Shown here piece by piece: positions 1-64,000 of a stretch of DNA of 64,000 bases; the first letter of the stretch is position 1; each line of letters opens with the position of its first letter. The position numbers and the translations under genes were made by a program. The notes beneath the pieces were generated by a model. That model made no database searches and was not told the DNA's origin. It saw nothing but the letters and a program-made list of their open reading frames with translations. The stretch comes from Chlorobiota bacterium (GTDB lineage Bacteria; Bacteroidota; Ignavibacteria; OLB7), in the NCBI GenBank assembly GCA_016788565.1, contig JAEUSP010000055.1:62001-126000 (forward strand), read 5' to 3'.

Positions 1-1
1 C

Positions 2-226
2 CCGGAATCACCAATCGCAAAATTCATTGAAAAGCGCGGGGAGGGGATTCACCATATCGCGTTTGAGGTGGAAGACCTTCAGGCCGAGCTTGACCGCCTG
101 AAAGCCGCAGGCGTTCGGCTTATCAACGAAACTCCACGCGAAGGCGCGCACGATATGCTGATCGCGTTTGTGCATCCCTCAAGTTTTAATGGCGTGTTGG
201 TGGAGTTGTGCCAACGGAAGGGGTAA
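2..226 (+). CDS. mce: Methylmalonyl-CoA epimerase, C-terminal part
   Basis: This is the last 74 codons of a gene that starts before the window. The enzyme interconverts the two epimers of methylmalonyl-CoA, between propionyl-CoA carboxylase and the B12-dependent mutase. The translated end carries the [14 protein letters not shown] stretch, in which the histidine is a metal ligand of the VOC fold, and ends with GVLVELCQ, where the glutamate is the second ligand expected in the family. Both the order and the spacing fit the C-terminal half of the epimerase. The MeaB chaperone of the mutase is encoded at 41.6 kb and a biotin carboxylase at 18.9 kb, which fits the pathway. Other VOC enzymes share the fold, so the call rests on overall resemblance. 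Confidence 0.8.
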
Positions 227-240
227 GGGGAAGCGGTCAT

Positions 241-356
241 TATACTCAGAGCAAATTGGTTTGCGAAATTCTACTCAGCTAGGTGTGCTATGGATTCCCG
301 CTTTCGCGGGAATGACAGTGATTGAGTTTTTCGCAAACCACTCTGTTTGGAGTATA
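241..356. mobile_element. MITE-like inverted-repeat element
   Basis: This 116-base segment is bounded by TATACTC (241-247) and GAGTATA (350-356). Inside lie the inverted arms GGTTTGCGAAA (258-268) and TTTCGCAAACC (329-339). Its centre is a perfect hairpin, ATTCCCGC (294-301) and GCGGGAAT (306-313) around a 4-base loop. It encodes no plausible protein; the open frame across it is a by-product. One arm recurs, inverted, at 21059-21096, so it is a dispersed family. The architecture suggests a non-autonomous miniature transposable element or REP-like repeat; the mobilising enzyme is not visible. Confidence 0.6.
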
Positions 357-440
357 GTCATTAGTCATTGGTCATTAGTCATTAGCCAGTCGCTGGCATT
401 GTCTCCATCTCACTCTTCACATTTCACTCTTCACTCTTCG
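357..440. repeat. Heptamer tandem repeat and CACTCTTCA-type repeat
   Basis: Four consecutive heptamers of the form GTCATTA/GTCATTG occupy 357-384. After a short spacer, copies of a CACTCTTCA-like unit occupy about 409-440. The same two repeat types occur in the same relative order, on the opposite strand, at 4360-4474, and the second type occurs again at 60913-60958. They resemble the short tandemly repeated sequences known from cyanobacterial intergenic regions. No function can be read from the sequence. Together with the element at 241-356 they fill the gap before the next gene. Confidence 0.65.
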
Positions 441-485
441 ATCTCTTCCCCCTGAAATAGCATTTTCCTCACTCCATTCTTTCCC

Positions 486-493
486 TATCTTCG
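486..493 (+). promoter_or_regulatory. Possible -7 element of the first propeller gene
   Basis: TATCTTCG lies 35 bases before the chosen ATG and is one mismatch from the Bacteroidetes -7 consensus TAnnTTTG. The same eight bases occur upstream of the paralog at 4530-4537. A convincing -33 TTTG is not seen, so the call is tentative. Confidence 0.35.
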
Positions 494-528
494 CGCATCC
501 TTTCATCATTCAACAGAGGGTGCTCGCT

Positions 529-3357
529 ATGTCCTTTCTCCGGTTCCTTTTTCCAACGGCTTTTCTTGCTGGCTGTGCGTTTGCGGCGTTCCAGTTCCAC
601 TCCATCACGGCCGTGCCTGATGGCCCACGCGATTGGGTTGGCGTGATGCGGGCTGCAGGGATTCGCAAGGAAAACCCAGAAGCCCGCCGCCGCTGGGAAC
701 TGATGCGCCTTCGTGACCCCGCCACCGGCCAACTGCCGCCAAACATTGCTGAGCGCGAACATCAGTTTGCACGGACGCTTCCAACGCGAGAAGGTGCTGT
801 GGCCGCTGGCTTGGCACGGGCCCAAGATGGGAGCTTTGATTGGACGCCGCGTGGCCCCTACAACGTTGGCGGGCGCACCCGCGCTTTTGCCATTGACCGG
901 GCCAACGAAAACCACCTGCTTGCTGGCGGCGTTTCCGGGGGGATGTGGGGGTCAACCGATGGCGGTGCTTCGTGGTGGCGGCAAACACTGCGCGAGCAAC
1001 ATCCCAGCGTAAGCTGCATTGCTCAATCGCGGGTTGCGGGGCGGGAAAATGTGTGGTACTACGGCACGGGTGAGTTCACCGGGAACAGTGCCGGCAACGA
1101 TGGCGACGGCATCTACAAAGGAACCGGCATCTACCGCTCAAGCAATGGCGGGCTTACTTGGCAGCAGCTTCCCGCCACCGCCACCACCCGCCCAAACCAG
1201 CTTGGGGAAACCTTCGAGACGGTGATGAACATTGCCACCGACCCCACCGCGCAAGGTGAGGATGAGATTTACGCAGCGGTGCGTGGCGGGGTGATGCGTT
1301 CGGAAGATGGCGGAGCATCGTGGGCGCGGGTGCTTGGCTCGGCTGGCGGTTCGCAGGTGACGGATGTTCTGGTGACATCCAGCGGGGTTTGCTACGCAAC
1401 GATTGGCGGAGCCGGGGCCGCCACACGCGGGATTTGGCGTTCGGTGAACGGCCAGGATTGGAACCGAATCTCCCCAACCAACTGGCCCTCACTCACAATC
1501 CGTGCGGTGATTGCCGTTGCTCCCTCCAACGAAAATATCCTGTACGTCCTTGCCGAAACCCCCGGCGAAGGATTCCCCACCACCGGCAGCGATGGCGAAA
1601 CGGAGCACCACAGCTTCTACAAATACACCTACGTTTCGGGGGATGGAGCGGGGAGCGGCGGAACCTGGGAAAACCGTTCAACAAGCCTGCCAGCATTTGG
1701 GGGGGATTTCGGCAATTTTCTTTCGCAAGGCTCCTACGATATGCTGGTGAAAGTGAAACCGGACAACCCCGATGCTGTGGTGATTGGCGGGACAAACCTC
1801 TACCGCTCTACCAACGGCTTCGCCAACTCGCAGGGGACCGCATGGATTGGCGGGTATCGCACGGGGGATATTTCACAGTTTGAGCTGAGCAACGAATATC
1901 CCAACCACCACCCCGACCAACACGCTGTTGAGTTTCTGCCGTCGAACCCCTCGGTGTTGTTTAGTGCTAACGATGGCGGAGTTTTCAGAACCGACAATTT
2001 TTTGGCCCCAACGGTGGCCTGGACTCCGCTGAACAACGGATACACCACCTCCCAGTTCTACACCGCTGCGGTGGATATGGCTGGCAACCGCGATGAGATG
2101 GTGATGGGAGGGCTGCAAGACAACGGAACCTGGCTTGGATTGGACAACAATCCAAACGCACCCTGGAAATTGCTGGGCGGGGGGGATGGTTCCTTCTGTG
2201 CAATTGCCAACGGGAAATCTCAGTTTTATGGTTCGGCGCAGGAAGGGTTCATCTTGGGGGGGACGGTGAACTCTGCTGGCTCGGTGACATCGTTCACGCG
2301 GGTGGACCCCGATGGCGGCGGCCCATATCTGTTCGTCAATCCCTTCATCCTTGATCCTGATGACAGCAAAGTGATGTATCTGGTAAGCTGGAACAGCATC
2401 TGGATGAACAGCGACCTAACCGCGATCCCGCCGTTCAGCACCGACCCGGCAACAACCAACTGGAAGGTGATACAGCAGACGGAACTCAGCGATGATTATA
2501 TCACCTCGGTAGCATCCAACAGCTTGAAGTCTGCAGCGGTGAAACAGCTGTGGTACGGCACCGTGCGCGGCAAACTCTATCGGGTGGATAATCCTGCCTC
2601 GGCATCCCCAAACGTCTTCAATGCCACAGGAACAAATTTTCCCGAATCAGGTTATATCAACTGCGTAGCAATCAACCCGTGGGACTCCAAAAACGTGATG
2701 GTGGTCTTCAGCAACTACAACATCCAAAGCCTGTTTATGACGACCGATGGTGGGCTAAGCTGGACTCCCGTTGGAGGAAATCTTGAGGAGAACCCAGATG
2801 GTTCGGGGGCCGGGCCATCGGTACGGTGGGCAGCAATCTCGCAGGGGGCGTTTGGCCCATATTGGCTTGTGGGAACAAGCACAGGCCTGTACAGCACCAA
2901 CCAACTTCAGGGGATGAACACGGTGTGGAATCAGGAGGAAGACATTGGCAACAGGGTAGTGAATATGGTGGTTGCTCGTCCGAACGATTCATGGGTGGTG
3001 GTTGCAACCCATGGCGGTGGAATCCTTAGTGCGTACGCGCCTTCGTTAGCTGTGCCAAACCAGCCAGAATCCGCAGCAGCGTTCTCCATCACCTCAATCT
3101 CGCCAAACCCCGTTCGTCGCACAGCAACAGCCAGCATCACCGTGCCGGAGCAATTGGTTGGGAAGGTAATTTCTTCACGCCTGTACGACCCGATTGGACG
3201 TGAGGTCGGCGAGCTTCCGCCGGCCATTGCCGTGGCGGGGGTGAACAGGGTGGTGATTGAAGAAGGATTGATTGAGGAACTTCCCCCAGGAACCTATTTC
3301 TTTGCCGTTGCAATCGCGGGGGCGATGCAATCGCGCCAGATGGTGGTGGTGCGGTAG
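529..3357 (+). CDS. Secreted beta-propeller (BNR/sortilin-like) protein with T9SS C-terminal domain
   Basis: A protein of 942 residues. The N-terminus is a signal sequence with a possible lipobox (LAGC, residues 13-16), although hydrophobic residues continue after the cysteine. A conserved segment follows (WELMRLRDPATG), then many propeller blades with SxDGGxSW-type motifs like those of sortilin/VPS10 and BNR proteins. The last 85 or so residues form a T9SS-like sorting domain (SITSISPNPV, ending MVVVR). Such proteins are exported and attached to or released from the cell surface; no enzymatic residues can be assigned. ATG 529 was chosen over GTG 520 because AGAGGG (515-520) sits 8 bases upstream of it. 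A paralog of similar length lies at 4594-7341, with a putative peptidase gene between them. Confidence 0.8.
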   Translation: MSFLRFLFPTAFLAGCAFAAFQFHSITAVPDGPRDWVGVMRAAGIRKENPEARRRWELMRLRDPATGQLPPNIAEREHQFARTLPTREGAVAAGLARAQDGSFDWTPRGPYNVGGRTRAFAIDRANENHLLAGGVSGGMWGSTDGGASWWRQTLREQHPSVSCIAQSRVAGRENVWYYGTGEFTGNSAGNDGDGIYKGTGIYRSSNGGLTWQQLPATATTRPNQLGETFETVMNIATDPTAQGEDEIYAAVRGGVMRSEDGGASWARVLGSAGGSQVTDVLVTSSGVCYATIGGAGAATRGIWRSVNGQDWNRISPTNWPSLTIRAVIAVAPSNENILYVLAETPGEGFPTTGSDGETEHHSFYKYTYVSGDGAGSGGTWENRSTSLPAFGGDFGNFLSQGSYDMLVKVKPDNPDAVVIGGTNLYRSTNGFANSQGTAWIGGYRTGDISQFELSNEYPNHHPDQHAVEFLPSNPSVLFSANDGGVFRTDNFLAPTVAWTPLNNGYTTSQFYTAAVDMAGNRDEMVMGGLQDNGTWLGLDNNPNAPWKLLGGGDGSFCAIANGKSQFYGSAQEGFILGGTVNSAGSVTSFTRVDPDGGGPYLFVNPFILDPDDSKVMYLVSWNSIWMNSDLTAIPPFSTDPATTNWKVIQQTELSDDYITSVASNSLKSAAVKQLWYGTVRGKLYRVDNPASASPNVFNATGTNFPESGYINCVAINPWDSKNVMVVFSNYNIQSLFMTTDGGLSWTPVGGNLEENPDGSGAGPSVRWAAISQGAFGPYWLVGTSTGLYSTNQLQGMNTVWNQEEDIGNRVVNMVVARPNDSWVVVATHGGGILSAYAPSLAVPNQPESAAAFSITSISPNPVRRTATASITVPEQLVGKVISSRLYDPIGREVGELPPAIAVAGVNRVVIEEGLIEELPPGTYFFAVAIAGAMQSRQMVVVR

Positions 3358-3415
3358 GTGGGGGATGTGCTGTTTGGTATTTCAAGTTTACTCTAGAGTC
3401 TGCAAAGGCCGCGCA

Positions 3416-4246
3416 ATGGACCTGATCTCACTTCCAATGATGATGTTGATGCTTCTCACCATGCCGCAGGATGAATTTCCGGCAGGCATGGCAATGCACA
3501 ACTTCTCTTCGCTGGACGCTCTGCCGTTTACCCCCACCGCCATCGCCGATCTGAAAATTCAGGTGCAGCTTGCGGCCATTGCAGAGCAATTGCCGGAACG
3601 CCCAAAGGCAACGTTGCTGGAGATTGAAGGGGCCGACCGGAAGCTGCTCGCGCTTCGGCACTACCTCAATCGCCACGATGATTTGAACCACGAATGGACC
3701 TGGTCCCGTGCTCAATTCCAGCAATTCCAACGGACCAAAGCCTACCGCAACGCCATTGCAGAAGTGGAGCTTGTGAAAGCCAAATTTGCCGAGCTGAACC
3801 CCGGCTACTCGCTTGGAACCAGCCTGCAAGCGCGCCCGATTGAGGAGCAGCTTGAGAGCTGGAACAGCGTGCCATCGGTGGGGGCAGCTGCCCAATCGTT
3901 GCACCAACAATTGCGGCAATCGCTGGTGGATAGCAACCTCACCTTCCCCGCAGATTCTCTGGATTTGGAGCCGTTCCGCCAAGCATTGCTCACGGCACGG
4001 CTGCCGATTGTTCCCACCGTTGCTGTGCCGGGGCTTTCGCAACACGGGCAGTTGCGCGCCTTCGATTTTGTGGTGAAGCAGGGGGGAACCGTGATTGCCG
4101 GAACCAACGCCGGTGCGGCGCGAAGCCAGTGGGACAAGCCAGGGTGGACAAAAAAACTGCAAGAAGCAATCCGCGCCGTCAGCCGCAATTTCAGCGGCCC
4201 GCTTCGTTCCCCCTACGAACCCTGGCATTACACCTACCGCCGGTAA
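3416..4246 (+). CDS. Putative M15/LAS-type zinc peptidase
   Basis: A 276-residue protein with a hydrophobic, methionine-rich N-terminus that may act as a signal sequence. The C-terminal part has the signature arrangement of D-Ala-D-Ala carboxypeptidases and related LAS-fold metallopeptidases: S208-x-H210 with an aspartate seven residues later (D217), and E268-P-W-H271 near the end. In that family the two histidines and the aspartate bind zinc and the glutamate is catalytic. The usual glycine between the first His and Asp is replaced (HGQLRAFD), so this is a divergent member. Start ATG 3416 is preceded by AAAGG at a good distance. The gene lies between two propeller paralogs, so it might process cell-wall peptide or surface proteins; the substrate is unknown. 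Confidence 0.5.
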   Translation: MDLISLPMMMLMLLTMPQDEFPAGMAMHNFSSLDALPFTPTAIADLKIQVQLAAIAEQLPERPKATLLEIEGADRKLLALRHYLNRHDDLNHEWTWSRAQFQQFQRTKAYRNAIAEVELVKAKFAELNPGYSLGTSLQARPIEEQLESWNSVPSVGAAAQSLHQQLRQSLVDSNLTFPADSLDLEPFRQALLTARLPIVPTVAVPGLSQHGQLRAFDFVVKQGGTVIAGTNAGAARSQWDKPGWTKKLQEAIRAVSRNFSGPLRSPYEPWHYTYRR

Positions 4247-4276
4247 AACTCCGCTACCTCAATGGGCCGCCGTCGC

Positions 4277-4356
4277 TGCCTGCCCTCACCCCCCGCCCTC
4301 TCCCAAGCAGGTGAATGTGCTGGTTGCCTCACATTGGTGGGGTGGGAGAGGGAGCC
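4277..4356. repeat. 80-bp dispersed element with CCCTCTCCC/GGGAGAGGG arms
   Basis: The element starts TGCCTGCCCTCACC and ends GGGAGAGGGAGCC. CCCTCTCCC (4296-4304) and GGGAGAGGG (4344-4352) form inverted arms. A copy of exactly the same length lies at 60833-60912, differing mainly in the loop. In both places an AAGAGTGAAGAGTGA tandem repeat follows directly. It looks like a palindromic, non-coding dispersed repeat. Confidence 0.7.
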
Positions 4357-4359
4357 AAA

Positions 4360-4474
4360 GCGAAGAGTGAAGAGTGAGATGGGAAAAGTGAAATGAAGCC
4401 AAAGTGAAGAGTGAAGAGTGAAATGAAGACAAAGCGGGAAACTCACCAGTGACTAATGACCAATGACTAATGAC
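4360..4474. repeat. GAAGAGTGAA tandem repeats followed by TAATGAC heptamers
   Basis: Repeated GAAGAGTGA/AGTGAAATGAAG units fill about 4360-4430, and three heptamers (TAATGAC, CAATGAC, TAATGAC) fill 4454-4474. This is the reverse-complement arrangement of 357-440. With the 80-bp element it fills the gap before the next gene. Confidence 0.65.
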
Positions 4475-4529
4475 CACACCTCGAACCCAGCCCTCCGCAG
4501 ATGCTGAACAGCCAAAACAGAACTCACTC

Positions 4530-4537
4530 TATCTTCG
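4530..4537 (+). promoter_or_regulatory. Possible -7 element of the second propeller gene
   Basis: TATCTTCG, identical to the eight bases upstream of the paralog at 486-493, lies 56 bases before the ATG. No clear -33 element is visible. Its recurrence before both paralogs is the main support. Confidence 0.35.
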
Positions 4538-4593
4538 CCCCATCTGCGTATTTTCTGCCAAGAAAAAAATCTCCACAATCCATTGCTGCCGAT

Positions 4594-7341
4594 ATGCTTA
4601 CAACGCTACGCTTTCCTCTCTCCCTTGCCCTCCTTTTGCTGATTGCTTCTTGCTCATCAACCGACCAACAACGGCCAGCCGATTCCGGGCCGGAAATCCC
4701 GCGCGACCGTGCGGCTTGGGAACTACTGCGGCTGCGCGACCCCGCAACCGGGCGCATCCCAGAAGGAATTTCCGCGCGTGAGCTGGCCTTTGCCAAAACA
4801 TTGCCCCGGCGGCAAGGTGGCGCGTTCCTGAAAACGCTTGGAGTGCAGGAATACGGCTGGCAGCAACGGGGACCGTTCAACGTTGGCGGGCGCACCCGCG
4901 CGCTGGCACTTGACCGGACGGGGGAGGACACGATTCTTGCAGGCGGAGTCTCCGGCGGGATGTGGCGTTCCATCAACGCCGGTGCAAGCTGGATCCGCGT
5001 CACCAAGTTGGATATGCACCCAAGCGTCACCTGCATCCAGCAGGACCCGCGCCCGGGAAAGGAGCGGACGTGGTACTACGGAACCGGTGAGCTGTACGGC
5101 AACAGCGCAAGCGATGGCGGGGCTTACTACTACGGCGATGGCGCGTTCAAATCTGTTGATAATGGAGTAACGTGGGAGCGGTTGGCCGGGACCGGTTCCG
5201 GCACCCCAACATCGTTTGATAACGTCTCCGACCTGGTGTGGAATTTGGCGGTAGATCCCAGCAATCTTGAGCAAGATGAAATCTACCTTGCGGTGTATGG
5301 TGAAATCCGCCGCACGATTAATGGCGGCGCAAGTTGGCAGCGGGTGCGTGGCGGGCTAAACAGTGCCTATGCCACCGATGTTGCCGTCACCGATAGCGGT
5401 GTTGTCTATGCCACGCTCAGCAGCGATGGTTCGCAGCGGGGAATCTTCCGCGCTTCCGGCCAAACATGGACGAACATCACCCCACCAGAATGGCCGCGTA
5501 ATTACAACCGCATCCGAATTGGGATTGCTCCATCGAACCAAAACATCGTCTATTTCTTGGGTGAAACACCTGGGGCGGGGGCGTTGGGGAAAAACTTCCG
5601 GGGGGATTCATCGTGGCAAAGTTTGTGGCGATACACGTACCTAAGCGGTGACGGAACCGGAGCCGGAGGGAAGTGGGAGAACCTATCGGCGAACCTCCCG
5701 ATTTACGGAACCTCAACCGGGGATTTCTTCTCGCAGGGGGGCTACGATCTTCACGTCACAGTGGACCCCCACAACCCGAACAACGTGGTGATTGGCGGAA
5801 CCAACCTCTACCGCTCCACCGATGGCTTCACCAGCACAGCAAACAGCAAATGGATTGGTGGCTACAAACTTTGGAAACGCGACAGCACCATTTTGGAAGA
5901 TTACCAATATCCCGAACATCACCCCGACCAGCACGCCGCTGTTTTTTCGGCAACGCGGCCCAACGTGTTGTTCACCGCAAGCGATGGTGGGGTTCACCGC
6001 AGCGATAATTATCTGGCCGATTCGGTGGCGTGGACCTCGCTGAACAACGGCTACTTCACCACTCAATTCTACACCGTTGCCATTGACCACGGAACCGCAG
6101 GGAGCAACCTGATGATTGGCGGATTGCAGGATAACGGATCGTGGGGAACCTCATCGCTGAACTCATCGGCCCCCTGGATTGAGCGGGGAACCAGCGACGG
6201 GGCCTACTGTGCGGTTGTTGATGGCGGGCGGGAAATTTATTTGAGCAAGCAGCAAGGGCGGGTCTATCGGGTGTTGTTGGATCAGGACGGAGCTGTCACC
6301 GGCTCCACCCGTGTCGAGCCTGATTCGGCCACCGACTACATGTTCATCAATCCCTTTGTTCTGAACCCTTCCGACCAAAAAATGATGTTCATGGCCGCCG
6401 GACGCTACCTGTGGCGCAACACTGATCTGACGGCGATTCCACTTTCCTCAACAGAGCGGACAACCCTTAACTGGGCCAAGCTGGAAAGCAGCAGAACCGA
6501 CTCCGCATCGGTGGTGTCGGCGATTGGAGTCAGCACAGCCGCGCCGGCCAACCGCGTGTGGTACGGAACCAGCCGTGGGAAGCTCTACCGCATTGACAAC
6601 GCCACATCAGGCGACCCGCAGCCGGTGAATGTTACCGGGGCTGGCTTCCCGGCAAACGGCTACATCACCGCAATCAATGCCGACCCGTTGGATGGGAACC
6701 GAGCGGTTGCCGTGTTCAGCAACTACAACGTGATAAGCCTGTTTTTAACCACGAACGCGGGGGAGACTTGGGAGCCGATCGGCGGTAATCTGGAAGAAAA
6801 ACCTGATGGAACTGGCGCGGGGCCATCGTGCCGTTGGTTCGCGTTTTTGCACCGCCCTGGCGGGGTGCTCTGCCTTGTTGCCACCAGCACCGGCCTTTAC
6901 TCCACCAACAAGTTGGATGGCATGAACACCGTGTGGCACCAGGAAGGGAGCGATGTAATCGGCAACGTTGTGGTGGCAATGATTGACGTTCGCCAAAGTG
7001 ACGGCTACGTTGCGGTGGCAACCCACGGCAACGGGATGTTCAGCACAGTGGTGCAAGCCCTGGGCGTTGATGATGAGCCAGCCCAGCCAACCGCAACCTT
7101 CAGCATCTACCCAAACCCAGCCACCGAGCGGATGGTGGTGATGCTTCCACCGGAGCAACTCACCGAAAAATCCGAGATCACCCTGTACGACCTCCACGGC
7201 CGTGCCGTCGTTGGGCCAACATCTCCACCAATCGGCATTGCCACGCACGAGATAGATCTAAAAACACTGCCAGCCGGAAACTACCTCTGCAGCGTGACGA
7301 TGGGGGGGAGGAAGATGGTGAGGAGGGTGGTGGTGAGGTGA
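4594..7341 (+). CDS. Secreted beta-propeller (BNR/sortilin-like) lipoprotein with T9SS C-terminal domain
   Basis: A 915-residue paralog of the protein at 529-3357, alignable along nearly its whole length. The N-terminus is a lipoprotein-type signal (LLLLIASC). The shared segment WELLRLRDPATGRIPEGI follows, then GPFNVGGRTRA and the series of NxGxSW propeller blades. The C-terminus is a T9SS-like domain (FSIYPNPATERM, ending RRVVVR). The longer frame from 4501 starts in repeat-derived sequence, and the methionine at 4594 opens the signal peptide, so that start was chosen; no strong ribosome binding site precedes it. The role is unknown, but it is most likely a surface-exposed or secreted protein. 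Two adjacent full-length paralogs point to an old tandem duplication. Confidence 0.8.
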   Translation: MLTTLRFPLSLALLLLIASCSSTDQQRPADSGPEIPRDRAAWELLRLRDPATGRIPEGISARELAFAKTLPRRQGGAFLKTLGVQEYGWQQRGPFNVGGRTRALALDRTGEDTILAGGVSGGMWRSINAGASWIRVTKLDMHPSVTCIQQDPRPGKERTWYYGTGELYGNSASDGGAYYYGDGAFKSVDNGVTWERLAGTGSGTPTSFDNVSDLVWNLAVDPSNLEQDEIYLAVYGEIRRTINGGASWQRVRGGLNSAYATDVAVTDSGVVYATLSSDGSQRGIFRASGQTWTNITPPEWPRNYNRIRIGIAPSNQNIVYFLGETPGAGALGKNFRGDSSWQSLWRYTYLSGDGTGAGGKWENLSANLPIYGTSTGDFFSQGGYDLHVTVDPHNPNNVVIGGTNLYRSTDGFTSTANSKWIGGYKLWKRDSTILEDYQYPEHHPDQHAAVFSATRPNVLFTASDGGVHRSDNYLADSVAWTSLNNGYFTTQFYTVAIDHGTAGSNLMIGGLQDNGSWGTSSLNSSAPWIERGTSDGAYCAVVDGGREIYLSKQQGRVYRVLLDQDGAVTGSTRVEPDSATDYMFINPFVLNPSDQKMMFMAAGRYLWRNTDLTAIPLSSTERTTLNWAKLESSRTDSASVVSAIGVSTAAPANRVWYGTSRGKLYRIDNATSGDPQPVNVTGAGFPANGYITAINADPLDGNRAVAVFSNYNVISLFLTTNAGETWEPIGGNLEEKPDGTGAGPSCRWFAFLHRPGGVLCLVATSTGLYSTNKLDGMNTVWHQEGSDVIGNVVVAMIDVRQSDGYVAVATHGNGMFSTVVQALGVDDEPAQPTATFSIYPNPATERMVVMLPPEQLTEKSEITLYDLHGRAVVGPTSPPIGIATHEIDLKTLPAGNYLCSVTMGGRKMVRRVVVR

Positions 7342-7444
7342 CAGTTTACAGGCTGTGGTAGTTGCTGTTGTGAGCGATTGGATGCAGCAGAATCCGCGCA
7401 ACGCAGCCCGTAATACAACAAAGTGTTCCCAGTGCAGCCAAATG

Positions 7445-7476
7445 TTTGGCGGCACTACGTTCGGTAGCTAACTTTG
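7445..7476 (+). promoter_or_regulatory. Bacteroidetes-type promoter of the ATP synthase operon
   Basis: TTTG at 7445-7448 is followed after 20 bases by TAACTTTG (7469-7476), a full match to the TAnnTTTG -7 consensus with the spacing known for the Bacteroidetes primary sigma factor. Transcription would start about 70 bases before the first gene of the operon. Confidence 0.6.
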
Positions 7477-7554
7477 CGCCCTTTCTTAGGCGGTGCTTCC
7501 GAATTTGCGCTGCGAATCGGGGGAAGGGATCACAGCTAAAGCCTTGTGAGTGCC

Positions 7555-7779
7555 ATGCAGCAACGCCAGTCGAACCGCTCAACAATGCAGCAACTTTCCC
7601 CATACCTCGGTATGGGGTTTCAGCTTGCGGCGGCGATGGCAGCGTTTGGTGGGGCTGGGTGGTGGGCCGATTCAGAATATGGAACCACGCCGTGGTTATT
7701 GGTGGCGGGTGTCGTCTTGGGGGCGACGGGCGGATTAATCAGTATGATTCGCACGTCGCTTCGTTCACAAAAGCCGTAA
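7555..7779 (+). CDS. AtpZ/AtpI-family small membrane protein
   Basis: A 74-residue protein with two membrane segments (about GMGFQLAAAMAAFGGAGWWA and WLLVAGVVLGATGGLISMI). This matches the AtpZ/AtpI-type putative Fo subunit found first in many bacterial ATP synthase operons, where it has been linked to c-ring assembly or cation supply. It is the first gene of the cluster, downstream of the promoter at 7445-7476. GTG 7546 could also be the start, and so could the methionine at 7585. Short length and weak motif content limit certainty, but position and topology are typical. Confidence 0.7.
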   Translation: MQQRQSNRSTMQQLSPYLGMGFQLAAAMAAFGGAGWWADSEYGTTPWLLVAGVVLGATGGLISMIRTSLRSQKP

Positions 7780-7789
7780 TACACAACGC

Positions 7790-8281
7790 ATGGCTCTACC
7801 GCCGAACGTAACGTTCAACAGAATGAAATTCCTGTTTCTTCGCAACATCCTTCTGATCACTTTGCTGTTTGGCATTGTTCTGGTCTATCCAATCTATGGC
7901 TGGGCAACGCCAGAAGTGTTCGAAGGGATTATTGCCGCTGGGGTTGTGGCCCTGGCCAACGTCCTGATCGGCTACGTGATGATGGAGTACGCGCTGGACA
8001 AACCCAACCAGCAGTTCCTTTCGCTGGTGTTTGGGGGGATGGCAATCCGGCTGCTGGCCACGATGGTGGTGCTGTTTGTCCTGTTCACCGCTAAGTATCA
8101 CCAGTTGGCACTATCGCTTGGTTTGATGGTGTTTTACGTGGTGTATATGGTGGCCGAAATTATCTACATCGCACGGGTGATGAGCCGCCGTAAAGTTTCC
8201 GCCCCAAGCCGTCGCAAACAACGTTCCAACAACACTTCCTCGCTCCCCCGTTCCATTGCCATTGAATCCGCCAAGAAGTAA
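7790..8281 (+). CDS. AtpI-like membrane protein of the ATP synthase operon
   Basis: A 163-residue protein with four predicted membrane segments (about residues 15-33, 43-64, 80-99 and 105-127) and a basic, serine-rich tail. Size, topology and place directly before atpB suit a subunit I-like protein, thought to help c-ring assembly. Its stop codon shares one base with the atpB start (TAATG), suggesting coupled translation. The methionine at 7823 is an alternative start. No residue-level signature was recognised, so the family assignment leans on context. Confidence 0.6.
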   Translation: MALPPNVTFNRMKFLFLRNILLITLLFGIVLVYPIYGWATPEVFEGIIAAGVVALANVLIGYVMMEYALDKPNQQFLSLVFGGMAIRLLATMVVLFVLFTAKYHQLALSLGLMVFYVVYMVAEIIYIARVMSRRKVSAPSRRKQRSNNTSSLPRSIAIESAKK

Positions 8282-9396
8282 TGCCTGATACTACAAACCC
8301 ACATAGCCAGGAAGCTCCGCACCAGGAGCAACACAACGGGGCCGCCGACCACGGCAACGGCCACGCTGCCGGAGCCGAAAACCCCTTTGCGGCGGTGCTT
8401 TCTCACCTTGGCGATCATCGCGAGATCACCTTTGGGCATATCCACCTGTTCAATCTGCCAATCATGTTGGTGGATGACGGGCTGCATATCTATCCCAGCG
8501 TCCACCAAATGGAAGCCGAAGGGAAGTATGCAATGGATCATCACCACGTTATCAATGTGGCAACCAAAAAACCGCCGGTGTTAGATCTATCCATCACCAG
8601 CATGGTGTTCTACCAGTGGGTGGCGATGGCCATTGTGCTGGCGATCTTTATCCCGATGGCGCGGAAATACAAGAAGGTTGGGGTGAAGCCGCTTGGTGGA
8701 ATTTTTGCGGCGATGGAGATGCTGATCGAATACGTCCGCGATGAGATTGTCACCCCCAACATCGGAAAGGATGGAGCAAAAATGCTCCCGATCTTCCTGA
8801 CGTTTTTCTTCTTCATCCTGGTGATGAACTACTTGGGCTTGGTTCCGGGGGCGCACACCGCAACGGGAAATATCAACGTCACCGCAGGGCTTTCTATCAT
8901 CGCCTTCTTTTTGGTGCAGATTGCCTCCATCAAAAAAATTGGCATCGGCGGCTATCTGAAGCACCTTACCGGCGGAACCCCAATCTTCCTGTGGCCGATT
9001 ATGATCCCGGTGGAAATTTTGGGGTTGTTCACCAAGCCGTTCGCCCTGGCAATCCGCTTGTATGCCAACATGGTGGCCGGCCACGTGATCTTGCTTTCGT
9101 TTATCGCCCTCACCTTCATGAGCGCGGTGTTCATTCCGGTGTCGGTTGGATTCTCGCTGTTTATCTACTTGTTGGAGTTGTTGGTCGCGTTCTTGCAGGC
9201 CTACATTTTCACAACGCTGACAGCAGTGTTCACCGGTATGGCAATGGCAAGCCACGATCATCACGAAGAGCATGATTCCCACAGCGACCGCCACGCAACG
9301 GTGACGGATGTGGTGACGGAGATGGCAACCGGCGATTACGACGACCTGAGCGATGAACTTCGCAAGCATCAACCAGCCGGGGCCGTTGCCCATTAG
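8281..9396 (+). CDS. atpB: ATP synthase Fo subunit a
   Basis: A 371-residue membrane protein that forms the proton half-channels beside the c-ring. The essential arginine is visible in LAIRLYANMVAGHV, within the penultimate helices. The protein has a His-rich N-terminal extension of more than 100 residues before the first membrane segment and a His/Asp-rich tail; such long versions of subunit a are known in Bacteroidetes and relatives. It overlaps the preceding gene by one base (TAATG), and a 143-base gap separates it from atpE. Confidence 0.95.
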   Translation: MPDTTNPHSQEAPHQEQHNGAADHGNGHAAGAENPFAAVLSHLGDHREITFGHIHLFNLPIMLVDDGLHIYPSVHQMEAEGKYAMDHHHVINVATKKPPVLDLSITSMVFYQWVAMAIVLAIFIPMARKYKKVGVKPLGGIFAAMEMLIEYVRDEIVTPNIGKDGAKMLPIFLTFFFFILVMNYLGLVPGAHTATGNINVTAGLSIIAFFLVQIASIKKIGIGGYLKHLTGGTPIFLWPIMIPVEILGLFTKPFALAIRLYANMVAGHVILLSFIALTFMSAVFIPVSVGFSLFIYLLELLVAFLQAYIFTTLTAVFTGMAMASHDHHEEHDSHSDRHATVTDVVTEMATGDYDDLSDELRKHQPAGAVAH

Positions 9397-9458
9397 CGTT
9401 TAACTCTTGGAAACCTTTTTCGCACGGAAAAGCGGGTGGTGGCGGGCTGGCATTTGCG

Positions 9459-9466
9459 TAGTTTCG
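9459..9466 (+). promoter_or_regulatory. Possible internal promoter element before atpE
   Basis: TAGTTTCG, the same octamer as in the uppS promoter at 31415-31422, lies in the unusually long atpB-atpE gap, 73 bases before the atpE ATG. There is no clear -33 TTG. The octamer sits inside a small inverted repeat (TGCG/CGCA). Confidence 0.3.
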
Positions 9467-9539
9467 CACTTCTTTTTCCGAAGCGGCAGAACATATCTGA
9501 ACTCATAAACTCTCATCAAAACCAAACGGAGCTTTTCTC

Positions 9540-9767
9540 ATGGAACCACAGGTAATGGCGTATCTCGGCGCAGGTCTTGGCGCCGGAATGGTTGTCTTCG
9601 GTGTCGGAACAGGCATTGGCCGCCTTGCAGCAGCCGCGCTTGACGCACAAGGCCGCCAGCCAGAAGCTATCGGTGATGTCCGCACGACGATGATCATTGC
9701 CGCCGCACTTATCGAAGGTGTGGCACTGTTCGCAATGGTGATCTGTATTCTGCTGGCAACCAAGTAA
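9540..9767 (+). CDS. atpE: ATP synthase Fo subunit c
   Basis: A 75-residue hairpin of two membrane helices that forms the rotor ring. The ion-binding glutamate lies in the second helix (ALIEGVALFA), and the loop has the expected RQPEA sequence that contacts F1. The residues around the glutamate lack the serine/threonine ligands typical of sodium-binding rings, so proton coupling is expected. CGGAG about 9 bases upstream may be the ribosome binding site. The gene is bracketed by a long upstream spacer and a strong downstream hairpin, an arrangement that could raise its expression relative to its neighbours. Confidence 0.95.
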   Translation: MEPQVMAYLGAGLGAGMVVFGVGTGIGRLAAAALDAQGRQPEAIGDVRTTMIIAAALIEGVALFAMVICILLATK

Positions 9768-9782
9768 TAACGCAGCACCTAT

Positions 9783-9807
9783 CGGGCGGCCAACAGTTGG
9801 CCGCCCG
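9783..9807 (+). promoter_or_regulatory. Strong intercistronic hairpin after atpE
   Basis: CGGGCGGCCAA (9783-9793) and TTGGCCGCCCG (9797-9807) form an 11-bp perfect stem with a 3-base loop, 16 bases after the atpE stop. There is no run of T directly after it, so it is more likely an mRNA-stabilising or attenuating element than a full terminator. Confidence 0.6.
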
Positions 9808-9861
9808 AAGCACTTCTTTCGGCATCCTTTTCAGCCTGGATTACTATCCTAACGTTAAGCA

Positions 9862-10359
9862 ATGAATCCACTTGCAGATATCAATGTGGGTCCAATTCTC
9901 TGGACCATCATCAACTTCTTTCTGCTTCTGATCCTTCTTCGCATCATTGCGTGGAAACCGATCCTGAACGCCCTGAAAACGCGCCAGGAGACGATCACCG
10001 ACGCTTTGAATCGCGCCGAAGCCGCAAAACAAGAAGCCGACCGCGTGCTTGCTGAAAACCAAAAAGCACTGCGGCAAGCCGAAGCAGAATCACAGAAAGT
10101 GCTGAAGGAAACCCGCGAGTACGCACAGCGGATTCAGGCCGACGCAATGGCAAAAGCACAGGACGACACCAAGAAACTGATGGAACAAGCTCATCAGGAA
10201 ATCGGCCTAAGCAAGCAGCAAGCGCTGAACGAACTTCGCACCGAAGTCGCTTCGCTGGCCGTTGGCGCTGCCGAAAAAATCTTGAACGAATCCTTGGATG
10301 CCGACCGCCACAAGCGGCTTGTGGATGACTACCTGAAGCAAACCGCCAACCAGAACTAA
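9862..10359 (+). CDS. atpF: ATP synthase Fo subunit b
   Basis: A 165-residue stator protein with one N-terminal membrane helix (about residues 8-28) followed by a long charged coiled coil rich in Glu, Lys, Gln and Ala. This is the usual size and plan of subunit b, which links subunit a to the delta and alpha subunits. It stands in the conserved order between atpE and atpH. Only one b-type gene is present, so a homodimeric stalk is expected. Confidence 0.93.
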   Translation: MNPLADINVGPILWTIINFFLLLILLRIIAWKPILNALKTRQETITDALNRAEAAKQEADRVLAENQKALRQAEAESQKVLKETREYAQRIQADAMAKAQDDTKKLMEQAHQEIGLSKQQALNELRTEVASLAVGAAEKILNESLDADRHKRLVDDYLKQTANQN

Positions 10360-10389
10360 GCCCGATCCCCTTACTTACCGCATCACACG

Positions 10390-10938
10390 ATGACGCAGAC
10401 ACGAGCAGCGCAACGATACGCCAAAGCGATTCTGGAAATCGCCAAGGAGGAGAATGCGCAGGAAACAGTCACCGAAGATTTTAAGACGATTCACGGGGCA
10501 TTGCAAAACTCCCCGGAGCTTCGCCGGTTGCTGGAAACCCCAGTGATTGACGAGCGGGTGAAGGAGAGCCTTCTGCTTGAAATTTTTGCGGGGAAAATTG
10601 GCGAAGTGGTAGCGCGCTTTATCGGCTTGCTAACACGCAAAGGGCGTTCGGCAGACCTTGCTTCCATCACCGATGCCTACTTCCATTTGCTTGATGCCGA
10701 GCAGAACACCGTCAGTGCAGTGGTGACTACTGCGACCCCGTTAAGCGCGCCACAACAACAGGAAATCGAGCAGCGTTTGTCGGCAATCAGCGGAAAAACA
10801 ATCCGTGCCGAATACCGGCTTGATAGCAGCTTGATTGGCGGCTTCCGGGCAATCTTTGGCGACACAATGATGGATGCCTCGGTACGGCATCAACTTGATC
10901 GAATGCACGATACTCTGCTGCAAGGCTCGTTGAACTAA
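10390..10938 (+). CDS. atpH: ATP synthase F1 subunit delta
   Basis: A 182-residue protein of normal length. It opens with the typical [13 protein letters not shown] segment, and its C-terminal region carries the [20 protein letters not shown] motif characteristic of OSCP/delta. It connects the peripheral stalk to the top of the alpha-beta hexamer. The gene lies 30 bases after atpF and 76 bases before atpA. Confidence 0.93.
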
Positions 10939-11014
10939 CCCACGACTGCACAGAGTACCTGAGAACCCAGCAACTGAATCCAGCAACAACTTTCATTTAG
11001 TACAGATAACCAGC

Positions 11015-12562
11015 ATGGTTGAAGTTCGTCCCGATGAAGTAACCGCCATCCTGCGCAAGCAGTTGACTGGCTTCTCGAGCGAGGTGGATGTTTACGACAT
11101 CGGCACCGTTTTGGAAGTGGGCGACGGTGTGGCGCGCGTCTATGGCCTAACCAATGTGCTTGCTTCGGAACTTGTCGAGTTCCCAAACGGTGTCACCGGA
11201 ATGGCGTTGAACCTTGAAGAGGACAACGTTGGTGTGGTGTTGTTCGGCGATGACAAGCTCATCAAAGAAGGGGACACCGTGAAGCGTACCGGTAAGGTCG
11301 CCTCCGTTCCGGTGGGGGAAGCGTTGCTGGGTCGGGTGGTGAATCCGTTGGGCGTACCCCTTGACGGGCGCGGCCCAATCAACGCCGCTGCGGTGCTCCC
11401 GATTGAGCAAAAAGCCCCGGGCGTTATTGCCCGCTACCCAGTTCACGAGCCGCTGCAAACCGGCATCAAAGCCATTGATGCAATGGTTCCGATTGGGCGC
11501 GGCCAGCGCGAGCTTATCATCGGCGACCGCCAAACCGGAAAGACGGCTGTGGCGATTGATACCATCATCAACCAGAAATACACCCATACCCCAGAAGCAA
11601 AAGCACAAGGGATTGACCCGGTGTTCTGCATCTACGTCTGCATCGGCCAGAAAGCATCCACCGTTGCCAACGTTGTGCAAATCCTGAAAGACAACGGCGC
11701 GATGGAGTACACCACCGTTGTGGTTGCCAGCGCGGCCGATCCCGCTCCGCTTCAGTTTATCGCTCCATACTCCGGCGCGGCAATGGGTGAGTATTTCCGC
11801 GACAGCGGCCGCCATGCTTTGGCAGTCTATGATGACTTATCGAAGCAAGCTGCTGCCTATCGCCAGTTGTCGTTGCTGCTTCGCCGTCCGCCAGGGCGCG
11901 AAGCCTACCCGGGCGACGTGTTCTATCTGCACTCACGCTTGCTGGAACGCGCAGCCAAGTTAGATAAATCCAACGGCGGCGGATCGCTGACGGCCTTTCC
12001 GGTGATTGAAACCCAGGAAAGCGACCCGTCGGCCTACATCCCAACCAACGTGATCTCGATCACCGACGGCCAGATTTATCTGATGCCAAACCTGTTCAAC
12101 GCAGGTGTGCGCCCGGCAATCAACGTCGGCATTTCGGTCTCGCGCGTGGGGGGAAGTGCCCAGATTAAGGCGATGAGAAAAGTTTCCGGCACGCTGAAGC
12201 TGGACCTTGCACAGTATCGCGAACTTGAAGCCTTCGCAAAATTCGGCTCCGACCTTGATAAATCCACGCAGCAACTGCTGAACCGTGGATCGCGCTTGGT
12301 GGAGTTGCTGAAACAGGGGCAGTTCCAGCCGATTCCGGTGGAGGAGCAAGTGGCGGCCATGTTCATTGGAACCAGCGGCTTCTTGGACAGCATTCCACTT
12401 GCCGATGTTCGCCGGTTCGAGCAGGAGTTTATCGCGTACTTGAAGTTGAAAAACCCTGAGTTGCTTCCAAGCATTGCACAGAAGAAAGAGTTGACCACCG
12501 AAATCAGCGACGGGCTGAAGGGTGCCGCAACCGAGTTCTCCAAGACGTTCGCACGAAGCTAA
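11015..12562 (+). CDS. atpA: ATP synthase F1 subunit alpha
   Basis: A 515-residue protein of standard length. The nucleotide-binding P-loop GDRQTGKT is at residues 170-177, and the family segment [20 protein letters not shown] follows. Alpha subunits bind but do not hydrolyse nucleotide and form the hexamer with beta. The beta gene (atpD) and epsilon gene (atpC) are not in this cluster, which is the split arrangement seen in Chlorobi and many Bacteroidetes. Confidence 0.97.
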
Positions 12563-12619
12563 ATCCACACGTAACCTGAGTTCGTGCTTCTTTTTGGGGA
12601 AGCACACCTAACAGAGCCC

Positions 12620-13498
12620 ATGCCAAAGTTTCGCGAGATACGTGGCCGTATTCAAGGCGTAGAGAACACCGCAAAGATTACTTCAGCAATGAAGATGGTT
12701 GCGGCTGCCAAGTTGCGCCGTGCCCAGGATGCAATTATCGCCGCACGCCCCTACGGGAAAAAACTCCGTGAGCTGCTGCAATTCCTTGCTTCCCAAACCG
12801 AAGCATCGGTAAGCCCTTTGCTGGAAACACGGGAAGTCTCCCGCGTTTGTCTGATTGTGGTTGCCGCCGACCGTGGCCTGTGCGGTGCGTTCAACAGCAA
12901 CGTCTTCCGCTCAACATTGAACCACATCAAAACCCACTACGCCGAGCTTGCCGAGCGTGGCGACTTGGATTTGATTGTGGTTGGGAAGCGGGCAGTGGAC
13001 TTCTTTGCAAAGCGGGGTTTTAACGTGATCGCTTCGTATCCGGGCATCTTCCACAGCTTGGATTTCAGCTACGCACGCCAGATTGTGAACGATGCCGTGG
13101 ATGGCTTCATCGGGAAGGATTTCGATAAAGTTGAGGTGATCTACAACGAATTCCGTTCGGTTGTAAAACAGACGGTGATTGTGCAGCAGATGCTTCCAAT
13201 CCCAAAAATGGAAGCCAACAAGGACTACGCGGTGATGGCCGATTACATCTTTGAGCCAAACCAAGCAAGCCTGCTGGACGCGCTGTTGCCGAAGCACCTG
13301 AACACGCAGATGTGGAACGTCTTGCTAGACTCCAACGCCGCCGAACAGGGGGCGCGGATGACCGCAATGGAGAACGCAACACGCAACGCCAAGGACCTTG
13401 TGCGGACGCTTCGCATCAACTACAACAAGGCACGCCAGGCGGCAATTACAACGGAGATTCTGGAGATTGTATCGGGCGCGGAAGCCTTGAAAGGATAA
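12620..13498 (+). CDS. atpG: ATP synthase F1 subunit gamma
   Basis: A 292-residue rotor shaft subunit. It begins MPKFREIRGRIQGVENTAKI and ends with the conserved NYNKARQAAITTEILEIVSG segment; the middle contains DRGLCGAFNSNV. A longer frame opens at 12584, but the methionine at 12620 matches the family N-terminus. It is the last gene of the operon and is followed by a clear terminator. Confidence 0.96.
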   Translation: MPKFREIRGRIQGVENTAKITSAMKMVAAAKLRRAQDAIIAARPYGKKLRELLQFLASQTEASVSPLLETREVSRVCLIVVAADRGLCGAFNSNVFRSTLNHIKTHYAELAERGDLDLIVVGKRAVDFFAKRGFNVIASYPGIFHSLDFSYARQIVNDAVDGFIGKDFDKVEVIYNEFRSVVKQTVIVQQMLPIPKMEANKDYAVMADYIFEPNQASLLDALLPKHLNTQMWNVLLDSNAAEQGARMTAMENATRNAKDLVRTLRINYNKARQAAITTEILEIVSGAEALKG

Positions 13499-13525
13499 CG
13501 CAGCACCGAACAGCAATTCTTCTTG

Positions 13526-13567
13526 GCGGGGAATCTCCAACAGTGTGAGATTCCCCGCACTGTTTTT
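13526..13567 (+). terminator. Terminator of the ATP synthase operon
   Basis: GCGGGGAATCTC (13526-13537) and GAGATTCCCCGC (13547-13558) make a perfect 12-bp stem with a 9-base loop, followed by ACTGTTTTT. This is a standard intrinsic terminator, 27 bases after the atpG stop. Confidence 0.85.
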
Positions 13568-13601
13568 CACCCACAACCACACACGTTTTACTCAGCCAAT
13601 A

Positions 13602-14777
13602 ATGACTTCAAACAAAGCACTCATCTCAATCTTTTTGGTGGTAGCGGTTGACGTTCTTGGGCTGACCATCGTTATCCCACTGCTCCCGTTTTATGCCCAA
13701 GAATTTGGTGGAACCCCCATTGTTGTGGGGTTGCTGTTTGCCAGCTTTGCCGTTTGCCAATTCCTTGCTGGGCCGGTGCTGGGTCGCATCAGCGACCGCA
13801 TCGGGCGGCGGCCTACACTGATTTTTAGCCAGATCGGAACGTTCATTGGGTTCCTTGTTCTGGGGTTTGCCAACACTCTGTTCCTGCTTTTTCTGGCGCG
13901 CATCATTGATGGAATCACCGCCGGAAATCTCAGCATTGCCCAAGCCTACATCAGCGATGTCACCAAGCCGGAAGAGCGAACCAAAGCGTTTGCATTTATC
14001 GGCATCGCCTTCGGTTTGGGTTTCTTGATTGGCCCAGCAATGAGCGGGTTCCTTTCCGATTTTGGGCATTCCGTGCCGGCGTTTGCGGCGGCGGGGTTAT
14101 CGTTGGCCTCCATCATCTGCACCATCACTCTGCTTCCCAGCACGGAGATCACACACTCGCCGGCCCCGCGAAAAGGGAGGTTCAGCGGTTTTGCCGAATA
14201 CCTGCGTCGCCCGGAAACACGCCGTAGCTTGCTGGAGTTCTTTGCCTTCACCCTTGCGTTCGCGCTGTTGATTGGTGGGTTTGCGCTCTTCTTGGAACGG
14301 CAGTTTGGATTTAAAGCAAAGGAGACGGGGTACCTGTTCGCGTTTTCGGGATTGATTGGAGCGATCGTGCAGGGTGGGCTGGTGGGGCGGCTGGCGGCGG
14401 CTTGGGGGGAAGTGAGGCTCTCCACCATTGGCTTTCTTGCAATGGCCCTCAGCTACATTCCAATGGGGTTCATCCACGACTGGCGGATATTTCTGATTGG
14501 AGTTGTGGTGGGAGGCTTCGGTTCGTCGGTAACTCGGCCAGCGCTCACCACGCTTCTGACAAAATCGGTTGGGCCGCACGAGCAGGGGGAAGCCCTGGGG
14601 GTGAGTCAATCGTTGAACAGCATTGCACAGATTATCGGCCCGTTGATTGCCGGGTTTTTGATTGAGCAGCAACAGCTTGTGTTGTACGGAATCACAGCCG
14701 CCGTTATTGCATTATGCGGAATGTTCCTCACGCTTCAATCAAAGCCTCCAGCACCAACCCACGTTGCCGAAGGGTAA
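13602..14777 (+). CDS. MFS transporter, TetA/multidrug-efflux-like
   Basis: A 391-residue major facilitator with about 12 membrane segments. The signature loop between helices 2 and 3 (GRISDRIGRRP) and the first helix (VDVLGLTIVIPLLPFYAQEF) resemble drug:H+ antiporters of the TetA group. It would export an unknown small molecule in exchange for protons. The frame opens at 13545, but the methionine at 13602 fits the family N-terminus and lies beyond the preceding terminator. Substrate cannot be deduced, and resistance to tetracycline should not be assumed. Confidence 0.8.
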   Translation: MTSNKALISIFLVVAVDVLGLTIVIPLLPFYAQEFGGTPIVVGLLFASFAVCQFLAGPVLGRISDRIGRRPTLIFSQIGTFIGFLVLGFANTLFLLFLARIIDGITAGNLSIAQAYISDVTKPEERTKAFAFIGIAFGLGFLIGPAMSGFLSDFGHSVPAFAAAGLSLASIICTITLLPSTEITHSPAPRKGRFSGFAEYLRRPETRRSLLEFFAFTLAFALLIGGFALFLERQFGFKAKETGYLFAFSGLIGAIVQGGLVGRLAAAWGEVRLSTIGFLAMALSYIPMGFIHDWRIFLIGVVVGGFGSSVTRPALTTLLTKSVGPHEQGEALGVSQSLNSIAQIIGPLIAGFLIEQQQLVLYGITAAVIALCGMFLTLQSKPPAPTHVAEG

Positions 14778-15001
14778 GTGTGTTCATCTTGCAGCGCGGT
14801 GTTCAGCATCTGCCGTTCCTCTTGCTCCCCCTCGCCCGCCCCGCAGATGCTTCGATCAGCGTGGCAAAACGGGAGAGGGAGCCGAGGTGAGGGAAATCGC
14901 CGAGGGAGCGGGTACGGTTCGGTTCCCCTTTTCCCCCAGACTTGGGGGGACGCGAAGCTCGTTAGAGCGAAGCAGGGGGGCGAGATTTTTCGGCGGGTCA
15001 G
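14778..15001. other. Convergent intergenic region with degenerate repeats
   Basis: No gene is seen here. It holds a decayed relative of the GGGAGAGGGAGCC element (about 14870-14885), and GC-rich inverted matter around CCCCCAGACTTGGGGG (14934-14949). Bases 14788-14813 nearly repeat a piece of the adjacent minus-strand gene (15058-15083). Confidence 0.4.
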
Positions 15002-15904
15002 CTAAAGAATTGAGTACGGAGTAGCAACGGTTGCTCCGGCAGTTTCCGGCGGTACGCCTTGCAGCGCGGCGTTCAACATCTGCGCGCTTTCCACAAGGCG
15101 GGGGCCGGGGCGGCTGAAGTAATGGTTTCCATCCATGACGATCACCCGCAGCCCGGGACGTTCGGCGCAAAGTTGGCGCAACTCTGCAGATGCTTCAACA
15201 TCTTCCATCGAACGCTGGACGTTGAAGCCGCAACAGGAGATCACCAACACCTGGAACTCCGTTAAGCGGATGTCCTCCCAACTCACCTGCGTGGAATGGC
15301 TTCCGTCGTTGCAAAGCACCGGTGTTCCCCCAGCGTGGCGGACAAGCTCCGGCATCCAATGCCCAGCGCGGAAAGGGGGGATCAGCCATTCCAGAAATAG
15401 AACGTGTGGCGGTTGGGGAAACCGGGGAATTTCCGCCAGCTTTCGCTTCAGATTCACAACAAGTTGGTGGGCTTCCCCCGTGCGGTGAAGCATCTCCCCA
15501 ACGTCCAGCATCGTCCCGAACACTTCCTCCAATGTTCGCGGCTCAAGGTTGATAACGTCGGGCGGGTTCGGCAACGAACGCATGGCCGTATGAACCGTTG
15601 CGTAGCCAACAGCACACACCGTGCAAAGCTGCTGGGTTAGCACATGCGTGGGCTGAAGCTGCTGCACAAGCTCCAAATCCAGCGTGTAGAGCGTGCCGGA
15701 ATCTTCAAGTTGCGAGCGCACAAGCTGGTCAATCTCGGCACTGGCCATTGCCGGATTGATCCGCGCTGATGTCACCGTTGGTTTGGTGGCCACGATTTCC
15801 GCCGGGAAATCGCACTCGTGCGTGATGCCAACCAAATGCGGCGTGGCACCAATCGCAACCACGATTTCCGTTGCGCTGGGAAGCAGTGAAAGTACTCTGT
15901 TCAT
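15002..15904 (-). CDS. Cobalamin-binding (BtuF/TroA-like) protein
   Basis: A 300-residue protein whose start (MNRVLSLLPSATEIVVAIGA) and HECDFPAEI segment match the widespread family annotated as cobalamin-binding or ABC-transporter substrate-binding protein related to BtuF. It lacks a recognisable signal peptide, so its location is uncertain: a periplasmic B12 carrier would need one. Conserved tryptophan and aromatic stretches (FLEWLIPPFRAGHWMPE) support the family. A supply of B12 fits the methylmalonyl-CoA genes in the window. No permease or ATPase genes of a BtuCD type lie next to it. Confidence 0.65.
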   Translation of the reverse strand: MNRVLSLLPSATEIVVAIGATPHLVGITHECDFPAEIVATKPTVTSARINPAMASAEIDQLVRSQLEDSGTLYTLDLELVQQLQPTHVLTQQLCTVCAVGYATVHTAMRSLPNPPDVINLEPRTLEEVFGTMLDVGEMLHRTGEAHQLVVNLKRKLAEIPRFPQPPHVLFLEWLIPPFRAGHWMPELVRHAGGTPVLCNDGSHSTQVSWEDIRLTEFQVLVISCCGFNVQRSMEDVEASAELRQLCAERPGLRVIVMDGNHYFSRPGPRLVESAQMLNAALQGVPPETAGATVATPYSIL

Positions 15905-15956
15905 TGCAGATGCTGTAAGTTTGAACCATTCATCATTTACTCAGGAACAACACACC

Positions 15957-16400
15957 ATGACACTGACCGAGAAGATAGCAAACGACATGAAAGAGGCGAT
16001 GAAGTCCGGCGATAAAACCAAGCTGGGGACGCTGCGGATGGTCCGCGCCGCACTTCTTGAATTGCAGAAAAGTGGGGCAGAAGTCACCCCCGATCTGGAA
16101 TTGCGCGCCGTCCAAAAACAAGCTGCTTCACGGAAGGATGCCATGCAGCAATTCGTTGCTGCCGGGCGGAACGATCTTGCCGAAGTGGAGCGGGTGGAGC
16201 TTGCAATCATCGAGGCATATCTGCCCCAGCAACTTTCCGATGACGAAATTCGCGCAAAGGTCCGCGAACTGATTACCGAAACCGGAGCATCCGGCTCGAA
16301 CGACTTTAAGTTGGTGATGCCCAAAGCCATGGCCGCCATGCGTGGCCTTGCCGATGGCAACCGCGTGCAAGCCGTTGTGCGCGAAGAACTTCAATCCTAA
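15957..16400 (+). CDS. GatB/YqeY domain protein
   Basis: A 147-residue protein of standard YqeY length. It begins MTLTEKIANDMKEAMKSGDK and has the EAYLPQQLSDDEI segment typical of the family. The C-terminal part corresponds to the tRNA-interacting tail domain of GatB, so a role in tRNA-dependent amidation or tRNA binding has been proposed for the family; it is not proven. A frame continues far upstream to 15693 across the divergent gene, but the methionine at 15957 matches family starts. mutS2 follows after 24 bases, suggesting co-transcription. Confidence 0.85.
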   Translation: MTLTEKIANDMKEAMKSGDKTKLGTLRMVRAALLELQKSGAEVTPDLELRAVQKQAASRKDAMQQFVAAGRNDLAEVERVELAIIEAYLPQQLSDDEIRAKVRELITETGASGSNDFKLVMPKAMAAMRGLADGNRVQAVVREELQS

Positions 16401-16424
16401 AAAAACCTTTTTGAAAAAATAGAG

Positions 16425-18767
16425 ATGACACGTGATGAACTAATCGCCTCAAGCCTAGAGCAGTTGGAGTTCCACCGGGTGCTGGAGCATCTGGCCGGGT
16501 ACGCAGCTTCCTCGATGGGGGTGGAGCATATCCTTGAACTGACCCCGCTTTCGGATGAAGACGCAATCCGCCGCGAAAACAGAATGGTTGCCGAAGCGCG
16601 GGTACGACTCCAAAACGAGGAAGCGATTCCGCTGGATGGCATTTACGACATCCGCAACGCCCTGGGCCATGCGAAAATCCAGGGGAATTATTTAAGCGGG
16701 GAAAACTTCCTGCATATCGGTACAACGATCCTTGCCTTGCGCCGCGTGCGTGAGTTCTTCATGGGGAAGTCTGTGCAATCGCCGTTGTTGTCCGAGCTGT
16801 GCGAGGGGCTGCATATCAACCGCCTGCTGGAACGCCATATCCAGGATGCGATTGATGACCTGGGCAACGTCCGCGACAGCGCAAGTCCCGAGCTTCGCCG
16901 AATCCGCCGCGACATCATTGACCGCTCGGCCGCATTGCGCCAGCGGCTGCAACGGATACTCCGGAAGGTTTCGGAAGATGAGCTTGTCACCGAGGAGTAC
17001 GTCACTCTTCGCGAAGGGCGGTTAGTGCTTCCGGTGAAGACTGAGTTCAAACGGAAAATCCCCGGCATCATTCATGGCGAATCGCACAGCGGTGGAACTG
17101 TTTTCTTGGAGCCAGCGGAAATCTTCGACATGAACAACGAGATTGCCGAGCTAACCTTTGCCGAACGCCGCGAAGTTGAACGAATCCTGCGGGTGCTGAC
17201 CGAAGAGCTTGGCCACGAAGCCGACCAGTTCCAAACCTCACTCTTCCGATTGCAGCTGTTGGATTCGGTGGTTGCCCGCGCACGCTACGCCCAGAAATAT
17301 GACTGCGTTGAGCCAACCGTCACCGACGACGACGTGATTGTTCTGCGGAACGCCAGCCACCCGCTGCTGCAAATCCGGCTGCCCCACGTTGTTCCGCTGA
17401 CGGTGGAGATGAGCCGCGAAGCTCGCGCAATCGTCATCTCCGGCCCGAACGCTGGCGGCAAAACCGTGGCCATGAAAACGCTTGGTTTGGTGACGATGAT
17501 GGCCTTGTGCGGAATCCACCCGCCGGCAACCGAGTGTGTGGTTCATCCCTGCAACGTCTTCAGCGACATTGGCGACCAGCAATCCATCGAGAACGACCTC
17601 TCCACCTTCAGCGCGCACATGTCGCGGATCAGCCTGATTTTGGAGCACGTGATGATGGGGGATATTGTTCTGTTGGATGAAATCGGAACCGGAACCGACC
17701 CCGACGAAGGTGGAGGAATCGCCGCAGCAATTCTGGAGTTTCTGCTGCAACGCCGCACCTTCATTCTTGCCACCACACATCACAGCTATCTGAAGGTGTT
17801 TGCCTACGATACCGAAGGCGTTGTGAATGCCGGAATGGAGTTCGACACCCGCACCATCACGCCAACCTACCGCTGCGTAATCGGAATGCCCGGCAACAGC
17901 TACGCCTTTGAACTGCTGGAACGTTTGGGATTGAACCCAAAAGTTCTGCAGAACGCCCGCAGCAAAATGGGGGAGGAGCGGAATCGGATGACCGAAATCA
18001 TCCACCAATTAGAGGAAGACCTTGCCCAAAGCCGCCGCCACCGCGAAGAGTACCGCAAGCAAACCGCCGAAGCCGAAGCACTTCGCGCACGGTTGCAAGG
18101 TGAGATGAAAGAGTTCAGCGACCGGAAAAACAGCATCATTTCCGATGCCCGCGAGGAAGCGCGCCGTGTGCTGAACAACGCCAACACGTTGATTGAAAAC
18201 ACCCTTCGCGAAATCCGCTCCGGCGCAAGCAACGACCAAGTGAAGCAGATGCGCCAGGCAATTGAGGAAACCCGTCGGGGTGTTTCCGCAAAACCAGCGG
18301 CGGCCGCACAAGAAGAAAAGCGGTTCAAAGTTGGCGACACCGTGAAACTGCGCGATGGAGTTCAGATTGGCGAGCTTGCCGTGGAGCCAGATGAGAAGGG
18401 GAACGCCGTGGTGCAGTTCGGCGCGCTGCGGATGCGGGCACACATTGATGACCTTGTTTCCGTTTCCAGAAAAGAGCTTCGGCGCGAAGGTGCTGGCCGC
18501 CAAGCCGTCACCAATGCCGACCTTGCCGAAACCCGCATTGACCTTCGCGGGATGTTCGCCGACGAAGCCGCCGTGAAAGTGGAGCAAGCAATCACCGCAC
18601 TTCTGAACGCCCACATCAACCGCCTGGAAATTATCCACGGAAAAGGGACCGGGGCATTGCGTCGCCGCATCCACGACCACCTAAGCCACCACCCCAACGT
18701 TGCCGAGTACCGCTTGGGCGCGCTAACCGAAGGGGGAGCAGGGGTGACAATCGTGGAGTTGAAGTAG
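16425..18767 (+). CDS. mutS2: MutS2 family DNA-binding ATPase with Smr nuclease domain
   Basis: A 780-residue protein of the usual MutS2 size. The P-loop GPNAGGKT lies at residues 340-347 and the Walker B segment LLDEIGTGTDPDEG follows about 75 residues later. A long charged coiled coil covers about 520-590, then a small beta domain, and the C-terminal Smr domain starts near residue 704 (IDLRGMFADEAA, then IIHGKGTGALR). The mismatch-recognition N-terminal domain of MutS is absent, as expected. Family members act on recombination intermediates or collided ribosomes; which applies here cannot be told. Confidence 0.93.
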   Translation: MTRDELIASSLEQLEFHRVLEHLAGYAASSMGVEHILELTPLSDEDAIRRENRMVAEARVRLQNEEAIPLDGIYDIRNALGHAKIQGNYLSGENFLHIGTTILALRRVREFFMGKSVQSPLLSELCEGLHINRLLERHIQDAIDDLGNVRDSASPELRRIRRDIIDRSAALRQRLQRILRKVSEDELVTEEYVTLREGRLVLPVKTEFKRKIPGIIHGESHSGGTVFLEPAEIFDMNNEIAELTFAERREVERILRVLTEELGHEADQFQTSLFRLQLLDSVVARARYAQKYDCVEPTVTDDDVIVLRNASHPLLQIRLPHVVPLTVEMSREARAIVISGPNAGGKTVAMKTLGLVTMMALCGIHPPATECVVHPCNVFSDIGDQQSIENDLSTFSAHMSRISLILEHVMMGDIVLLDEIGTGTDPDEGGGIAAAILEFLLQRRTFILATTHHSYLKVFAYDTEGVVNAGMEFDTRTITPTYRCVIGMPGNSYAFELLERLGLNPKVLQNARSKMGEERNRMTEIIHQLEEDLAQSRRHREEYRKQTAEAEALRARLQGEMKEFSDRKNSIISDAREEARRVLNNANTLIENTLREIRSGASNDQVKQMRQAIEETRRGVSAKPAAAAQEEKRFKVGDTVKLRDGVQIGELAVEPDEKGNAVVQFGALRMRAHIDDLVSVSRKELRREGAGRQAVTNADLAETRIDLRGMFADEAAVKVEQAITALLNAHINRLEIIHGKGTGALRRRIHDHLSHHPNVAEYRLGALTEGGAGVTIVELK

Positions 18768-18851
18768 AGAGTTTTCGTTATTGCGCGGTGCTTCGTCGAA
18801 AACGCATCGTCGCGGAGCCAACATCCAAACCAGAGACCGACCCAACATCGA

Positions 18852-20285
18852 ATGAAACGACTGCTGATAGCCAACCGCGGCGAGATAGCCCGCCGGATTA
18901 TCCGAACAGCCCGGACAATGGGGATCGAGACCGTTGCCATCTACTCCGATGCCGACACCTCATCGCTTCACGTCCAGGAAGCCGACACCGCAATCCGGCT
19001 TCCTGGTGTCACCCCGCGCGAAACCTATCTGGATATCCAACGGGTGCTTTCCGCAGCGCGCCGCGCTGGTGCCGATGCAGTGCATCCGGGATACGGTTTT
19101 CTGAGCGAAAACGCCACTTTTGCCCAAGCCTGCGCCGATACTGGAATGAAATTCATTGGGCCATCGCCCGATGCCATTGACCATCTTGGCAGCAAAACCA
19201 ACGCCCGCCGCTTGGCCGTGGAAACCGGCGTGCCGATCATGCCAGGGACCAAAGAAGGCCTCCGCTCAGTGGAAGAAGCACGGGAAGTTGCCGAACGAAT
19301 CGGCTACCCAGTGCTGCTAAAAGCAGCCGCTGGCGGCGGGGGGAAAGGGATGCGTGTGGTGTGGGAGCAATCGCAGTTGGAAGACGGTTTGCGTGCCGCG
19401 CGTGGCGAAGCAATCACCGCCTTCAACAGCGATGAAGTGTTTGTGGAAAAATATGTGCTGGGGCCGCGCCACATCGAGCTTCAGATTGTGGCCGACGAGC
19501 ATGGCAACGTTGCGGTGTTGGGGGAACGTGAGTGTTCAATCCAACGCCGCCACCAAAAAGTGGTTGAGGAATCCCCCTCGGTTGCGGTGGATGATACGCT
19601 GCGCCAAAAGATGTTCGAATCCGCCGAACGCTTGGTGCGCGGGGCCAACTACACCAACGCCGGAACTCTAGAATTCCTGTTGGATGAAAAAGGGGATTTT
19701 TATTTTCTTGAAGTGAACACACGGCTTCAAGTGGAGCACCCCGTGACGGAGTTGGTGACGGGGGTTGATCTTGTGGAAATGCAGTTGCTGGTTGCTTCCG
19801 GCCAGCAACTGCCAATTTCCACCGACTCGATCCAACGCCGTGGCCATGCAATCGAGTGCCGCGTTTGCGCCGAGGATGTGTTCAACGATTTTCTTCCAAG
19901 CATCGGCACAATCCGTGAAGTAATCGAGCCAACCGGCGACGGCATCCGCGTGGATTCCGCACTCTATGCCGGAATGCCCGTCACCCTTTACTACGACCCG
20001 ATGGTGGCAAAAATTATTACGTGGGGGGAAAACCGTACCGAGGCGATTGCAAGAATGCTGCAAGCGCTAGATTCCACGCATATTGCTGGTATTGCAACCA
20101 CAATTCCATTCTGCCAGTTTGTGTTGGAGCACCCAGCATTTATTTCGGGAAATTTTAGCACCAATTTCGTGAAAGAACATTGGTCTCCCGAACTACTTCA
20201 AATGGATTCCAGCTTAATTGAAGTGGCCGCAGCATCAGCAAGCGCGGTGCGGCGGGCGTTGAAAGAACGATTCATGCACAAATAA
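18852..20285 (+). CDS. accC: Biotin carboxylase
   Basis: A 477-residue ATP-grasp enzyme that carboxylates biotin on a carrier protein. It opens MKRLLIANRGEIARRIIRTA, has the glycine-rich ATP-binding loop (KAAAGGGGKGMRVV) and the EVNTRLQVEHPVTE catalytic segment. The protein ends after the carboxylase C-terminal domain, with no biotin carrier domain, so it must work with a separate carrier. It may serve acetyl-CoA carboxylase or, given the methylmalonyl-CoA genes nearby, propionyl-CoA carboxylase. No accB or carboxyltransferase gene lies beside it. Confidence 0.9.
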   Translation: MKRLLIANRGEIARRIIRTARTMGIETVAIYSDADTSSLHVQEADTAIRLPGVTPRETYLDIQRVLSAARRAGADAVHPGYGFLSENATFAQACADTGMKFIGPSPDAIDHLGSKTNARRLAVETGVPIMPGTKEGLRSVEEAREVAERIGYPVLLKAAAGGGGKGMRVVWEQSQLEDGLRAARGEAITAFNSDEVFVEKYVLGPRHIELQIVADEHGNVAVLGERECSIQRRHQKVVEESPSVAVDDTLRQKMFESAERLVRGANYTNAGTLEFLLDEKGDFYFLEVNTRLQVEHPVTELVTGVDLVEMQLLVASGQQLPISTDSIQRRGHAIECRVCAEDVFNDFLPSIGTIREVIEPTGDGIRVDSALYAGMPVTLYYDPMVAKIITWGENRTEAIARMLQALDSTHIAGIATTIPFCQFVLEHPAFISGNFSTNFVKEHWSPELLQMDSSLIEVAAASASAVRRALKERFMHK

Positions 20286-20307
20286 TTTTTTGGGGAGAGT
20301 CCACGCC

Positions 20308-20592
20308 ATGTCGCGAACGCTTCATCGTTGCCCAAACTGCCAGACCGTTGGCCGCGTTCATCGCTCAAAACTGAGAAATTTCAAGGAGCGAGCAATGAAA
20401 GTATTTGTCCCGGTGTATGGTGTCTATCGTTGCCACCACTGTAATTGGCGCGGTTGGCTTACCCGAAGTTCAACCTCGCCAGCCGTGGCCAAAGCGGTTG
20501 TGATTGGCTATCTGATTGTTGCTGTTAGCGTTCTTGCTGGGGCTGTATTTTTTATCATTAAATACTGGCCGAATGCAAAATTTCGATATTAA
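20308..20592 (+). CDS. Small zinc-ribbon membrane protein
   Basis: A 94-residue protein with two cysteine pairs, CPNC and CHHC, about 36 residues apart, forming a probable zinc ribbon, followed by a basic stretch and one membrane helix (about residues 61-84). It resembles no family I can name. ATG 20308 was chosen because GGGGAGAG lies 8 bases upstream. It follows accC by 22 bases and precedes the GNAT gene by 10, so it may belong to one transcript. Function unknown. Confidence 0.6.
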   Translation: MSRTLHRCPNCQTVGRVHRSKLRNFKERAMKVFVPVYGVYRCHHCNWRGWLTRSSTSPAVAKAVVIGYLIVAVSVLAGAVFFIIKYWPNAKFRY

Positions 20593-20602
20593 AGGTCTTC
20601 CC

Positions 20603-21028
20603 ATGTCAGGTATACAGTTTTGCACCGGAACCGATTTTCCGTTCGATAATGTGTTTTCGCTTTATGATTCTGTGGGTTGGACAGCGTACACTTCCGATAA
20701 ATTGATGTTGGAGCAAGCCATCAAAAACTCACTTTTTGTTTTGACAGCATGGAAAGAGCAAAAACTTGTTGGCCTTTTGCGCGCAGTCGGCGACGGGCTT
20801 ACCATCATTTATGTGCAGGATATTTTAGTTGAGCCAAACTTTCGCAGACAACATATCGGACGGCAACTTCTGACTCAACTTTTAGATGAGTATTCTAGCG
20901 TGCGGCAAATAGTGCTTATGACAGACAACACCTACGACACGGTTTCCTTTTACGAACGTTGCGGCTTGGCAAAAACAGAAAATATGCAATTACAAACTTT
21001 TGTCCGGCTAAAGGCTAATCCGCAATAA
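20603..21028 (+). CDS. GNAT family N-acetyltransferase
   Basis: A 141-residue protein with the GNAT core. The acetyl-CoA-binding segment is visible as ILVEPNFRRQHIGRQLL, and the FYERCGL segment near the C-terminus is typical of the last strand and helix. The substrate is unknown. The methionine at 20603 is preceded by AAAGG at 7 bases, so it is preferred over the one at 20573. The base composition is clearly lower in G+C than that of mutS2 and accC and continues so through the two-component genes. Confidence 0.75.
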   Translation: MSGIQFCTGTDFPFDNVFSLYDSVGWTAYTSDKLMLEQAIKNSLFVLTAWKEQKLVGLLRAVGDGLTIIYVQDILVEPNFRRQHIGRQLLTQLLDEYSSVRQIVLMTDNTYDTVSFYERCGLAKTENMQLQTFVRLKANPQ

Positions 21029-21058
21029 TAAATACAGCTGCGGTTTATCACTACGTTC

Positions 21059-21096
21059 GGCTGAGTAGAGTTTCGCAAACCGCTTTGTTCCGAGTG
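21059..21096. repeat. Half copy of the MITE-like arm
   Basis: GGCTGAGTAGAGTTTCGCAAACC and the bases after it match the reverse complement of 243-282 closely. The repeat runs right up to the ATG of the histidine kinase, so it forms its 5' untranslated region and perhaps part of its promoter. Confidence 0.55.
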
Positions 21097-21097
21097 C

Positions 21098-22960
21098 ATG
21101 TTCACAACTCTTCGTGCAAAAATAAATGCCGGATTTGCCGCAATCATTGCGCTGAACGTGGTGTTTGGCCTTTGGTCAATTTTTCGTTTTGCACACATTG
21201 GCGAAGCCACCGACCGCCTGTTAGTCCCAAACTATGAAGCTGCTGCAACCGCCATCGAACTGATGCGGATGATTGATGAACAGCAGCGACTTCTCCGCTC
21301 AATTCCCTGGGCAAGCAACCAGCAACAACTTTCATTGAAGCCGATTGTACAGGATGAGTTCCGCAAGCGAAATGCCGAACTTATTGCTTTGGTGTATGAG
21401 TCCAGAATTGACTCCTTGCTGGTTTATAAAGATGCCTTGCACCGCATCCGTTCCGCTACGCAAGAATTTAACCGATCAACCCAGCAGTTTTTTTCTGAGC
21501 AGCCGCGCGACACTGCGTACATGGATGCGATGTTCCAAGCTGTTGATCGTCTGCGTCGGGAATGCCAATCAATGCTTGGGATTGCCCGCCAGCAGGTGGC
21601 CGAGTCGCGCAGTAAAGTTCAGGAGGAAACAAGGAATACGTTGATTGCTGTGGTGCTATCCGCAATGGCATCGGTGATATTGGCAGTGCTGGCAGGTATA
21701 TTTTACTCACGTTGGGCAACACGGCCAATCCAGCGATTAAATCAAGCCGTGAAAAATTTATCCGGTGGTAAATTAGGAGATCGAGTTCTGATTACCACCG
21801 CCGACGAATTCGGCGATTTAACGTTCGAATTCAACCGAATGGTTGAGCGGCTGCGGAAATACGAAGAACTGAATTACGACCAACTGCTTGTTGAAAAACA
21901 AAAAGTGGAGGCAGTTGTAAGCAGTATTGCCACCCCAGTTGTTGTGGTTGACGCATTATCTACCATCATCATGTTGAATAATGCTGCGGTTGATTTATTC
22001 AGGATTGAAAACTCGGCACAGAAGCTGGGAACTCCATTTGGTCACATGATTTCTGATCTTCAACTCCAACAATATATTCGGTCAAAACTTCTTAGCCCAA
22101 CAGTAGAAACCAGCGGTGAGTTTCCTTTGTACATTCGTGAGGTTGAGGGGAGTGAAAGATTCTATGCGGTGCAAGTGCTTCCGTTAGTAGCAACAACATC
22201 CGTGAAAGGGGTTGTGGTGATGTTCAGCGACATCACTCACTTCAAAGAATTGGATAGGATTAAGTCAGATTTTTTAGCAAGAGTGACGCACGAGCTACGA
22301 ACCCCACTCTCTTCAATTTTAATGAGTACGGATATCCTCCAAGAAAAAATTTTAGGGGATTTGAACGAACAACAACTTGATTTGATGAAAGGGATAAAAG
22401 AGGATTGCATCAGATTAACAAAGCTAGTAAGTGACGTATTAGAAATGTCACGTTTAGAAAATCGGGGGGGCACAACGCACTGCCGTTGGGTTCAGGTTTC
22501 GGAGGTTCTTGCAATAATTCAGCAGAACCACAGATTACAATTGCAAGAGAAGGATGTTGCGATCAACATCGTCAATCAAAATAACTCTGATAAAATTTGG
22601 ATTGATCAAAGTGACTTGATAGTGATGTTGAACAACCTTGTGAGCAACGCAATTCGGCATACTCCAAACGGCGGGCATATTGCAATTACAGTATCCATGA
22701 ATAAAAAAGATATGTTGATTGAAGTATGCGACACAGGCTGTGGCATCCCCCGTGAAAGCATTGATAAAATTTTTCTAAAGTTTTATCAGGTGGAACCTTC
22801 CGGGCAGAATAGGCAGGGAAGCGTTGGGCTGGGGCTTGCCATTGTTCGTGAAATCGTTAGCACCTACGGTGGATCAATTTCGGTGGCAAGCGAGCTTGGT
22901 AAAGGAAGCATTTTTACTCTGCGAATTCCACATCACACTCACGACGTACCGCAACCATAA
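21098..22960 (+). CDS. Membrane-bound sensor histidine kinase
   Basis: A 620-residue protein. Membrane helices lie at about residues 10-30 and 180-204, enclosing a roughly 150-residue helical periplasmic sensor. A HAMP domain follows (about 205-258), then a PAS-like domain (about 265-375). The phosphoacceptor is H398 in [11 protein letters not shown]. The ATPase domain shows [17 protein letters not shown] and GSVGLGLAI. The partner NtrC-type regulator starts one base after its stop codon. The signal sensed is unknown. Base composition is low in G+C compared with neighbours (35 percent in 22321-22380). Confidence 0.9.
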
Positions 22961-22961
22961 A

Positions 22962-24308
22962 ATGGAAACAACAAACACCACACTGAACGTGCTGCTGGTT
23001 GATGATGAACCGAACATTCTAAAAACCATCGCCATTAGCCTTTCAGCAATGGGGCTATCAGTTGAGCCATTTGCTGATCCACGCAAAGCACTGGAGCGCG
23101 CACGTAGTTACCCTGAGTTTGACATTGCATTTCTTGATTTGAAGATATTTCCAATGGATGGTATTGAGTTAATGAGTGAGCTGTTGAAAATCATGCCAAA
23201 GCTGACAGTTGTAATAATAACAGCACATGGAACTGTAGATACTGCTGTTAAAGCTATCAAGCGTGGAGCCTTCGACTATCTACAAAAACCTTTTGATCTT
23301 GAGCAATTACGGTCATTTATCAATGCTGTCACTCATTACCACCGTCTAAAGACTTCCATTAGCGGTGCGGAAAAAAATGCCATCTATTCAAAGGATATTC
23401 TGACACAAAATGCGGTCATGGCTGAGTTACTGACGCTGGCTACACGCGCCGCAGCAACTCCATTAACAGTATTGATTGAAGGCGAAAGCGGGACTGGAAA
23501 AGAATTATTTGCAAAACTGATCCACGAGCGAAGCACCCGCTCGAAATCACCATACGTGAAAGTTAATTGTGCAGCTCTTCCAGAAAATTTACTTGAGTCG
23601 GAATTATTTGGTCATGTCCACGGGGCGTTTACTGGGGCGTTGAAAGACCGTGTTGGACGATTTGAGGCAGCTAATGGTGGCACTATTTTTTTGGATGAAA
23701 TTGGGGAGCTACCATTGACACTGCAACCGAAGTTATTACGAGTTCTTCAAAGCCGTGAGTACGAGCGGCTGGGCGAAAGCACCACCCGCACAGTGAATGT
23801 ACGGATAATTGCTGCCACCAATCGTGATTTAGTTCAGGAGGTGAAAGCAGGAAATTTTCGAGAAGATTTATTCTACCGTCTGAATGCAGTTCGGTTAAGA
23901 ATACCTTCATTACGTGAACGCAAAAACGACATCCCATTGCTTGTGGCACACTTTTTACAGAAATATTCCACTCAAAATAGCGTGGAGCTAACTGTAAGCA
24001 GCCAGGCTATGGATGCGCTGATGCAGTATGATTGGAAGGGAAACATCCGGGAGCTTGAAAATGTTATTAGCCGAGTTGTGTTCTTATCGGTCGGTTCTGA
24101 AATTCGTGTGAGTGATTTGCCGGAAGAGTTGCGTGGTGTGGTGGTTGCTGGAGCCGAAATACAAGAGCATGGGCAAACGTTGGAAGATATTGAGCGAGAA
24201 CACATTGCTCGTGTTTTGGCCGAAGCAAAGAATTATGAGGAGGCCGCCAAGATTCTAGATATAGATGCTGCCACACTTTGGAGAAAGCGAAAAAAGTATA
24301 ACCTGTAG
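22962..24308 (+). CDS. Sigma-54-dependent response regulator, NtrC family
   Basis: A 448-residue protein with three domains. The receiver domain has acidic residues D14/D15 and phosphoacceptor D59 (FLDLK). The AAA+ domain has the P-loop GESGTGKE and the GAFTGA loop that contacts sigma-54. The C-terminal Fis-type helix-turn-helix ends [19 protein letters not shown]. When phosphorylated it should open sigma-54 promoters. ATG 22962 lies one base beyond the kinase stop; the longer frame would overlap the kinase. Its target genes are not visible here. Confidence 0.92.
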
Positions 24309-24327
24309 ATGGGGGGAAGAGTATCTA

Positions 24328-25152
24328 TTAAAAGATATTCGGCAAGTCGTCCAACTGCACACGGTGAACGTGGTCAAGTTTACGCCCCAAAAAACGCTCG
24401 CCAACTTCAATAAATTTCAGGGGGAGATCGGTTAGATAATACTCGTAGCGGGGGAGTGAGGTCGAGGAGTTCCGCATTTCAGAATGCTCCAGCAGGTGCA
24501 AGGCTTCTTGGGCTGTTGCAATTCCAGGATCAATCAAGGTGACTGCTGGGCCACAAACCTCGCTGATGCTGGGTTGTAGAAGGGGATAGTGAGTGCAGCC
24601 AAGTATCAGGGTATCAATAGACTGGCGCAGGAGGGGGTGCAAGTATTCGCGAGCAAAGATCAGAGTGCCGGGATGATAGGTATGACCCTCTTCGGCAAGG
24701 GTGACGAACAGGGGACAAGGTTGAGCCAAAACAGAAGTAGAACAAGATAAATCCGTTATTGCATTTTGATAAGCCAACGATTGAACAGTCCCCTGAGTAC
24801 CAATGACCCCAACCCGTCCGTTCCGAGTAGCCGCAACTGCTGCGGCCGCACCTGGTTGAATTACTCCAATCACCGGAACCTCCGATGCCAGTTGCACTGC
24901 TTGCAAAGCAACTGCGGAGGCCGTATTGCACGCAATGATAATCAACTTCACCCCTTGCGAGCGCAAAAAGGCTGCGGCTTGAAGTGAGTATCCAATAACT
25001 GTTTCGGGTGATTTTGTTCCGTACGGTACGCGAGCTGTATCACCGAAATAGACGATGTTCTCATTCGGTAGCATCCGCATTACCTGGCGTGCCACCGATA
25101 ACCCACCGATGCCAGAATCAAACAAACCAATAGGGGAGAAACGGGTTCGCAT
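24328..25152 (-). CDS. murI: Glutamate racemase
   Basis: A 274-residue enzyme that makes D-glutamate for peptidoglycan. The two catalytic cysteines are in IIIACNTASAVA and LILGCTHYPLL, and the N-terminus shows IGLFDSGIGGLSV. The start at 25152 shares one base with the stop of the cytochrome gene upstream (TAATG), which argues for coupled translation and against the longer frame from 25224. Length is normal for the family. Confidence 0.93.
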   Translation of the reverse strand: MRTRFSPIGLFDSGIGGLSVARQVMRMLPNENIVYFGDTARVPYGTKSPETVIGYSLQAAAFLRSQGVKLIIIACNTASAVALQAVQLASEVPVIGVIQPGAAAAVAATRNGRVGVIGTQGTVQSLAYQNAITDLSCSTSVLAQPCPLFVTLAEEGHTYHPGTLIFAREYLHPLLRQSIDTLILGCTHYPLLQPSISEVCGPAVTLIDPGIATAQEALHLLEHSEMRNSSTSLPRYEYYLTDLPLKFIEVGERFLGRKLDHVHRVQLDDLPNIF

Positions 25153-25772
25153 TAGTTGCGGTTGGTGATAGTTGAGGTGGTTGTGGCGATTGTATCTCGT
25201 CCATGATGACGAATTTGGCTCCATAAGGCATTAACATCCGTAGTGGCCGTGCCAGAAGAAGGGCATTGGGGACGTTCAGCCGGAAGAGTATGGCAATGCC
25301 GGCAATCAGACAATGATCCTTTCACACCACCATGTCCCAGAAAACGTGATTCATCGGCCATAATGCCGTAGCTGCTGTACTCACTTCCTGGCCCGTGGCA
25401 ACGCTCGCACCCAACGCCCTCGGCCACGACACCTGCTTCGGCCACAGTAGCCGGCGGATGCCCCAAAGTGGTATGGCAGCGATAGCATGAAACGGAATCA
25501 CCTACTTCCAAATTTGTTGCCGAACGTGTTGCCAGTTCTTTCCGTATTGATTGATAGGCCACAGCGTGCCTGCTACGAATCCAGACCTCAACAGCATTCC
25601 CCGAACGCTCCGACGAATGACAATTTTGGCAGGAAGCCGATCCTACATAAGCGAGGGAAGAAGTGGGGGTATCGCGCAGCAGTTTGTGGGCAACATACAC
25701 ACCAATAGCCAGCGAAGAGAACCAAAGAATGTAGCTTGCGCGCAGTAGCATGAAACGAAGATACGAAATCAT
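25152..25772 (-). CDS. Membrane-anchored tetraheme cytochrome c
   Basis: A 206-residue protein with an N-terminal membrane anchor (about residues 8-30) and four CxxCH heme-binding motifs: CQNCH, CYRCH, CERCH and CRHCH. The arrangement resembles the cytochrome c554/multiheme group that carries electrons in the periplasm. A TTG at 25796 would lengthen the N-terminus by eight residues; the ATG was preferred. Linkage to murI by a one-base overlap is probably only transcriptional convenience. The electron donor and acceptor are unknown. Confidence 0.8.
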   Translation of the reverse strand: MISYLRFMLLRASYILWFSSLAIGVYVAHKLLRDTPTSSLAYVGSASCQNCHSSERSGNAVEVWIRSRHAVAYQSIRKELATRSATNLEVGDSVSCYRCHTTLGHPPATVAEAGVVAEGVGCERCHGPGSEYSSYGIMADESRFLGHGGVKGSLSDCRHCHTLPAERPQCPSSGTATTDVNALWSQIRHHGRDTIATTTSTITNRN

Positions 25773-25817
25773 CAACCCGAACCGATTTAACCACAAAACT
25801 CTGTTGCTCGCCAGTGC

Positions 25818-25847
25818 TTGCTTTTTCTTTAGACAGTGCTATATTGC
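25818..25847 (+). promoter_or_regulatory. Probable rpsA promoter
   Basis: TTG (25818-25820), a 19-base spacer and TATATTGC (25840-25847) approximate the Bacteroidetes consensus TTTG/TAnnTTTG. It would give an 80-base leader before rpsA. Confidence 0.45.
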
Positions 25848-25933
25848 GCCCCCTTTTGCAGGATTGGAGTGTTTGAACACCCAGAATACCTACAGCAAAA
25901 CAGCAGAATTTCGGACCATTTTTTCTATCAGCC

Positions 25934-27892
25934 ATGACGGACAACGGAACAAACACAGTAACCGAGGCACAAGATATGCCAGAAGTTGCTACAAGCGATG
26001 CGACCTCAGCACCAGAACCTACTCCAGTAACGGAAGCAACTGCAGAAACAACTTCTGCACCTTCGGAGCAACCACAGCCAGCAACAACCGAAGCCGAAGT
26101 GGCGATTCCCGCCGCCGCCGACGTGCCACCGGTTGCTGTGCCAGCACAAAGTGAAACTGCTTCCGAAGCTCCTTCCCAAACACCAGTAGCTTCTACTGCC
26201 GAAGTCACTTCTGCTCCGCCTGCCCAAGAAGCGGTGACGGCATCCGTGCCTTCGGCTGATGAAGGTGCTGCGGCATCCGAAACAACGGAAGCATCATCGG
26301 AGGAACCTGAGCACCGCGGGCGGCGCGGCAGCAAGCTGCCCGAAGAGGAGCAGCGTGTTCTGTGGGCCGAGCTTACCGAGAAAAAGAACAAGCATGAAGA
26401 GGTGGAACTCACTGTTATCTCACATAACCGCGGTGGAGTAGTTGCGGGCTACAAGGGGCTGGAAATTTTCCTTCCAATGTCACACTGGAGCCTTGACCGT
26501 GCAGTTCCCAACCCAACGATTGACGCGATACCGGGCGAACCATTCAAAGCGAACGTTTTAGAGATAACCGACTTTGAAACAGACGCACGCCGTATCACAG
26601 CCACGCGCCGCTCAATTCTGCGCCGCTCGTTGATGGACTCGCTAGAAGTTGGCCAACGCCGTGTTGGAACCGTGACCTCCATTCTAGATTTCGGAATCTT
26701 CGTGGATATTGGCGGCGTTGATGGCTTGGTTCATGCTTCAGAAATCAGCTACGACCGCACCAAGCAACCATCCGAAATGGTTCGCAAAGGGCAACGGGTT
26801 GAGGTCATTATTAAAGACATTGACCGCCAGAAGAAGCGCATCTACTTGGGAATGAAGGAATTGCTCCCTTCGCCTTGGAGCCAAGCCGATGAGCTTTTCC
26901 AAGCTGATTCCATTTATCCCGGAAAAGTGGTCGGGCTTAGCAAAGCCGGTGCTTTTGTCGAAATCGCGCCAGGCATTGAAGGCTTTATTCGTTTGCGCGA
27001 ACTTTCCTGGACCAAGCGGGTTCAACACCCGGACGAAATCCTAAAAAAGGGATCAGAAGTCAACGTGAAGGTTCTTGAAATCAACGCCAAACGGGAACGG
27101 CTATCGCTAAGCTACCGCCAAGCCACCGACAACCCGTGGGAAGGGCTATCCCAAAAATTTGCACTGGGAACCCGTTGGGAAGCTCAGATCAAAGAAATCT
27201 CCAGCAAAGGCGTGGTGGTTACTGTTGAAGATGTTGAAGGATTTCTTCCACGCGGGCGAATGGGACGCGAAGCACGCCGTTTGCCTGATATGAAAGCTGG
27301 CGAGCAACTTCCTGTTCACGTTGTTGATGTTGATCCAGCAAATCAATCGCTCATCTTTGGGCTTGTTACTCAGCATAGCGATGACGACCAAGAAGAAGGC
27401 GGACGGCGCGAAGGCGGACCCCGTGAAAATCGTGAGCCACGTGGCGAAGGCGGTTTCCGTAATCGTGAAGGTGGAAATCGTGGCGAAGGCGGCGGCGGAC
27501 GACGCGAAGGTGGGCAAGGTGGTCGGCGTGAAGGAGGGGGGCGACGCGAACGTGGTGGCGAACGTGGTGAGCGTGGCGGCGACCGCGACCGCCCAGTTGC
27601 ACCCCCACAGCCACCGCAGAACGAGCTGAAAAACTCCAAACTCATCGGCAACTTCTCCATTGGTGATCTTCTTGGCGAAGCCGTCAAAAAGCAACTGAAC
27701 TACGACGACCCAACGCCGCCAGCCGCCGCTGCACCTGTTGCTGCCGCGCCAGAAACCCCAGCGGTGGTGGCAACACCAGCACCAATCGCAGAAGCTCAAC
27801 CCGAAGTTGTTGTGGCAACTGAGCCTACTCCAGCCGAGCCTACTCCATCGGTAGAGACATCAGCCGCAAGCGAAGAGTCTGCGCAGTCGTAA
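25934..27892 (+). CDS. rpsA: 30S ribosomal protein S1 with RGG-rich tail
   Basis: A 652-residue protein. The first 125 or so residues are low-complexity, rich in Ala, Pro, Glu and Thr. Four S1 repeats follow; the clearest are GTVTSILDFGIFVDIGGVDG and GKVVGLSKAGAFVEIAPGIE, with conserved ends such as IYLGMKEL and LSLSYRQ. After the repeats comes a tract of about 65 residues made of Gly, Arg and Glu with many RREGG and RGE units, then a Pro/Ala-rich tail. S1 binds mRNA on the 30S subunit. The RGG-like tract, typical of RNA-binding disordered regions, and the extended N-terminus are unlike the compact six-repeat S1 of E. coli. Confidence 0.88.
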   Translation: MTDNGTNTVTEAQDMPEVATSDATSAPEPTPVTEATAETTSAPSEQPQPATTEAEVAIPAAADVPPVAVPAQSETASEAPSQTPVASTAEVTSAPPAQEAVTASVPSADEGAAASETTEASSEEPEHRGRRGSKLPEEEQRVLWAELTEKKNKHEEVELTVISHNRGGVVAGYKGLEIFLPMSHWSLDRAVPNPTIDAIPGEPFKANVLEITDFETDARRITATRRSILRRSLMDSLEVGQRRVGTVTSILDFGIFVDIGGVDGLVHASEISYDRTKQPSEMVRKGQRVEVIIKDIDRQKKRIYLGMKELLPSPWSQADELFQADSIYPGKVVGLSKAGAFVEIAPGIEGFIRLRELSWTKRVQHPDEILKKGSEVNVKVLEINAKRERLSLSYRQATDNPWEGLSQKFALGTRWEAQIKEISSKGVVVTVEDVEGFLPRGRMGREARRLPDMKAGEQLPVHVVDVDPANQSLIFGLVTQHSDDDQEEGGRREGGPRENREPRGEGGFRNREGGNRGEGGGGRREGGQGGRREGGGRRERGGERGERGGDRDRPVAPPQPPQNELKNSKLIGNFSIGDLLGEAVKKQLNYDDPTPPAAAAPVAAAPETPAVVATPAPIAEAQPEVVVATEPTPAEPTPSVETSAASEESAQS

Positions 27893-27912
27893 TTGGCCGC
27901 ACATGCGTGCCT

Positions 27913-27998
27913 GCCCGGATGGCGAAATCGGCAGACGCATCAGACTTAAAATCTGATGGTGCGTAAGCACCGTGCGGGTTCAAGTCCCGCTCTGGGCA
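27913..27998 (+). tRNA. tRNA-Leu (TAA anticodon)
   Basis: An 86-base cloverleaf. The acceptor arm GCCCGGA pairs with TCTGGGC with one G-T pair. The anticodon loop CTTAAAA holds TAA between the arms CAGA and TCTG. A long variable arm (TGGTGCGTAAGCACC) marks a class II tRNA, and the T loop is GGTTCAAGTCC. The discriminator is A; CCA is not fully encoded. Confidence 0.95.
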
Positions 27999-28013
27999 CA
28001 TTTTTTCTTCATA

Positions 28014-28055
28014 AACAAGCAGGGCTTCCGGCAATTACCAGAAGCCCTGCTTGTT
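28014..28055. terminator. Bidirectional terminator between tRNA-Leu and the DUF1501 gene
   Basis: AACAAGCAGGGCTTC (28014-28028) and GAAGCCCTGCTTGTT (28041-28055) are perfect 15-base arms around a 12-base loop. The hairpin sits between two converging units and can serve both. Confidence 0.85.
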
Positions 28056-28085
28056 ATTTCACTCACCACCAAACTCAATCCGTTT

Positions 28086-29618
28086 TTACCGCACAACCGC
28101 CATCCACTTCTCCATCTGGAAACGCCCAATCTGCAGCCGGTACAGATAGCGGCCTGAAGGAATATCGCTCACGTTCACCGGAATCCGATGTTGGCCGGGA
28201 GATACCGTTTGGCTTAAGTATTCCCCCGCAAATCTTCCATCGGCTGAGTAAAGTCGCAAGGTTGCGTACCCTTGAATTGGAGTTGTGAAAGTGACGGTTG
28301 TTCCGCTAACAGCCGGATTCGGGGCGTTTTGCTCCAACGTCATTCCTGCCATTACCGCATCGTCGGCATAGTAGGAGGAAGAGGTTTTGAAGAGCGGAAG
28401 TTTTGTGAAATCGCCAAGCAGCGCATTCTTCGCATCGGCGTTGGTCAGGCCCATCCAGTCTTCCAGCACTGCGGCATAGACTTGGCGGAAATCCACCGTA
28501 AACTTGATATCACCACGATCATCAAGATCCGTAAGGTTTGGATTTCCCCCGTAAATGGCTCCACCATTGACCGAGTTACCAAACACAAACAGCGGGGCTG
28601 CCGCGCCGTGGTCGGTTCCTGCCGAGCCGTTTTCGTTCACACGCCGCCCGAACTCTGAGTACGTGATGCAAGTGACACGGTTGGCGTTACCGCTGGCGGT
28701 GATGTCGTCGAAGAAGCTCTTAATCCCACGCGATAACCTGTTCAGCAAGGTTGCCTGCTGAGCCATCTGGGCCGAGTGAGTATCGAACCCGCCCAACGTC
28801 ACCACAAACACCGTTGTCCCCAACCCTCCATTGATTAGCCTTGCCACTACTTTCAACTGCGATGCAAAGCTGTCGGTGTCGTACTGGGCATTGGTTGTGC
28901 TTCCCAGCATCGCTTGGTTAATCGCTGTCGAGAAGGTGTTTGATTGCTCAAGGATTTCCCGAACATACTTCAACTCCGGCCCAGCCAGCGTTGCGGGAAC
29001 AGGGGAGTCGCTGCTTCCAAGCCCTTTCGCCAAGTTGTAGAATCGGTCGGGGTTATCAATGGCAATGCCGGTGTTCCCAACCTCACCTTGCAAAAGCAAG
29101 GAAGTGCTGGAAGAAACTTGGATTGCAAACGGAGCCACTGGCAGCTGGGCCGGGTACTCTGGATGTGATTTCTCAATATACCGGCCTATCCATCCGGTGA
29201 ACAGGACTTCTTCGGCATCGGAAGCGGAGTTCCAAATATCGGTGGAGCGGAAGTGGGAGCGGTCTTGGTACGGATAGCCAACATTGGAAACCACCGCAGC
29301 GGTTCCCGACTTGAACATATCTTGCACAGCACCCATGGAAGGGTGCAATGCAAGGTCGCTGTTCAGTTTCAGCACCTGGTCGGTTGGCAGTTTGATGTTG
29401 GGGCGTGCATTGAAGTAGCGCGAATCGGCGTAAGGAACCACCGTGTTTAAGCCATCGTTTCCGCCACTCAGATTTATCAGCACCAAGATTCGATCCGATG
29501 CCGCAGAAGGGCGGGCAAAAAAGTGGCGTGCCAGTGGGCGTGCAAACAACCCCGTGGAGGCCAGCGGTATCAGCGTTCCGGCTTGAAGAGCGCGTACAAG
29601 AAATTGTCGGCGTTTCAT
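28086..29618 (-). CDS. DUF1501 protein with twin-arginine-like signal and T9SS-like C-terminus
   Basis: A 510-residue protein beginning MKRRQFLVRALQAGTLIPLA, a twin-arginine-like export signal, then LVLINLSGGNDGLNTVVPYA, typical of the DUF1501 family. The last 80 or so residues form a beta-rich domain (NAPNPAVSGTTVTF) ending WMAVVR, like T9SS sorting domains. The family is distantly related to alkaline phosphatase-like hydrolases, but its activity is not established. It follows the DUF1800 gene by 39 bases; the two families usually occur as a pair and probably work together at the cell envelope. Confidence 0.85.
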   Translation of the reverse strand: MKRRQFLVRALQAGTLIPLASTGLFARPLARHFFARPSAASDRILVLINLSGGNDGLNTVVPYADSRYFNARPNIKLPTDQVLKLNSDLALHPSMGAVQDMFKSGTAAVVSNVGYPYQDRSHFRSTDIWNSASDAEEVLFTGWIGRYIEKSHPEYPAQLPVAPFAIQVSSSTSLLLQGEVGNTGIAIDNPDRFYNLAKGLGSSDSPVPATLAGPELKYVREILEQSNTFSTAINQAMLGSTTNAQYDTDSFASQLKVVARLINGGLGTTVFVVTLGGFDTHSAQMAQQATLLNRLSRGIKSFFDDITASGNANRVTCITYSEFGRRVNENGSAGTDHGAAAPLFVFGNSVNGGAIYGGNPNLTDLDDRGDIKFTVDFRQVYAAVLEDWMGLTNADAKNALLGDFTKLPLFKTSSSYYADDAVMAGMTLEQNAPNPAVSGTTVTFTTPIQGYATLRLYSADGRFAGEYLSQTVSPGQHRIPVNVSDIPSGRYLYRLQIGRFQMEKWMAVVR

Positions 29619-29657
29619 AGTTGGTTGGTCAGTGTTGGCTTTGTGGTTTGTTTGCGG

Positions 29658-31235
29658 TTACATCAACTGGAATTCGGCAAAGCTGGATAGCCGGACTAAG
29701 CAGGAACGGATTTTCTGAGCCGACTGTGCCGGTTTCCACTCGTAGTCGAAGCCACCGCCAAGCAGTTCAGCAAGCAAAGCGTTTTTCATCTCGGCATCTA
29801 ATGGAACCGGAACCAGCAGTGTGATAAGATTATCCAGCACTTTGTGGACATCGTCGGCATCCGGCAAGGAGTTGATAAACGCAACCGGATCGAACTGATA
29901 CGCCAGCGAACTGGGGATCGGCTCCACCCACATTTTTGCGTAGCGCACACGAAGCGGAGCCGTCACACTGCTAATCCATGTTCGCCCGCCTGGCCACCCT
30001 TTCACGTTGGGTGGGTAGAACAGCCATTGTGACAGGTACCACATTGCTGTCACAGGGTCATGGGTTTCGGGACGGTCGGCGGCAAGGTTGCTGGCGGCCA
30101 TTGCGGGCTTCAGATTGAAGCTGCGCATTGCCCCAACTACATAATCGGCAGGGCTTTTTATCTGCGAACCGATCACGTTATCATCAAAGAAATGCTCGCT
30201 GTTCAGAAGCTGCTTCAGCACCGCTTTCACCGACCAGTTATTGTCCGATAGGGTCTGCGCCATTGCGGCCACAATATCCATATCCGGCTCATGATGCACA
30301 AACGTTTGGTAGAGCTTTGTGCAAAGGAAGACCGCCGAACGTGGTTTCTGCAGATCTTTGTCAATCTGCTCGAAGATGTGGTCAATCACATCAGTTTCGG
30401 CTTTGCCCTGGATACCAAAGCCTGCGGTTTTTCCGAAGATGGTTTTTACCGACTTATCAAAGCTGGCCGGATTGAACCGCACCGACAACCGATCTGGAGT
30501 CCAGCCAGTCAGTGCGCGCGCAAGCTCGATGATGTCATGCTCCAAATAATGCGGGGTTCCATCTTTGTAGAACCCTGTCCCGATTGCGAACAACTCCAAC
30601 AGTTCCCGTGCATAATTCTCGTTCGGGTTGCCGGCCTTGCTGACGTATCCATCCAAGTAGATGAGCATCGCCGGGTCAATCGTCACCCGCTTTGTTAACT
30701 CACGGAAGTCCCCAAAAGCAAACTCCCTGAACAGCTGGTTTTGGATATACAAGTATTGGGTGTAATAGACCACCGGATACTCGCTAACGAAGTGGTTATG
30801 CCAGAAGAGCACCATTTTCTCACGCAGCATATTCTTCGGGTCGGCCATCAGGCCAAACCACCACTCCTGAAGTTGCCGCAGCCACGTTGCATACTGGGCA
30901 CTTGCTGCGTTGCTGTTCTGGAAGTAATCCTGATTCACCCAGTTGCCTGGCGGCGCAGGAAGTTCACCCGGCTCCAGCAATCCATCAATGATTGCCGCTG
31001 GTGTCAGGCCAAGTGCGTTTTGGATGTCGGACCAATTACAGCCAAACCCTGCGCGGCGGAACAGGTGAGCAGCACGTTGGGCATTCCACGGCTTTTCGGC
31101 GCGTGGCACGTAGGGTTCTAACCCACCGGAAGAAAGAAGCGAAGCTCCATTCTTGGAAGTTCGTTTGTTGTTGCTTGGCGATGCTGGCCAAGGGGAGGAG
31201 CGATGCGGTGCAGAAAGGAAATCGCGGCGATCCAT
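29658..31235 (-). CDS. DUF1800 family protein
   Basis: A 525-residue protein that starts MDRRDFL, again resembling a twin-arginine motif but with a weak hydrophobic stretch after it. Characteristic segments are HLFRRAGFGCNW, REKMVLFWHNHFVS, NENYARELLELFAIG and VKGWPGGRTWISS, which are those of DUF1800. No T9SS domain is seen. It is the first gene of a two-gene unit with the DUF1501 gene. Function of the pair is unknown; a link to exported or oxidative processes is only conjecture. Confidence 0.85.
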   Translation of the reverse strand: MDRRDFLSAPHRSSPWPASPSNNKRTSKNGASLLSSGGLEPYVPRAEKPWNAQRAAHLFRRAGFGCNWSDIQNALGLTPAAIIDGLLEPGELPAPPGNWVNQDYFQNSNAASAQYATWLRQLQEWWFGLMADPKNMLREKMVLFWHNHFVSEYPVVYYTQYLYIQNQLFREFAFGDFRELTKRVTIDPAMLIYLDGYVSKAGNPNENYARELLELFAIGTGFYKDGTPHYLEHDIIELARALTGWTPDRLSVRFNPASFDKSVKTIFGKTAGFGIQGKAETDVIDHIFEQIDKDLQKPRSAVFLCTKLYQTFVHHEPDMDIVAAMAQTLSDNNWSVKAVLKQLLNSEHFFDDNVIGSQIKSPADYVVGAMRSFNLKPAMAASNLAADRPETHDPVTAMWYLSQWLFYPPNVKGWPGGRTWISSVTAPLRVRYAKMWVEPIPSSLAYQFDPVAFINSLPDADDVHKVLDNLITLLVPVPLDAEMKNALLAELLGGGFDYEWKPAQSAQKIRSCLVRLSSFAEFQLM

Positions 31236-31391
31236 AGCAGTGTTTCGTTGAGTTCAGAAGGAGGACGCGGGAACTTACGCCACATATTGATTGCAAGCAA
31301 CCGTTTTCACAGATGTCCCCAAAAAAGGGGCTGCAGAATTGCCTTGCGTTGTTTCCAGAATGTTCGGCATTGTTGCGGATGTTCAACGGGC

Positions 31392-31422
31392 TTGGATATA
31401 CCAACGGGAACAAGTAGTTTCG
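31392..31422 (+). promoter_or_regulatory. Probable promoter of the uppS-bamA-lpx run
   Basis: TTG (31392-31394), a 20-base spacer and TAGTTTCG (31415-31422) match the TTG/TAnnTTyG pattern seen before the ATP synthase operon, with the same spacing. It lies 41 bases before the proposed start of uppS. Confidence 0.5.
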
Positions 31423-31462
31423 CCCGCTTGAAAAGCGTTGTTCGTACCCAAAGCATACTATT

Positions 31463-32302
31463 GTGAGCAGTTGGTCAACACCACAAACCGAGAGCGACCT
31501 GCGAATACAGCAGGAGTTCAAAGCATCAGGAATGCTGCCGAAGCACGTTGCCATTATCATGGATGGCAATGGCCGTTGGGCAAAGGAGCAACGGCTTCCA
31601 CGTGTGTCGGGGCATCGCGCCGGGGTGGATTCCGTCCGTGATATCGTGCAGGCCTGCGGCCAGCTTGCAATCCCGCACCTGACGCTGTACGCATTCTCAA
31701 CCGAAAATTGGAAACGCCCAAAAAGCGAAGTCTCCGTTCTGATGGAGCTGTTGATGGTCTATCTTCGCAGCGAAATCGAAGACTTAAACCGCAACAACGT
31801 CCGGCTCAGTGCCATCGGCCAGCTGAACGCACTTCCGAAACCTGTTCAGAAAGAACTCCATTCCAGCATGGAGAAACTTGCCGGGAACACCGGACTGAAC
31901 CTGACCTTAGCCCTTAGCTACAGCGGACGCTGGGATATCGTCCGTGCTGTGCAGACGTTGGCACTGGATGTCCGCCGGGGGAAACTCTCCCCCGAAGACA
32001 TCACCGAAGACTTGTTCCAGACCTACTTAACCACAGCCGATATCCCCGACCCAGATCTGCTGATCCGCACCAGCGGTGAGATGCGGTTAAGCAATTTCCT
32101 TCTGTGGGAAATGGCCTATGCCGAACTCCACATCGCCAGCGTCTTCTGGCCGGAGTTCCGCCGCGATCATCTGTACCAAGCTCTCAGCGATTACTTGCAG
32201 CGGGAACGCCGGTTCGGAAAAACCAGCGAGCAACTCACCGAATCAGGCTCCCAATCGCGTTCCTACGTCCAAAAGATCATTGATTTGATAACACGGCAAT
32301 AG
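31463..32302 (+). CDS. uppS: Undecaprenyl diphosphate synthase (isoprenyl transferase)
   Basis: A 279-residue cis-prenyltransferase that makes the lipid carrier for peptidoglycan and O-antigen. The catalytic aspartate is D34 in MDGNGRWAKE, and LTLYAFSTENWKRP and DLLIRTSGEMRLSNFLLWE are classical family motifs. GTG 31463 gives a short N-terminal extension like those of relatives; ATG 31532 is possible but would remove most of the lead-in. It opens the envelope run and is 7 bases from bamA. Confidence 0.93.
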   Translation: MSSWSTPQTESDLRIQQEFKASGMLPKHVAIIMDGNGRWAKEQRLPRVSGHRAGVDSVRDIVQACGQLAIPHLTLYAFSTENWKRPKSEVSVLMELLMVYLRSEIEDLNRNNVRLSAIGQLNALPKPVQKELHSSMEKLAGNTGLNLTLALSYSGRWDIVRAVQTLALDVRRGKLSPEDITEDLFQTYLTTADIPDPDLLIRTSGEMRLSNFLLWEMAYAELHIASVFWPEFRRDHLYQALSDYLQRERRFGKTSEQLTESGSQSRSYVQKIIDLITRQ

Positions 32303-32309
32303 CACCTAT

Positions 32310-34691
32310 ATGACCCCCACCAGATCATTGATCGTCAGCTGGTTGGCACTGTTGTTTGTCCACCAACTTGCCTACACCCAAACGCCCGACGCAAAACCAC
32401 AATCCCTGCGAATCCGCGATATCCGCGTGGAGGGGAACGAGACCGCAAGCGCGTCGGCAATCATCGCGTACTCCAACCTTCGCATTGGCGATGTTATCGG
32501 CGCAGGAAGCGAAGCCTTCCCGAAAGCAATCAAAAATTTGATGGATCGGCGGCTGTTTAGCGATGTCAAAATCTACGTTGAGGATATGCGTGGCGACGAA
32601 GGGGTGATCGTCATCAGCGTGAAAGAATATGGTCGCGTTGGCGTGGTCACATTCCAGGGGAACGATGAGTTCAGCGAAAAAGACTTGGAGTCGGTCGTTA
32701 CGATCCGCACCGGCGACATCGCCTCACCCTACGAAATTGACCGGTCGCGTTCCAAAATCCGTGCGAAGTATGGCGAAGAAGGCTATCTGTTCACCAAAGT
32801 GAAAGTGGAGACAACTCCATCCGACGATGACGATGGCCGCAGCAACCTTCAATTCAATATTGAAGAAGGTCCAGAGGTAAGCATCGGCGCAATCACCATT
32901 GAAGGGAACGCAAAAATCCCCGATGATGCACTGAAAGGAGCAATGAGTGAGGTGAAGGAAAAATCATGGTGGCAGTTCTGGCGCACGTCGGGATTCGACC
33001 GCAAAAAGCTAAAAAAAGATGAGACGCTGATTGTGGATTACTACCGTGAACGTGGGTTCATCAATGCGTCCGTGTTGTCCGACTCCATCTCCATTGACCC
33101 AACCACTGGGAAAGCAGATGTCCAGATTTCCGTATCGGAAGGAAGGCAGATGTTTTTGCGGAACGTGGCTCTTGCAGGGAATAACGTCTATCCTTCGCCA
33201 GTGATCCTCCACCGTCTGGATGTTGATACCAACGCCCCATACAACCAAGTTCGGTTGGAGAAAAACTTGAACGGCAACGAAGACCAAACCGACGTTCGTT
33301 CCCTCTACCTTGATAACGGCTATCTTACCTTCAATGCCCAGCTAAGCGAGCAACCAGTAAACGGTGATACGGTTGATGTGCTGATTAAAATGGTGGAGGG
33401 GAACCCAGCCAGCATCCGCTACGTCACAATTTCGGGAAACACCCGCACCAAGGACAAAGTGATCCGCCGTGAGCTGTTCACCCACCCAGGGGATGTGTTC
33501 AGCAAAGCATCCGTCATCCGGTCGTTGCGGAACCTTGCCAACCTGAACTACTTCAACCCGGAACGCCTTGAGCCAGCCGTCCAGCCGGTAGATGCCACCA
33601 CGGTGGACATCACCTACAAAGTTGAAGAACGCCCCAGCGACACGTTCAACGCCTCAATCGGCCTTAGCTCGCAGGGACTCACCGGAATGTTGGGAGTTTC
33701 CTTCAATAATTTTTCGCTGACCGAGCCGTTGCAGGGGGGAGGGGGGCAAATCCTGAATTTCAACTGGGAGTTTGGTTCCTACGTTACCACCTTCTCGCTG
33801 GGATTAACCGAGCCATATCTGTTCGATTGGCCGGTGACGTTAGGCTCCAGCGTCTTCTACCAAACCCAAGACCTGACAACCGTCAGCACCAACGAAAACA
33901 AACTGCGCCGCGCCGGTATTTCCGTAACATCCGGCTGGAAGCCAGGCTGGCCCGATGATTTCTTCCGCGCCGATATGGTGGTTCGCTTCCTTCGGAACGA
34001 CATCACCGGCAGCAGCACCTACTACCGTGATGGAACTGAGTTAAGCTCAACATTCAGCATCTCCCGCTCCAGCATTGATAACCCCGTCTTCCCAAAGTAT
34101 GGCTCACGATTCAGCCTAAGCTCAACCATTGCCGGGCTTGGAAATGCGGAGTATGTGAAACCTGAATTAAAACTGGAATTCTACTCACCCATTGTTGACG
34201 TGACAGAATCCAACAGCTTGGTCTTCTACTTGGGAAGCGAATTCGGCTACCTGTACAACTATGGCGACTTTGCCAACATCCCGCCGCTATCTTTGTATGC
34301 AATGGGTGGGACCGCCTTGACGGCACTAAACGCCATTCCATTGCGCGGCTACGAGGATCGCTCAATCGGCCCAGTTGGTGGCGATGGAATTCCCGTTGGA
34401 CAGGTCTATAACAAAATCTCAACCGAGCTTCGGTTCTCGATAGCAATCAATCCAATCCCCATTTTCGTGCTGGCGTTTGCCGAAGCCGGGAACGTGTGGT
34501 CAAACCTTAGCGAAGTTGACCCGTTCAACCTGAAACGCTCGGCTGGCTTTGGGATTCGGGTGATGGTTCCCCCAGTAGGAATTTTAGGATTTGACTATGG
34601 ATATGGGTTCGATCCCAGCAGTTCCATCCAACGCCCCGGCGGGCTTCCGGAACGTTCCGGCTGGCAATTCCACTTCCAGTTTGGCAAATAA
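32310..34691 (+). CDS. bamA: Outer-membrane protein assembly factor BamA
   Basis: A 793-residue Omp85 protein with signal peptide (about residues 1-23), a series of POTRA domains (about 32-430; IRDIRVEGN, VTFQGNDEFSE, ITIEGNAKIP, VALAGNNVYPSP, VTISGNTRTKD can be seen as five starts) and a C-terminal beta barrel ending in FHFQFGK. It folds proteins into the outer membrane. Neighbours uppS and ompH are typical in Bacteroidetes. The barrel contains ALRGYEDRS-like and RFSIAINP motifs of the family. Confidence 0.94.
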   Translation: MTPTRSLIVSWLALLFVHQLAYTQTPDAKPQSLRIRDIRVEGNETASASAIIAYSNLRIGDVIGAGSEAFPKAIKNLMDRRLFSDVKIYVEDMRGDEGVIVISVKEYGRVGVVTFQGNDEFSEKDLESVVTIRTGDIASPYEIDRSRSKIRAKYGEEGYLFTKVKVETTPSDDDDGRSNLQFNIEEGPEVSIGAITIEGNAKIPDDALKGAMSEVKEKSWWQFWRTSGFDRKKLKKDETLIVDYYRERGFINASVLSDSISIDPTTGKADVQISVSEGRQMFLRNVALAGNNVYPSPVILHRLDVDTNAPYNQVRLEKNLNGNEDQTDVRSLYLDNGYLTFNAQLSEQPVNGDTVDVLIKMVEGNPASIRYVTISGNTRTKDKVIRRELFTHPGDVFSKASVIRSLRNLANLNYFNPERLEPAVQPVDATTVDITYKVEERPSDTFNASIGLSSQGLTGMLGVSFNNFSLTEPLQGGGGQILNFNWEFGSYVTTFSLGLTEPYLFDWPVTLGSSVFYQTQDLTTVSTNENKLRRAGISVTSGWKPGWPDDFFRADMVVRFLRNDITGSSTYYRDGTELSSTFSISRSSIDNPVFPKYGSRFSLSSTIAGLGNAEYVKPELKLEFYSPIVDVTESNSLVFYLGSEFGYLYNYGDFANIPPLSLYAMGGTALTALNAIPLRGYEDRSIGPVGGDGIPVGQVYNKISTELRFSIAINPIPIFVLAFAEAGNVWSNLSEVDPFNLKRSAGFGIRVMVPPVGILGFDYGYGFDPSSSIQRPGGLPERSGWQFHFQFGK

Positions 34692-34740
34692 CACAATCAA
34701 CAAAACCGTCTTAACCGACCTTTCACAGCAACGAATCCGT

Positions 34741-35283
34741 ATGATGAAAACCGCGCTACGCACACTGGCTTGTGTGCTGTTCTCACTGATTGTCCTGCAT
34801 CCTTCTTCGGCCAATGCCCAACTACGAATTGGATATGTGGAGACCGAAACCATTATCAGCACACATAAAGAATTCAAAGCAGTGGAAGCCCAACTGCAAG
34901 TCTATCGGAAACAATTCGAGGACACTTTGGGGATGTTTAAGGCCCGGTATGACCAAGAGCTGGAAGACTACCAGAAAAAGCAGGCCACAATGACCCCGGA
35001 AGCAAAGCAGCAAAAAGAGAGCGAAATTCTGCAGATGCGCGACTACATTTTGCAGTACCAGCAAGCAAAATTTGGGGCACAGGGGGATATCCTTGCAAAG
35101 CAACAGGAACTACTGATGCCACTTCGCGAGAAAATCAAGAAAATTATCGCCAAAGTTGCCAAAGAAGAAAAAGTGGCTGTGGTGTTCGAGAACAGCAACT
35201 TAGTCTATATTGACCAGGACCCAAAAACAACGGTGAATATCACCTTCAAAGTACTTGACTACTTAAGCCGTGACTCCCAATAA
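34741..35283 (+). CDS. OmpH/Skp family periplasmic chaperone
   Basis: A 180-residue protein with a signal peptide (MMKTALRTLACVLFSLIVLH, cleaved near SANA) and a long central coiled coil typical of Skp, the chaperone that holds unfolded outer-membrane proteins. The frame opens upstream at 34591 inside bamA, but the methionine at 34741 starts the signal peptide. It lies 49 bases after bamA and precedes a second OmpH-like gene. Confidence 0.88.
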   Translation: MMKTALRTLACVLFSLIVLHPSSANAQLRIGYVETETIISTHKEFKAVEAQLQVYRKQFEDTLGMFKARYDQELEDYQKKQATMTPEAKQQKESEILQMRDYILQYQQAKFGAQGDILAKQQELLMPLREKIKKIIAKVAKEEKVAVVFENSNLVYIDQDPKTTVNITFKVLDYLSRDSQ

Positions 35284-35971
35284 CAACATCCGCACAATGC
35301 TTGCAGTTGTGGCCATCACCGTCGTGGTGGCCACCAACGCATTTGCCCAAAAAATAGGCTACGTTGCAAGCGACCTTATCCTGATTAACTTGCCGGAAGC
35401 CAGCGCGGCGCAAACCCGCTTGGGGGAAATTCAAGCAGGCTGGCTTCGCGAAATTGAGCAGATGGAAAACGAGCAGAAAAAACTGCGAAATGAAATTGAG
35501 ACGAACCGGCTAATCTGGAGCCAACAAGAGCGGAAAGATGCCGAGGCCAAACTTGCAAACGTTCAAGCACGCCTCACCGAATTTCGCAAAGCCAAGTACG
35601 CTCCAAAAGGGGAGTACGAGAAGCTGCAAGGGGAAATAATGAAGCCTGTGTTCGATAACATCACCCGTGCAATCGAAGAAGAAGCGAAGTCGCAGAAAAT
35701 GGACATTGTGTTCGACAAAAGCTCCACTTCGGCAGCAATTTTTTATGTGAACCCACAAGTTGATTTAACGATAGCTGTGCTAAAACGCTTAGGGGTAAGC
35801 GCAGATGCCATTAAGGTACCAGAAGGTGTGCAAATCAATAGCAGCACCGAAAAAAGCCCTTCGTTAGACCCGAATGAACTGCTGAAAGATTTGCAGAAAG
35901 GGGTCAATAAAACAATCAATGTTGATCCGAACAAGGTGTTGGGCGGTGAAGGGGAAAGTACAAACCCGTAG
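35270..35971 (+). CDS. OmpH/Skp family periplasmic chaperone, second copy
   Basis: A 233-residue protein with signal peptide (AVVAITVVVATNAFAQ) and a coiled-coil body like the preceding gene, plus a longer C-terminal tail (about residues 180-233). The GTG at 35270 overlaps the first ompH by 14 bases and supplies the positive charge of the signal peptide. ATG 35297 is the alternative start, giving a signal peptide without a basic residue. Two OmpH genes in a row between bamA and lpxD are common in this group. They may have different clients. Confidence 0.85.
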   Translation: MTPNNNIRTMLAVVAITVVVATNAFAQKIGYVASDLILINLPEASAAQTRLGEIQAGWLREIEQMENEQKKLRNEIETNRLIWSQQERKDAEAKLANVQARLTEFRKAKYAPKGEYEKLQGEIMKPVFDNITRAIEEEAKSQKMDIVFDKSSTSAAIFYVNPQVDLTIAVLKRLGVSADAIKVPEGVQINSSTEKSPSLDPNELLKDLQKGVNKTINVDPNKVLGGEGESTNP

Positions 35972-35986
35972 CACATTCCAGGAATT

Positions 35987-37030
35987 ATGACGATTCAAGA
36001 ACTTGCTGGGCTTCTGAACGGAGAAATCATTGGCGACCCGAACATCGAAATTAACGGGATCGAAAAAATTGAATATGCCGAAAGTGGGCAGATTTCATTT
36101 ATTGCCAATCAGAAATACCTTCGATACGAAACACAAACGCTGGCTTCGGCTTTAATAATCTCAGCATCGCACACTCCGCAACGCACCGATGTAGCGTATA
36201 TCAAAGTTGAAGACCCGTATGCTGGATTTGTCCAGCTGTTGCGGGTTTTTTTTCCCGATCAAACAACCTACCCCCCTGGAGTGCATCCGCAAGCTGCAGT
36301 TGACGGTGCAACAATTGATCCAGAATCATACGTCGGACCCACTGCTGTTGTTGGTGAAGGCTCTATCGTTGGGCAAAATTCCCAGATTCATGCTGGCGCA
36401 GTCGTTGGCCGCAACGTTCGTATTGGTCACAACACCGTGATCTATCCCAATGTTGTGATCTACGATGGCTGCATTATTGGCGATAATGTGACCGTACAAG
36501 CCGGGGCAATTATCGGCTCGGACGGGTTCGGATATTTACAACGCCAAACCCATTGGGAAAAAATTCCCCAGCTAGGCATTGTTGTTATTGAAAACGATGT
36601 GGAAATTGGCGCAAACTGCACCATTGACCGAGCAACAATCGGAGAGACCCGCATCTGCCAGGGGACAAAAGTGGATAATCTTGTGCATGTTGCTCACAAT
36701 GTTATTGTTGGCGAACACACAGTGATTGCAGCGCAAAGTGGAATTTCAGGAAGCACCCGGCTCGGGAGATTTAACATGCTGGGTGGGCAGGTCGGTTTGG
36801 TTGGGCATATCACAACCACCGATAATGTTATTGTGGAAGCTCAATCAGGGGTTAGCAAGAATATCCCGAAATCTGGTAGATATTTTGGGCATCCAGCAAA
36901 AGAACACGGGCTGGCATTACGCCAAGAAGCAGCAATCCGACAGTTGCCAGATGCGCTCAAAGAGCTGCAAGAGTTAAAAGCCAAACTCCGCGAGCTTGAA
37001 GAAAAATTATTGATGAAGCAAACGAGCTAA
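35987..37030 (+). CDS. lpxD: UDP-3-O-acylglucosamine N-acyltransferase
   Basis: A 347-residue left-handed beta-helix acyltransferase that adds the second acyl chain in lipid A synthesis. The N-terminal domain (about 1-95) is the family uridine-binding domain. Hexapeptide repeats fill the middle, with the catalytic-histidine segment NLVHVAHNVIVGEHTVI. A coiled C-terminal tail (KELQELKAKLRELEEKL) follows. It precedes the LpxC-FabZ gene by 27 bases. Confidence 0.94.
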   Translation: MTIQELAGLLNGEIIGDPNIEINGIEKIEYAESGQISFIANQKYLRYETQTLASALIISASHTPQRTDVAYIKVEDPYAGFVQLLRVFFPDQTTYPPGVHPQAAVDGATIDPESYVGPTAVVGEGSIVGQNSQIHAGAVVGRNVRIGHNTVIYPNVVIYDGCIIGDNVTVQAGAIIGSDGFGYLQRQTHWEKIPQLGIVVIENDVEIGANCTIDRATIGETRICQGTKVDNLVHVAHNVIVGEHTVIAAQSGISGSTRLGRFNMLGGQVGLVGHITTTDNVIVEAQSGVSKNIPKSGRYFGHPAKEHGLALRQEAAIRQLPDALKELQELKAKLRELEEKLLMKQTS

Positions 37031-37057
37031 CGTAATTGTAAATTTTACAAAAGAACG

Positions 37058-38455
37058 ATGAGAACAACACAACACACGATTGCTTCCCCGATTAGCTTCA
37101 GTGGGGTTGGGCTGCATACCGGCAACCCATCCACCATCACCTTCCGTCCGGCACCAGAAAATTACGGATTTCGATTCCTTCGCACCGACCTGCCAGACTC
37201 CCCAGAGGTTCCTGCTGATGTTGATTTAGTCACCGATGTCTCACGCGGGACAACACTCTCACGCGATGGCGTTAGCATTCATACCGTCGAGCATGTCCTT
37301 GCTGCATTAACCGGGCTGGAAATTGATAATTGCTCCATCGAGCTTTCTAATAATGAACCTCCAGTTGGAGACGGTAGCGCAATGCCGTTTACGGAAGTTC
37401 TGATGGAAGCCGGTATTGTTGACCAGAAAAAGCCTCGGAATTTTATTGTTGTTGACTCCATCGTTAAATATGCTAACGAGGCAAAAGGGGTGGAAATTAC
37501 CGCACTCCCCAATCAAAATTTCCAAATGACGGTGATGATAGATTACCGTAACCCAGCACTGGGCCGCCAACATTCTGGAATACTGAATCTAGAATCAGAG
37601 TTTGTGAAGGAAGTTGCCCCTGCACGCACTTTCTGCTTTTTAACCGAAGTAGAATGGCTAAGAAGTGAAGGATTGATTAAAGGGGGAAGGCTTGATAATG
37701 CGATTGTGATTGTGGACAAAGAAGTTGACCAAAGTGAAATCAACGAGATGTCGCACCGTTTGGGGATTGATGGTTCGGTGGTGCTGGGTTCCACAGGGGT
37801 GCTGAATAACGGCTCGATGCGTTTTATGAACGAGCCGGCACGGCATAAACTGCTTGATCTTTTAGGTGATCTTGCCCTTGCTGGTGCCCCGGTAAAAGCG
37901 CACATTCTTGCTGCCCGCCCTGGCCATGCCAGCAATATCGAGTTTGCACGAAAAATTAAACGAGCCGCAGAAAAAAGTAGAATCTCTGCTCAAAAAAAAT
38001 CCCCGCCTGTGGATATTCGCTCAATTATGAATATCCTCCCACACCGCTACCCGTTCCTTCTGGTTGATAGAATTTTAGATATTGACCTTGATGCAAAAAA
38101 AGTGATCGGGCTGAAGAACGTGACAATCAACGAACCGTTTTTTATTGGGCACTTCCCTGAGCAACCAATTATGCCGGGTGTATTAATTGTGGAGGCAATG
38201 GCACAAACAGGGGGGATATTGCTGATGCAAGATATGGGTGGAAATGCGCAGCAAAAACTGGCATTATTTATGGGGATCAACAACTGCAAATTTCGTAAGC
38301 CGGTATTGCCTGGGGATCAACTTCAGTTTGAAGTTTCCCTGAAATCAAAAAAATTCAACACCTACCTTTTCTCTGGGCGGGCAACAGTAAACGGTACACT
38401 GGTTGCTGAAGCAGAATTAACAGTGGCCGTTGGCGACAGAACTAATCCAAGTTGA
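37058..38455 (+). CDS. lpxC-fabZ: Bifunctional UDP-3-O-acyl-N-acetylglucosamine deacetylase and hydroxyacyl-ACP dehydratase
   Basis: A 465-residue fusion. Residues 1-305 are LpxC, the zinc deacetylase that commits to lipid A: HTVEHVLAAL holds a zinc-binding histidine and KGGRLDNAIVI and RHKLLDLLGDLALAG hold other active-site residues. Residues 320-465 are FabZ, with NILPHRYPFLLVDRIL and GHFPEQPIMPGVLIVEAM, including the catalytic His and Glu. The fusion is characteristic of Bacteroidetes/Chlorobi and may channel control between lipid A and fatty-acid synthesis. Its stop overlaps the start of lpxA by one base (TGATG). Confidence 0.95.
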   Translation: MRTTQHTIASPISFSGVGLHTGNPSTITFRPAPENYGFRFLRTDLPDSPEVPADVDLVTDVSRGTTLSRDGVSIHTVEHVLAALTGLEIDNCSIELSNNEPPVGDGSAMPFTEVLMEAGIVDQKKPRNFIVVDSIVKYANEAKGVEITALPNQNFQMTVMIDYRNPALGRQHSGILNLESEFVKEVAPARTFCFLTEVEWLRSEGLIKGGRLDNAIVIVDKEVDQSEINEMSHRLGIDGSVVLGSTGVLNNGSMRFMNEPARHKLLDLLGDLALAGAPVKAHILAARPGHASNIEFARKIKRAAEKSRISAQKKSPPVDIRSIMNILPHRYPFLLVDRILDIDLDAKKVIGLKNVTINEPFFIGHFPEQPIMPGVLIVEAMAQTGGILLMQDMGGNAQQKLALFMGINNCKFRKPVLPGDQLQFEVSLKSKKFNTYLFSGRATVNGTLVAEAELTVAVGDRTNPS

Positions 38456-39255
38456 TGACAATGCACAATCCAACCATCAACAACCTTGCTGTTGTTCATC
38501 CCGATGCCTTAATCGGCGATGGCGTTATTATTGAGCCATTCGTGGTTATCGAAGAAAACGTTGTCGTTGGAAATGGAACACATATTCAGGCGCACGCCCA
38601 CATTAAATCTGGAACCAGAATTGGTGAGCAGTGTAAAATCTTTACTGGTGCAGCTATTGGAGCTACGCCTCAAGATTTGAAATTTTCTGGCGAAGATTCC
38701 GTGGCAATTATTGGTGATAGAACGGTGATACGTGAATATGTCACCGTTCACCGTGGCACTTCTGCAACTGGCCGAACGGTGATTGGGAGTGACTGTTTAA
38801 TCATGGCCTACTGCCACGTTGCGCACGATTGTGTTGTTGGAAATAACGTCATTCTTGCCAACGCTGTCCAGCTTGGCGGCCATGCCGAAGTTGGCGATTG
38901 GGCCATTGTTGGCGGGCTGACTGGCGTTCATCAGTTTGAGAAAATTGGCAAACATGCGATGATTGGAGCAGGGTTCCGCGTGATGAAAGATGTTCCGCCG
39001 TTCGTTCGCGCCGGTCATCAGCCACTGTCATTTTCTGGAATTAACACCATCGGTTTGCGCCGGCGTGGATTTACGGAAGAATCTATTGAGGCGATCACCG
39101 AAACGTATCGAATACTCTATCACTCTGGCTTGAACATCACCGATGCAATTACCCAACTTGAAGGTGATTCCAACATCTGCCCTGAAGCTCAAGATATCGT
39201 TGATTTTGTTAAACGCAGCACACGTGGCATTATTCCTGCTCGGCGCGGGGAGTAA
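38455..39255 (+). CDS. lpxA: UDP-N-acetylglucosamine acyltransferase
   Basis: A 266-residue beta-helix enzyme that attaches the first acyl chain to UDP-GlcNAc. Hexapeptide repeats and the active-site segment YCHVAHDCVVGNNVILAN are present, as is the helical C-terminal domain. ATG 38455 shares a base with the stop of lpxC-fabZ; ATG 38461 is a close alternative. It is the last gene of the run and ends 5 bases from a converging gene. Confidence 0.94.
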   Translation: MTMHNPTINNLAVVHPDALIGDGVIIEPFVVIEENVVVGNGTHIQAHAHIKSGTRIGEQCKIFTGAAIGATPQDLKFSGEDSVAIIGDRTVIREYVTVHRGTSATGRTVIGSDCLIMAYCHVAHDCVVGNNVILANAVQLGGHAEVGDWAIVGGLTGVHQFEKIGKHAMIGAGFRVMKDVPPFVRAGHQPLSFSGINTIGLRRRGFTEESIEAITETYRILYHSGLNITDAITQLEGDSNICPEAQDIVDFVKRSTRGIIPARRGE

Positions 39256-39260
39256 TTTTG

Positions 39261-39887
39261 CTATCCTAAATAGCGATTCATCTCAGCAATAATTTTCTCT
39301 GCTAATTTGTGCAACTCAGGACTTGCTGCCTTCGATGCCATTGGCAAATAATGGTCGTGCGTTTCTTGGATGTAGCTGAACGGGTTGCGCTTTAAGTTAA
39401 ATTGGATGCAGCGTGTGTTATCCAAACGGTCGGCCAATTTGATAATTTTGCACGCCATCGGCCCATCCTGAACTCGCTGCTGATATTCTTTATTGATTGC
39501 TGCTTTTTCTGCTTCGTCGCGTACCCGCACCTGCTTCGTTAAAACCTCCACCCAAGAGCTGACATCACTTCCAAAATTGTACTCCAATATCTCATAATTC
39601 AGAATATCTGAATCTTCAAGTGAGTCGTGCAGAATGGCTGCGATGATAAGGTTTGGATGAGAAAGCTCTAATTCATGCGTGATTATTTTTACTACCCGAG
39701 TACAATGCCAAAAATATGGCGTTCCATCGTTGCGCTTTTGGTACATGTGGACGTTTTCGGCCATTTCGTACGCGGAACTGACCCGCAGCCAATCGGCTGG
39801 AGAAATGTTGGGGGATAGCTTCGCCGCCAACTCCTGCAACGGCAACCACGTTTGATTGTAGCTGGTGTCGAATTTTGGCTGGATCAT
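39261..39887 (-). CDS. Small HD-domain protein of the RelA/SpoT hydrolase type
   Basis: A 208-residue protein that consists only of an HD domain. The metal-binding pattern is that of SpoT-type (p)ppGpp hydrolases: DGTPYFWHCTRVV, ILHDSLEDS (HDxxED) and KLADRLDNTR. No synthetase, TGS or ACT domain is present, so it looks like a small alarmone hydrolase. Its start overlaps the stop of the upstream acyl-CoA ligase by 4 bases (ATGA), implying coupled translation. Other HD phosphohydrolase activities are possible. Confidence 0.75.
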   Translation of the reverse strand: MIQPKFDTSYNQTWLPLQELAAKLSPNISPADWLRVSSAYEMAENVHMYQKRNDGTPYFWHCTRVVKIITHELELSHPNLIIAAILHDSLEDSDILNYEILEYNFGSDVSSWVEVLTKQVRVRDEAEKAAINKEYQQRVQDGPMACKIIKLADRLDNTRCIQFNLKRNPFSYIQETHDHYLPMASKAASPELHKLAEKIIAEMNRYLG

Positions 39888-41575
39888 CCGTGCGCTGCCG
39901 ATTTGCGTTCGTTGAACTGGTGATCCTTGTAGTTGCTAAATAGATGCTTCACCTTGTTGCGCTGATATTTCCCGGTTGAGGTCACAGGAATATCCTCTCC
40001 AAAAATTACCACTTTCGGTGTCTTAAATGCTGGTAGTCGTTGCCGGCAATAATCGAGCAACTCCAACTCCGTCAGTGTTGCATCGCTTGGCCGAACGTAG
40101 GCTCCAACTTCTTCGCCGTACATGTTGTTTTCAAAACCGACGGCAATCCCTGCAGCTACTTTTGGGTGTGAGTTTATCACCTCATCAATTTCCAGTGGAG
40201 AGATATTCACGCCACCGCGAATAATCAATTCTTTCAGCCTTCCGGTGATAAAAAAATAGCGGCGTTGGTTGCTATCCATCACCATAAATCCTTCGTCCCC
40301 GCTGCGAAACCACCCAAAGGTAAAGGCCTTCTGGTTCGCTTCTTCGTTCTGGAAATACCCCAACATCACGTTGTGGCCCCTGATGACAATTTCGCCCCGT
40401 TCCCCAGGCTCAACCTCGTGGCCTTGTTCGTTATGAATTGCCATTTCATTTTGGGGAATGGGAACGCCGATGCTTGGGTAGCCATATTCTTGCATCCACC
40501 GCTGATGCTCTTCCGGTAGCAATGAAGTTGGGAGAAAGCAGGAATAGCACGTTGTTTCCGATAGCCCATATCCGTGAAGAATTGGGAAGCCAAATCGGGA
40601 TTCAAATCGTTCGGCAAGCTGGCATGTTAATGGCCCTGCGCCGCAGATGATATGCCGGAAATACCGAAGATCATATTCAGCAAGATCAATTTCTGTCTCC
40701 AATAAAAACGCCAGCAAGGTGGGGACAACGGAAACAATCGCCACCTTTTCTTGGGCAATTACCGGGAAGAAATGTTGTGACTGAAATTTCCGGCAAAGCA
40801 CAACCGAAGCCCCTGCATACATCGGTGTTACCAACGTCACAATGGTCCCGTTTACGTGATGAATTGGAAGCACGCACATCATCACTGTTTCGGCGGTAAT
40901 GCCATGCCACTTGGATATCCCTTCCGCGTCTGCAAAAAGATTCCCCTGGCACAGCAGCACTCCTTTGGGTGCTCCAGTTGTTCCGCTGGTATAAACAATT
41001 AAGCAGGGGGATTCCAGACAATTTTCGGCACACGGAATTTCTGAAGATTTTGAATCCAGCATTCCCCGAAATTGATCTTGATTTCCACCACACAACACAA
41101 CTTCCGCAGTTTGTCCTCCATTCTGAACTCTATTTTGAAGAATTGTGGCCAAGCGTTCGGCGTACTCATCCCGAACAAACATCAGGCGGCTTTGGGAATT
41201 TCCCAGAATGAACTCAATCCTAGCATCATCCTCACCCGGGTTGATTGGGACTACCACCGCGCCAATCCACCATGCCGCGAAATACTGGATAACGGTTTCG
41301 GGGTGGTTGTAGCCGAACGTGGCAACCGAATCGCCCCGGCGAACACCTTTGCTGGAAAGTGAGGTGGCAACGCTGGCAACGGCATCCCGAAATTGGGCAA
41401 ACGTGTAGCGTTGCTGGATTATGCCATCTTCGGCAAACGAGAGGTAGGTCTGCTCGGGTTGAGTGCGTGCCTGTTGTGCCAGCATTTGGCCAACGGAGGT
41501 GAATCGGACATCCGCCGCCGACAAGGGATTTCCTTGCAGTTGGCGCGCTTGTTGGATCTGGTTGTTGATTTCCAT
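39884..41575 (-). CDS. Acyl-CoA/AMP-forming ligase family protein
   Basis: An adenylate-forming enzyme of 563 residues. The AMP-binding loop is YTSGTTGAPKGV, the second motif is HGYGLSETTCYS, then GWFRSGDEG and ITGRLKELIIRGGVNISP, and the catalytic lysine is in STGKYQRNK. It resembles long-chain acyl-CoA synthetases and carnitine-CoA ligase-like enzymes; the substrate is not known. The frame opens at 41746 and could start at 41626, 41611 or 41575; the last keeps clear of the divergent meaB start. It is translationally coupled to the HD protein downstream. Confidence 0.85.
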   Translation of the reverse strand: MEINNQIQQARQLQGNPLSAADVRFTSVGQMLAQQARTQPEQTYLSFAEDGIIQQRYTFAQFRDAVASVATSLSSKGVRRGDSVATFGYNHPETVIQYFAAWWIGAVVVPINPGEDDARIEFILGNSQSRLMFVRDEYAERLATILQNRVQNGGQTAEVVLCGGNQDQFRGMLDSKSSEIPCAENCLESPCLIVYTSGTTGAPKGVLLCQGNLFADAEGISKWHGITAETVMMCVLPIHHVNGTIVTLVTPMYAGASVVLCRKFQSQHFFPVIAQEKVAIVSVVPTLLAFLLETEIDLAEYDLRYFRHIICGAGPLTCQLAERFESRFGFPILHGYGLSETTCYSCFLPTSLLPEEHQRWMQEYGYPSIGVPIPQNEMAIHNEQGHEVEPGERGEIVIRGHNVMLGYFQNEEANQKAFTFGWFRSGDEGFMVMDSNQRRYFFITGRLKELIIRGGVNISPLEIDEVINSHPKVAAGIAVGFENNMYGEEVGAYVRPSDATLTELELLDYCRQRLPAFKTPKVVIFGEDIPVTSTGKYQRNKVKHLFSNYKDHQFNERKSAAHG

Positions 41576-41624
41576 CTGTTCGGTATCGTTGCGCAGTTGC
41601 CGCTTCTTCATAACTTTGGCGGCC

Positions 41625-42593
41625 ATGACAGAAACCAATATACAAGAAAAGATAGATGCCATTCTTGCCGGAAATAAGCGGCAGATCACCCGTGCGTTGT
41701 CCGTTGCCGAGAACGAAGGGGAGGGATGGGTGGAGTTGCTTTCCAAGCTCTATCCACAGTCAGGAACCAGCTACCGCATTGGGATCACCGGGCCGCCAGG
41801 AGCTGGGAAATCAACGATTACTCAGCAGATGATCCGCCATTACCGCGCCGCCGGAAAACGGGTGGCCGTGATTGCCATTGATCCAACCTCCCCATTTACC
41901 GGCGGGGCAATCTTGGGCGACCGAATTCGGATGCAGTCGGAGACTCTAGACCCCGATGTTTTTATTCGCTCCATGGCTTCGCGCGGCAGTTTGGGCGGGC
42001 TGAGTGCCAAGGCCCAGGAGCTTGCCGACGTGCTGGCCGCAAGCGGTTACGACATCATCATCTTTGAAACCGTTGGCGTGGGGCAGTCGGAGCTTGACAT
42101 CGCAAAGGCTGCCGACACCACCATCGTAGTCCTGGTTCCAGAATCGGGCGACTCGATCCAAGCGATGAAATCGGGATTGATGGAGATTGCCGACATTTTC
42201 ATTATGAATAAATCCGACCGTGACGGGGCCGACCAAGCCGTGGCCGCGCTGAAAACCATCCTCACGTTCAAGATCACTCACGATGCTGCGCAGTGGAACC
42301 CGCCGGTGATTAAAACTGTTGGGATGTCAGGGGAGGGAATTGCAAAAGTAGGGGAGGCGATTCGGGAGCATCGTGAGCATTCCGAGCGGCACGGAATGTT
42401 TTTGGAGAGGCGCAAAAAACGGGAGGAGGTGCGGATTATTGAGGAAGTGGAGCACCGCCTGCGCCAACGTTTCTGGACAACCGAGCGTCGGGATGACCTT
42501 CGTGCCCAGATTGAGCTTGTCACCGCATACTCACAATCGCCGATTGGCGCGGCAATGGCCATCATCGAAGGGGTTGGAATCGCGCAGCAGTAA
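41625..42593 (+). CDS. meaB: Methylmalonyl-CoA mutase-associated GTPase MeaB (ArgK family)
   Basis: A 322-residue G3E-type GTPase that guards and reloads B12 in methylmalonyl-CoA mutase. The P-loop GPPGAGKS is at residues 56-63, and IIFETVGVGQSELDIA and FIMNKSDRDGAD supply the other nucleotide-binding motifs. ATG 41625 fits the family N-terminus; the longer frame runs into the divergent gene. The mutase gene itself is not in the window, but the epimerase tail at the left edge is. Confidence 0.93.
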   Translation: MTETNIQEKIDAILAGNKRQITRALSVAENEGEGWVELLSKLYPQSGTSYRIGITGPPGAGKSTITQQMIRHYRAAGKRVAVIAIDPTSPFTGGAILGDRIRMQSETLDPDVFIRSMASRGSLGGLSAKAQELADVLAASGYDIIIFETVGVGQSELDIAKAADTTIVVLVPESGDSIQAMKSGLMEIADIFIMNKSDRDGADQAVAALKTILTFKITHDAAQWNPPVIKTVGMSGEGIAKVGEAIREHREHSERHGMFLERRKKREEVRIIEEVEHRLRQRFWTTERRDDLRAQIELVTAYSQSPIGAAMAIIEGVGIAQQ

Positions 42594-42657
42594 GTGCCAA
42601 TCCCGATTTCTCAATCCGAACAGATCAAACACATTCACTTCAGCTAATTCCCACCGT

Positions 42658-43245
42658 ATGGAGATTGTCAACCAGCATATCGAGAAGGTCATCCGGCAGT
42701 ATATCCGCCAACTTGTTGAAACCAACGCCGCCGCAAAAATCATCCACACGCTGCTGGATCAGGTTGGGGTTGGGCTGCGTCCTTCCATTGACCACCTCTC
42801 CATCCGCACGTTGGATGTGCAGGAGCGGGCGTTAGAGTTTGAAGCGCTGGGCTTCCGGTTCGATGTGAACTTGGGGGTGATCGAGCGAGATTCGTGGTGG
42901 GGTAAGGTCTATCGGAAGCCAGGTTTTCCGCCAATCTACATTGACCAAGCCTTCGCGGGTTCCCGTGGCACAGGCTCGCCGATCCCCGATTGGGTGAATC
43001 AGTTCACCGATGCCGGATTGCATCACATGGCCATTGTGGTGGAAGATATTGAGGTAGCTGCGGAGCGGTTCGCGTCGCACGGCATTTCTTTCGATGGTTC
43101 AATCTCTGGAATGCCTGGCGATCCCTTCCGGCAACTTTACTCGGCTCCCGAAATTGTGGATGGAACCCCACACACAGTGATTGAGCTTGTGGAGCGGAGG
43201 TGGGGTTACACCGGATTTGTTTCGCCATTGGCTGGGACGCTGTAA
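42658..43245 (+). CDS. VOC superfamily protein
   Basis: A 195-residue protein with two vicinal-oxygen-chelate-like halves. IDHLSIRTLDVQERALEFEA and LHHMAIVVEDIEVAAERFAS show the beta-alpha start with a histidine, and IELVERRW the C-terminal glutamate expected as metal ligand. It could be a dioxygenase, isomerase or hydrolase; the substrate is not known. It lies 64 bases after meaB and before a GlcD-like gene. A link with methylmalonyl-CoA metabolism is possible but it is not the epimerase. Confidence 0.7.
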   Translation: MEIVNQHIEKVIRQYIRQLVETNAAAKIIHTLLDQVGVGLRPSIDHLSIRTLDVQERALEFEALGFRFDVNLGVIERDSWWGKVYRKPGFPPIYIDQAFAGSRGTGSPIPDWVNQFTDAGLHHMAIVVEDIEVAAERFASHGISFDGSISGMPGDPFRQLYSAPEIVDGTPHTVIELVERRWGYTGFVSPLAGTL

Positions 43246-43284
43246 AACTCCATTTTCCGACTCATTTCCCGATTTCAGTACCGC

Positions 43285-44757
43285 ATGATCGTTAGCCGCG
43301 CTCCCGACTCAATCCATCCATTTTTGCGGGATGCTTCCAACCTTGATGGCGGGGCGGCAGAAGCGGTGTGGTTGCCACAAACTGAGCAGGAGGTCATCCA
43401 AGTAATCACAACAGCGCGGCAGCAGGGGAAGCGGCTGACGATCTCCGGCGGAAGAACCGGACTTGTGGGGGGAGCGGTTCCAACCGGGGCGGAAAATGGA
43501 TGGATACTCTCCACCGAACGCATCCGCCCAGAGCCAGTGATTGACGTGGCCAACTTGAGCATCACCGTCGGTGCCGGAATCCGGTTGTTCGAATTGCGGG
43601 AAGCTGCGGCCAAACAGAATCTTTTCTTGCCCCCCGATCCCACCGAGCCAACTTGCACCGTTGGCGGAATGGTGGCCACAAACGCATCGGGCGCGCACAC
43701 CTTCCGGTATGGAGCAACCCGCCAGTGGGTGCAACAGCTTTGCGTGGTGCTTGCTTCCGGCCAGCGGCTGCGGTTGAACAGGGGGGAGGTGATTGCCAAC
43801 GGCACAACCGCCGAACTGAGCACACTGGAAGGCTCCACCATCAGGCTCAAATTTTCCGACCTTCCCATTCCATCAATCAAAAATGCCAGCGGGTATTTTT
43901 TGAAATCTGGGATGGACCTTGTTGATCTGTTTATCGGCATGGAAGGGACGCTGGGGGTGGTGACTTCGGTGACGTTTCGGCTGATCCCAATTCCCAACGC
44001 CCGGCTTGGTGGTGTGGTCTTTTTTCGGGAGTTACAGCCGTTGCTTCGGTGTGCTTCCGAAATCCGTTCCCGCTCGCGTAATCCCAACGCCCGGCTGAAC
44101 TCCAACATCCTTGAGTTCGCCGATTGGAACGCCTTGCAGTTGGTTCGTGAGAAATTCCCAGCAATTCCCGATGATGCCTTTGGCGGGGGGATTTGGATTG
44201 AGCAAAATCTGGGGAGCGATGACGATGCCCAAATTTTGGAGGAATGGATGGAGCTATTCCAGCGGCACGAAGCGATGATGGAGGAAAGCTGGTTTGGCGA
44301 ACACGAACAGGAGTTGGCGCGGATGCGGGAGCTACGCCACGCGATTCCGTCATCGGTCTATGAGTTCCTGACCGCCAACGGCCAAACAAAAATCGGCAGT
44401 GATATGGCCGTTCCCGAAAGCGGGTTTGAGGAGTTGTACAGCTTCTACCGCCAGCAGTTTGCCGATAGCGGGCTGGCAACCGTCACCTACGGCCATTTGG
44501 GCGATTGCCACCTTCATGCAAACATACTGCTTGACGGAAGCCACCAACTTCCGCAAGCCAAGTTGGTGTATGATTCCTTCGTGGCCAAAGCAATCGAGTT
44601 GGGCGGAACCGTTTCGGCTGAGCACGGAATTGGAAAGCTGAAACGGCGGTATCTGCGGCAGATGCTTGGAAGTCATGCAATCGAATCCATGCGGCAAGCC
44701 AAACAGACGCTAGACCCCGATGAATTGCTTGGCGCGGGAACACTGTTTGAGTTTTGA
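43285..44757 (+). CDS. FAD-linked oxidase, GlcD/D-lactate dehydrogenase-like
   Basis: A 490-residue flavoprotein. The FAD-binding part shows LTISGGRTGLVGGAVPTGA and GGMVATNASGAHTFRYGAT, and the C-terminal oxidase part has TYGHLGDCHLHANILL and SAEHGIGKLKRRYL. It should oxidise a 2-hydroxy acid such as D-lactate or glycolate with a quinone or cytochrome as acceptor. No GlcE/GlcF partners are adjacent. The start is the first methionine of the frame and fits the family. Confidence 0.85.
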   Translation: MIVSRAPDSIHPFLRDASNLDGGAAEAVWLPQTEQEVIQVITTARQQGKRLTISGGRTGLVGGAVPTGAENGWILSTERIRPEPVIDVANLSITVGAGIRLFELREAAAKQNLFLPPDPTEPTCTVGGMVATNASGAHTFRYGATRQWVQQLCVVLASGQRLRLNRGEVIANGTTAELSTLEGSTIRLKFSDLPIPSIKNASGYFLKSGMDLVDLFIGMEGTLGVVTSVTFRLIPIPNARLGGVVFFRELQPLLRCASEIRSRSRNPNARLNSNILEFADWNALQLVREKFPAIPDDAFGGGIWIEQNLGSDDDAQILEEWMELFQRHEAMMEESWFGEHEQELARMRELRHAIPSSVYEFLTANGQTKIGSDMAVPESGFEELYSFYRQQFADSGLATVTYGHLGDCHLHANILLDGSHQLPQAKLVYDSFVAKAIELGGTVSAEHGIGKLKRRYLRQMLGSHAIESMRQAKQTLDPDELLGAGTLFEF

Positions 44758-44797
44758 ATAGTGAGTTTGAACAGTTTGAACCTTGAATAACACAGTG

Positions 44798-45286
44798 ATG
44801 AGCAACATGAACAGCGGCAAAATCTACCAGATCAACATCTCTGGCGGCGGCGTGCCAAAGCTGCCAATTCTTGAAGGCGACGTAGCCGAGCTTGGGATTC
44901 GCGGCGATGCCCACAATGATATGGTGCATCACGGCGGGCCAACCCGTGCAATTTGTTTGTACTCAATCGAGCAGATACGGGCGTTGCAGTCGGAAGGTCA
45001 TCCCATACAGCCCGGTGATATTGGCGAGAACATCACAACCGATGGAATAGATATTTCCGGGTTAGGCGTTGGCGACCGTTTGCAACTTGGCCAGCAGGTG
45101 GTGATTGAGATAACCGGTTTTGCCACGCCATGCAAGTATATCCAGTTTGCATTTGCGGAAGGGACAATCCAGCGGGTGTCGCAGAAAACGAATCCGGGTT
45201 GGAGCCGGCTGTACGCAAGCGTGCTGCAGGAAGGAGTGATTCGGGTTGGCGATGCGGTGATGGTGGTCACAGCAGAAGTCACATAG
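44798..45286 (+). CDS. MOSC domain protein
   Basis: A 162-residue protein made up of a MOSC domain, known from molybdenum cofactor sulfurase and YiiM-like proteins. The region GIRGDAHNDMVHHGGPTRAI and the cysteine in TGFATPCKYI, the expected sulfur-handling residue, are visible. Its role is likely in handling molybdopterin or N-hydroxylated compounds. ATG 44798 or 44807 are both possible; a TTG lies at 44783. It follows the oxidase by 40 bases. Confidence 0.82.
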   Translation: MSNMNSGKIYQINISGGGVPKLPILEGDVAELGIRGDAHNDMVHHGGPTRAICLYSIEQIRALQSEGHPIQPGDIGENITTDGIDISGLGVGDRLQLGQQVVIEITGFATPCKYIQFAFAEGTIQRVSQKTNPGWSRLYASVLQEGVIRVGDAVMVVTAEVT

Positions 45287-45368
45287 ATGAGATTAACAAC
45301 AGGAGCAGATCGGCAGATAGGGAAGAGTTATCGGGGAGTTCAACAAACATTAGGTGACATAATATCCA

Positions 45369-45974
45369 TTATAGTGCATAATCTTTTTCCATGAAGGATA
45401 GCTCTTTTCGCAGCGTCATCATCCCTGTCCTGATCCTGGTTTTGATGGTTCCCAACGGAATCGCCAGCGTTTCGGCCAACTCCTGGTGGGTGTATCCTTC
45501 CAGAAACGCCTTCTCAATCAAACTCCGTTGCTCAATCGGCAACTTCTTCAATGCCCGAAACAGGTATGTGCTGTTGTCCTGCTGCAACACTGCTCCCCAT
45601 GTGCTGTTCTCGCTGTGGCCAATTGCTGCGCCCGGCTCATCCTGGTCGTCCAACGAAAACGCTTCCTGCTTCTTCTGCTGGTATCGCTTGGAACGGATCA
45701 GGTCAATCGCCTTGTTTTGGGTCATCCGTAGCAACCACGTTTTGGGCGATCCAAGCTCGGCGTTGTAGGTCGGTGCTTTCTTCCAAATCTGCATGAACAC
45801 CTCCTGCAGAATGTCTTCGGCCTCTTGGTCATCTTTCACAATGCCCAGGGTCAGCATGTACAACTGACGGTTGTAGCGGTCGTACAGCTCGGCAATCGCT
45901 TTCATGTTTTTCAGGACAATCTGCTGAAGCAACTCGGCATCACTTAATGGCTTGCAGGTATCAGCATTGTTCAT
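45369..45974 (-). CDS. RNA polymerase ECF-type sigma factor
   Basis: A 201-residue sigma-70 family protein. Region 2 contains DDQEAEDILQEVFMQIWKK and region 4 LPIEQRSLIEKAFLEGYTHQ with the helix-turn-helix QELAETLAIPLGTIKTRIRT. It resembles SigK-type ECF factors. No anti-sigma gene follows, so control must come from elsewhere or from a distant gene. The longer frame from 46106 overlaps the preceding gene, so the methionine at 45974 was chosen. Confidence 0.88.
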   Translation of the reverse strand: MNNADTCKPLSDAELLQQIVLKNMKAIAELYDRYNRQLYMLTLGIVKDDQEAEDILQEVFMQIWKKAPTYNAELGSPKTWLLRMTQNKAIDLIRSKRYQQKKQEAFSLDDQDEPGAAIGHSENSTWGAVLQQDNSTYLFRALKKLPIEQRSLIEKAFLEGYTHQELAETLAIPLGTIKTRIRTGMMTLRKELSFMEKDYAL

Positions 45975-46056
45975 GGTTGCGGAAATCGTTGGTGAAGTTG
46001 ATTCTGTGAGCGTATCTCTCCTTGCCGCGTCTCCTTGTTGCCGTCTCTTTTGTGAA

Positions 46057-46470
46057 TTACTCCTGCAAATCGGGCAGCAATCCGATCTCTCGAAGCAACC
46101 CTGCAACGTCCCAAACTCGTGTTCCTTTCCAAATTTTGCCGTTTTTCATCGCCAGCAACGATACCCCGTGGACGCTGATCTTTTTATTAGAAGCTGGGAT
46201 TCGCATGAAGCTGCCTCGATGAGTTCCGGTTGCTATCCAATGCAGCACCACACGGTTATCGCACACAACCTCGTCGGCTGCGGTGATGACGATATCGGGG
46301 AATGCTCGAAAAAAACGGAGATATGCCTTCCGGATTCCCTGCAAACCCAGCACTTTCTCGGCAAGCCCAACATCCCCCCCTTCGTAATCGGAATCGTGAA
46401 GCTCCATGATCCGATCAATATCGTGGCTGTTCCAAGCATCTATGATCTGTTGAACAATTTCTGAGGCCAT
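46057..46470 (-). CDS. SnoaL-like/ester cyclase family protein
   Basis: A 137-residue protein of the NTF2-like fold. It opens ASEIVQQIIDAWNSHDIDRI and has the typical GLQGIRKAYLRFFRAFPDI segment, then RVVLHWIATGTHRGSF. These are features of the SnoaL-like polyketide cyclase family, which is often found near regulatory genes without a known substrate. ATG 46470 is preferred to a TTG at 46500. It lies between the ECF sigma gene and the STAND regulator, all on the same strand. Confidence 0.75.
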   Translation of the reverse strand: MASEIVQQIIDAWNSHDIDRIMELHDSDYEGGDVGLAEKVLGLQGIRKAYLRFFRAFPDIVITAADEVVCDNRVVLHWIATGTHRGSFMRIPASNKKISVHGVSLLAMKNGKIWKGTRVWDVAGLLREIGLLPDLQE

Positions 46471-46595
46471 CGCAGTATCGGCGGTTGTTGTGAAAAACAA
46501 AGCGGTTGCCAGATCATATTCTCTGACAACCGCAACTTACCTCCGGCGATTGCTCACCGTCCAGACCATTCACTGCTCATTGTTTGCTCATTTCT

Positions 46596-48695
46596 TCATT
46601 TTCCTCCCGAAAGTTCACGCTGCCACAATATCTCCCGAATCCTATCCAGCCCCGATTTCAAATGCCGCCGGTAGGTGCTGAACGGAAGGTCTAATAGCTC
46701 CGCTGCGCGTTCCTGCGAGCTTGCCGGGTTCAGATAGGTCCGATAGACGGCTCGGTAAAATTTTTCCTCCTTTGGGTTGGCTTTAAGTTGCTCGGCAGTC
46801 GCCTGAATTATCTGCTGCAATACTTTAACTGCGGGCGTGGTGTTTGTTAAACGTTCGTTTTCTAGCACTATTCGCGAGCGGAGCAATGGGTTTTCGGTCA
46901 CGCGGTCGGGTGAGGTGAAGTGCTTGATTGCCGACAGCAGAGCATCATCGAAAGCGTCTTTGCTGAGCACAATGATTTGCGGCATCACAGGCATCGGTTC
47001 GCCCCGGCCCGCTACGTTGGCTCCGGCAGTTTCCCGTTCGGCCAGAATTGCCAGCCATTGCACTGGCGGAACGCTGCGCCAGTCGTGGCCATAGACACCA
47101 AAGCTCTGCTCGCCAACGGTAAAATCAGCCTGCGGTAAGCGGTGCAGATCAATGTAGGAAAACCCTTGTGTCCAGAAATCTGGATTAGCGCAGGGGAAAA
47201 AAGTGAATGCCAAGTTCGCCGTGATGAGATAGTACCGCCCAACATTGATGAATGCCGAGCTTTGCACCGGGGAAATATCTTGGTAACTCTCTGCCGACAT
47301 CCAGTAGCGGAACAGCGTGGCGCGTTCGCCCGGGCGCAGCGGCGCATATTGCTGAAGGTAGCTCCAGCAGGCAGCGGTTGCGGGGTCCTGCTGGCAATCT
47401 TCCTGGCTGCATTGCTCCAATGCCAGCATCATCAAAAAGCCAACTGGTGTTCCCTGCGGGGTTCGCAGCACCAGCACGTTTTCCGGTTGGCGTTGGAACC
47501 AAAATGCGGCAAGTTCTGCAGAGTGCTCCCCTTCATGGCGTTGCACCATTTGGCGCAACAGTGGGAAATCGGTGTTGCGTGGAGAATCAGCAAGCGCGTT
47601 CCCCACCCCCTGCCACATGAACATCTGGCGCATCACGGGATTGTCGCGGTGCAGGTAGGCGTAGTCGAACATCACCCGTTGTTGGTCGTGGCTTTGTGCG
47701 CGATGCAGCCGGGCAGCGTAATACTTCCGGGCACGGCGGTGAAGCTCGATATACCAATCGGGGTTGCGCCAGCGGACATCGGCCACTAACGCTTCCCGCG
47801 TGAGGTCGTGCGGAAACAGTCCATCCACCGCCGACTCCACAAAAGAAAGGGAACGGAGCCACCGGAACAATTCTGGCGCGCCGGAAAGCCCAACCATTTC
47901 TTCTAACAATGCCTCGGTGGTGACACGCACCAGTGCGCAGGCTTCCAATGCTGCTCGATGCGCAGGCCCAGGAACACGTTGCAGAAATCGCTCCAGCAGC
48001 ATCTTCACAATGTCGGGCTGTAGTTCGGGGGTGAAATGGATATCGCCGTGATACGCAAACAGGTCGGCCACCAACGACAAAGCAAGCGGGTGGCCGTGGG
48101 TGAACTCCAACACCGCCCGTTGCTGGTCGGTGGGGATATTCCGTCTGGTTAGATACTCACGGCTCTCCTCGGTCTGCAAATTCCGCAGCGGAAGAATCCG
48201 CACAAGTTCCTGCCACCCTGGGTCGGTTTTCCACTCGTTTGGCGGGTGGTTTCTTCCGGCAAGCACCACCAGCACGTTTGCCGGAAGCTGCGGGATGAAC
48301 TCCTCACGAATCCATTCTTCCAACGTTTCCAGTGATTCGTAAGTATCAATGCAAAGGATAAATCGGGTGTGAAGCTCGGCCAGATACTCCACAGGAGAAG
48401 CGTCCAGCGGAAGGGAGAGCAGTGAGCGCAAGGCATTGTTGAACGCAACCGGTGTTGGCTCGATGTGGCGTGCATCAATGCTGCCAGCCTGAATTTCCGG
48501 CTCGGTGGTAGCGATGGTGATGAATTGGGCAATCAACGATGACTTCCCCACCCCCCCAGGCCCAACGATATACAGGACATGGAAGGGGAGCCGCTTGGCA
48601 GCGATTGCCGAACGGAACATCGAAACCTCACTCTGCCGGCCAACAAAATGTTTACGCCGCCCGGCGGCAAGGCGGTCTGCGATTCGGGAAGTCAT
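46596..48695 (-). CDS. STAND-type ATPase regulator with C-terminal helix-turn-helix
   Basis: A 699-residue multidomain protein. The N-terminal P-loop ATPase (about 20-300) has Walker A GPGGVGKS at residues 45-52 and a hydrophobic Walker B-like strand ending in CIDTYE, as in STAND/AP-ATPase regulators. A winged-helix-like region follows (about 240-330). The middle (about 370-560) includes TPVGFLMMLAL and has an acyltransferase-like look, but this is a guess. The last 60 residues (QERAAELLDLPFSTYRRHLK) form a helix-turn-helix like sigma region 4. It is probably a ligand- or stress-gated transcription factor. A palindrome lies right before its ATG. Confidence 0.75.
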   Translation of the reverse strand: MTSRIADRLAAGRRKHFVGRQSEVSMFRSAIAAKRLPFHVLYIVGPGGVGKSSLIAQFITIATTEPEIQAGSIDARHIEPTPVAFNNALRSLLSLPLDASPVEYLAELHTRFILCIDTYESLETLEEWIREEFIPQLPANVLVVLAGRNHPPNEWKTDPGWQELVRILPLRNLQTEESREYLTRRNIPTDQQRAVLEFTHGHPLALSLVADLFAYHGDIHFTPELQPDIVKMLLERFLQRVPGPAHRAALEACALVRVTTEALLEEMVGLSGAPELFRWLRSLSFVESAVDGLFPHDLTREALVADVRWRNPDWYIELHRRARKYYAARLHRAQSHDQQRVMFDYAYLHRDNPVMRQMFMWQGVGNALADSPRNTDFPLLRQMVQRHEGEHSAELAAFWFQRQPENVLVLRTPQGTPVGFLMMLALEQCSQEDCQQDPATAACWSYLQQYAPLRPGERATLFRYWMSAESYQDISPVQSSAFINVGRYYLITANLAFTFFPCANPDFWTQGFSYIDLHRLPQADFTVGEQSFGVYGHDWRSVPPVQWLAILAERETAGANVAGRGEPMPVMPQIIVLSKDAFDDALLSAIKHFTSPDRVTENPLLRSRIVLENERLTNTTPAVKVLQQIIQATAEQLKANPKEEKFYRAVYRTYLNPASSQERAAELLDLPFSTYRRHLKSGLDRIREILWQRELSGGK

Positions 48696-48699
48696 GGGC

Positions 48700-48746
48700 G
48701 CGCTGTTGCAGGAAATCTGCAGGAAATCGGAACAGCGCCAAAGATA
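48700..48746 (-). promoter_or_regulatory. Palindrome and -7 element before the STAND gene
   Basis: On the minus strand, TATCTTTG (plus coordinates 48739-48746) perfectly matches TAnnTTTG. It abuts the arm GCGCTGTT (48731-48738), whose partner AACAGCGC lies at 48700-48707, 4 bases before the ATG. The loop holds two direct copies of GATTTCCTGC. The -33 box is weak. It looks like a promoter overlapped by an operator or a 5' stem-loop. Confidence 0.5.
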
Positions 48747-48954
48747 GGCCGCGAAACGGAAATTTGGTGTACGATGCCGAAAGATTACATGGGGAATTTA
48801 CCGGACAGATGGAGTATTTAGCAGGAGAGCATCCGAACGCTTGCCCCAAAATGGAGTTCGCAAACGGCGCAACTCTACCTCTCTTTCTCCCCTCTGTGTT
48901 CTCTGTGTCTCTGTGGTTCTTTCTCTTCTTTCTGAAGCACCGAACAATTCAGCA
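48747..48954. other. Intergenic region with a TC-rich dispersed-repeat-like tract
   Basis: No gene is seen. About 48875-48930 is a pyrimidine-rich tract containing CTCTGTGTTCTCTGTGTCTC, a sequence type common in bacterial intergenic repeats. The rest carries no clear structure beyond the promoter at its left end. Confidence 0.4.
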
Positions 48955-49521
48955 TCACCCAATCCCCCAAATTCTGGCAACCACCAGCACACCGCCAACC
49001 GCCGCAATCATCCGCGAAATTTCTGGAACAAGTTTCTCGCGAACCCCTTGTTTATCGGCCAGCCACAGCAGCGGCAGCGCGGCCAGCACAACAATAATCT
49101 GCCCAACCTCAATCCCGATATTGAACCCAATCAGTGCTGGCCAGATACTCCCTTGCTCCACCGCCCCTTTCAGCAAGCCAACAAGGTGGCCAGAAAAACC
49201 AGCCCCGTGAATCAGCCCAAACAGCCCAGCCACAATCCACCGGTGCGAATTCTCGCCGCTGCCACGGACGGTGTTTTCAATGCCAACGTACACAATCGAG
49301 GCAGCAATCAAAGTTTCGGTGATGATGGGTGGGATTGATAGCACCTCAAGCGCGCTAAGCACCAATGTGGTGGAGTGAGCAACCGTGAACGCGCTAACCA
49401 CCATCAGCAGGCTTCGCCACGAGCGCGCCACAAGGATTAACCCAAGCAGGAACAGAAGGTGATCGTAGCCTTCAAGGATGTGGTGTAATCCAATGTTGAA
49501 GAATGCCCCGAAGTCGCCCAT
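48955..49521 (-). CDS. HupE/UreJ family membrane protein
   Basis: A 188-residue membrane protein with about six helices. It starts MGDFGAFFNIGLHHILEGYD and has FGLIHGAGFSGHLVG, the two histidine motifs that define the HupE/UreJ group, members of which are linked to nickel uptake for hydrogenase or urease. No hydrogenase or urease genes lie here, so the metal or substrate is uncertain. It ends a run of DUF4331, TPR and DUF6702-like genes with gaps of about 30 bases. Confidence 0.82.
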   Translation of the reverse strand: MGDFGAFFNIGLHHILEGYDHLLFLLGLILVARSWRSLLMVVSAFTVAHSTTLVLSALEVLSIPPIITETLIAASIVYVGIENTVRGSGENSHRWIVAGLFGLIHGAGFSGHLVGLLKGAVEQGSIWPALIGFNIGIEVGQIIVVLAALPLLWLADKQGVREKLVPEISRMIAAVGGVLVVARIWGIG

Positions 49522-49550
49522 GATGGAGATAGTGGTTTAGGGTATGCTGG

Positions 49551-50054
49551 TTATCGCGGAAGCTCCAGTTGCAGCGAAGGCTGCGAAGCCGATAACGTTC
49601 CGCTGGTTTCTACAAGCCCGGTAAGGTTGGTGATGTTCAACTGGTCGCTGTGCAGGTCGGTGAGGGAGGAGTGAGTAAGCCGCAGCGATTGGCGGCTGTG
49701 GTTGAAATAGAACTTGAAGGTGAACCAGATTGTGGACTCATCTTGGCCATACCGGTCCACAATCAATGGAACGAACCTCCCCCCTTCTTGTAGCTGCAAG
49801 TGCTGGTTCAGGTAGGAGTAAAAATCAATGGCCTTCTGTTGATGCTCTTCTTGATGTTGGCGTAAGGCTGCAAAAAAATCATCCTTGTAGTAGGTCACTT
49901 TTCCGCTGACAACGGTTGGCAACACCACCGCACGGCAATATCCAATGTGGATGTCGTGGCGGGCGGCTTCCAGACGGCTGACGGCTGCAATCACCAGCGC
50001 AGCAATCAACGCCAGCCGAAGTTGGTGGCAATGATGGAACAGGTTGAAGTTCAT
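49551..50054 (-). CDS. Exported DUF6702-like protein
   Basis: A 167-residue protein with a signal peptide or anchor (about residues 11-32, LRLALIAALVIAAVSRLEA). The mature part is small and beta-rich, with VSGKVTYYKDDFFAALRQH and ITNLTGLVETSGTL. It recalls small periplasmic DUF6702 proteins that often neighbour HupE genes; this link is from memory of the family and moderate in strength. ATG 50054 was preferred because the longer frame overlaps the TPR gene upstream. Function unknown. Confidence 0.5.
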   Translation of the reverse strand: MNFNLFHHCHQLRLALIAALVIAAVSRLEAARHDIHIGYCRAVVLPTVVSGKVTYYKDDFFAALRQHQEEHQQKAIDFYSYLNQHLQLQEGGRFVPLIVDRYGQDESTIWFTFKFYFNHSRQSLRLTHSSLTDLHSDQLNITNLTGLVETSGTLSASQPSLQLELPR

Positions 50055-50085
50055 GCCAACAGAGGAAGGATTGAACGAGCAAGAT

Positions 50086-51438
50086 TTAACGAAGGCGAAG
50101 GCGCAAGCTATCGGCGGCGGCATGGTTGAGAAGATCAATCCGGGAATTGATCCCTGTGGCTTTCTTCAGCATCATGGCCGCGCTGTCGCGAAGGTTGTTT
50201 GCGGCGTAGATCGCGGCGGCGTGATAGAAGAGCGTGGCGTGCTGTGTGTTCATCCGAATTGCCGTGCGGATCAGCGGAAGCGATTCGGGGGCCGCGCCGT
50301 TTTGGAACAGTGCCCAAGCGTAGGTGTCGCAGGCATCAATGTTCATCGGGCGCGTTTGGTGATCCCGTTTGGCGCGCATCACCGCGTCATCCAGATTGAT
50401 CCGGTGGTTTGCCGAAAACAGCGCAAGCTCACGATCCACGTTCCACCCCGAGGCCTGGTGCTGCGTGAACGCATCCACCACCTTTTGCTGAAGCCCTTTG
50501 GCTTCTTGCAGTTTGCCCATTGCCAAATAGAGGTCCGCCAGTTGTTCAAGAAATAGATGCTCGGAGGAAATCTCTAAGGCTGATGTCAGAAGCGTGACCG
50601 CCCCGGGATACTCACTCTTCATCGCTTTCACCATCGCTTGCCCGGCAATGGCGTAGGGGTAGGACGGGCGTTCCTCCAACGTTTTCTGAAAAAGATAATC
50701 AGCGGTGTCCAACTTCCCTGCGTTCAGGTACAGCCCCCCCAATGTGTAGGCTGCCCAAGCCTTCGACTCCTCGCCAGGGCCGCCGCTGTTCACTGCCTGA
50801 ATCATCAACTCCATCGCTCCTTTTGGATCGCCGAATAACTCCCGCAGATAGGAAGCACGTGAGTAGGCACGGATGTCGGGGCGGATTGCCATCATGGAAT
50901 CGCAAGCAACCAGCGCGCTATCGTAGTGGCCAAGCTCAACGTAGGCATCGCACAGCACCCCCCAAGCAAAGGCGTTCTTCCGGTTGGCGGCAATCACTTG
51001 CTGGATTTGCTGTTTCGCGTTGGCAAACTGATGCTGGGTCATGGAGATGGAAGCCCGTAGCATCAAGGCTTCGTAGCTGTTTGGCTGGCGGCGCAGCACC
51101 GAATCCAGAATTGCGCTGGCCACAGGAATGTAGAAATGATGATCCCCCGAAACCCGTGATTCCTGAAGATAGACTTCCGCCGCCTTCACGTAATTCTCCA
51201 ACTGGTCGGGGTGTTTTTCAATATCGGTGCGGTAGCCTTCAATCAATTTCTGCCATTTCGTGAACTCCTGCGAGGGCTTCGATTCAAACGTTCGCTTCTT
51301 CAAATCGGGAATGAAGGTTTGCGGTGATGCAGCCGCTGGATTGCTTGTGGACGGTTGCCGCGACGAATCGCCGCAACCAACAATCAAGATGAGCAGTGCC
51401 AGCATCGTTGCAGCAGAAAAGTGAGAAATCGAAGCCAT
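50086..51438 (-). CDS. TPR-repeat lipoprotein
   Basis: A 450-residue protein starting MASISHFSAATMLALLILIV with a lipobox LIVGC, followed by helical repeats. TPR-like units are visible in AFAWGVLCDAYVELGHYDSA, AWAAYTLGGLYLNAGKLDTA, LFLEQLADLYLAMGKLQEA and others up to the C-terminus. It probably serves as an outer-membrane or inner-membrane-anchored scaffold. The frame opens at 51642; the methionine at 51438 starts the signal peptide. A 13-base tandem repeat lies just upstream, and the DUF4331 gene ends 285 bases before it. Confidence 0.78.
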   Translation of the reverse strand: MASISHFSAATMLALLILIVGCGDSSRQPSTSNPAAASPQTFIPDLKKRTFESKPSQEFTKWQKLIEGYRTDIEKHPDQLENYVKAAEVYLQESRVSGDHHFYIPVASAILDSVLRRQPNSYEALMLRASISMTQHQFANAKQQIQQVIAANRKNAFAWGVLCDAYVELGHYDSALVACDSMMAIRPDIRAYSRASYLRELFGDPKGAMELMIQAVNSGGPGEESKAWAAYTLGGLYLNAGKLDTADYLFQKTLEERPSYPYAIAGQAMVKAMKSEYPGAVTLLTSALEISSEHLFLEQLADLYLAMGKLQEAKGLQQKVVDAFTQHQASGWNVDRELALFSANHRINLDDAVMRAKRDHQTRPMNIDACDTYAWALFQNGAAPESLPLIRTAIRMNTQHATLFYHAAAIYAANNLRDSAAMMLKKATGINSRIDLLNHAAADSLRLRLR

Positions 51439-51452
51439 TGATGTAGGGATTT

Positions 51453-51488
51453 GGCTGTGTGAGTAGGCTGTGTGAGTAGGCTGTGTGA
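51453..51488. repeat. 13-bp tandem repeat in the leader of the TPR gene
   Basis: GGCTGTGTGAGTA occurs twice in full (51453-51465, 51466-51478) and once in part (51479-51488). It starts 14 bases from the TPR start codon, so a change in copy number would alter the leader. Confidence 0.8.
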
Positions 51489-51579
51489 TGAAGCCGCGTG
51501 AGCCGTGAAATTTTGGGAGTGAGTTGTGTGAAGTTGGTTGCTCGGAGTTTCCGTTGCGGGCTCGGTGAATCATGCCACC

Positions 51580-51626
51580 GGCAGTTGCCAGATATTCAGA
51601 ACACTCCCATTGTTCTGGCAACTGCC
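51580..51626 (-). promoter_or_regulatory. Large stem-loop between the DUF4331 and TPR genes
   Basis: GGCAGTTGCCAGA (51580-51592) and TCTGGCAACTGCC (51614-51626) are perfect 13-base arms. An inner pair AGAACA/TGTTCT competes with the end of the outer stem. It lies about 100 bases after the DUF4331 stop on the minus strand. It could be a processing or attenuation hairpin; no T-run follows. Confidence 0.5.
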
Positions 51627-51689
51627 AGTGAAGCATGACCATCGCATCGTCCCCTCCTTCCCTCCCTTCTTTTCTCTCACCTCATCCCC

Positions 51690-51731
51690 CCTGTTTTCTT
51701 GGTTATCGTTCCTGTTTTCTTGGTTATCGTT
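51690..51731. repeat. 21-bp direct duplication at the DUF4331 3' end
   Basis: CCTGTTTTCTTGGTTATCGTT occurs at 51690-51710 and again at 51711-51731. The second copy covers the last codons and stop of the DUF4331 gene, so the duplication has copied the gene end into the spacer. Confidence 0.8.
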
Positions 51732-53808
51732 CCAGCGTGATCTTCATCGAGGAGACCGCTGCGCCGTTGACCACAAGCTGAGCAACGTAGGTTCCCGAAG
51801 GCACGTCCAGCGTCGGCTCCCACTCGGTGACGTAGGTTCCTGGCTCGACGCGCTGGTTCACCAGTGTGGCCACTTGGTTTCCGTGAGTATCATAGACGAT
51901 CACACGGGTGTTGCCAACAGCGTTCACGTGGAAACGGAGTGCAGTTTCGGTTGTGGCCGGGTTCGGGAAATTTTGGCCAACGAACTGCCCTACCGGAGCC
52001 GAGATGCCAAGCGCGCTTGCAGGCGTTGGATCATCGTCGCGGCGGATTCCGGTTGTCAGTTTCTTCACGTAGTCGTAGCCGCGATGTGGCGGGGCCATGT
52101 AGGGCCATTGCGAGCGGAACGGAAGATCGTTTGCTTCCGGGCCGGCGGAGTAGGTAAGCACGCCAAGCAGTTGCGGCGTAACGGGGGAGGGAGATTGGTC
52201 GGGGATGTAGTCATCATACCACAATCCAACGGCTGCAAGAACAATCCCAGCAACGGCTTGAAGCTCGATGCGGGTCACGTCATCTTCCAAGCGGCGGCCG
52301 TTCGGGAATCCATCCATGTTCGGGATGAATTGAAGGTCGGCGTTTTGGTTGTAGGCCGGGTCGGTCAGCCCAAGCACGGCGGCTTGCACCAATCCCAACG
52401 AACTGAATTTGGGGTCGTTCCGCGGCGTGACAGGAACCGCCATGTTCAGACGGAGCATATCACCCAATGACGGAAGGAAGTTGTTGGCAAATGGCTTCCC
52501 GACTGCAAGCGGGTTTCCATTTTTTCCGGTGGCAAGCTGGTACGGCGGGACGTTTGGAACACCGGTGTAGAATGCCGGAAGGACATCCACGCGGCGCGGT
52601 TCCCCTTTTCCCAGCAAGATTCCACCGAACAGTTGATCGCTGAGTGCCGTCCCCGCACGTGCCGATTCTGGAAGGCCGAACAGTCCATCTTTTCCATTGC
52701 GGAAATCGAACGATCCCAACGATTTGGATTGGATGCGGAGCTTGGCAAATGCCGGAACCGCACCGCCGAACTGGCTATCGTCCATGTAGAGCGCAAGCTC
52801 TGGGTTCATAAAGTACTTTGCGAACACAGCAACTTCGTCAGCATCGTACGGTGTGATGGCGTTCCAGTAATCCTTCATGCCGATTGGAACCACTGCTTCG
52901 TTGGTCAGTGGCATTCCCAGCCGCGAGACTTGGATCCAATCGCCGGAGACATCTGGGGCTTTGCCATCGGTGCGGAGCGTGGTGACTTTTGGGCGGCTTG
53001 CGCTAGTCCATACGCCGATTGTGTAATCGCCATCAAGGATATTTTTGGCTTCGCTCACCGGCTTGCCATCTTTCTGGACAAGCTGAATTGGGATTTTCAG
53101 GGCAATGGCGTGGCAGTTGAAACCGGCCACTGCATCGCGGGCGCGTTCAAAGCCCTGGCCATCTTTCAGGCGGGTTTGGCCAAGATCGAAGATGCCCCCC
53201 AGGTCAACGAAAAATGGATCATCAACCGGGCCACAGAAGACGGTTTCGCCGCTGGTGGCGGTGGTGATTGCAGCGTTCATCAACTGCTCGTAGGATTTGT
53301 TCAATCCTGCCGCCCCTTCAATCGAACGTGGGCCAATGTTCGATGGTGGTACAACGCCGTTGTTGACAATCACTTGGAAAGTTTTGCCGCCGTCGGTGCT
53401 TTTTTCGGCGGTGTAGGTGGTCTTCAAATTCTCCTTCCCCAGCCGGATGTTGAAGAACGTTGTGGGGTCTTCGTTGGTTTTGGTGAAGGTGAAACGGTAA
53501 ACAATCTCATCCCCTTTCTTTGCCGCATCGTTATCAATGTGGATCAGATACTGGATGTTCTCGCCGAAGCTGGCATAGTTCGGCCCCCCTTCCGGTAACT
53601 CCAGCGGGATGTAGTTGGCGATGATGGTGATGGTGTTGGGGTCGTCTGGGCTTCTGAAGGCGTAGAGGTCGGTGTTGTCAGCCAACGGGTCGTTGCTGAT
53701 CAGTGGTGCTTCGCGGTGGCTGGAGCCAAACGCTGGCTGCATTGGCAAACTCAGTGCCAGCGCAGCAGCCGCTCCAGTCAGTGCTTTCATCCAGTGATGT
53801 TTCTTCAT
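51724..53808 (-). CDS. DUF4331 protein with T9SS-like C-terminal domain
   Basis: A 694-residue exported protein. It has a signal peptide (about residues 1-29), then SSHREAPLISNDPLADNTDL, the hallmark start of DUF4331, and the family body to about residue 600. The last 80 residues (FVGQNFPNPATTETALRFHV, ending MKITLER) are a T9SS-like sorting domain. GGGAGAG 7 bases before the ATG is a ribosome binding site. The family is of unknown function. It heads a minus-strand run with TPR, DUF6702-like and HupE genes. Confidence 0.87.
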   Translation of the reverse strand: MKKHHWMKALTGAAAALALSLPMQPAFGSSHREAPLISNDPLADNTDLYAFRSPDDPNTITIIANYIPLELPEGGPNYASFGENIQYLIHIDNDAAKKGDEIVYRFTFTKTNEDPTTFFNIRLGKENLKTTYTAEKSTDGGKTFQVIVNNGVVPPSNIGPRSIEGAAGLNKSYEQLMNAAITTATSGETVFCGPVDDPFFVDLGGIFDLGQTRLKDGQGFERARDAVAGFNCHAIALKIPIQLVQKDGKPVSEAKNILDGDYTIGVWTSASRPKVTTLRTDGKAPDVSGDWIQVSRLGMPLTNEAVVPIGMKDYWNAITPYDADEVAVFAKYFMNPELALYMDDSQFGGAVPAFAKLRIQSKSLGSFDFRNGKDGLFGLPESARAGTALSDQLFGGILLGKGEPRRVDVLPAFYTGVPNVPPYQLATGKNGNPLAVGKPFANNFLPSLGDMLRLNMAVPVTPRNDPKFSSLGLVQAAVLGLTDPAYNQNADLQFIPNMDGFPNGRRLEDDVTRIELQAVAGIVLAAVGLWYDDYIPDQSPSPVTPQLLGVLTYSAGPEANDLPFRSQWPYMAPPHRGYDYVKKLTTGIRRDDDPTPASALGISAPVGQFVGQNFPNPATTETALRFHVNAVGNTRVIVYDTHGNQVATLVNQRVEPGTYVTEWEPTLDVPSGTYVAQLVVNGAAVSSMKITLER

Positions 53809-53946
53809 TGTTCTGCTCTCCCTACGTTGAGGAATTGGTACGGTTGGTTGTTGGGATACCGACGACTGTGGGGAGATACGAAAGGAGTGGGCAGCTGGAT
53901 TGAGTGGCGGAAAAATTACTTGGGATCATCACGCGGGCGAATTCGT

Positions 53947-53987
53947 CCCGTCATCGCGAGGAGTCTTCGACGAAGCGATCTCGCGGG
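53947..53987. repeat. REP-like palindrome in the divergent spacer
   Basis: The stretch beginning CCCGTCATCGCGAGGAGTC contains outer arms CGCGAG (53955-53960) and CTCGCG (53980-53985) and an inner CTTCGACGAAG palindrome. Very similar sequences are scattered through many bacterial genomes. The rest of the 374-base spacer (53809-54182) shows no gene and no clear promoter. Confidence 0.5.
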
Positions 53988-54182
53988 TTGCTCGGAAGCC
54001 ATCGGACACCGTGCTGGCCGCCAAATCGCCACTGCTTTTTGTTTTTGAATTGTGGAATTCATTTTGCAATAACGGATTTACATTTCTTCCTCAACTTTCA
54101 CCCAAACTGCTCCCTGTTCCCAAACTCCTTCGTATCATGCAGCGCCTTTTCTCACGCTACTCATGTTCATTGGAAGTGTCCC

Positions 54183-57100
54183 ATGTCCCCTTCGTTCCAG
54201 CGTGCGTTCTGCTCCTTCTTCCTTCTGGTTTTTACGGTGCTTTTCTTCAACGGCAGCACTGCGGTAGCTCAATGGCGGAAACTTACCGCCTACTCCACCG
54301 GCTTTTATAACGAGGTCTTCTTCTTCGATAACCAACACGGCTGGATTACCTCCTTCAACGGAACCGTACTCCGCACTGCCAATGGCGGAACTACCTGGCA
54401 ATCAAGCTCCCTCCCAAACGCAAAAAGCTCACCCAATCGCGACATCTGCTTCGTTAGTTCCTCCACCGGTTTTATCTCCGGCGATGATGGCATCTGGAAA
54501 ACCACCGATGGCGGAGCCTCCTGGACCAATGTCTCCCCCTCCTCACCCACAATCTCCGGAAGCACAAGCTGCTGGTTCATTGATGCCAACAACGGCGTTC
54601 TTGGTTTCGGCGGATGTGCCGATTCAACAGTGACCTTCTGCTCAACTACCGATGGCGGAACTACGTGGTCGTCTGTTAGCTACAACCACACCATTGCGGA
54701 TGTGGCCGTTGGCGGAATCGGCTACACGAACGGAGCCTATCACGCAGCGGGCGGAAGCGGAAAGCATTGGAAATCAACTGATGGCGGGGCATCCTGGAGC
54801 TACCTTCCAACTGGGTCCGGCGGGTGGCAGGAAGATTTGGTGACGGCAGCAGGGAATATCTTTGTGGCATCGGCAGACGGAACAAGCTGCGCGGCAATCG
54901 GTGGCGGGAAAATTTTGCGCTCCACCAATGGCGGTTCCTCCTGGGCCGCCGCCAACTTCCCCTCGGTGGTGATGTGGGGCATTACCATGTTCAGCGGAAA
55001 CGATGGCTGGGCCTGCGGCGACAACGGCAACGCATTCAAAACCACCAACGGCGGAACCACCTGGACGAACACCTCGTGCGGAATGGCCAGTGCCGACCGC
55101 ATTGACGACATCCATTTTACCGATGCCACCCACGGCTGGGCCGTGGGTGATGGAATCTACCAGTACGTCCCACACTACTACTTGCCAATCCGCGACACCA
55201 TTGACTTCGGCGATGTTTTGGTCGGGACAAAGCGGGGCGATTCCCTTGTTCCCGTGAAGTCAATCGGGACCGCTGGGACAATCCAAAGTTGGCAAACTGC
55301 TGGGGCCGATTCTGCTCACTTCAATCTTCCGTCAGCCATCACTCCTATCCCTGTTCCTTCTTGTGGTTCAGCGGGTGTGCTTGCCTCATTTCAACCAAGA
55401 AGTGAGGGGGTGAAAATTGCCCGTGTTGAACTAACGCTTCTTGATGCTGCCACCCCAATTGCCGTTGTGGTGAAAGGGCGCGGCGTGCGCCCACGAATCG
55501 CCGCGCCAGCAACCTTCAAAGCCGCCGACACTATGATCTGCGATTACCGCAGATTCGACACCATCCCCGTTCGCAATCTTGGCTCCTATCCACTTCAGGT
55601 TGATAGCGTCTGGTTCAGCGATATGCGTTCGGGCAGGTTCAGCGTCGTCCGCCCCCTTCCTCCATTTTCCGTTCCCGTCGGGTCGGTTGTTGGTTTGGTG
55701 ATCCAGACAGATATGGGCGGAACAACCGGAGCCTTTGCCGCCACGTTGCAGCTGCGGAATAATGATCCGGACGCTGGCGCATCCCCCCACCAAGTGGTGA
55801 TGTCGGGCTATCGCCGGAAAATCCTTTCTGAACTTGATCCCGATACAGCCGTCACCATCCCTTCGGCTCCGCTCCGAACATCGTCGGCGGTCTGCATCCG
55901 GTTGGCAAATATGGGGGATGGAGTACAAGTGATCGAGTCGGTGAAGCCGCTGAACGGAAGCCCAGCAATCACCCTGAAAAACACCGTTGTGAATCTCCAG
56001 ATTCCGCAAGGTGAGTACACCATGCTCTGCTTTGAAGCCCGCGCAACCGACACGCTCCCGCACGAACGGAAATTCTGGATTCGGATGCAGCCGTGCGGAA
56101 GGGATACGTTCGTTGTGGTGAAGTTCAAAGCAACCAACCCCTACGCTGCGGCTCCCTCCCAGCGGTCACTTCAGCTGGCAACCTGCGGCGCGCTGGCAAC
56201 CGATTCGATTGTGGTGAAGAACAACGGGAACAGCGAATTACTGCTCCGTTCGGCGCGGTTCGGTTCGCCAGCGTCATCGTTTGTGGTGGCCTGGCCAACG
56301 GCTTGGCCCGTTACGGTGATGCCGCACGATTCGGTGATACTGGCCTACCAGATAACCCCCACCAACGCCCAACAGCGTGACACCCTATCAATCCAAAGCA
56401 ACGACAGCACGTTGGCCGGCGGCCTGCTGAAAATTCCTTGCTTGGTCACGTTTAGCCGGCCACAGGCTTCGGCGGCTGTTGTGCAATCGGGGCAATCTCC
56501 GGTCTGCCGCTCGGCTGATACCACCTGGCAGCGGGTTGCGATTGCCAACGGCGGAAACGTGGCCGTGACGATTCTTGAGGTGATCCAACAGTCGGGCAAC
56601 CAACTTCCGTTTGCCGTGCAAATCCCCCGCCAAACTATTGCCGCAGGCGCGCGCGACACCTTGCTGGTTGGGCTGGTTGCGGCGCAACCCGGCAGCTTTC
56701 ATGAAGGATTTGTGGTGCGGTTTGCCGAATGCGGGCTTGCCGATTCCCTCACCCTTCGCCTTGATGTTGCCGAGGCTTCGGTGGCCTGGGTTCGGCAAAG
56801 CGTCACGCTTGGAACAGCACCGTTGGGTGAGCAAACTTCTGGCGTGATTGAGATTGTGAACAACGGGACGCGCGATGTCGCGATTGACTCACTCTACCTC
56901 ACCAACTCGAAATTCCTGATTCAGGGGATTAGCTTCCCGTTGCTGCTGCGCCCCGGCGAACAACGGGCGATCAACATCCTGTTCGTTGGCGACTCAACCG
57001 CTGGCCGATTCACGGCTGATGTTGTTGCTGTCACCGCCTCACCTTGCCAGCAAAAAATCACCGGAAGCATTGCGGTGGAAGTGACTTCGCAGGAAGTGAC

Positions 57101-58757
57101 GCTGAGCACCAACCGCATCTCCTTCGGCACGCTTCTGCCGTGTGCAATCCCAACTGCTGTGGATTCAATCACGGTGCGGAATTACGGGACTGCCGTTGTG
57201 AAAATCACCCAAGCCCAGCTTGCCAACTCAGCCTCGCAATTTCAATTTCTGAACTCCCCCTTCCCCCGCGACCTTGCCCCGGGGGATGCCGCCACACTGC
57301 TTGTTGGCGTGAAACCCGGCCCGCAAGAAACCCTTTCCGACCGATTGGTGCTGCTTACCGAACCAGCCTTGCAAACCGAACTCAGCACCGAGCTAACGGC
57401 CCAGCGGGAATCCGTTGGCAGCGCGGCACTGGATCAATCGGGCGCGCCGGTGGCGGAACTCAGCTTTGTTGGAGTGACCCCGTGCAGAACCTCCATCACC
57501 AAGCAATTTCGGCTGCGGAATCAAGGGAGCGTGGCCGATACGTTCGCGCTTACTTCAACCTCAACCGATTTCACAATCACGCCAACCGGCGCGTTTGCGT
57601 TGGGGGCTGGCCAGGAGCAGTGGGTGACGGTTGCGGCAGATCTATCACAAGCAAGCTCCACCGAAACGTTGGTGATCCGTTCGGCCAACTGCTTGGGTGA
57701 GGGGCGGATTGAGCTGCGAACCAGCCTCCGCACGGTAGCGATTGACCGCCCCGACACGCTACGCCAGCAAGCCGTTGTTGGGAAGGTGAGCGATGGAGTT
57801 CTGGAACTGCTGAACCCCTCCTCCGATTCGGTGCTGGTGGACGAAGCCGTCATCCAACATGGTGGCGATGCTTTTTCACTTCAGTTCACTTTGCCGCAAG
57901 CGATTGCGCCCGGTGGGCGGCTGGCAATCCCCATTCAGTTTGCCCCCGATTCGGTTGGCTTTTTCAGCGGCGCAATCCGGCTAACCCTTGCCGCACCTTG
58001 CCCCGATACTCTGACAGTCTATCTGTGGGGCGATGGCGGAAGCGACCGAATGGATACCGTTGCAATCAGCATGGGAACAACCGTTGGGCGTTGGGGTGAA
58101 ACCGTGACCACGCCACTCATTGTTGCCAACAGAAGCAACCGCCAACTTCACGTTGATGTTGGCGTGCAGGCAAACCGCCGATTGCTACGGCCAACAAGCG
58201 TAACCACCAAAACCAACAGGGCCGACTTCATCTGGATTGACTCGGCCAACGGCAGCGTGCAGCTTCGTGGGCTTTCCATCCCCCCTGTTTCTGCTGCGGC
58301 GAACTCGGTTGCCCGCACGATTTCCGATACTGTGGCCACCATCACTTGGCAGGTGCTTCGGGGGGATACGGTTGCAACGCCAATCTCCATTTGGGGAGTT
58401 TCGGCTGATGCCCGCGCCGTTGTGGCCACCACCGACGGAGCTTTCCTTCTGGAAAATTATTGCGATGCCCACGGGCGATTGCTTCGCGCGGCGGGGCTGC
58501 TTGAACTGAAGCAGAATATCCCCAACCCGTTCAGCCAAACAGCGGTGATCGAGTTCGAAATCCCGTTCAATGGCCAAGCAACACTGACGGTGACGGATCT
58601 GTTGGGGAACACCGTTCTTCAGCCAATCAACGGGCCACAGGTTGCGGGCCGCCAGCAGGTTGTGATTGATGCAAACAGCCTGCCCCACGGGGTCTATCGC
58701 TACACCCTTCAGGCTGGATTGCAGACCCTTTCACGCTGGATGATTGTGGCGCGGTGA
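54183..58757 (+). CDS. Very large secreted protein: YCF48/BNR repeats, ASH-like domains and T9SS tail
   Basis: A 1524-residue protein. Signal peptide about residues 1-29 (LFFNGSTAVAQ). Residues 30-330 hold repeats like those of photosystem II assembly factor YCF48/BNR (TANGGTTWQSSSLPN, TTDGGASWTNV). From about 340 to 1440 come immunoglobulin-like domains with recurring segments of the ASH/choice-of-anchor type (IDFGDVLVGTKRGDSLVPV, VTLGTAPLGEQTSGVIEI). The C-terminus is a T9SS-like domain (LKQNIPNPFSQTAVIEFE, ending RWMIVAR). GGAAG lies 6 bases before ATG 54183; the frame extends much further upstream without support. It overlaps the next gene (TGATG). Confidence 0.8.
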   Translation: MSPSFQRAFCSFFLLVFTVLFFNGSTAVAQWRKLTAYSTGFYNEVFFFDNQHGWITSFNGTVLRTANGGTTWQSSSLPNAKSSPNRDICFVSSSTGFISGDDGIWKTTDGGASWTNVSPSSPTISGSTSCWFIDANNGVLGFGGCADSTVTFCSTTDGGTTWSSVSYNHTIADVAVGGIGYTNGAYHAAGGSGKHWKSTDGGASWSYLPTGSGGWQEDLVTAAGNIFVASADGTSCAAIGGGKILRSTNGGSSWAAANFPSVVMWGITMFSGNDGWACGDNGNAFKTTNGGTTWTNTSCGMASADRIDDIHFTDATHGWAVGDGIYQYVPHYYLPIRDTIDFGDVLVGTKRGDSLVPVKSIGTAGTIQSWQTAGADSAHFNLPSAITPIPVPSCGSAGVLASFQPRSEGVKIARVELTLLDAATPIAVVVKGRGVRPRIAAPATFKAADTMICDYRRFDTIPVRNLGSYPLQVDSVWFSDMRSGRFSVVRPLPPFSVPVGSVVGLVIQTDMGGTTGAFAATLQLRNNDPDAGASPHQVVMSGYRRKILSELDPDTAVTIPSAPLRTSSAVCIRLANMGDGVQVIESVKPLNGSPAITLKNTVVNLQIPQGEYTMLCFEARATDTLPHERKFWIRMQPCGRDTFVVVKFKATNPYAAAPSQRSLQLATCGALATDSIVVKNNGNSELLLRSARFGSPASSFVVAWPTAWPVTVMPHDSVILAYQITPTNAQQRDTLSIQSNDSTLAGGLLKIPCLVTFSRPQASAAVVQSGQSPVCRSADTTWQRVAIANGGNVAVTILEVIQQSGNQLPFAVQIPRQTIAAGARDTLLVGLVAAQPGSFHEGFVVRFAECGLADSLTLRLDVAEASVAWVRQSVTLGTAPLGEQTSGVIEIVNNGTRDVAIDSLYLTNSKFLIQGISFPLLLRPGEQRAINILFVGDSTAGRFTADVVAVTASPCQQKITGSIAVEVTSQEVTLSTNRISFGTLLPCAIPTAVDSITVRNYGTAVVKITQAQLANSASQFQFLNSPFPRDLAPGDAATLLVGVKPGPQETLSDRLVLLTEPALQTELSTELTAQRESVGSAALDQSGAPVAELSFVGVTPCRTSITKQFRLRNQGSVADTFALTSTSTDFTITPTGAFALGAGQEQWVTVAADLSQASSTETLVIRSANCLGEGRIELRTSLRTVAIDRPDTLRQQAVVGKVSDGVLELLNPSSDSVLVDEAVIQHGGDAFSLQFTLPQAIAPGGRLAIPIQFAPDSVGFFSGAIRLTLAAPCPDTLTVYLWGDGGSDRMDTVAISMGTTVGRWGETVTTPLIVANRSNRQLHVDVGVQANRRLLRPTSVTTKTNRADFIWIDSANGSVQLRGLSIPPVSAAANSVARTISDTVATITWQVLRGDTVATPISIWGVSADARAVVATTDGAFLLENYCDAHGRLLRAAGLLELKQNIPNPFSQTAVIEFEIPFNGQATLTVTDLLGNTVLQPINGPQVAGRQQVVIDANSLPHGVYRYTLQAGLQTLSRWMIVAR

Positions 58758-60793
58758 TGAACCACTTCAGCTTTTTCACTTTCCGGCAGATTCTGGTTTT
58801 GTTGGGATGCTGGATGCTGATCCCGAAGCCAACCGCCACGGCACAAGCGAAACCCGACTCGCTGAAAACTGCGCGGGTTTCCGGATTCGTCGGCTACATT
58901 CTGGATGGCTTCACCTGCAAGTATGCGGTGGCGGCTGGCGGAGCTATCACCACATCAGCGGCGTGCGGAGCGTTTGAAAATGGGAACGACACATCGCTGG
59001 AAATTGGGGTTGGATATGCTCGCGATTTCAGCTCTCGGCTTGGGCTGCGTGGGTTGTTCACCTTCCGGAACGGGGCGTTTCAGCAATCGTTCAACTGCAC
59101 CGATCCCGCCCAGATTCTTACTCCAACCGGAACAACCCAAGCCCTCACCCGGTTTGTCAACAGGGTTAATGTTTCCACCATCTCACTCTCGCTTCTTGGC
59201 GATTTCCAACCGTTTGCGATCCCGCTGCGGATCAGTGCCGGGCCAGCAGTTTCCATCACGATCAAGGAGGATTACTCAGCTGATGAGGAGGTCGTAACCC
59301 CGATAACCGCGGAGTTTTTGGAGGGTGGACAAACCAGAAACATTGGAGCGGGTAGCGGAAATGGAGGTCACATCAGCGTTGCCGCCGATGCCGAGGCAGC
59401 CTATCCAATTATTGCGGGGGAATCATTGCGGCTGCTGCCGTCGGTTGCGGTTCGGCATTTTTTCAGCTCACCAATCTCGTGGGCATCGTTCGGTTGGAAC
59501 AGCGTGACGCTGCGGCTTGGGTTGGAGTATCAGTTTTGGAGTACGCCTGCCGAACCTTCAACCATCGCTCAAGCTCCCTCCAGTCAGCCCGATACAGTTG
59601 AGTATCTGGCATCGCCGCCGGCAATGGAGGTTCCCACGGAAACTCCCGCGCGATTTGCCATTGGCTGGAGCAACACGGCAAACGGCGACACCGCCATTGC
59701 ACAACAACGGCAGCTGATCCGCCAGCAGAGCATCCCCCTTCTCCCCTACATTTTTTTCGACTCTGGCTCGACGCAGATTCCCGAGCGGTATCGCTTGCAA
59801 TCACACGTGGGTGCGGCAGAACGGGAGAACGCTGCAAGCGAAATCGCCACCGCAGCATGGCTTCACCGAAGTGTGCTTGACACCATCGGCCAGCGGCTGA
59901 GGTTGACCCCGGCGGCACGCATCACCATCACCGGAACAGCACCGGAGCGGACTGGGGCGGATGCAATTTCAACAGCGGCCGCCCGCGCCGCAGCAGTGCA
60001 GAACTACCTTGCCGAGGTTTGGAGCATTGACCGCACCCGCATTGCGATTGCTGGCGTGGCCGCGCCGGAATCGCCAACCATTTCTAGCTCACCTCAAGGG
60101 TTTGCCGAAAATATCCGTGCGGAAATCGCTTCCGATAACCCCGCGATTCTCTCACCCATCATCTTCCGCGACACGGTTTCCACAATCTCCAATCCCACAA
60201 TTTCTGGCCGCGTTATCCCAGGAAGCGACTCACTGATTTCGGTTGAGATTGAGCGCGAAAACGGAGCGCGCCAGCGGTTGGCTTTGCATGATAGAGTTGA
60301 GAAAAATGGAGTTGAGAGAAGCATTCTGGTGGAAGGTGTAGTTCGACCGCTGCCCCGTTTGGCTGGCACCGAGGGGAGCGTTGAAACCCTGCGATTGAAG
60401 ATCATCACCCGCGGCCGGAAACCGAGCGAAACGCCACTGTACTTGCGGACGGAGGCAGAGAAGGAAGTGCGGTTGGAGGCGTTGGCATTATTTCCGTTTG
60501 GAAGTGCGCGGCTTGCCGAAAAAGATGCCGAAGCAATCCGGCAACTGCGCCGCTGGGCCGGCCCCAACGCAACCGCCCTCCTGCTTGGCAGCACCGACGA
60601 TTTAGGGGAAGCAGCGGGAAACCTTCAGTTGTCGCGTGGGCGCGCAGCCACGGCGGCTGCACTGCTTGGGCTTCCAGTGGCCAGAACGGAAGGGGTTGGG
60701 GAAATCGCCAACACAGCAACGCTCCGCTACCCAGAAGAACGGATGTACGCCCGAAGCGTTCGCGTGCGGATTGAGAGGGGGAGTGAAGAGTGA
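58757..60793 (+). CDS. Outer-membrane protein with two OmpA-like domains
   Basis: A 678-residue protein. A signal peptide of about 29 residues precedes a beta-rich region (about 35-260) resembling an outer-membrane barrel. Two OmpA-like stretches follow: the first begins YIFFDSGSTQIPERY (about residue 333), with RARAAAVQNYL-like helices after it; the second has FPFGSARLAEKDAEAIRQLR (about 576) and NLQLSRGRAATAAALLG. OmpA domains usually bind peptidoglycan. The start ATG overlaps the stop of the giant gene by one base (TGATG), so the two are probably co-translated and may form a surface complex. Confidence 0.72.
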   Translation: MNHFSFFTFRQILVLLGCWMLIPKPTATAQAKPDSLKTARVSGFVGYILDGFTCKYAVAAGGAITTSAACGAFENGNDTSLEIGVGYARDFSSRLGLRGLFTFRNGAFQQSFNCTDPAQILTPTGTTQALTRFVNRVNVSTISLSLLGDFQPFAIPLRISAGPAVSITIKEDYSADEEVVTPITAEFLEGGQTRNIGAGSGNGGHISVAADAEAAYPIIAGESLRLLPSVAVRHFFSSPISWASFGWNSVTLRLGLEYQFWSTPAEPSTIAQAPSSQPDTVEYLASPPAMEVPTETPARFAIGWSNTANGDTAIAQQRQLIRQQSIPLLPYIFFDSGSTQIPERYRLQSHVGAAERENAASEIATAAWLHRSVLDTIGQRLRLTPAARITITGTAPERTGADAISTAAARAAAVQNYLAEVWSIDRTRIAIAGVAAPESPTISSSPQGFAENIRAEIASDNPAILSPIIFRDTVSTISNPTISGRVIPGSDSLISVEIERENGARQRLALHDRVEKNGVERSILVEGVVRPLPRLAGTEGSVETLRLKIITRGRKPSETPLYLRTEAEKEVRLEALALFPFGSARLAEKDAEAIRQLRRWAGPNATALLLGSTDDLGEAAGNLQLSRGRAATAAALLGLPVARTEGVGEIANTATLRYPEERMYARSVRVRIERGSEE

Positions 60794-60832
60794 AAGAGTG
60801 AGTAGCCTTGTTCGGTATCGCGCCGCCCCCCT

Positions 60833-60912
60833 TGCCTGCCCTCACCCCCCGCCCTCTCCCAAGCGTGTGATACTGCTGCTTGCCTCACATTCGTCCGGTG
60901 GGAGAGGGAGCC
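60833..60912. repeat. 80-bp dispersed element, second copy
   Basis: Same length and ends as the element at 4277-4356, with changes concentrated in the loop. It follows the OmpA-like gene by 40 bases. Arms CCCTCTCCC (60852-60860) and GGGAGAGGG (60900-60908) are conserved. Confidence 0.7.
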
Positions 60913-60958
60913 AAAGCCAAGAGTGAAGAGTGAAGAGTGAAATGTGAAGAGTGAAATA
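60913..60958. repeat. GAAGAGTGAA tandem repeats, third locus
   Basis: AAGAGTGA units follow directly after the 80-bp element, as at 4360. Beyond them, about 60967-61048 is an imperfect inverted repeat containing GGAAATAGGAA and TTCCTATTTTCC. Nothing else is seen before the leader at 61083. Confidence 0.65.
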
Positions 60959-61082
60959 GAGCCGAAGCCGGGAAGGAAATAGGAAAGCGGAGGGCCAGAT
61001 TCGCAGGCTTCCGCTCTTGATCCTACTTCCTACTTCCTATTTTCCCCCTTGCCTATCTCACCCCCATCCCCGAAGTTCCCGC

Positions 61083-61169
61083 ATGAACAACTCCCTCCAC
61101 CATACCGCAACTACCGCTGCACACCGCAGCACTACTCATAACCAACTCCACAAGGAGCAACTCACATGA
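61083..61169 (+). CDS. Possible 28-codon leader peptide overlapping the FG-GAP gene
   Basis: An ORF that begins MNNSLHHTATTAAHRS and stops with a TGA that overlaps the start of the next gene (ATGA). The equivalent region before the second copy (63336-63422) is open over exactly the same 29 codons. There are 11 differences in 87 bases and no insertion or deletion, but most changed codons alter the amino acid. So coding is possible and not proven; it may instead be a conserved untranslated leader. The AAGGAG of the downstream gene lies inside it. Confidence 0.35.
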   Translation: MNNSLHHTATTAAHRSTTHNQLHKEQLT

Positions 61170-62998
61170 AGAACAACCGCCGAAACACCCACCGACAACG
61201 AAGCCGCGCGCCATCACGCAGCATGGGACTGCTGGGTTTGCTGCTGCTTGCGCTGCTGCTGCCGACAGCCGCAACCGCACAAACGCCACCCAAACGAATT
61301 GACCCCAGAAACCCCGATGCCGGCACCTTGCAGATGATCGCGCAACATGTGCTCACCGGATGCAAACCAGGCGTTGGAAACCTTACTGGCGAGATTCACC
61401 CGCTGGGGAAAACTCCACTCGGTGAACATGTCTGGCTCTTAGAACGAGTACGGTGCGATACCTCCATCGAAGAGTATGGCTATCCTACTCAGCCCAAAGA
61501 CTTCCTACTCTGCCGAACCGACAGCACTGGGGCGATACCGCCGATAGAACGTCTGGTACGGATCGGGACTAGTGACGTTGCCACAGAACTACGGTTCTTG
61601 TGCGCAGCAGATTTCGATGGGAACGGATACCAGGATGTCGTCTGCCAAGTCCATCGAATCAATGATACCAGCAATGGGAATGTGAAGGGGTATCGCATCT
61701 GTGCCGTAGCGGTGTTTTGGGCAAACGATCTGGGGGAGTATGCGGAAGATGATACGACACAGATATCGAACGGGGCGCAAGCATGGTTAGGGCCGAGTTA
61801 TGGGATTGGTGGGGACATAGACAATGATGGATGTGAGGATGGATTATTGATGTTTACCGGATCGGGGTATCGGGATGGGAAGCCGTATGGTGGTTTGCCA
61901 GTAGCGTATCTACTACGCGGAGCAACGAAGCGATGGAAGGGAAGTGAACAAAGCATAGCCCGAGTGCAGCCCTGGTGGTATATGGCCAAGGGAGTAGATA
62001 TCACCACGATGAGCCTCCTGGACGCAGACTGCGACGGGTGGAAGGATTTGGTGTTCTATGGTGGTGGTACGGCTGGCTCAATCAGCATCTGCTACGGACG
62101 ACCCAACGCCTTCCCCGATACCAACAATATCCAAACACTCACCATCCCCCAAGAACTTGGATGGCCTGCTCTGCTGAGCGATGTCACCGGTGACGGTGTT
62201 CCGGAACTCTTGGTCAAATCCAGAGTCTCCATCACCGACCGCATCCTCCTCTTTGCTGGTAAACCACGGCAACGGTTGTTGGAGCAGTACGGCTCCGGCA
62301 ACGATTCCCTGGACCGCGCCCAAGGACGTTTCCCAACCAGACCCTGGGCGCAAGTCATCTTGCCATCACTCCTCCATGATGGGTGGTTCAAGAGCGGTCC
62401 CATCGTACCTATCGGTGATTTGGACGGAAATGGCACTGATGAACTCTGGAGCAGTTCCCCACCCTTTTTATTGGGGTATCGTGTCGAAGAGAAGTGTGAC
62501 TCCTTAGCAGACCTGGTGTATCGGTGGAACTCTCCAGCCGATGTCGCACCATTAGGTCGGCTCAGTGCCAGCACCTTGCCAGTGTTGGCATTGGGCTATG
62601 GTGGAGGCATCAGCTATCTGCGAGCAACAACCATCTCCGAGACTTGGGGCAGCGAGTATCGGCTGCCGCATGAGCCTGGCTACCGTTGCCAATATGCTGC
62701 AAGTGCGGTGCAAGACCTAACGCCAAGACTACTGAACGAAGACTCTTGGCAACTTCAGGTGTTTCCTCAACCCGCACACAGCCAAGCGACCATCCACTGG
62801 AACACGGAACAGACTGCCGACACTCTCTACCTCACGATCCACGACATCCTTGGCCGCCAAGTCTGGCAGGCAACGATTCCTCAAGGACAGTCCTCCATCG
62901 AATGGAACACGGCCAATCTGGTCGGCGGGGTCTATACCATCACGCTTGGCAACGCCAAGCATACAACGACGATCACCACACTCATTCAATCACACTAA
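61166..62998 (+). CDS. FG-GAP/VCBS-repeat secreted protein with T9SS-like tail
   Basis: A 610-residue protein with a long basic N-terminus then a membrane-type signal segment (GLLGLLLLALLLPTAATAQ). The body has calcium-binding FG-GAP-like motifs DFDGNGYQD, DIDNDGCEDG, DADCDGWKD, DVTGDGVPE and DLDGNGTDE. The C-terminal domain (LQVFPQPAHSQATIHW, GGVYTITLG) resembles a T9SS sorting domain but lacks the basic VVR end, finishing IQSH. AAGGAG lies about 8 bases before ATG 61166. The first 235 bases are almost identical to the partial gene at 63419; the body is not, and is less G+C-rich (45 percent in 61801-61860). Confidence 0.78.
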   Translation: MKNNRRNTHRQRSRAPSRSMGLLGLLLLALLLPTAATAQTPPKRIDPRNPDAGTLQMIAQHVLTGCKPGVGNLTGEIHPLGKTPLGEHVWLLERVRCDTSIEEYGYPTQPKDFLLCRTDSTGAIPPIERLVRIGTSDVATELRFLCAADFDGNGYQDVVCQVHRINDTSNGNVKGYRICAVAVFWANDLGEYAEDDTTQISNGAQAWLGPSYGIGGDIDNDGCEDGLLMFTGSGYRDGKPYGGLPVAYLLRGATKRWKGSEQSIARVQPWWYMAKGVDITTMSLLDADCDGWKDLVFYGGGTAGSISICYGRPNAFPDTNNIQTLTIPQELGWPALLSDVTGDGVPELLVKSRVSITDRILLFAGKPRQRLLEQYGSGNDSLDRAQGRFPTRPWAQVILPSLLHDGWFKSGPIVPIGDLDGNGTDELWSSSPPFLLGYRVEEKCDSLADLVYRWNSPADVAPLGRLSASTLPVLALGYGGGISYLRATTISETWGSEYRLPHEPGYRCQYAASAVQDLTPRLLNEDSWQLQVFPQPAHSQATIHWNTEQTADTLYLTIHDILGRQVWQATIPQGQSSIEWNTANLVGGVYTITLGNAKHTTTITTLIQSH

Positions 62999-63011
62999 TC
63001 CTCTTCATGCT

Positions 63012-63422
63012 ATGACGACCTATCGCACTCTTCTACCTTGCCTTCTGATGCTGGCATCCTGCGCTGCACCGCTAACAGCGCAAACCTTGTACGAGTGGCA
63101 GCAATGCGACACCTGCTTCAAGGGCTACGACGTGAACTGGCAACAGCACCACCAATTTGAAATCGGTGGCGAAGACCTTGCCTTGCCCACGCAAGGCCGC
63201 CGTGATTTTACGATGGAGTTCGGATACTTCTACGGGATGCCCACCAGCTTGGCGCGTTATGCCGATGTGTTGCTTGGGAAGAACCCACCCCATTTTTCCC
63301 CTTGCACACAACCGCAATCAATCCGAAGTTCCCGCATGAACAACTCCTTCCACCATACCGCAACTACCGCTGCCAACCGCAGCGCAACCAATAACCAACT
63401 CCACCAGGAGGAACCAACATGA
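63012..63422 (+). CDS. Short lipoprotein-like gene fused in frame to a repeated leader
   Basis: A 136-residue frame that starts 13 bases after the previous gene. It has a lipoprotein-type signal (LLPCLLMLASC) and about 75 residues with no recognised family (WQQCDTCFKGYDVNWQQHHQ). From about residue 98 it runs into the sequence that is repeated upstream of the FG-GAP genes, and residues 109-136 are the leader ORF itself. It ends with a TGA overlapping the next start (ATGA). The natural end has probably been replaced by the duplicated leader, so this is likely a truncated or chimeric gene. Confidence 0.5.
   Translation: MTTYRTLLPCLLMLASCAAPLTAQTLYEWQQCDTCFKGYDVNWQQHHQFEIGGEDLALPTQGRRDFTMEFGYFYGMPTSLARYADVLLGKNPPHFSPCTQPQSIRSSRMNNSFHHTATTAANRSATNNQLHQEEPT
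63336..63422 (+). other. Second copy of the 28-codon leader
   Basis: MNNSFHHTATTAANRS and so on, aligned codon by codon with 61083-61169. It lies inside the 3' end of the short lipoprotein-like frame and directly before the second FG-GAP gene, with CAGGAGG as ribosome binding site. Seen in sequence; whether it is translated separately is unknown. Confidence 0.4.
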
Positions 63423-64000
63423 AGAACAACCACCGAAACACCCACCGACAACGAAGCCGCGCGCCATCACGCAGCGTGGGGCTGCTGGGCTTGCTGCTGC
63501 TTGCGCTGCTGCTGCCGACAGCCGCAACCGCACAAACGCCACCCAAACGAATTGACCCCAGAAACCCCGATGCCGGCACCTTGCAGATGATTGCACAACA
63601 CGTGCTCACCGGATGCAAACCAGGCATTGGAAACCTTACTGGTGAGATTCACCCCCTCGGCAAACTCTCCACCGCCGGACCCGTGGCGTGGCTGCTCGAT
63701 CGCGTTCGTTGTGACACCACTTTTGGCGATGCCTCGAAGCAACCACGTGACCTGTTGTTGGTACGTGCCGTTGATGGGGCAATCCCCCCATTGGATAGTG
63801 CCGAGCGTATCGGCGCTAGCGAACTGGGGAGTGTCACCGAGTTCGTGTGTGCAAGTGATCTTGATGGTAATGGGCATCAAGACCTCATCTGTACAGTTCG
63901 CCAGCTGAATGATACAAGTTTTGGTCCAAGCGTCGGGTATGAGTATGGCAAACTGGTCATTTTCTGGAGCAGCTCCAAGGGGAAGTATTCGATTGCTGAC
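63419..64000 (+). CDS. FG-GAP/VCBS-repeat secreted protein, partial (runs off the window)
   Basis: The first 194 codons of a gene continuing past the window end. The N-terminal 80 or so residues are nearly identical to the protein at 61166, including signal segment and the GCKPG and GNLTGEIHPLGK stretches. After this the sequences differ strongly, although a calcium-binding motif DLDGNGHQD remains aligned with DFDGNGYQD of the first copy. The shared and variable parts meet near base 63655. It is part of a tandem family. Confidence 0.78.
   Translation, partial: MKNNHRNTHRQRSRAPSRSVGLLGLLLLALLLPTAATAQTPPKRIDPRNPDAGTLQMIAQHVLTGCKPGIGNLTGEIHPLGKLSTAGPVAWLLDRVRCDTTFGDASKQPRDLLLVRAVDGAIPPLDSAERIGASELGSVTEFVCASDLDGNGHQDLICTVRQLNDTSFGPSVGYEYGKLVIFWSSSKGKYSIAD

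Follow-up and report, generated by a model that had tools for sequence, protein, structure and literature searches.

Tandem FG-GAP genes with near-identical ends and diverged middles in a Chlorobiota bacterium: probable members of a mosaic-evolving multigene family

We have analysed a stretch of 64,000 nucleotides (the window) from a Chlorobiota bacterium. It lies on a 150-kb contig (C80) of a genome of 4.58 Mb in 137 contigs with a completeness of 100 (G000). At the right-hand end of the window, two tandem genes encode FG-GAP proteins, and each of them is preceded by a short open reading frame (ORF).

61083-61169, + strand: upstream ORF of copy 1, 28 codons; its TGA stop and the start codon of copy 1 overlap as ATGA
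61166-62998, + strand: copy 1 (A1), 610 aa; FG-GAP_3 3.5e-09, Por_Secre_tail 1.6e-08, TIGR04183 above cut-off
63012-63266, + strand: 5' remnant of a partner gene (CDTCFKGYDVNW), following copy 1 and truncated at the junction of the duplication
63336-63422, + strand: upstream ORF of copy 2, 28 codons, overlapping the start of copy 2
63419-64000 in the window, + strand: copy 2 (A2), 605 aa, ending at window-equivalent 65236 (L018:6420-8237)

The duplicated tandem unit is about 2.2 kb long; both of its ends and several patches are constant, and the middle has diverged. The initial annotation expected the array to continue beyond the window; it does, but only to the end of A2 and a remnant of the partner gene.

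Both proteins scored above the gathering threshold for PF13517 and PF01839, which represent FG-GAP repeats with DxDxDG-type loops, and A2 gave profile scores (FG-GAP_3 2.7e-10, Por_Secre_tail 1.5e-07) close to those of A1. Their N-termini resemble signal peptides, and their C-termini are type A sorting tails of the type IX secretion system (T9SS). A1 exceeded the cut-offs of TIGR04183 and PF18962, whereas A2 exceeded that of PF18962 and fell slightly below that of TIGR04183 (21.6 vs 23 bits). The T9SS component SprA was found over its cut-off in this genome, in a metagenome-assembled genome of a sister species (G001, JADZEY01) and in a third genome of the same family of organisms (G002). The tail is present in A1, A2 and the sister-species copy b45, and it is absent from the C5/C91/b10 subfamily. 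These features suggest that A1 and A2 are exported proteins, either surface-bound or secreted. An AlphaFold model of A1, which is weak (mean pLDDT 62, pTM 0.60), is compatible with a propeller and a C-terminal Ig-like domain, and a fold search of the PDB with this weak model returned mostly generic propellers, including integrin alpha5 and CRTAC1, together with unrelated beta proteins.

The aligned tandem units were segmented by a two-state HMM, which divided copy 1 and the start of copy 2 as follows.

61070-61401, + strand: high-identity block 1 of copy 1, comprising the leader, the overlapping ORF, the signal peptide and the first ~78 codons
61402-62020, + strand: diverged body of copy 1, 53.5% identical to 63655-64264
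62021-62055, 62072-62136, 62268-62348 and 62372-62394, + strand: further high-identity blocks of copy 1 (91-100%)
62645-62710, 62747-62946, 62972-63054 and 63094-63266, + strand: further high-identity blocks of copy 1 (91-100%)
62747-62946, + strand: among these, the block at the T9SS sorting tail, which agrees with copy 2 at 185/200 positions
63323-63654, + strand: counterpart of block 1 in copy 2

Block 1, which takes in about 95 bp of leader, is identical at 312 of 332 positions (94.0%), and across the next 604 columns the identity is 53.5%. The same contrast appears at silent sites: fourfold sites agree at 39/42 in the 5' module vs 11/36 in the body (Fisher p=9e-9), and dS between A1 and A2 is 0.095 in the module and saturated in the body. 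By comparison, orthologous bodies of the two species show dS values of 0.48-1.08. An abrupt drop after a 5' part that is near-identical even at silent sites had been noticed in the initial annotation, with breakpoints near 61401 and 63654, and the edge of our segmentation agrees with these positions to the base. On the other hand, its division into a constant 5' part and a variable body holds at the 5' side and is otherwise incomplete. Eight further blocks, 23-200 bp long, take in portions of the FAGK..QRLLEQYG region, of the sorting tail, of the sequence between the genes and of the initial ~250 bp of the partner gene, whose remnant is identical at 170 of 173 positions (63094-63266) to the copy behind A2. 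Accordingly, constancy extends to the 3' end and into the beginning of the downstream gene, and a model with a single breakpoint is ruled out by the segmentation. Some of the short identical patches may partly reflect motif constraint. Regarding base composition, the body of copy 1 was correctly described as less G+C-rich than its module, but the contrast is weaker than the sampled lines had indicated (59.8% in the module vs 54.1% in the body; 59.3% vs 51.5% in copy 2). Considering that the window mean is 54%, it is the module of copy 1, and not its body, that departs from the average.

This profile bears on the simplest history of the locus, namely a recent tandem duplication without recombination, in which relaxed or diversifying selection let the bodies diverge fast. 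Such a history would fit the tandem order, the duplicated remnant of the partner gene and the pairing of the two bodies in the tree. However, the identity switches several times along the gene, and selection at the protein level cannot give bodies with saturated silent sites next to a 5' dS of 0.095. The silent-site contrast refutes duplication as the sole cause, and we regard this history as very improbable.

Constraint on the nucleotide sequence itself, through RNA structure or regulation, would be another way to maintain an identical 5' module. It would agree with the conservation of a leader motif and of the overlapping upstream ORF between species: an ATGA-overlapping ORF of 28-29 codons precedes A1 and A2 as well as b45 and b23 of the sister species. 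However, the 5' modules of A1 and b45 are only 56% identical (fourfold sites 8/19), and a search of Rfam gave no match. This cross-species comparison refutes constraint as the main cause, which we consider hardly credible. As for the upstream ORF, the majority of its differences between A1 and A2 alter the peptide, and therefore coupling of translation seems likelier than a function of the peptide.

A separate element was observed upstream of other family members. In two species, six FG-GAP genes of a sister subfamily are preceded, at a distance of ~40-80 bp, by a palindrome, GCTAAC-N16-GTGTTAGC.

Position 1501 of each of L064, L070, L062, L061, L067 and L069: palindrome site

There are six palindrome sites per genome (reversed control 0 and 3), the others being near unrelated genes at orthologous places, and A1 and A2 do not have it upstream. 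The palindrome could possibly be an operator or a hairpin. An integron attC site was rejected by inspection, since the GCTAAC..GTTAGC element is with 30 bp too short and its core does not fit.

The family reaches well beyond the tandem pair. A search within the same genome gave eight matches to the FG-GAP part, on contigs C80, C5, C91, C56 and C107, and seven weaker matches to sorting tails alone; two additional 5' modules lie at contig ends (C56R and C26). Since 5' and 3' pieces may belong together, we put the number at about eight genes, and the case of just two copies in the genome, on which the initial annotation had let its proposal depend, does not apply. In the sister species, for which as for the others one genome per species was compared, we found at least seven copies, on contigs C45, C10 (a tandem pair), C118, C23, C82 and C79, and extra family fragments on C73 and C36. 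The third genome has one tandem pair and one single copy, and a search of 58 other relatives gave no match at 1e-20.

The assembly breaks inside the family, so that the copy number and some joins are uncertain. Contigs end on exact family repeats of 141 bp in G000 and 127 bp in G001, which indicates that identical stretches longer than those we measured exist. C56 and C107 have a 141-bp end in common, and two 5' contig ends, C26 and C56R, converge on one body contig, C91b. The join of C56R to C91b was at one point read as a body swap between the species at the locus of an AAA gene; it was dropped because C26 ends in the same 141-mer, which makes the join of either end to C91b ambiguous. A second ambiguous join leads from C56 or C107 to C5b, the latter by 54 bp only. 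At a contig end of the sister-species genome, a pair of IS3-like transposase genes abuts a 127-bp FG-GAP mid-block (L050:1-1365), which suggests an interrupted copy. Considering that the genome is in 137 contigs and many of them end inside the family, the mosaic could be an assembly chimera of strain variants. However, a single 150-kb contig contains both A1 and A2, the longest run common to them (113 bp) is shorter than the 141-bp overlap at contig ends, and tandem pairs occur independently in three genomes. We consider a chimera, too, very improbable.

The copies sit in tandem pairs or singly, at dispersed and mostly non-syntenic sites. The window's array has an OmpA-family gene (58754-60793) on one side and, on the other, a gene judged by inspection to be DHH-like (L018:9403-10401). 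These two genes are adjacent in G001, where ~210 bp separate the aligned flanks; the array is missing there, and the locus is otherwise syntenic. Conversely, the FG-GAP gene b118 of G001 adjoins a hupE-like gene, and the matching site in the window (~48600-48955) has no FG-GAP gene. A purB-side array is present in G000 and missing from G001, FG-GAP genes on the polA and asnS sides are present in G001 and missing from G000, and both genomes carry a copy at a site by an alpha-2-macroglobulin-like gene. The occupied and empty sites compared showed no evident target-site duplication.

Several other elements accompany the family. The partner gene (CDTCFKG, 975-1880 aa) gave no match in Pfam; in G001 and G002 it is located behind FG-GAP genes.

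L033:7186-10113, L074:8160-10895, L075:2-2806 and L018:8238-9605: partner gene or its remnants

It is full-length behind FG-GAP genes on C45 of G001 and on C1/C2 of G002, and the locus of the window holds remnants only. Since contigs C34 and C55 of G000 end in nearly the same partner sequence, the partner gene may be mosaic too. A large AAA_16 ATPase with a TPR-like C-terminus (L021:2820-6212) stands beside some FG-GAP genes and has 24 matching places in G000 and 24 in G001. Dispersed intergenic inverted repeats of 40-109 bp were also seen (L018:10427-10510 and 11615-11723; also L020, L021, L022, L074 and L075).

The combination of a similar 5' module, a diverged body and a similar mid-block recurs in the pairs C91b/C107, b82/b79, b10a/b10b, b45/b23 and c2a/c2b, and this mosaic shape is thus found in pairs from three genomes. 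Tandem copies share exact runs of up to 113 bp (A1/A2), 107 bp (b10a/b10b) and 98 bp (C91b/C91a), and the cross-species orthologs C107 and b82 share runs of up to 23 bp. In the sister subfamily, the segments give conflicting trees. The body tree supports {C91b,b79} at 100/100 and rejects {b82,b79} (p~1e-93) and {C91b,C56,C107} (p~1e-51). The mid-block tree rejects {C91b,b79} (p=0.004) and {C56,C107,b82} (p=0.0007), and the 5' module tree rejects the same two groups in AU tests whose p values, from 177 columns, are moderately significant only (p=0.027 and p=0.029). Hence 5' modules and mid-blocks group by genome and bodies group by type across species, which is the signature of recombination that homogenizes the ends. 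For A1 and A2 themselves, the body tree still pairs the two copies (93/93), and a search for a cross-species type of their bodies found none; the conflicting phylogenies belong to the sister subfamily. Therefore, the argument for conversion at the window's locus is built on the silent sites. Overwriting by recombination is shown for the sister subfamily by its reversed phylogenies, and the silent sites suggest the same process for A1 and A2. The proposal that gene conversion or ectopic recombination holds the export end constant is thus supported, and by the incongruent segment trees and three genomes it extends further than the initial annotation saw.

An identical mosaic would be obtained if diverged bodies were imported from other strains by homologous recombination through conserved flanks. 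The body types common to both species agree with such allelic import, and allelic exchange of surface proteins has been described in Porphyromonas gingivalis (PMC5266723). However, 5' modules of paralogs within one genome are closer than those of orthologs of the two species, so that exchange between loci is needed. Import as the main explanation is therefore rather unlikely, although both processes can coexist.

Accordingly, our preferred reading is that A1 and A2 are probably members of a mosaic-evolving multigene family of exported FG-GAP beta-propeller proteins whose copies overwrite one another; the near-identical ends most likely result from dispersed copies overwriting one another's ends. 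Tandem duplication and relocation have carried copies to many sites, and at several of them one species has a copy where the other has none. Homologous recombination between the copies would then repeatedly overwrite the leader and signal peptide, the FAGKPGQRLLEQYG mid-block and the 3' end. Conversion would work where copies are still alike, so that ends and conserved blocks are overwritten; bodies that have drifted too far to recombine would escape, persist as distinct types under purifying selection and specialize. Three orthologous body types are under strong purifying selection, with dN/dS of 0.05 (C107/b82), 0.08 (C91b/b79) and 0.10 (C5a/b118). The products may make up a repertoire of propellers, surface-bound or secreted, with a common export module and with differing binding partners.

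The initial annotation likened the pattern to antigenic variation, by which a strain would swap body cassettes into its expressed genes behind an unchanging promoter, leader and export signal. Such programmed antigenic or phase variation would agree with the dispersal of the family and with middles that differ between constant ends, and the convergence of C26 and C56R on C91b and the 141-bp end of C56 and C107 could be alternative joins in the population. However, collapsed repeats account for this convergence equally well, and each full copy has a leader, a start and a signal peptide to itself. In the fragmented G000 genome we found no silent donor for the A1 or A2 bodies, and the bodies that could be compared between species are stable types under strong purifying selection (dN/dS 0.05-0.10). 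A programmed system is thus unsupported and, in our judgement, decidedly unlikely. Slightly less so, though still unlikely, is active shuffling of FG-GAP bodies among export modules at dispersed loci in living populations, by which cells would display different propellers; if it were true, C26 and C56R leading into C91b would be alternative joins and not collapsed repeats.

If the family evolves by copies overwriting one another, two processes can be separated in one gene: the export module is homogenized per species, and the body types outlive speciation under purifying selection. Such families break metagenome assemblies, as at the exact 127- and 141-bp repeats, and can mislead ortholog calls.

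Silent-cassette systems of antigenic variation, such as pilE/pilS of Neisseria and vlsE of Borrelia, have constant ends and a variable middle and recombine between copies. The FG-GAP family resembles them in these respects, but neither a single expression locus nor silent partial cassettes were found in the fragmented G000 assembly. A limited text search found no literature that combines FG-GAP proteins and gene conversion. In P. gingivalis, T9SS surface proteins (gingipains, HagA and others) are diversified by domain rearrangement and allelic exchange (PMC5266723). A1 and A2 are likewise predicted T9SS cargo, judging from their sorting tails; the exchange in P. gingivalis is mainly between strains at one locus, whereas here the ends of paralogs are homogenized.

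The closest analogues are the bab and hom families of Helicobacter pylori. On the one hand, homA and homB show segment-specific concerted evolution, one segment grouping by strain and another by gene (PMC2795765), and the FG-GAP family also evolves concertedly segment by segment; hom, however, consists of two genes at two loci in one species, in contrast to ~8 copies at dispersed sites with cross-species body types. On the other hand, the bab genes (babA/babB/babC) have near-identical ends and a middle that is divergent yet conserved per type, and gene conversion takes place between their loci, the 5' breakpoints falling ~60-240 bp from the gene start (PMC4552749); the FG-GAP pair breaks 236 bp into the gene. 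The bab products are beta-barrel adhesins of another phylum, their genes have CT-repeat phase variation, of which none was seen here, and change within a strain is documented for them, whereas the FG-GAP family is known from one genome per species. Based on these likenesses, our results would add an uncultured T9SS lineage and the FG-GAP propeller fold to the known cases of mosaic concerted evolution of the bab/hom kind.
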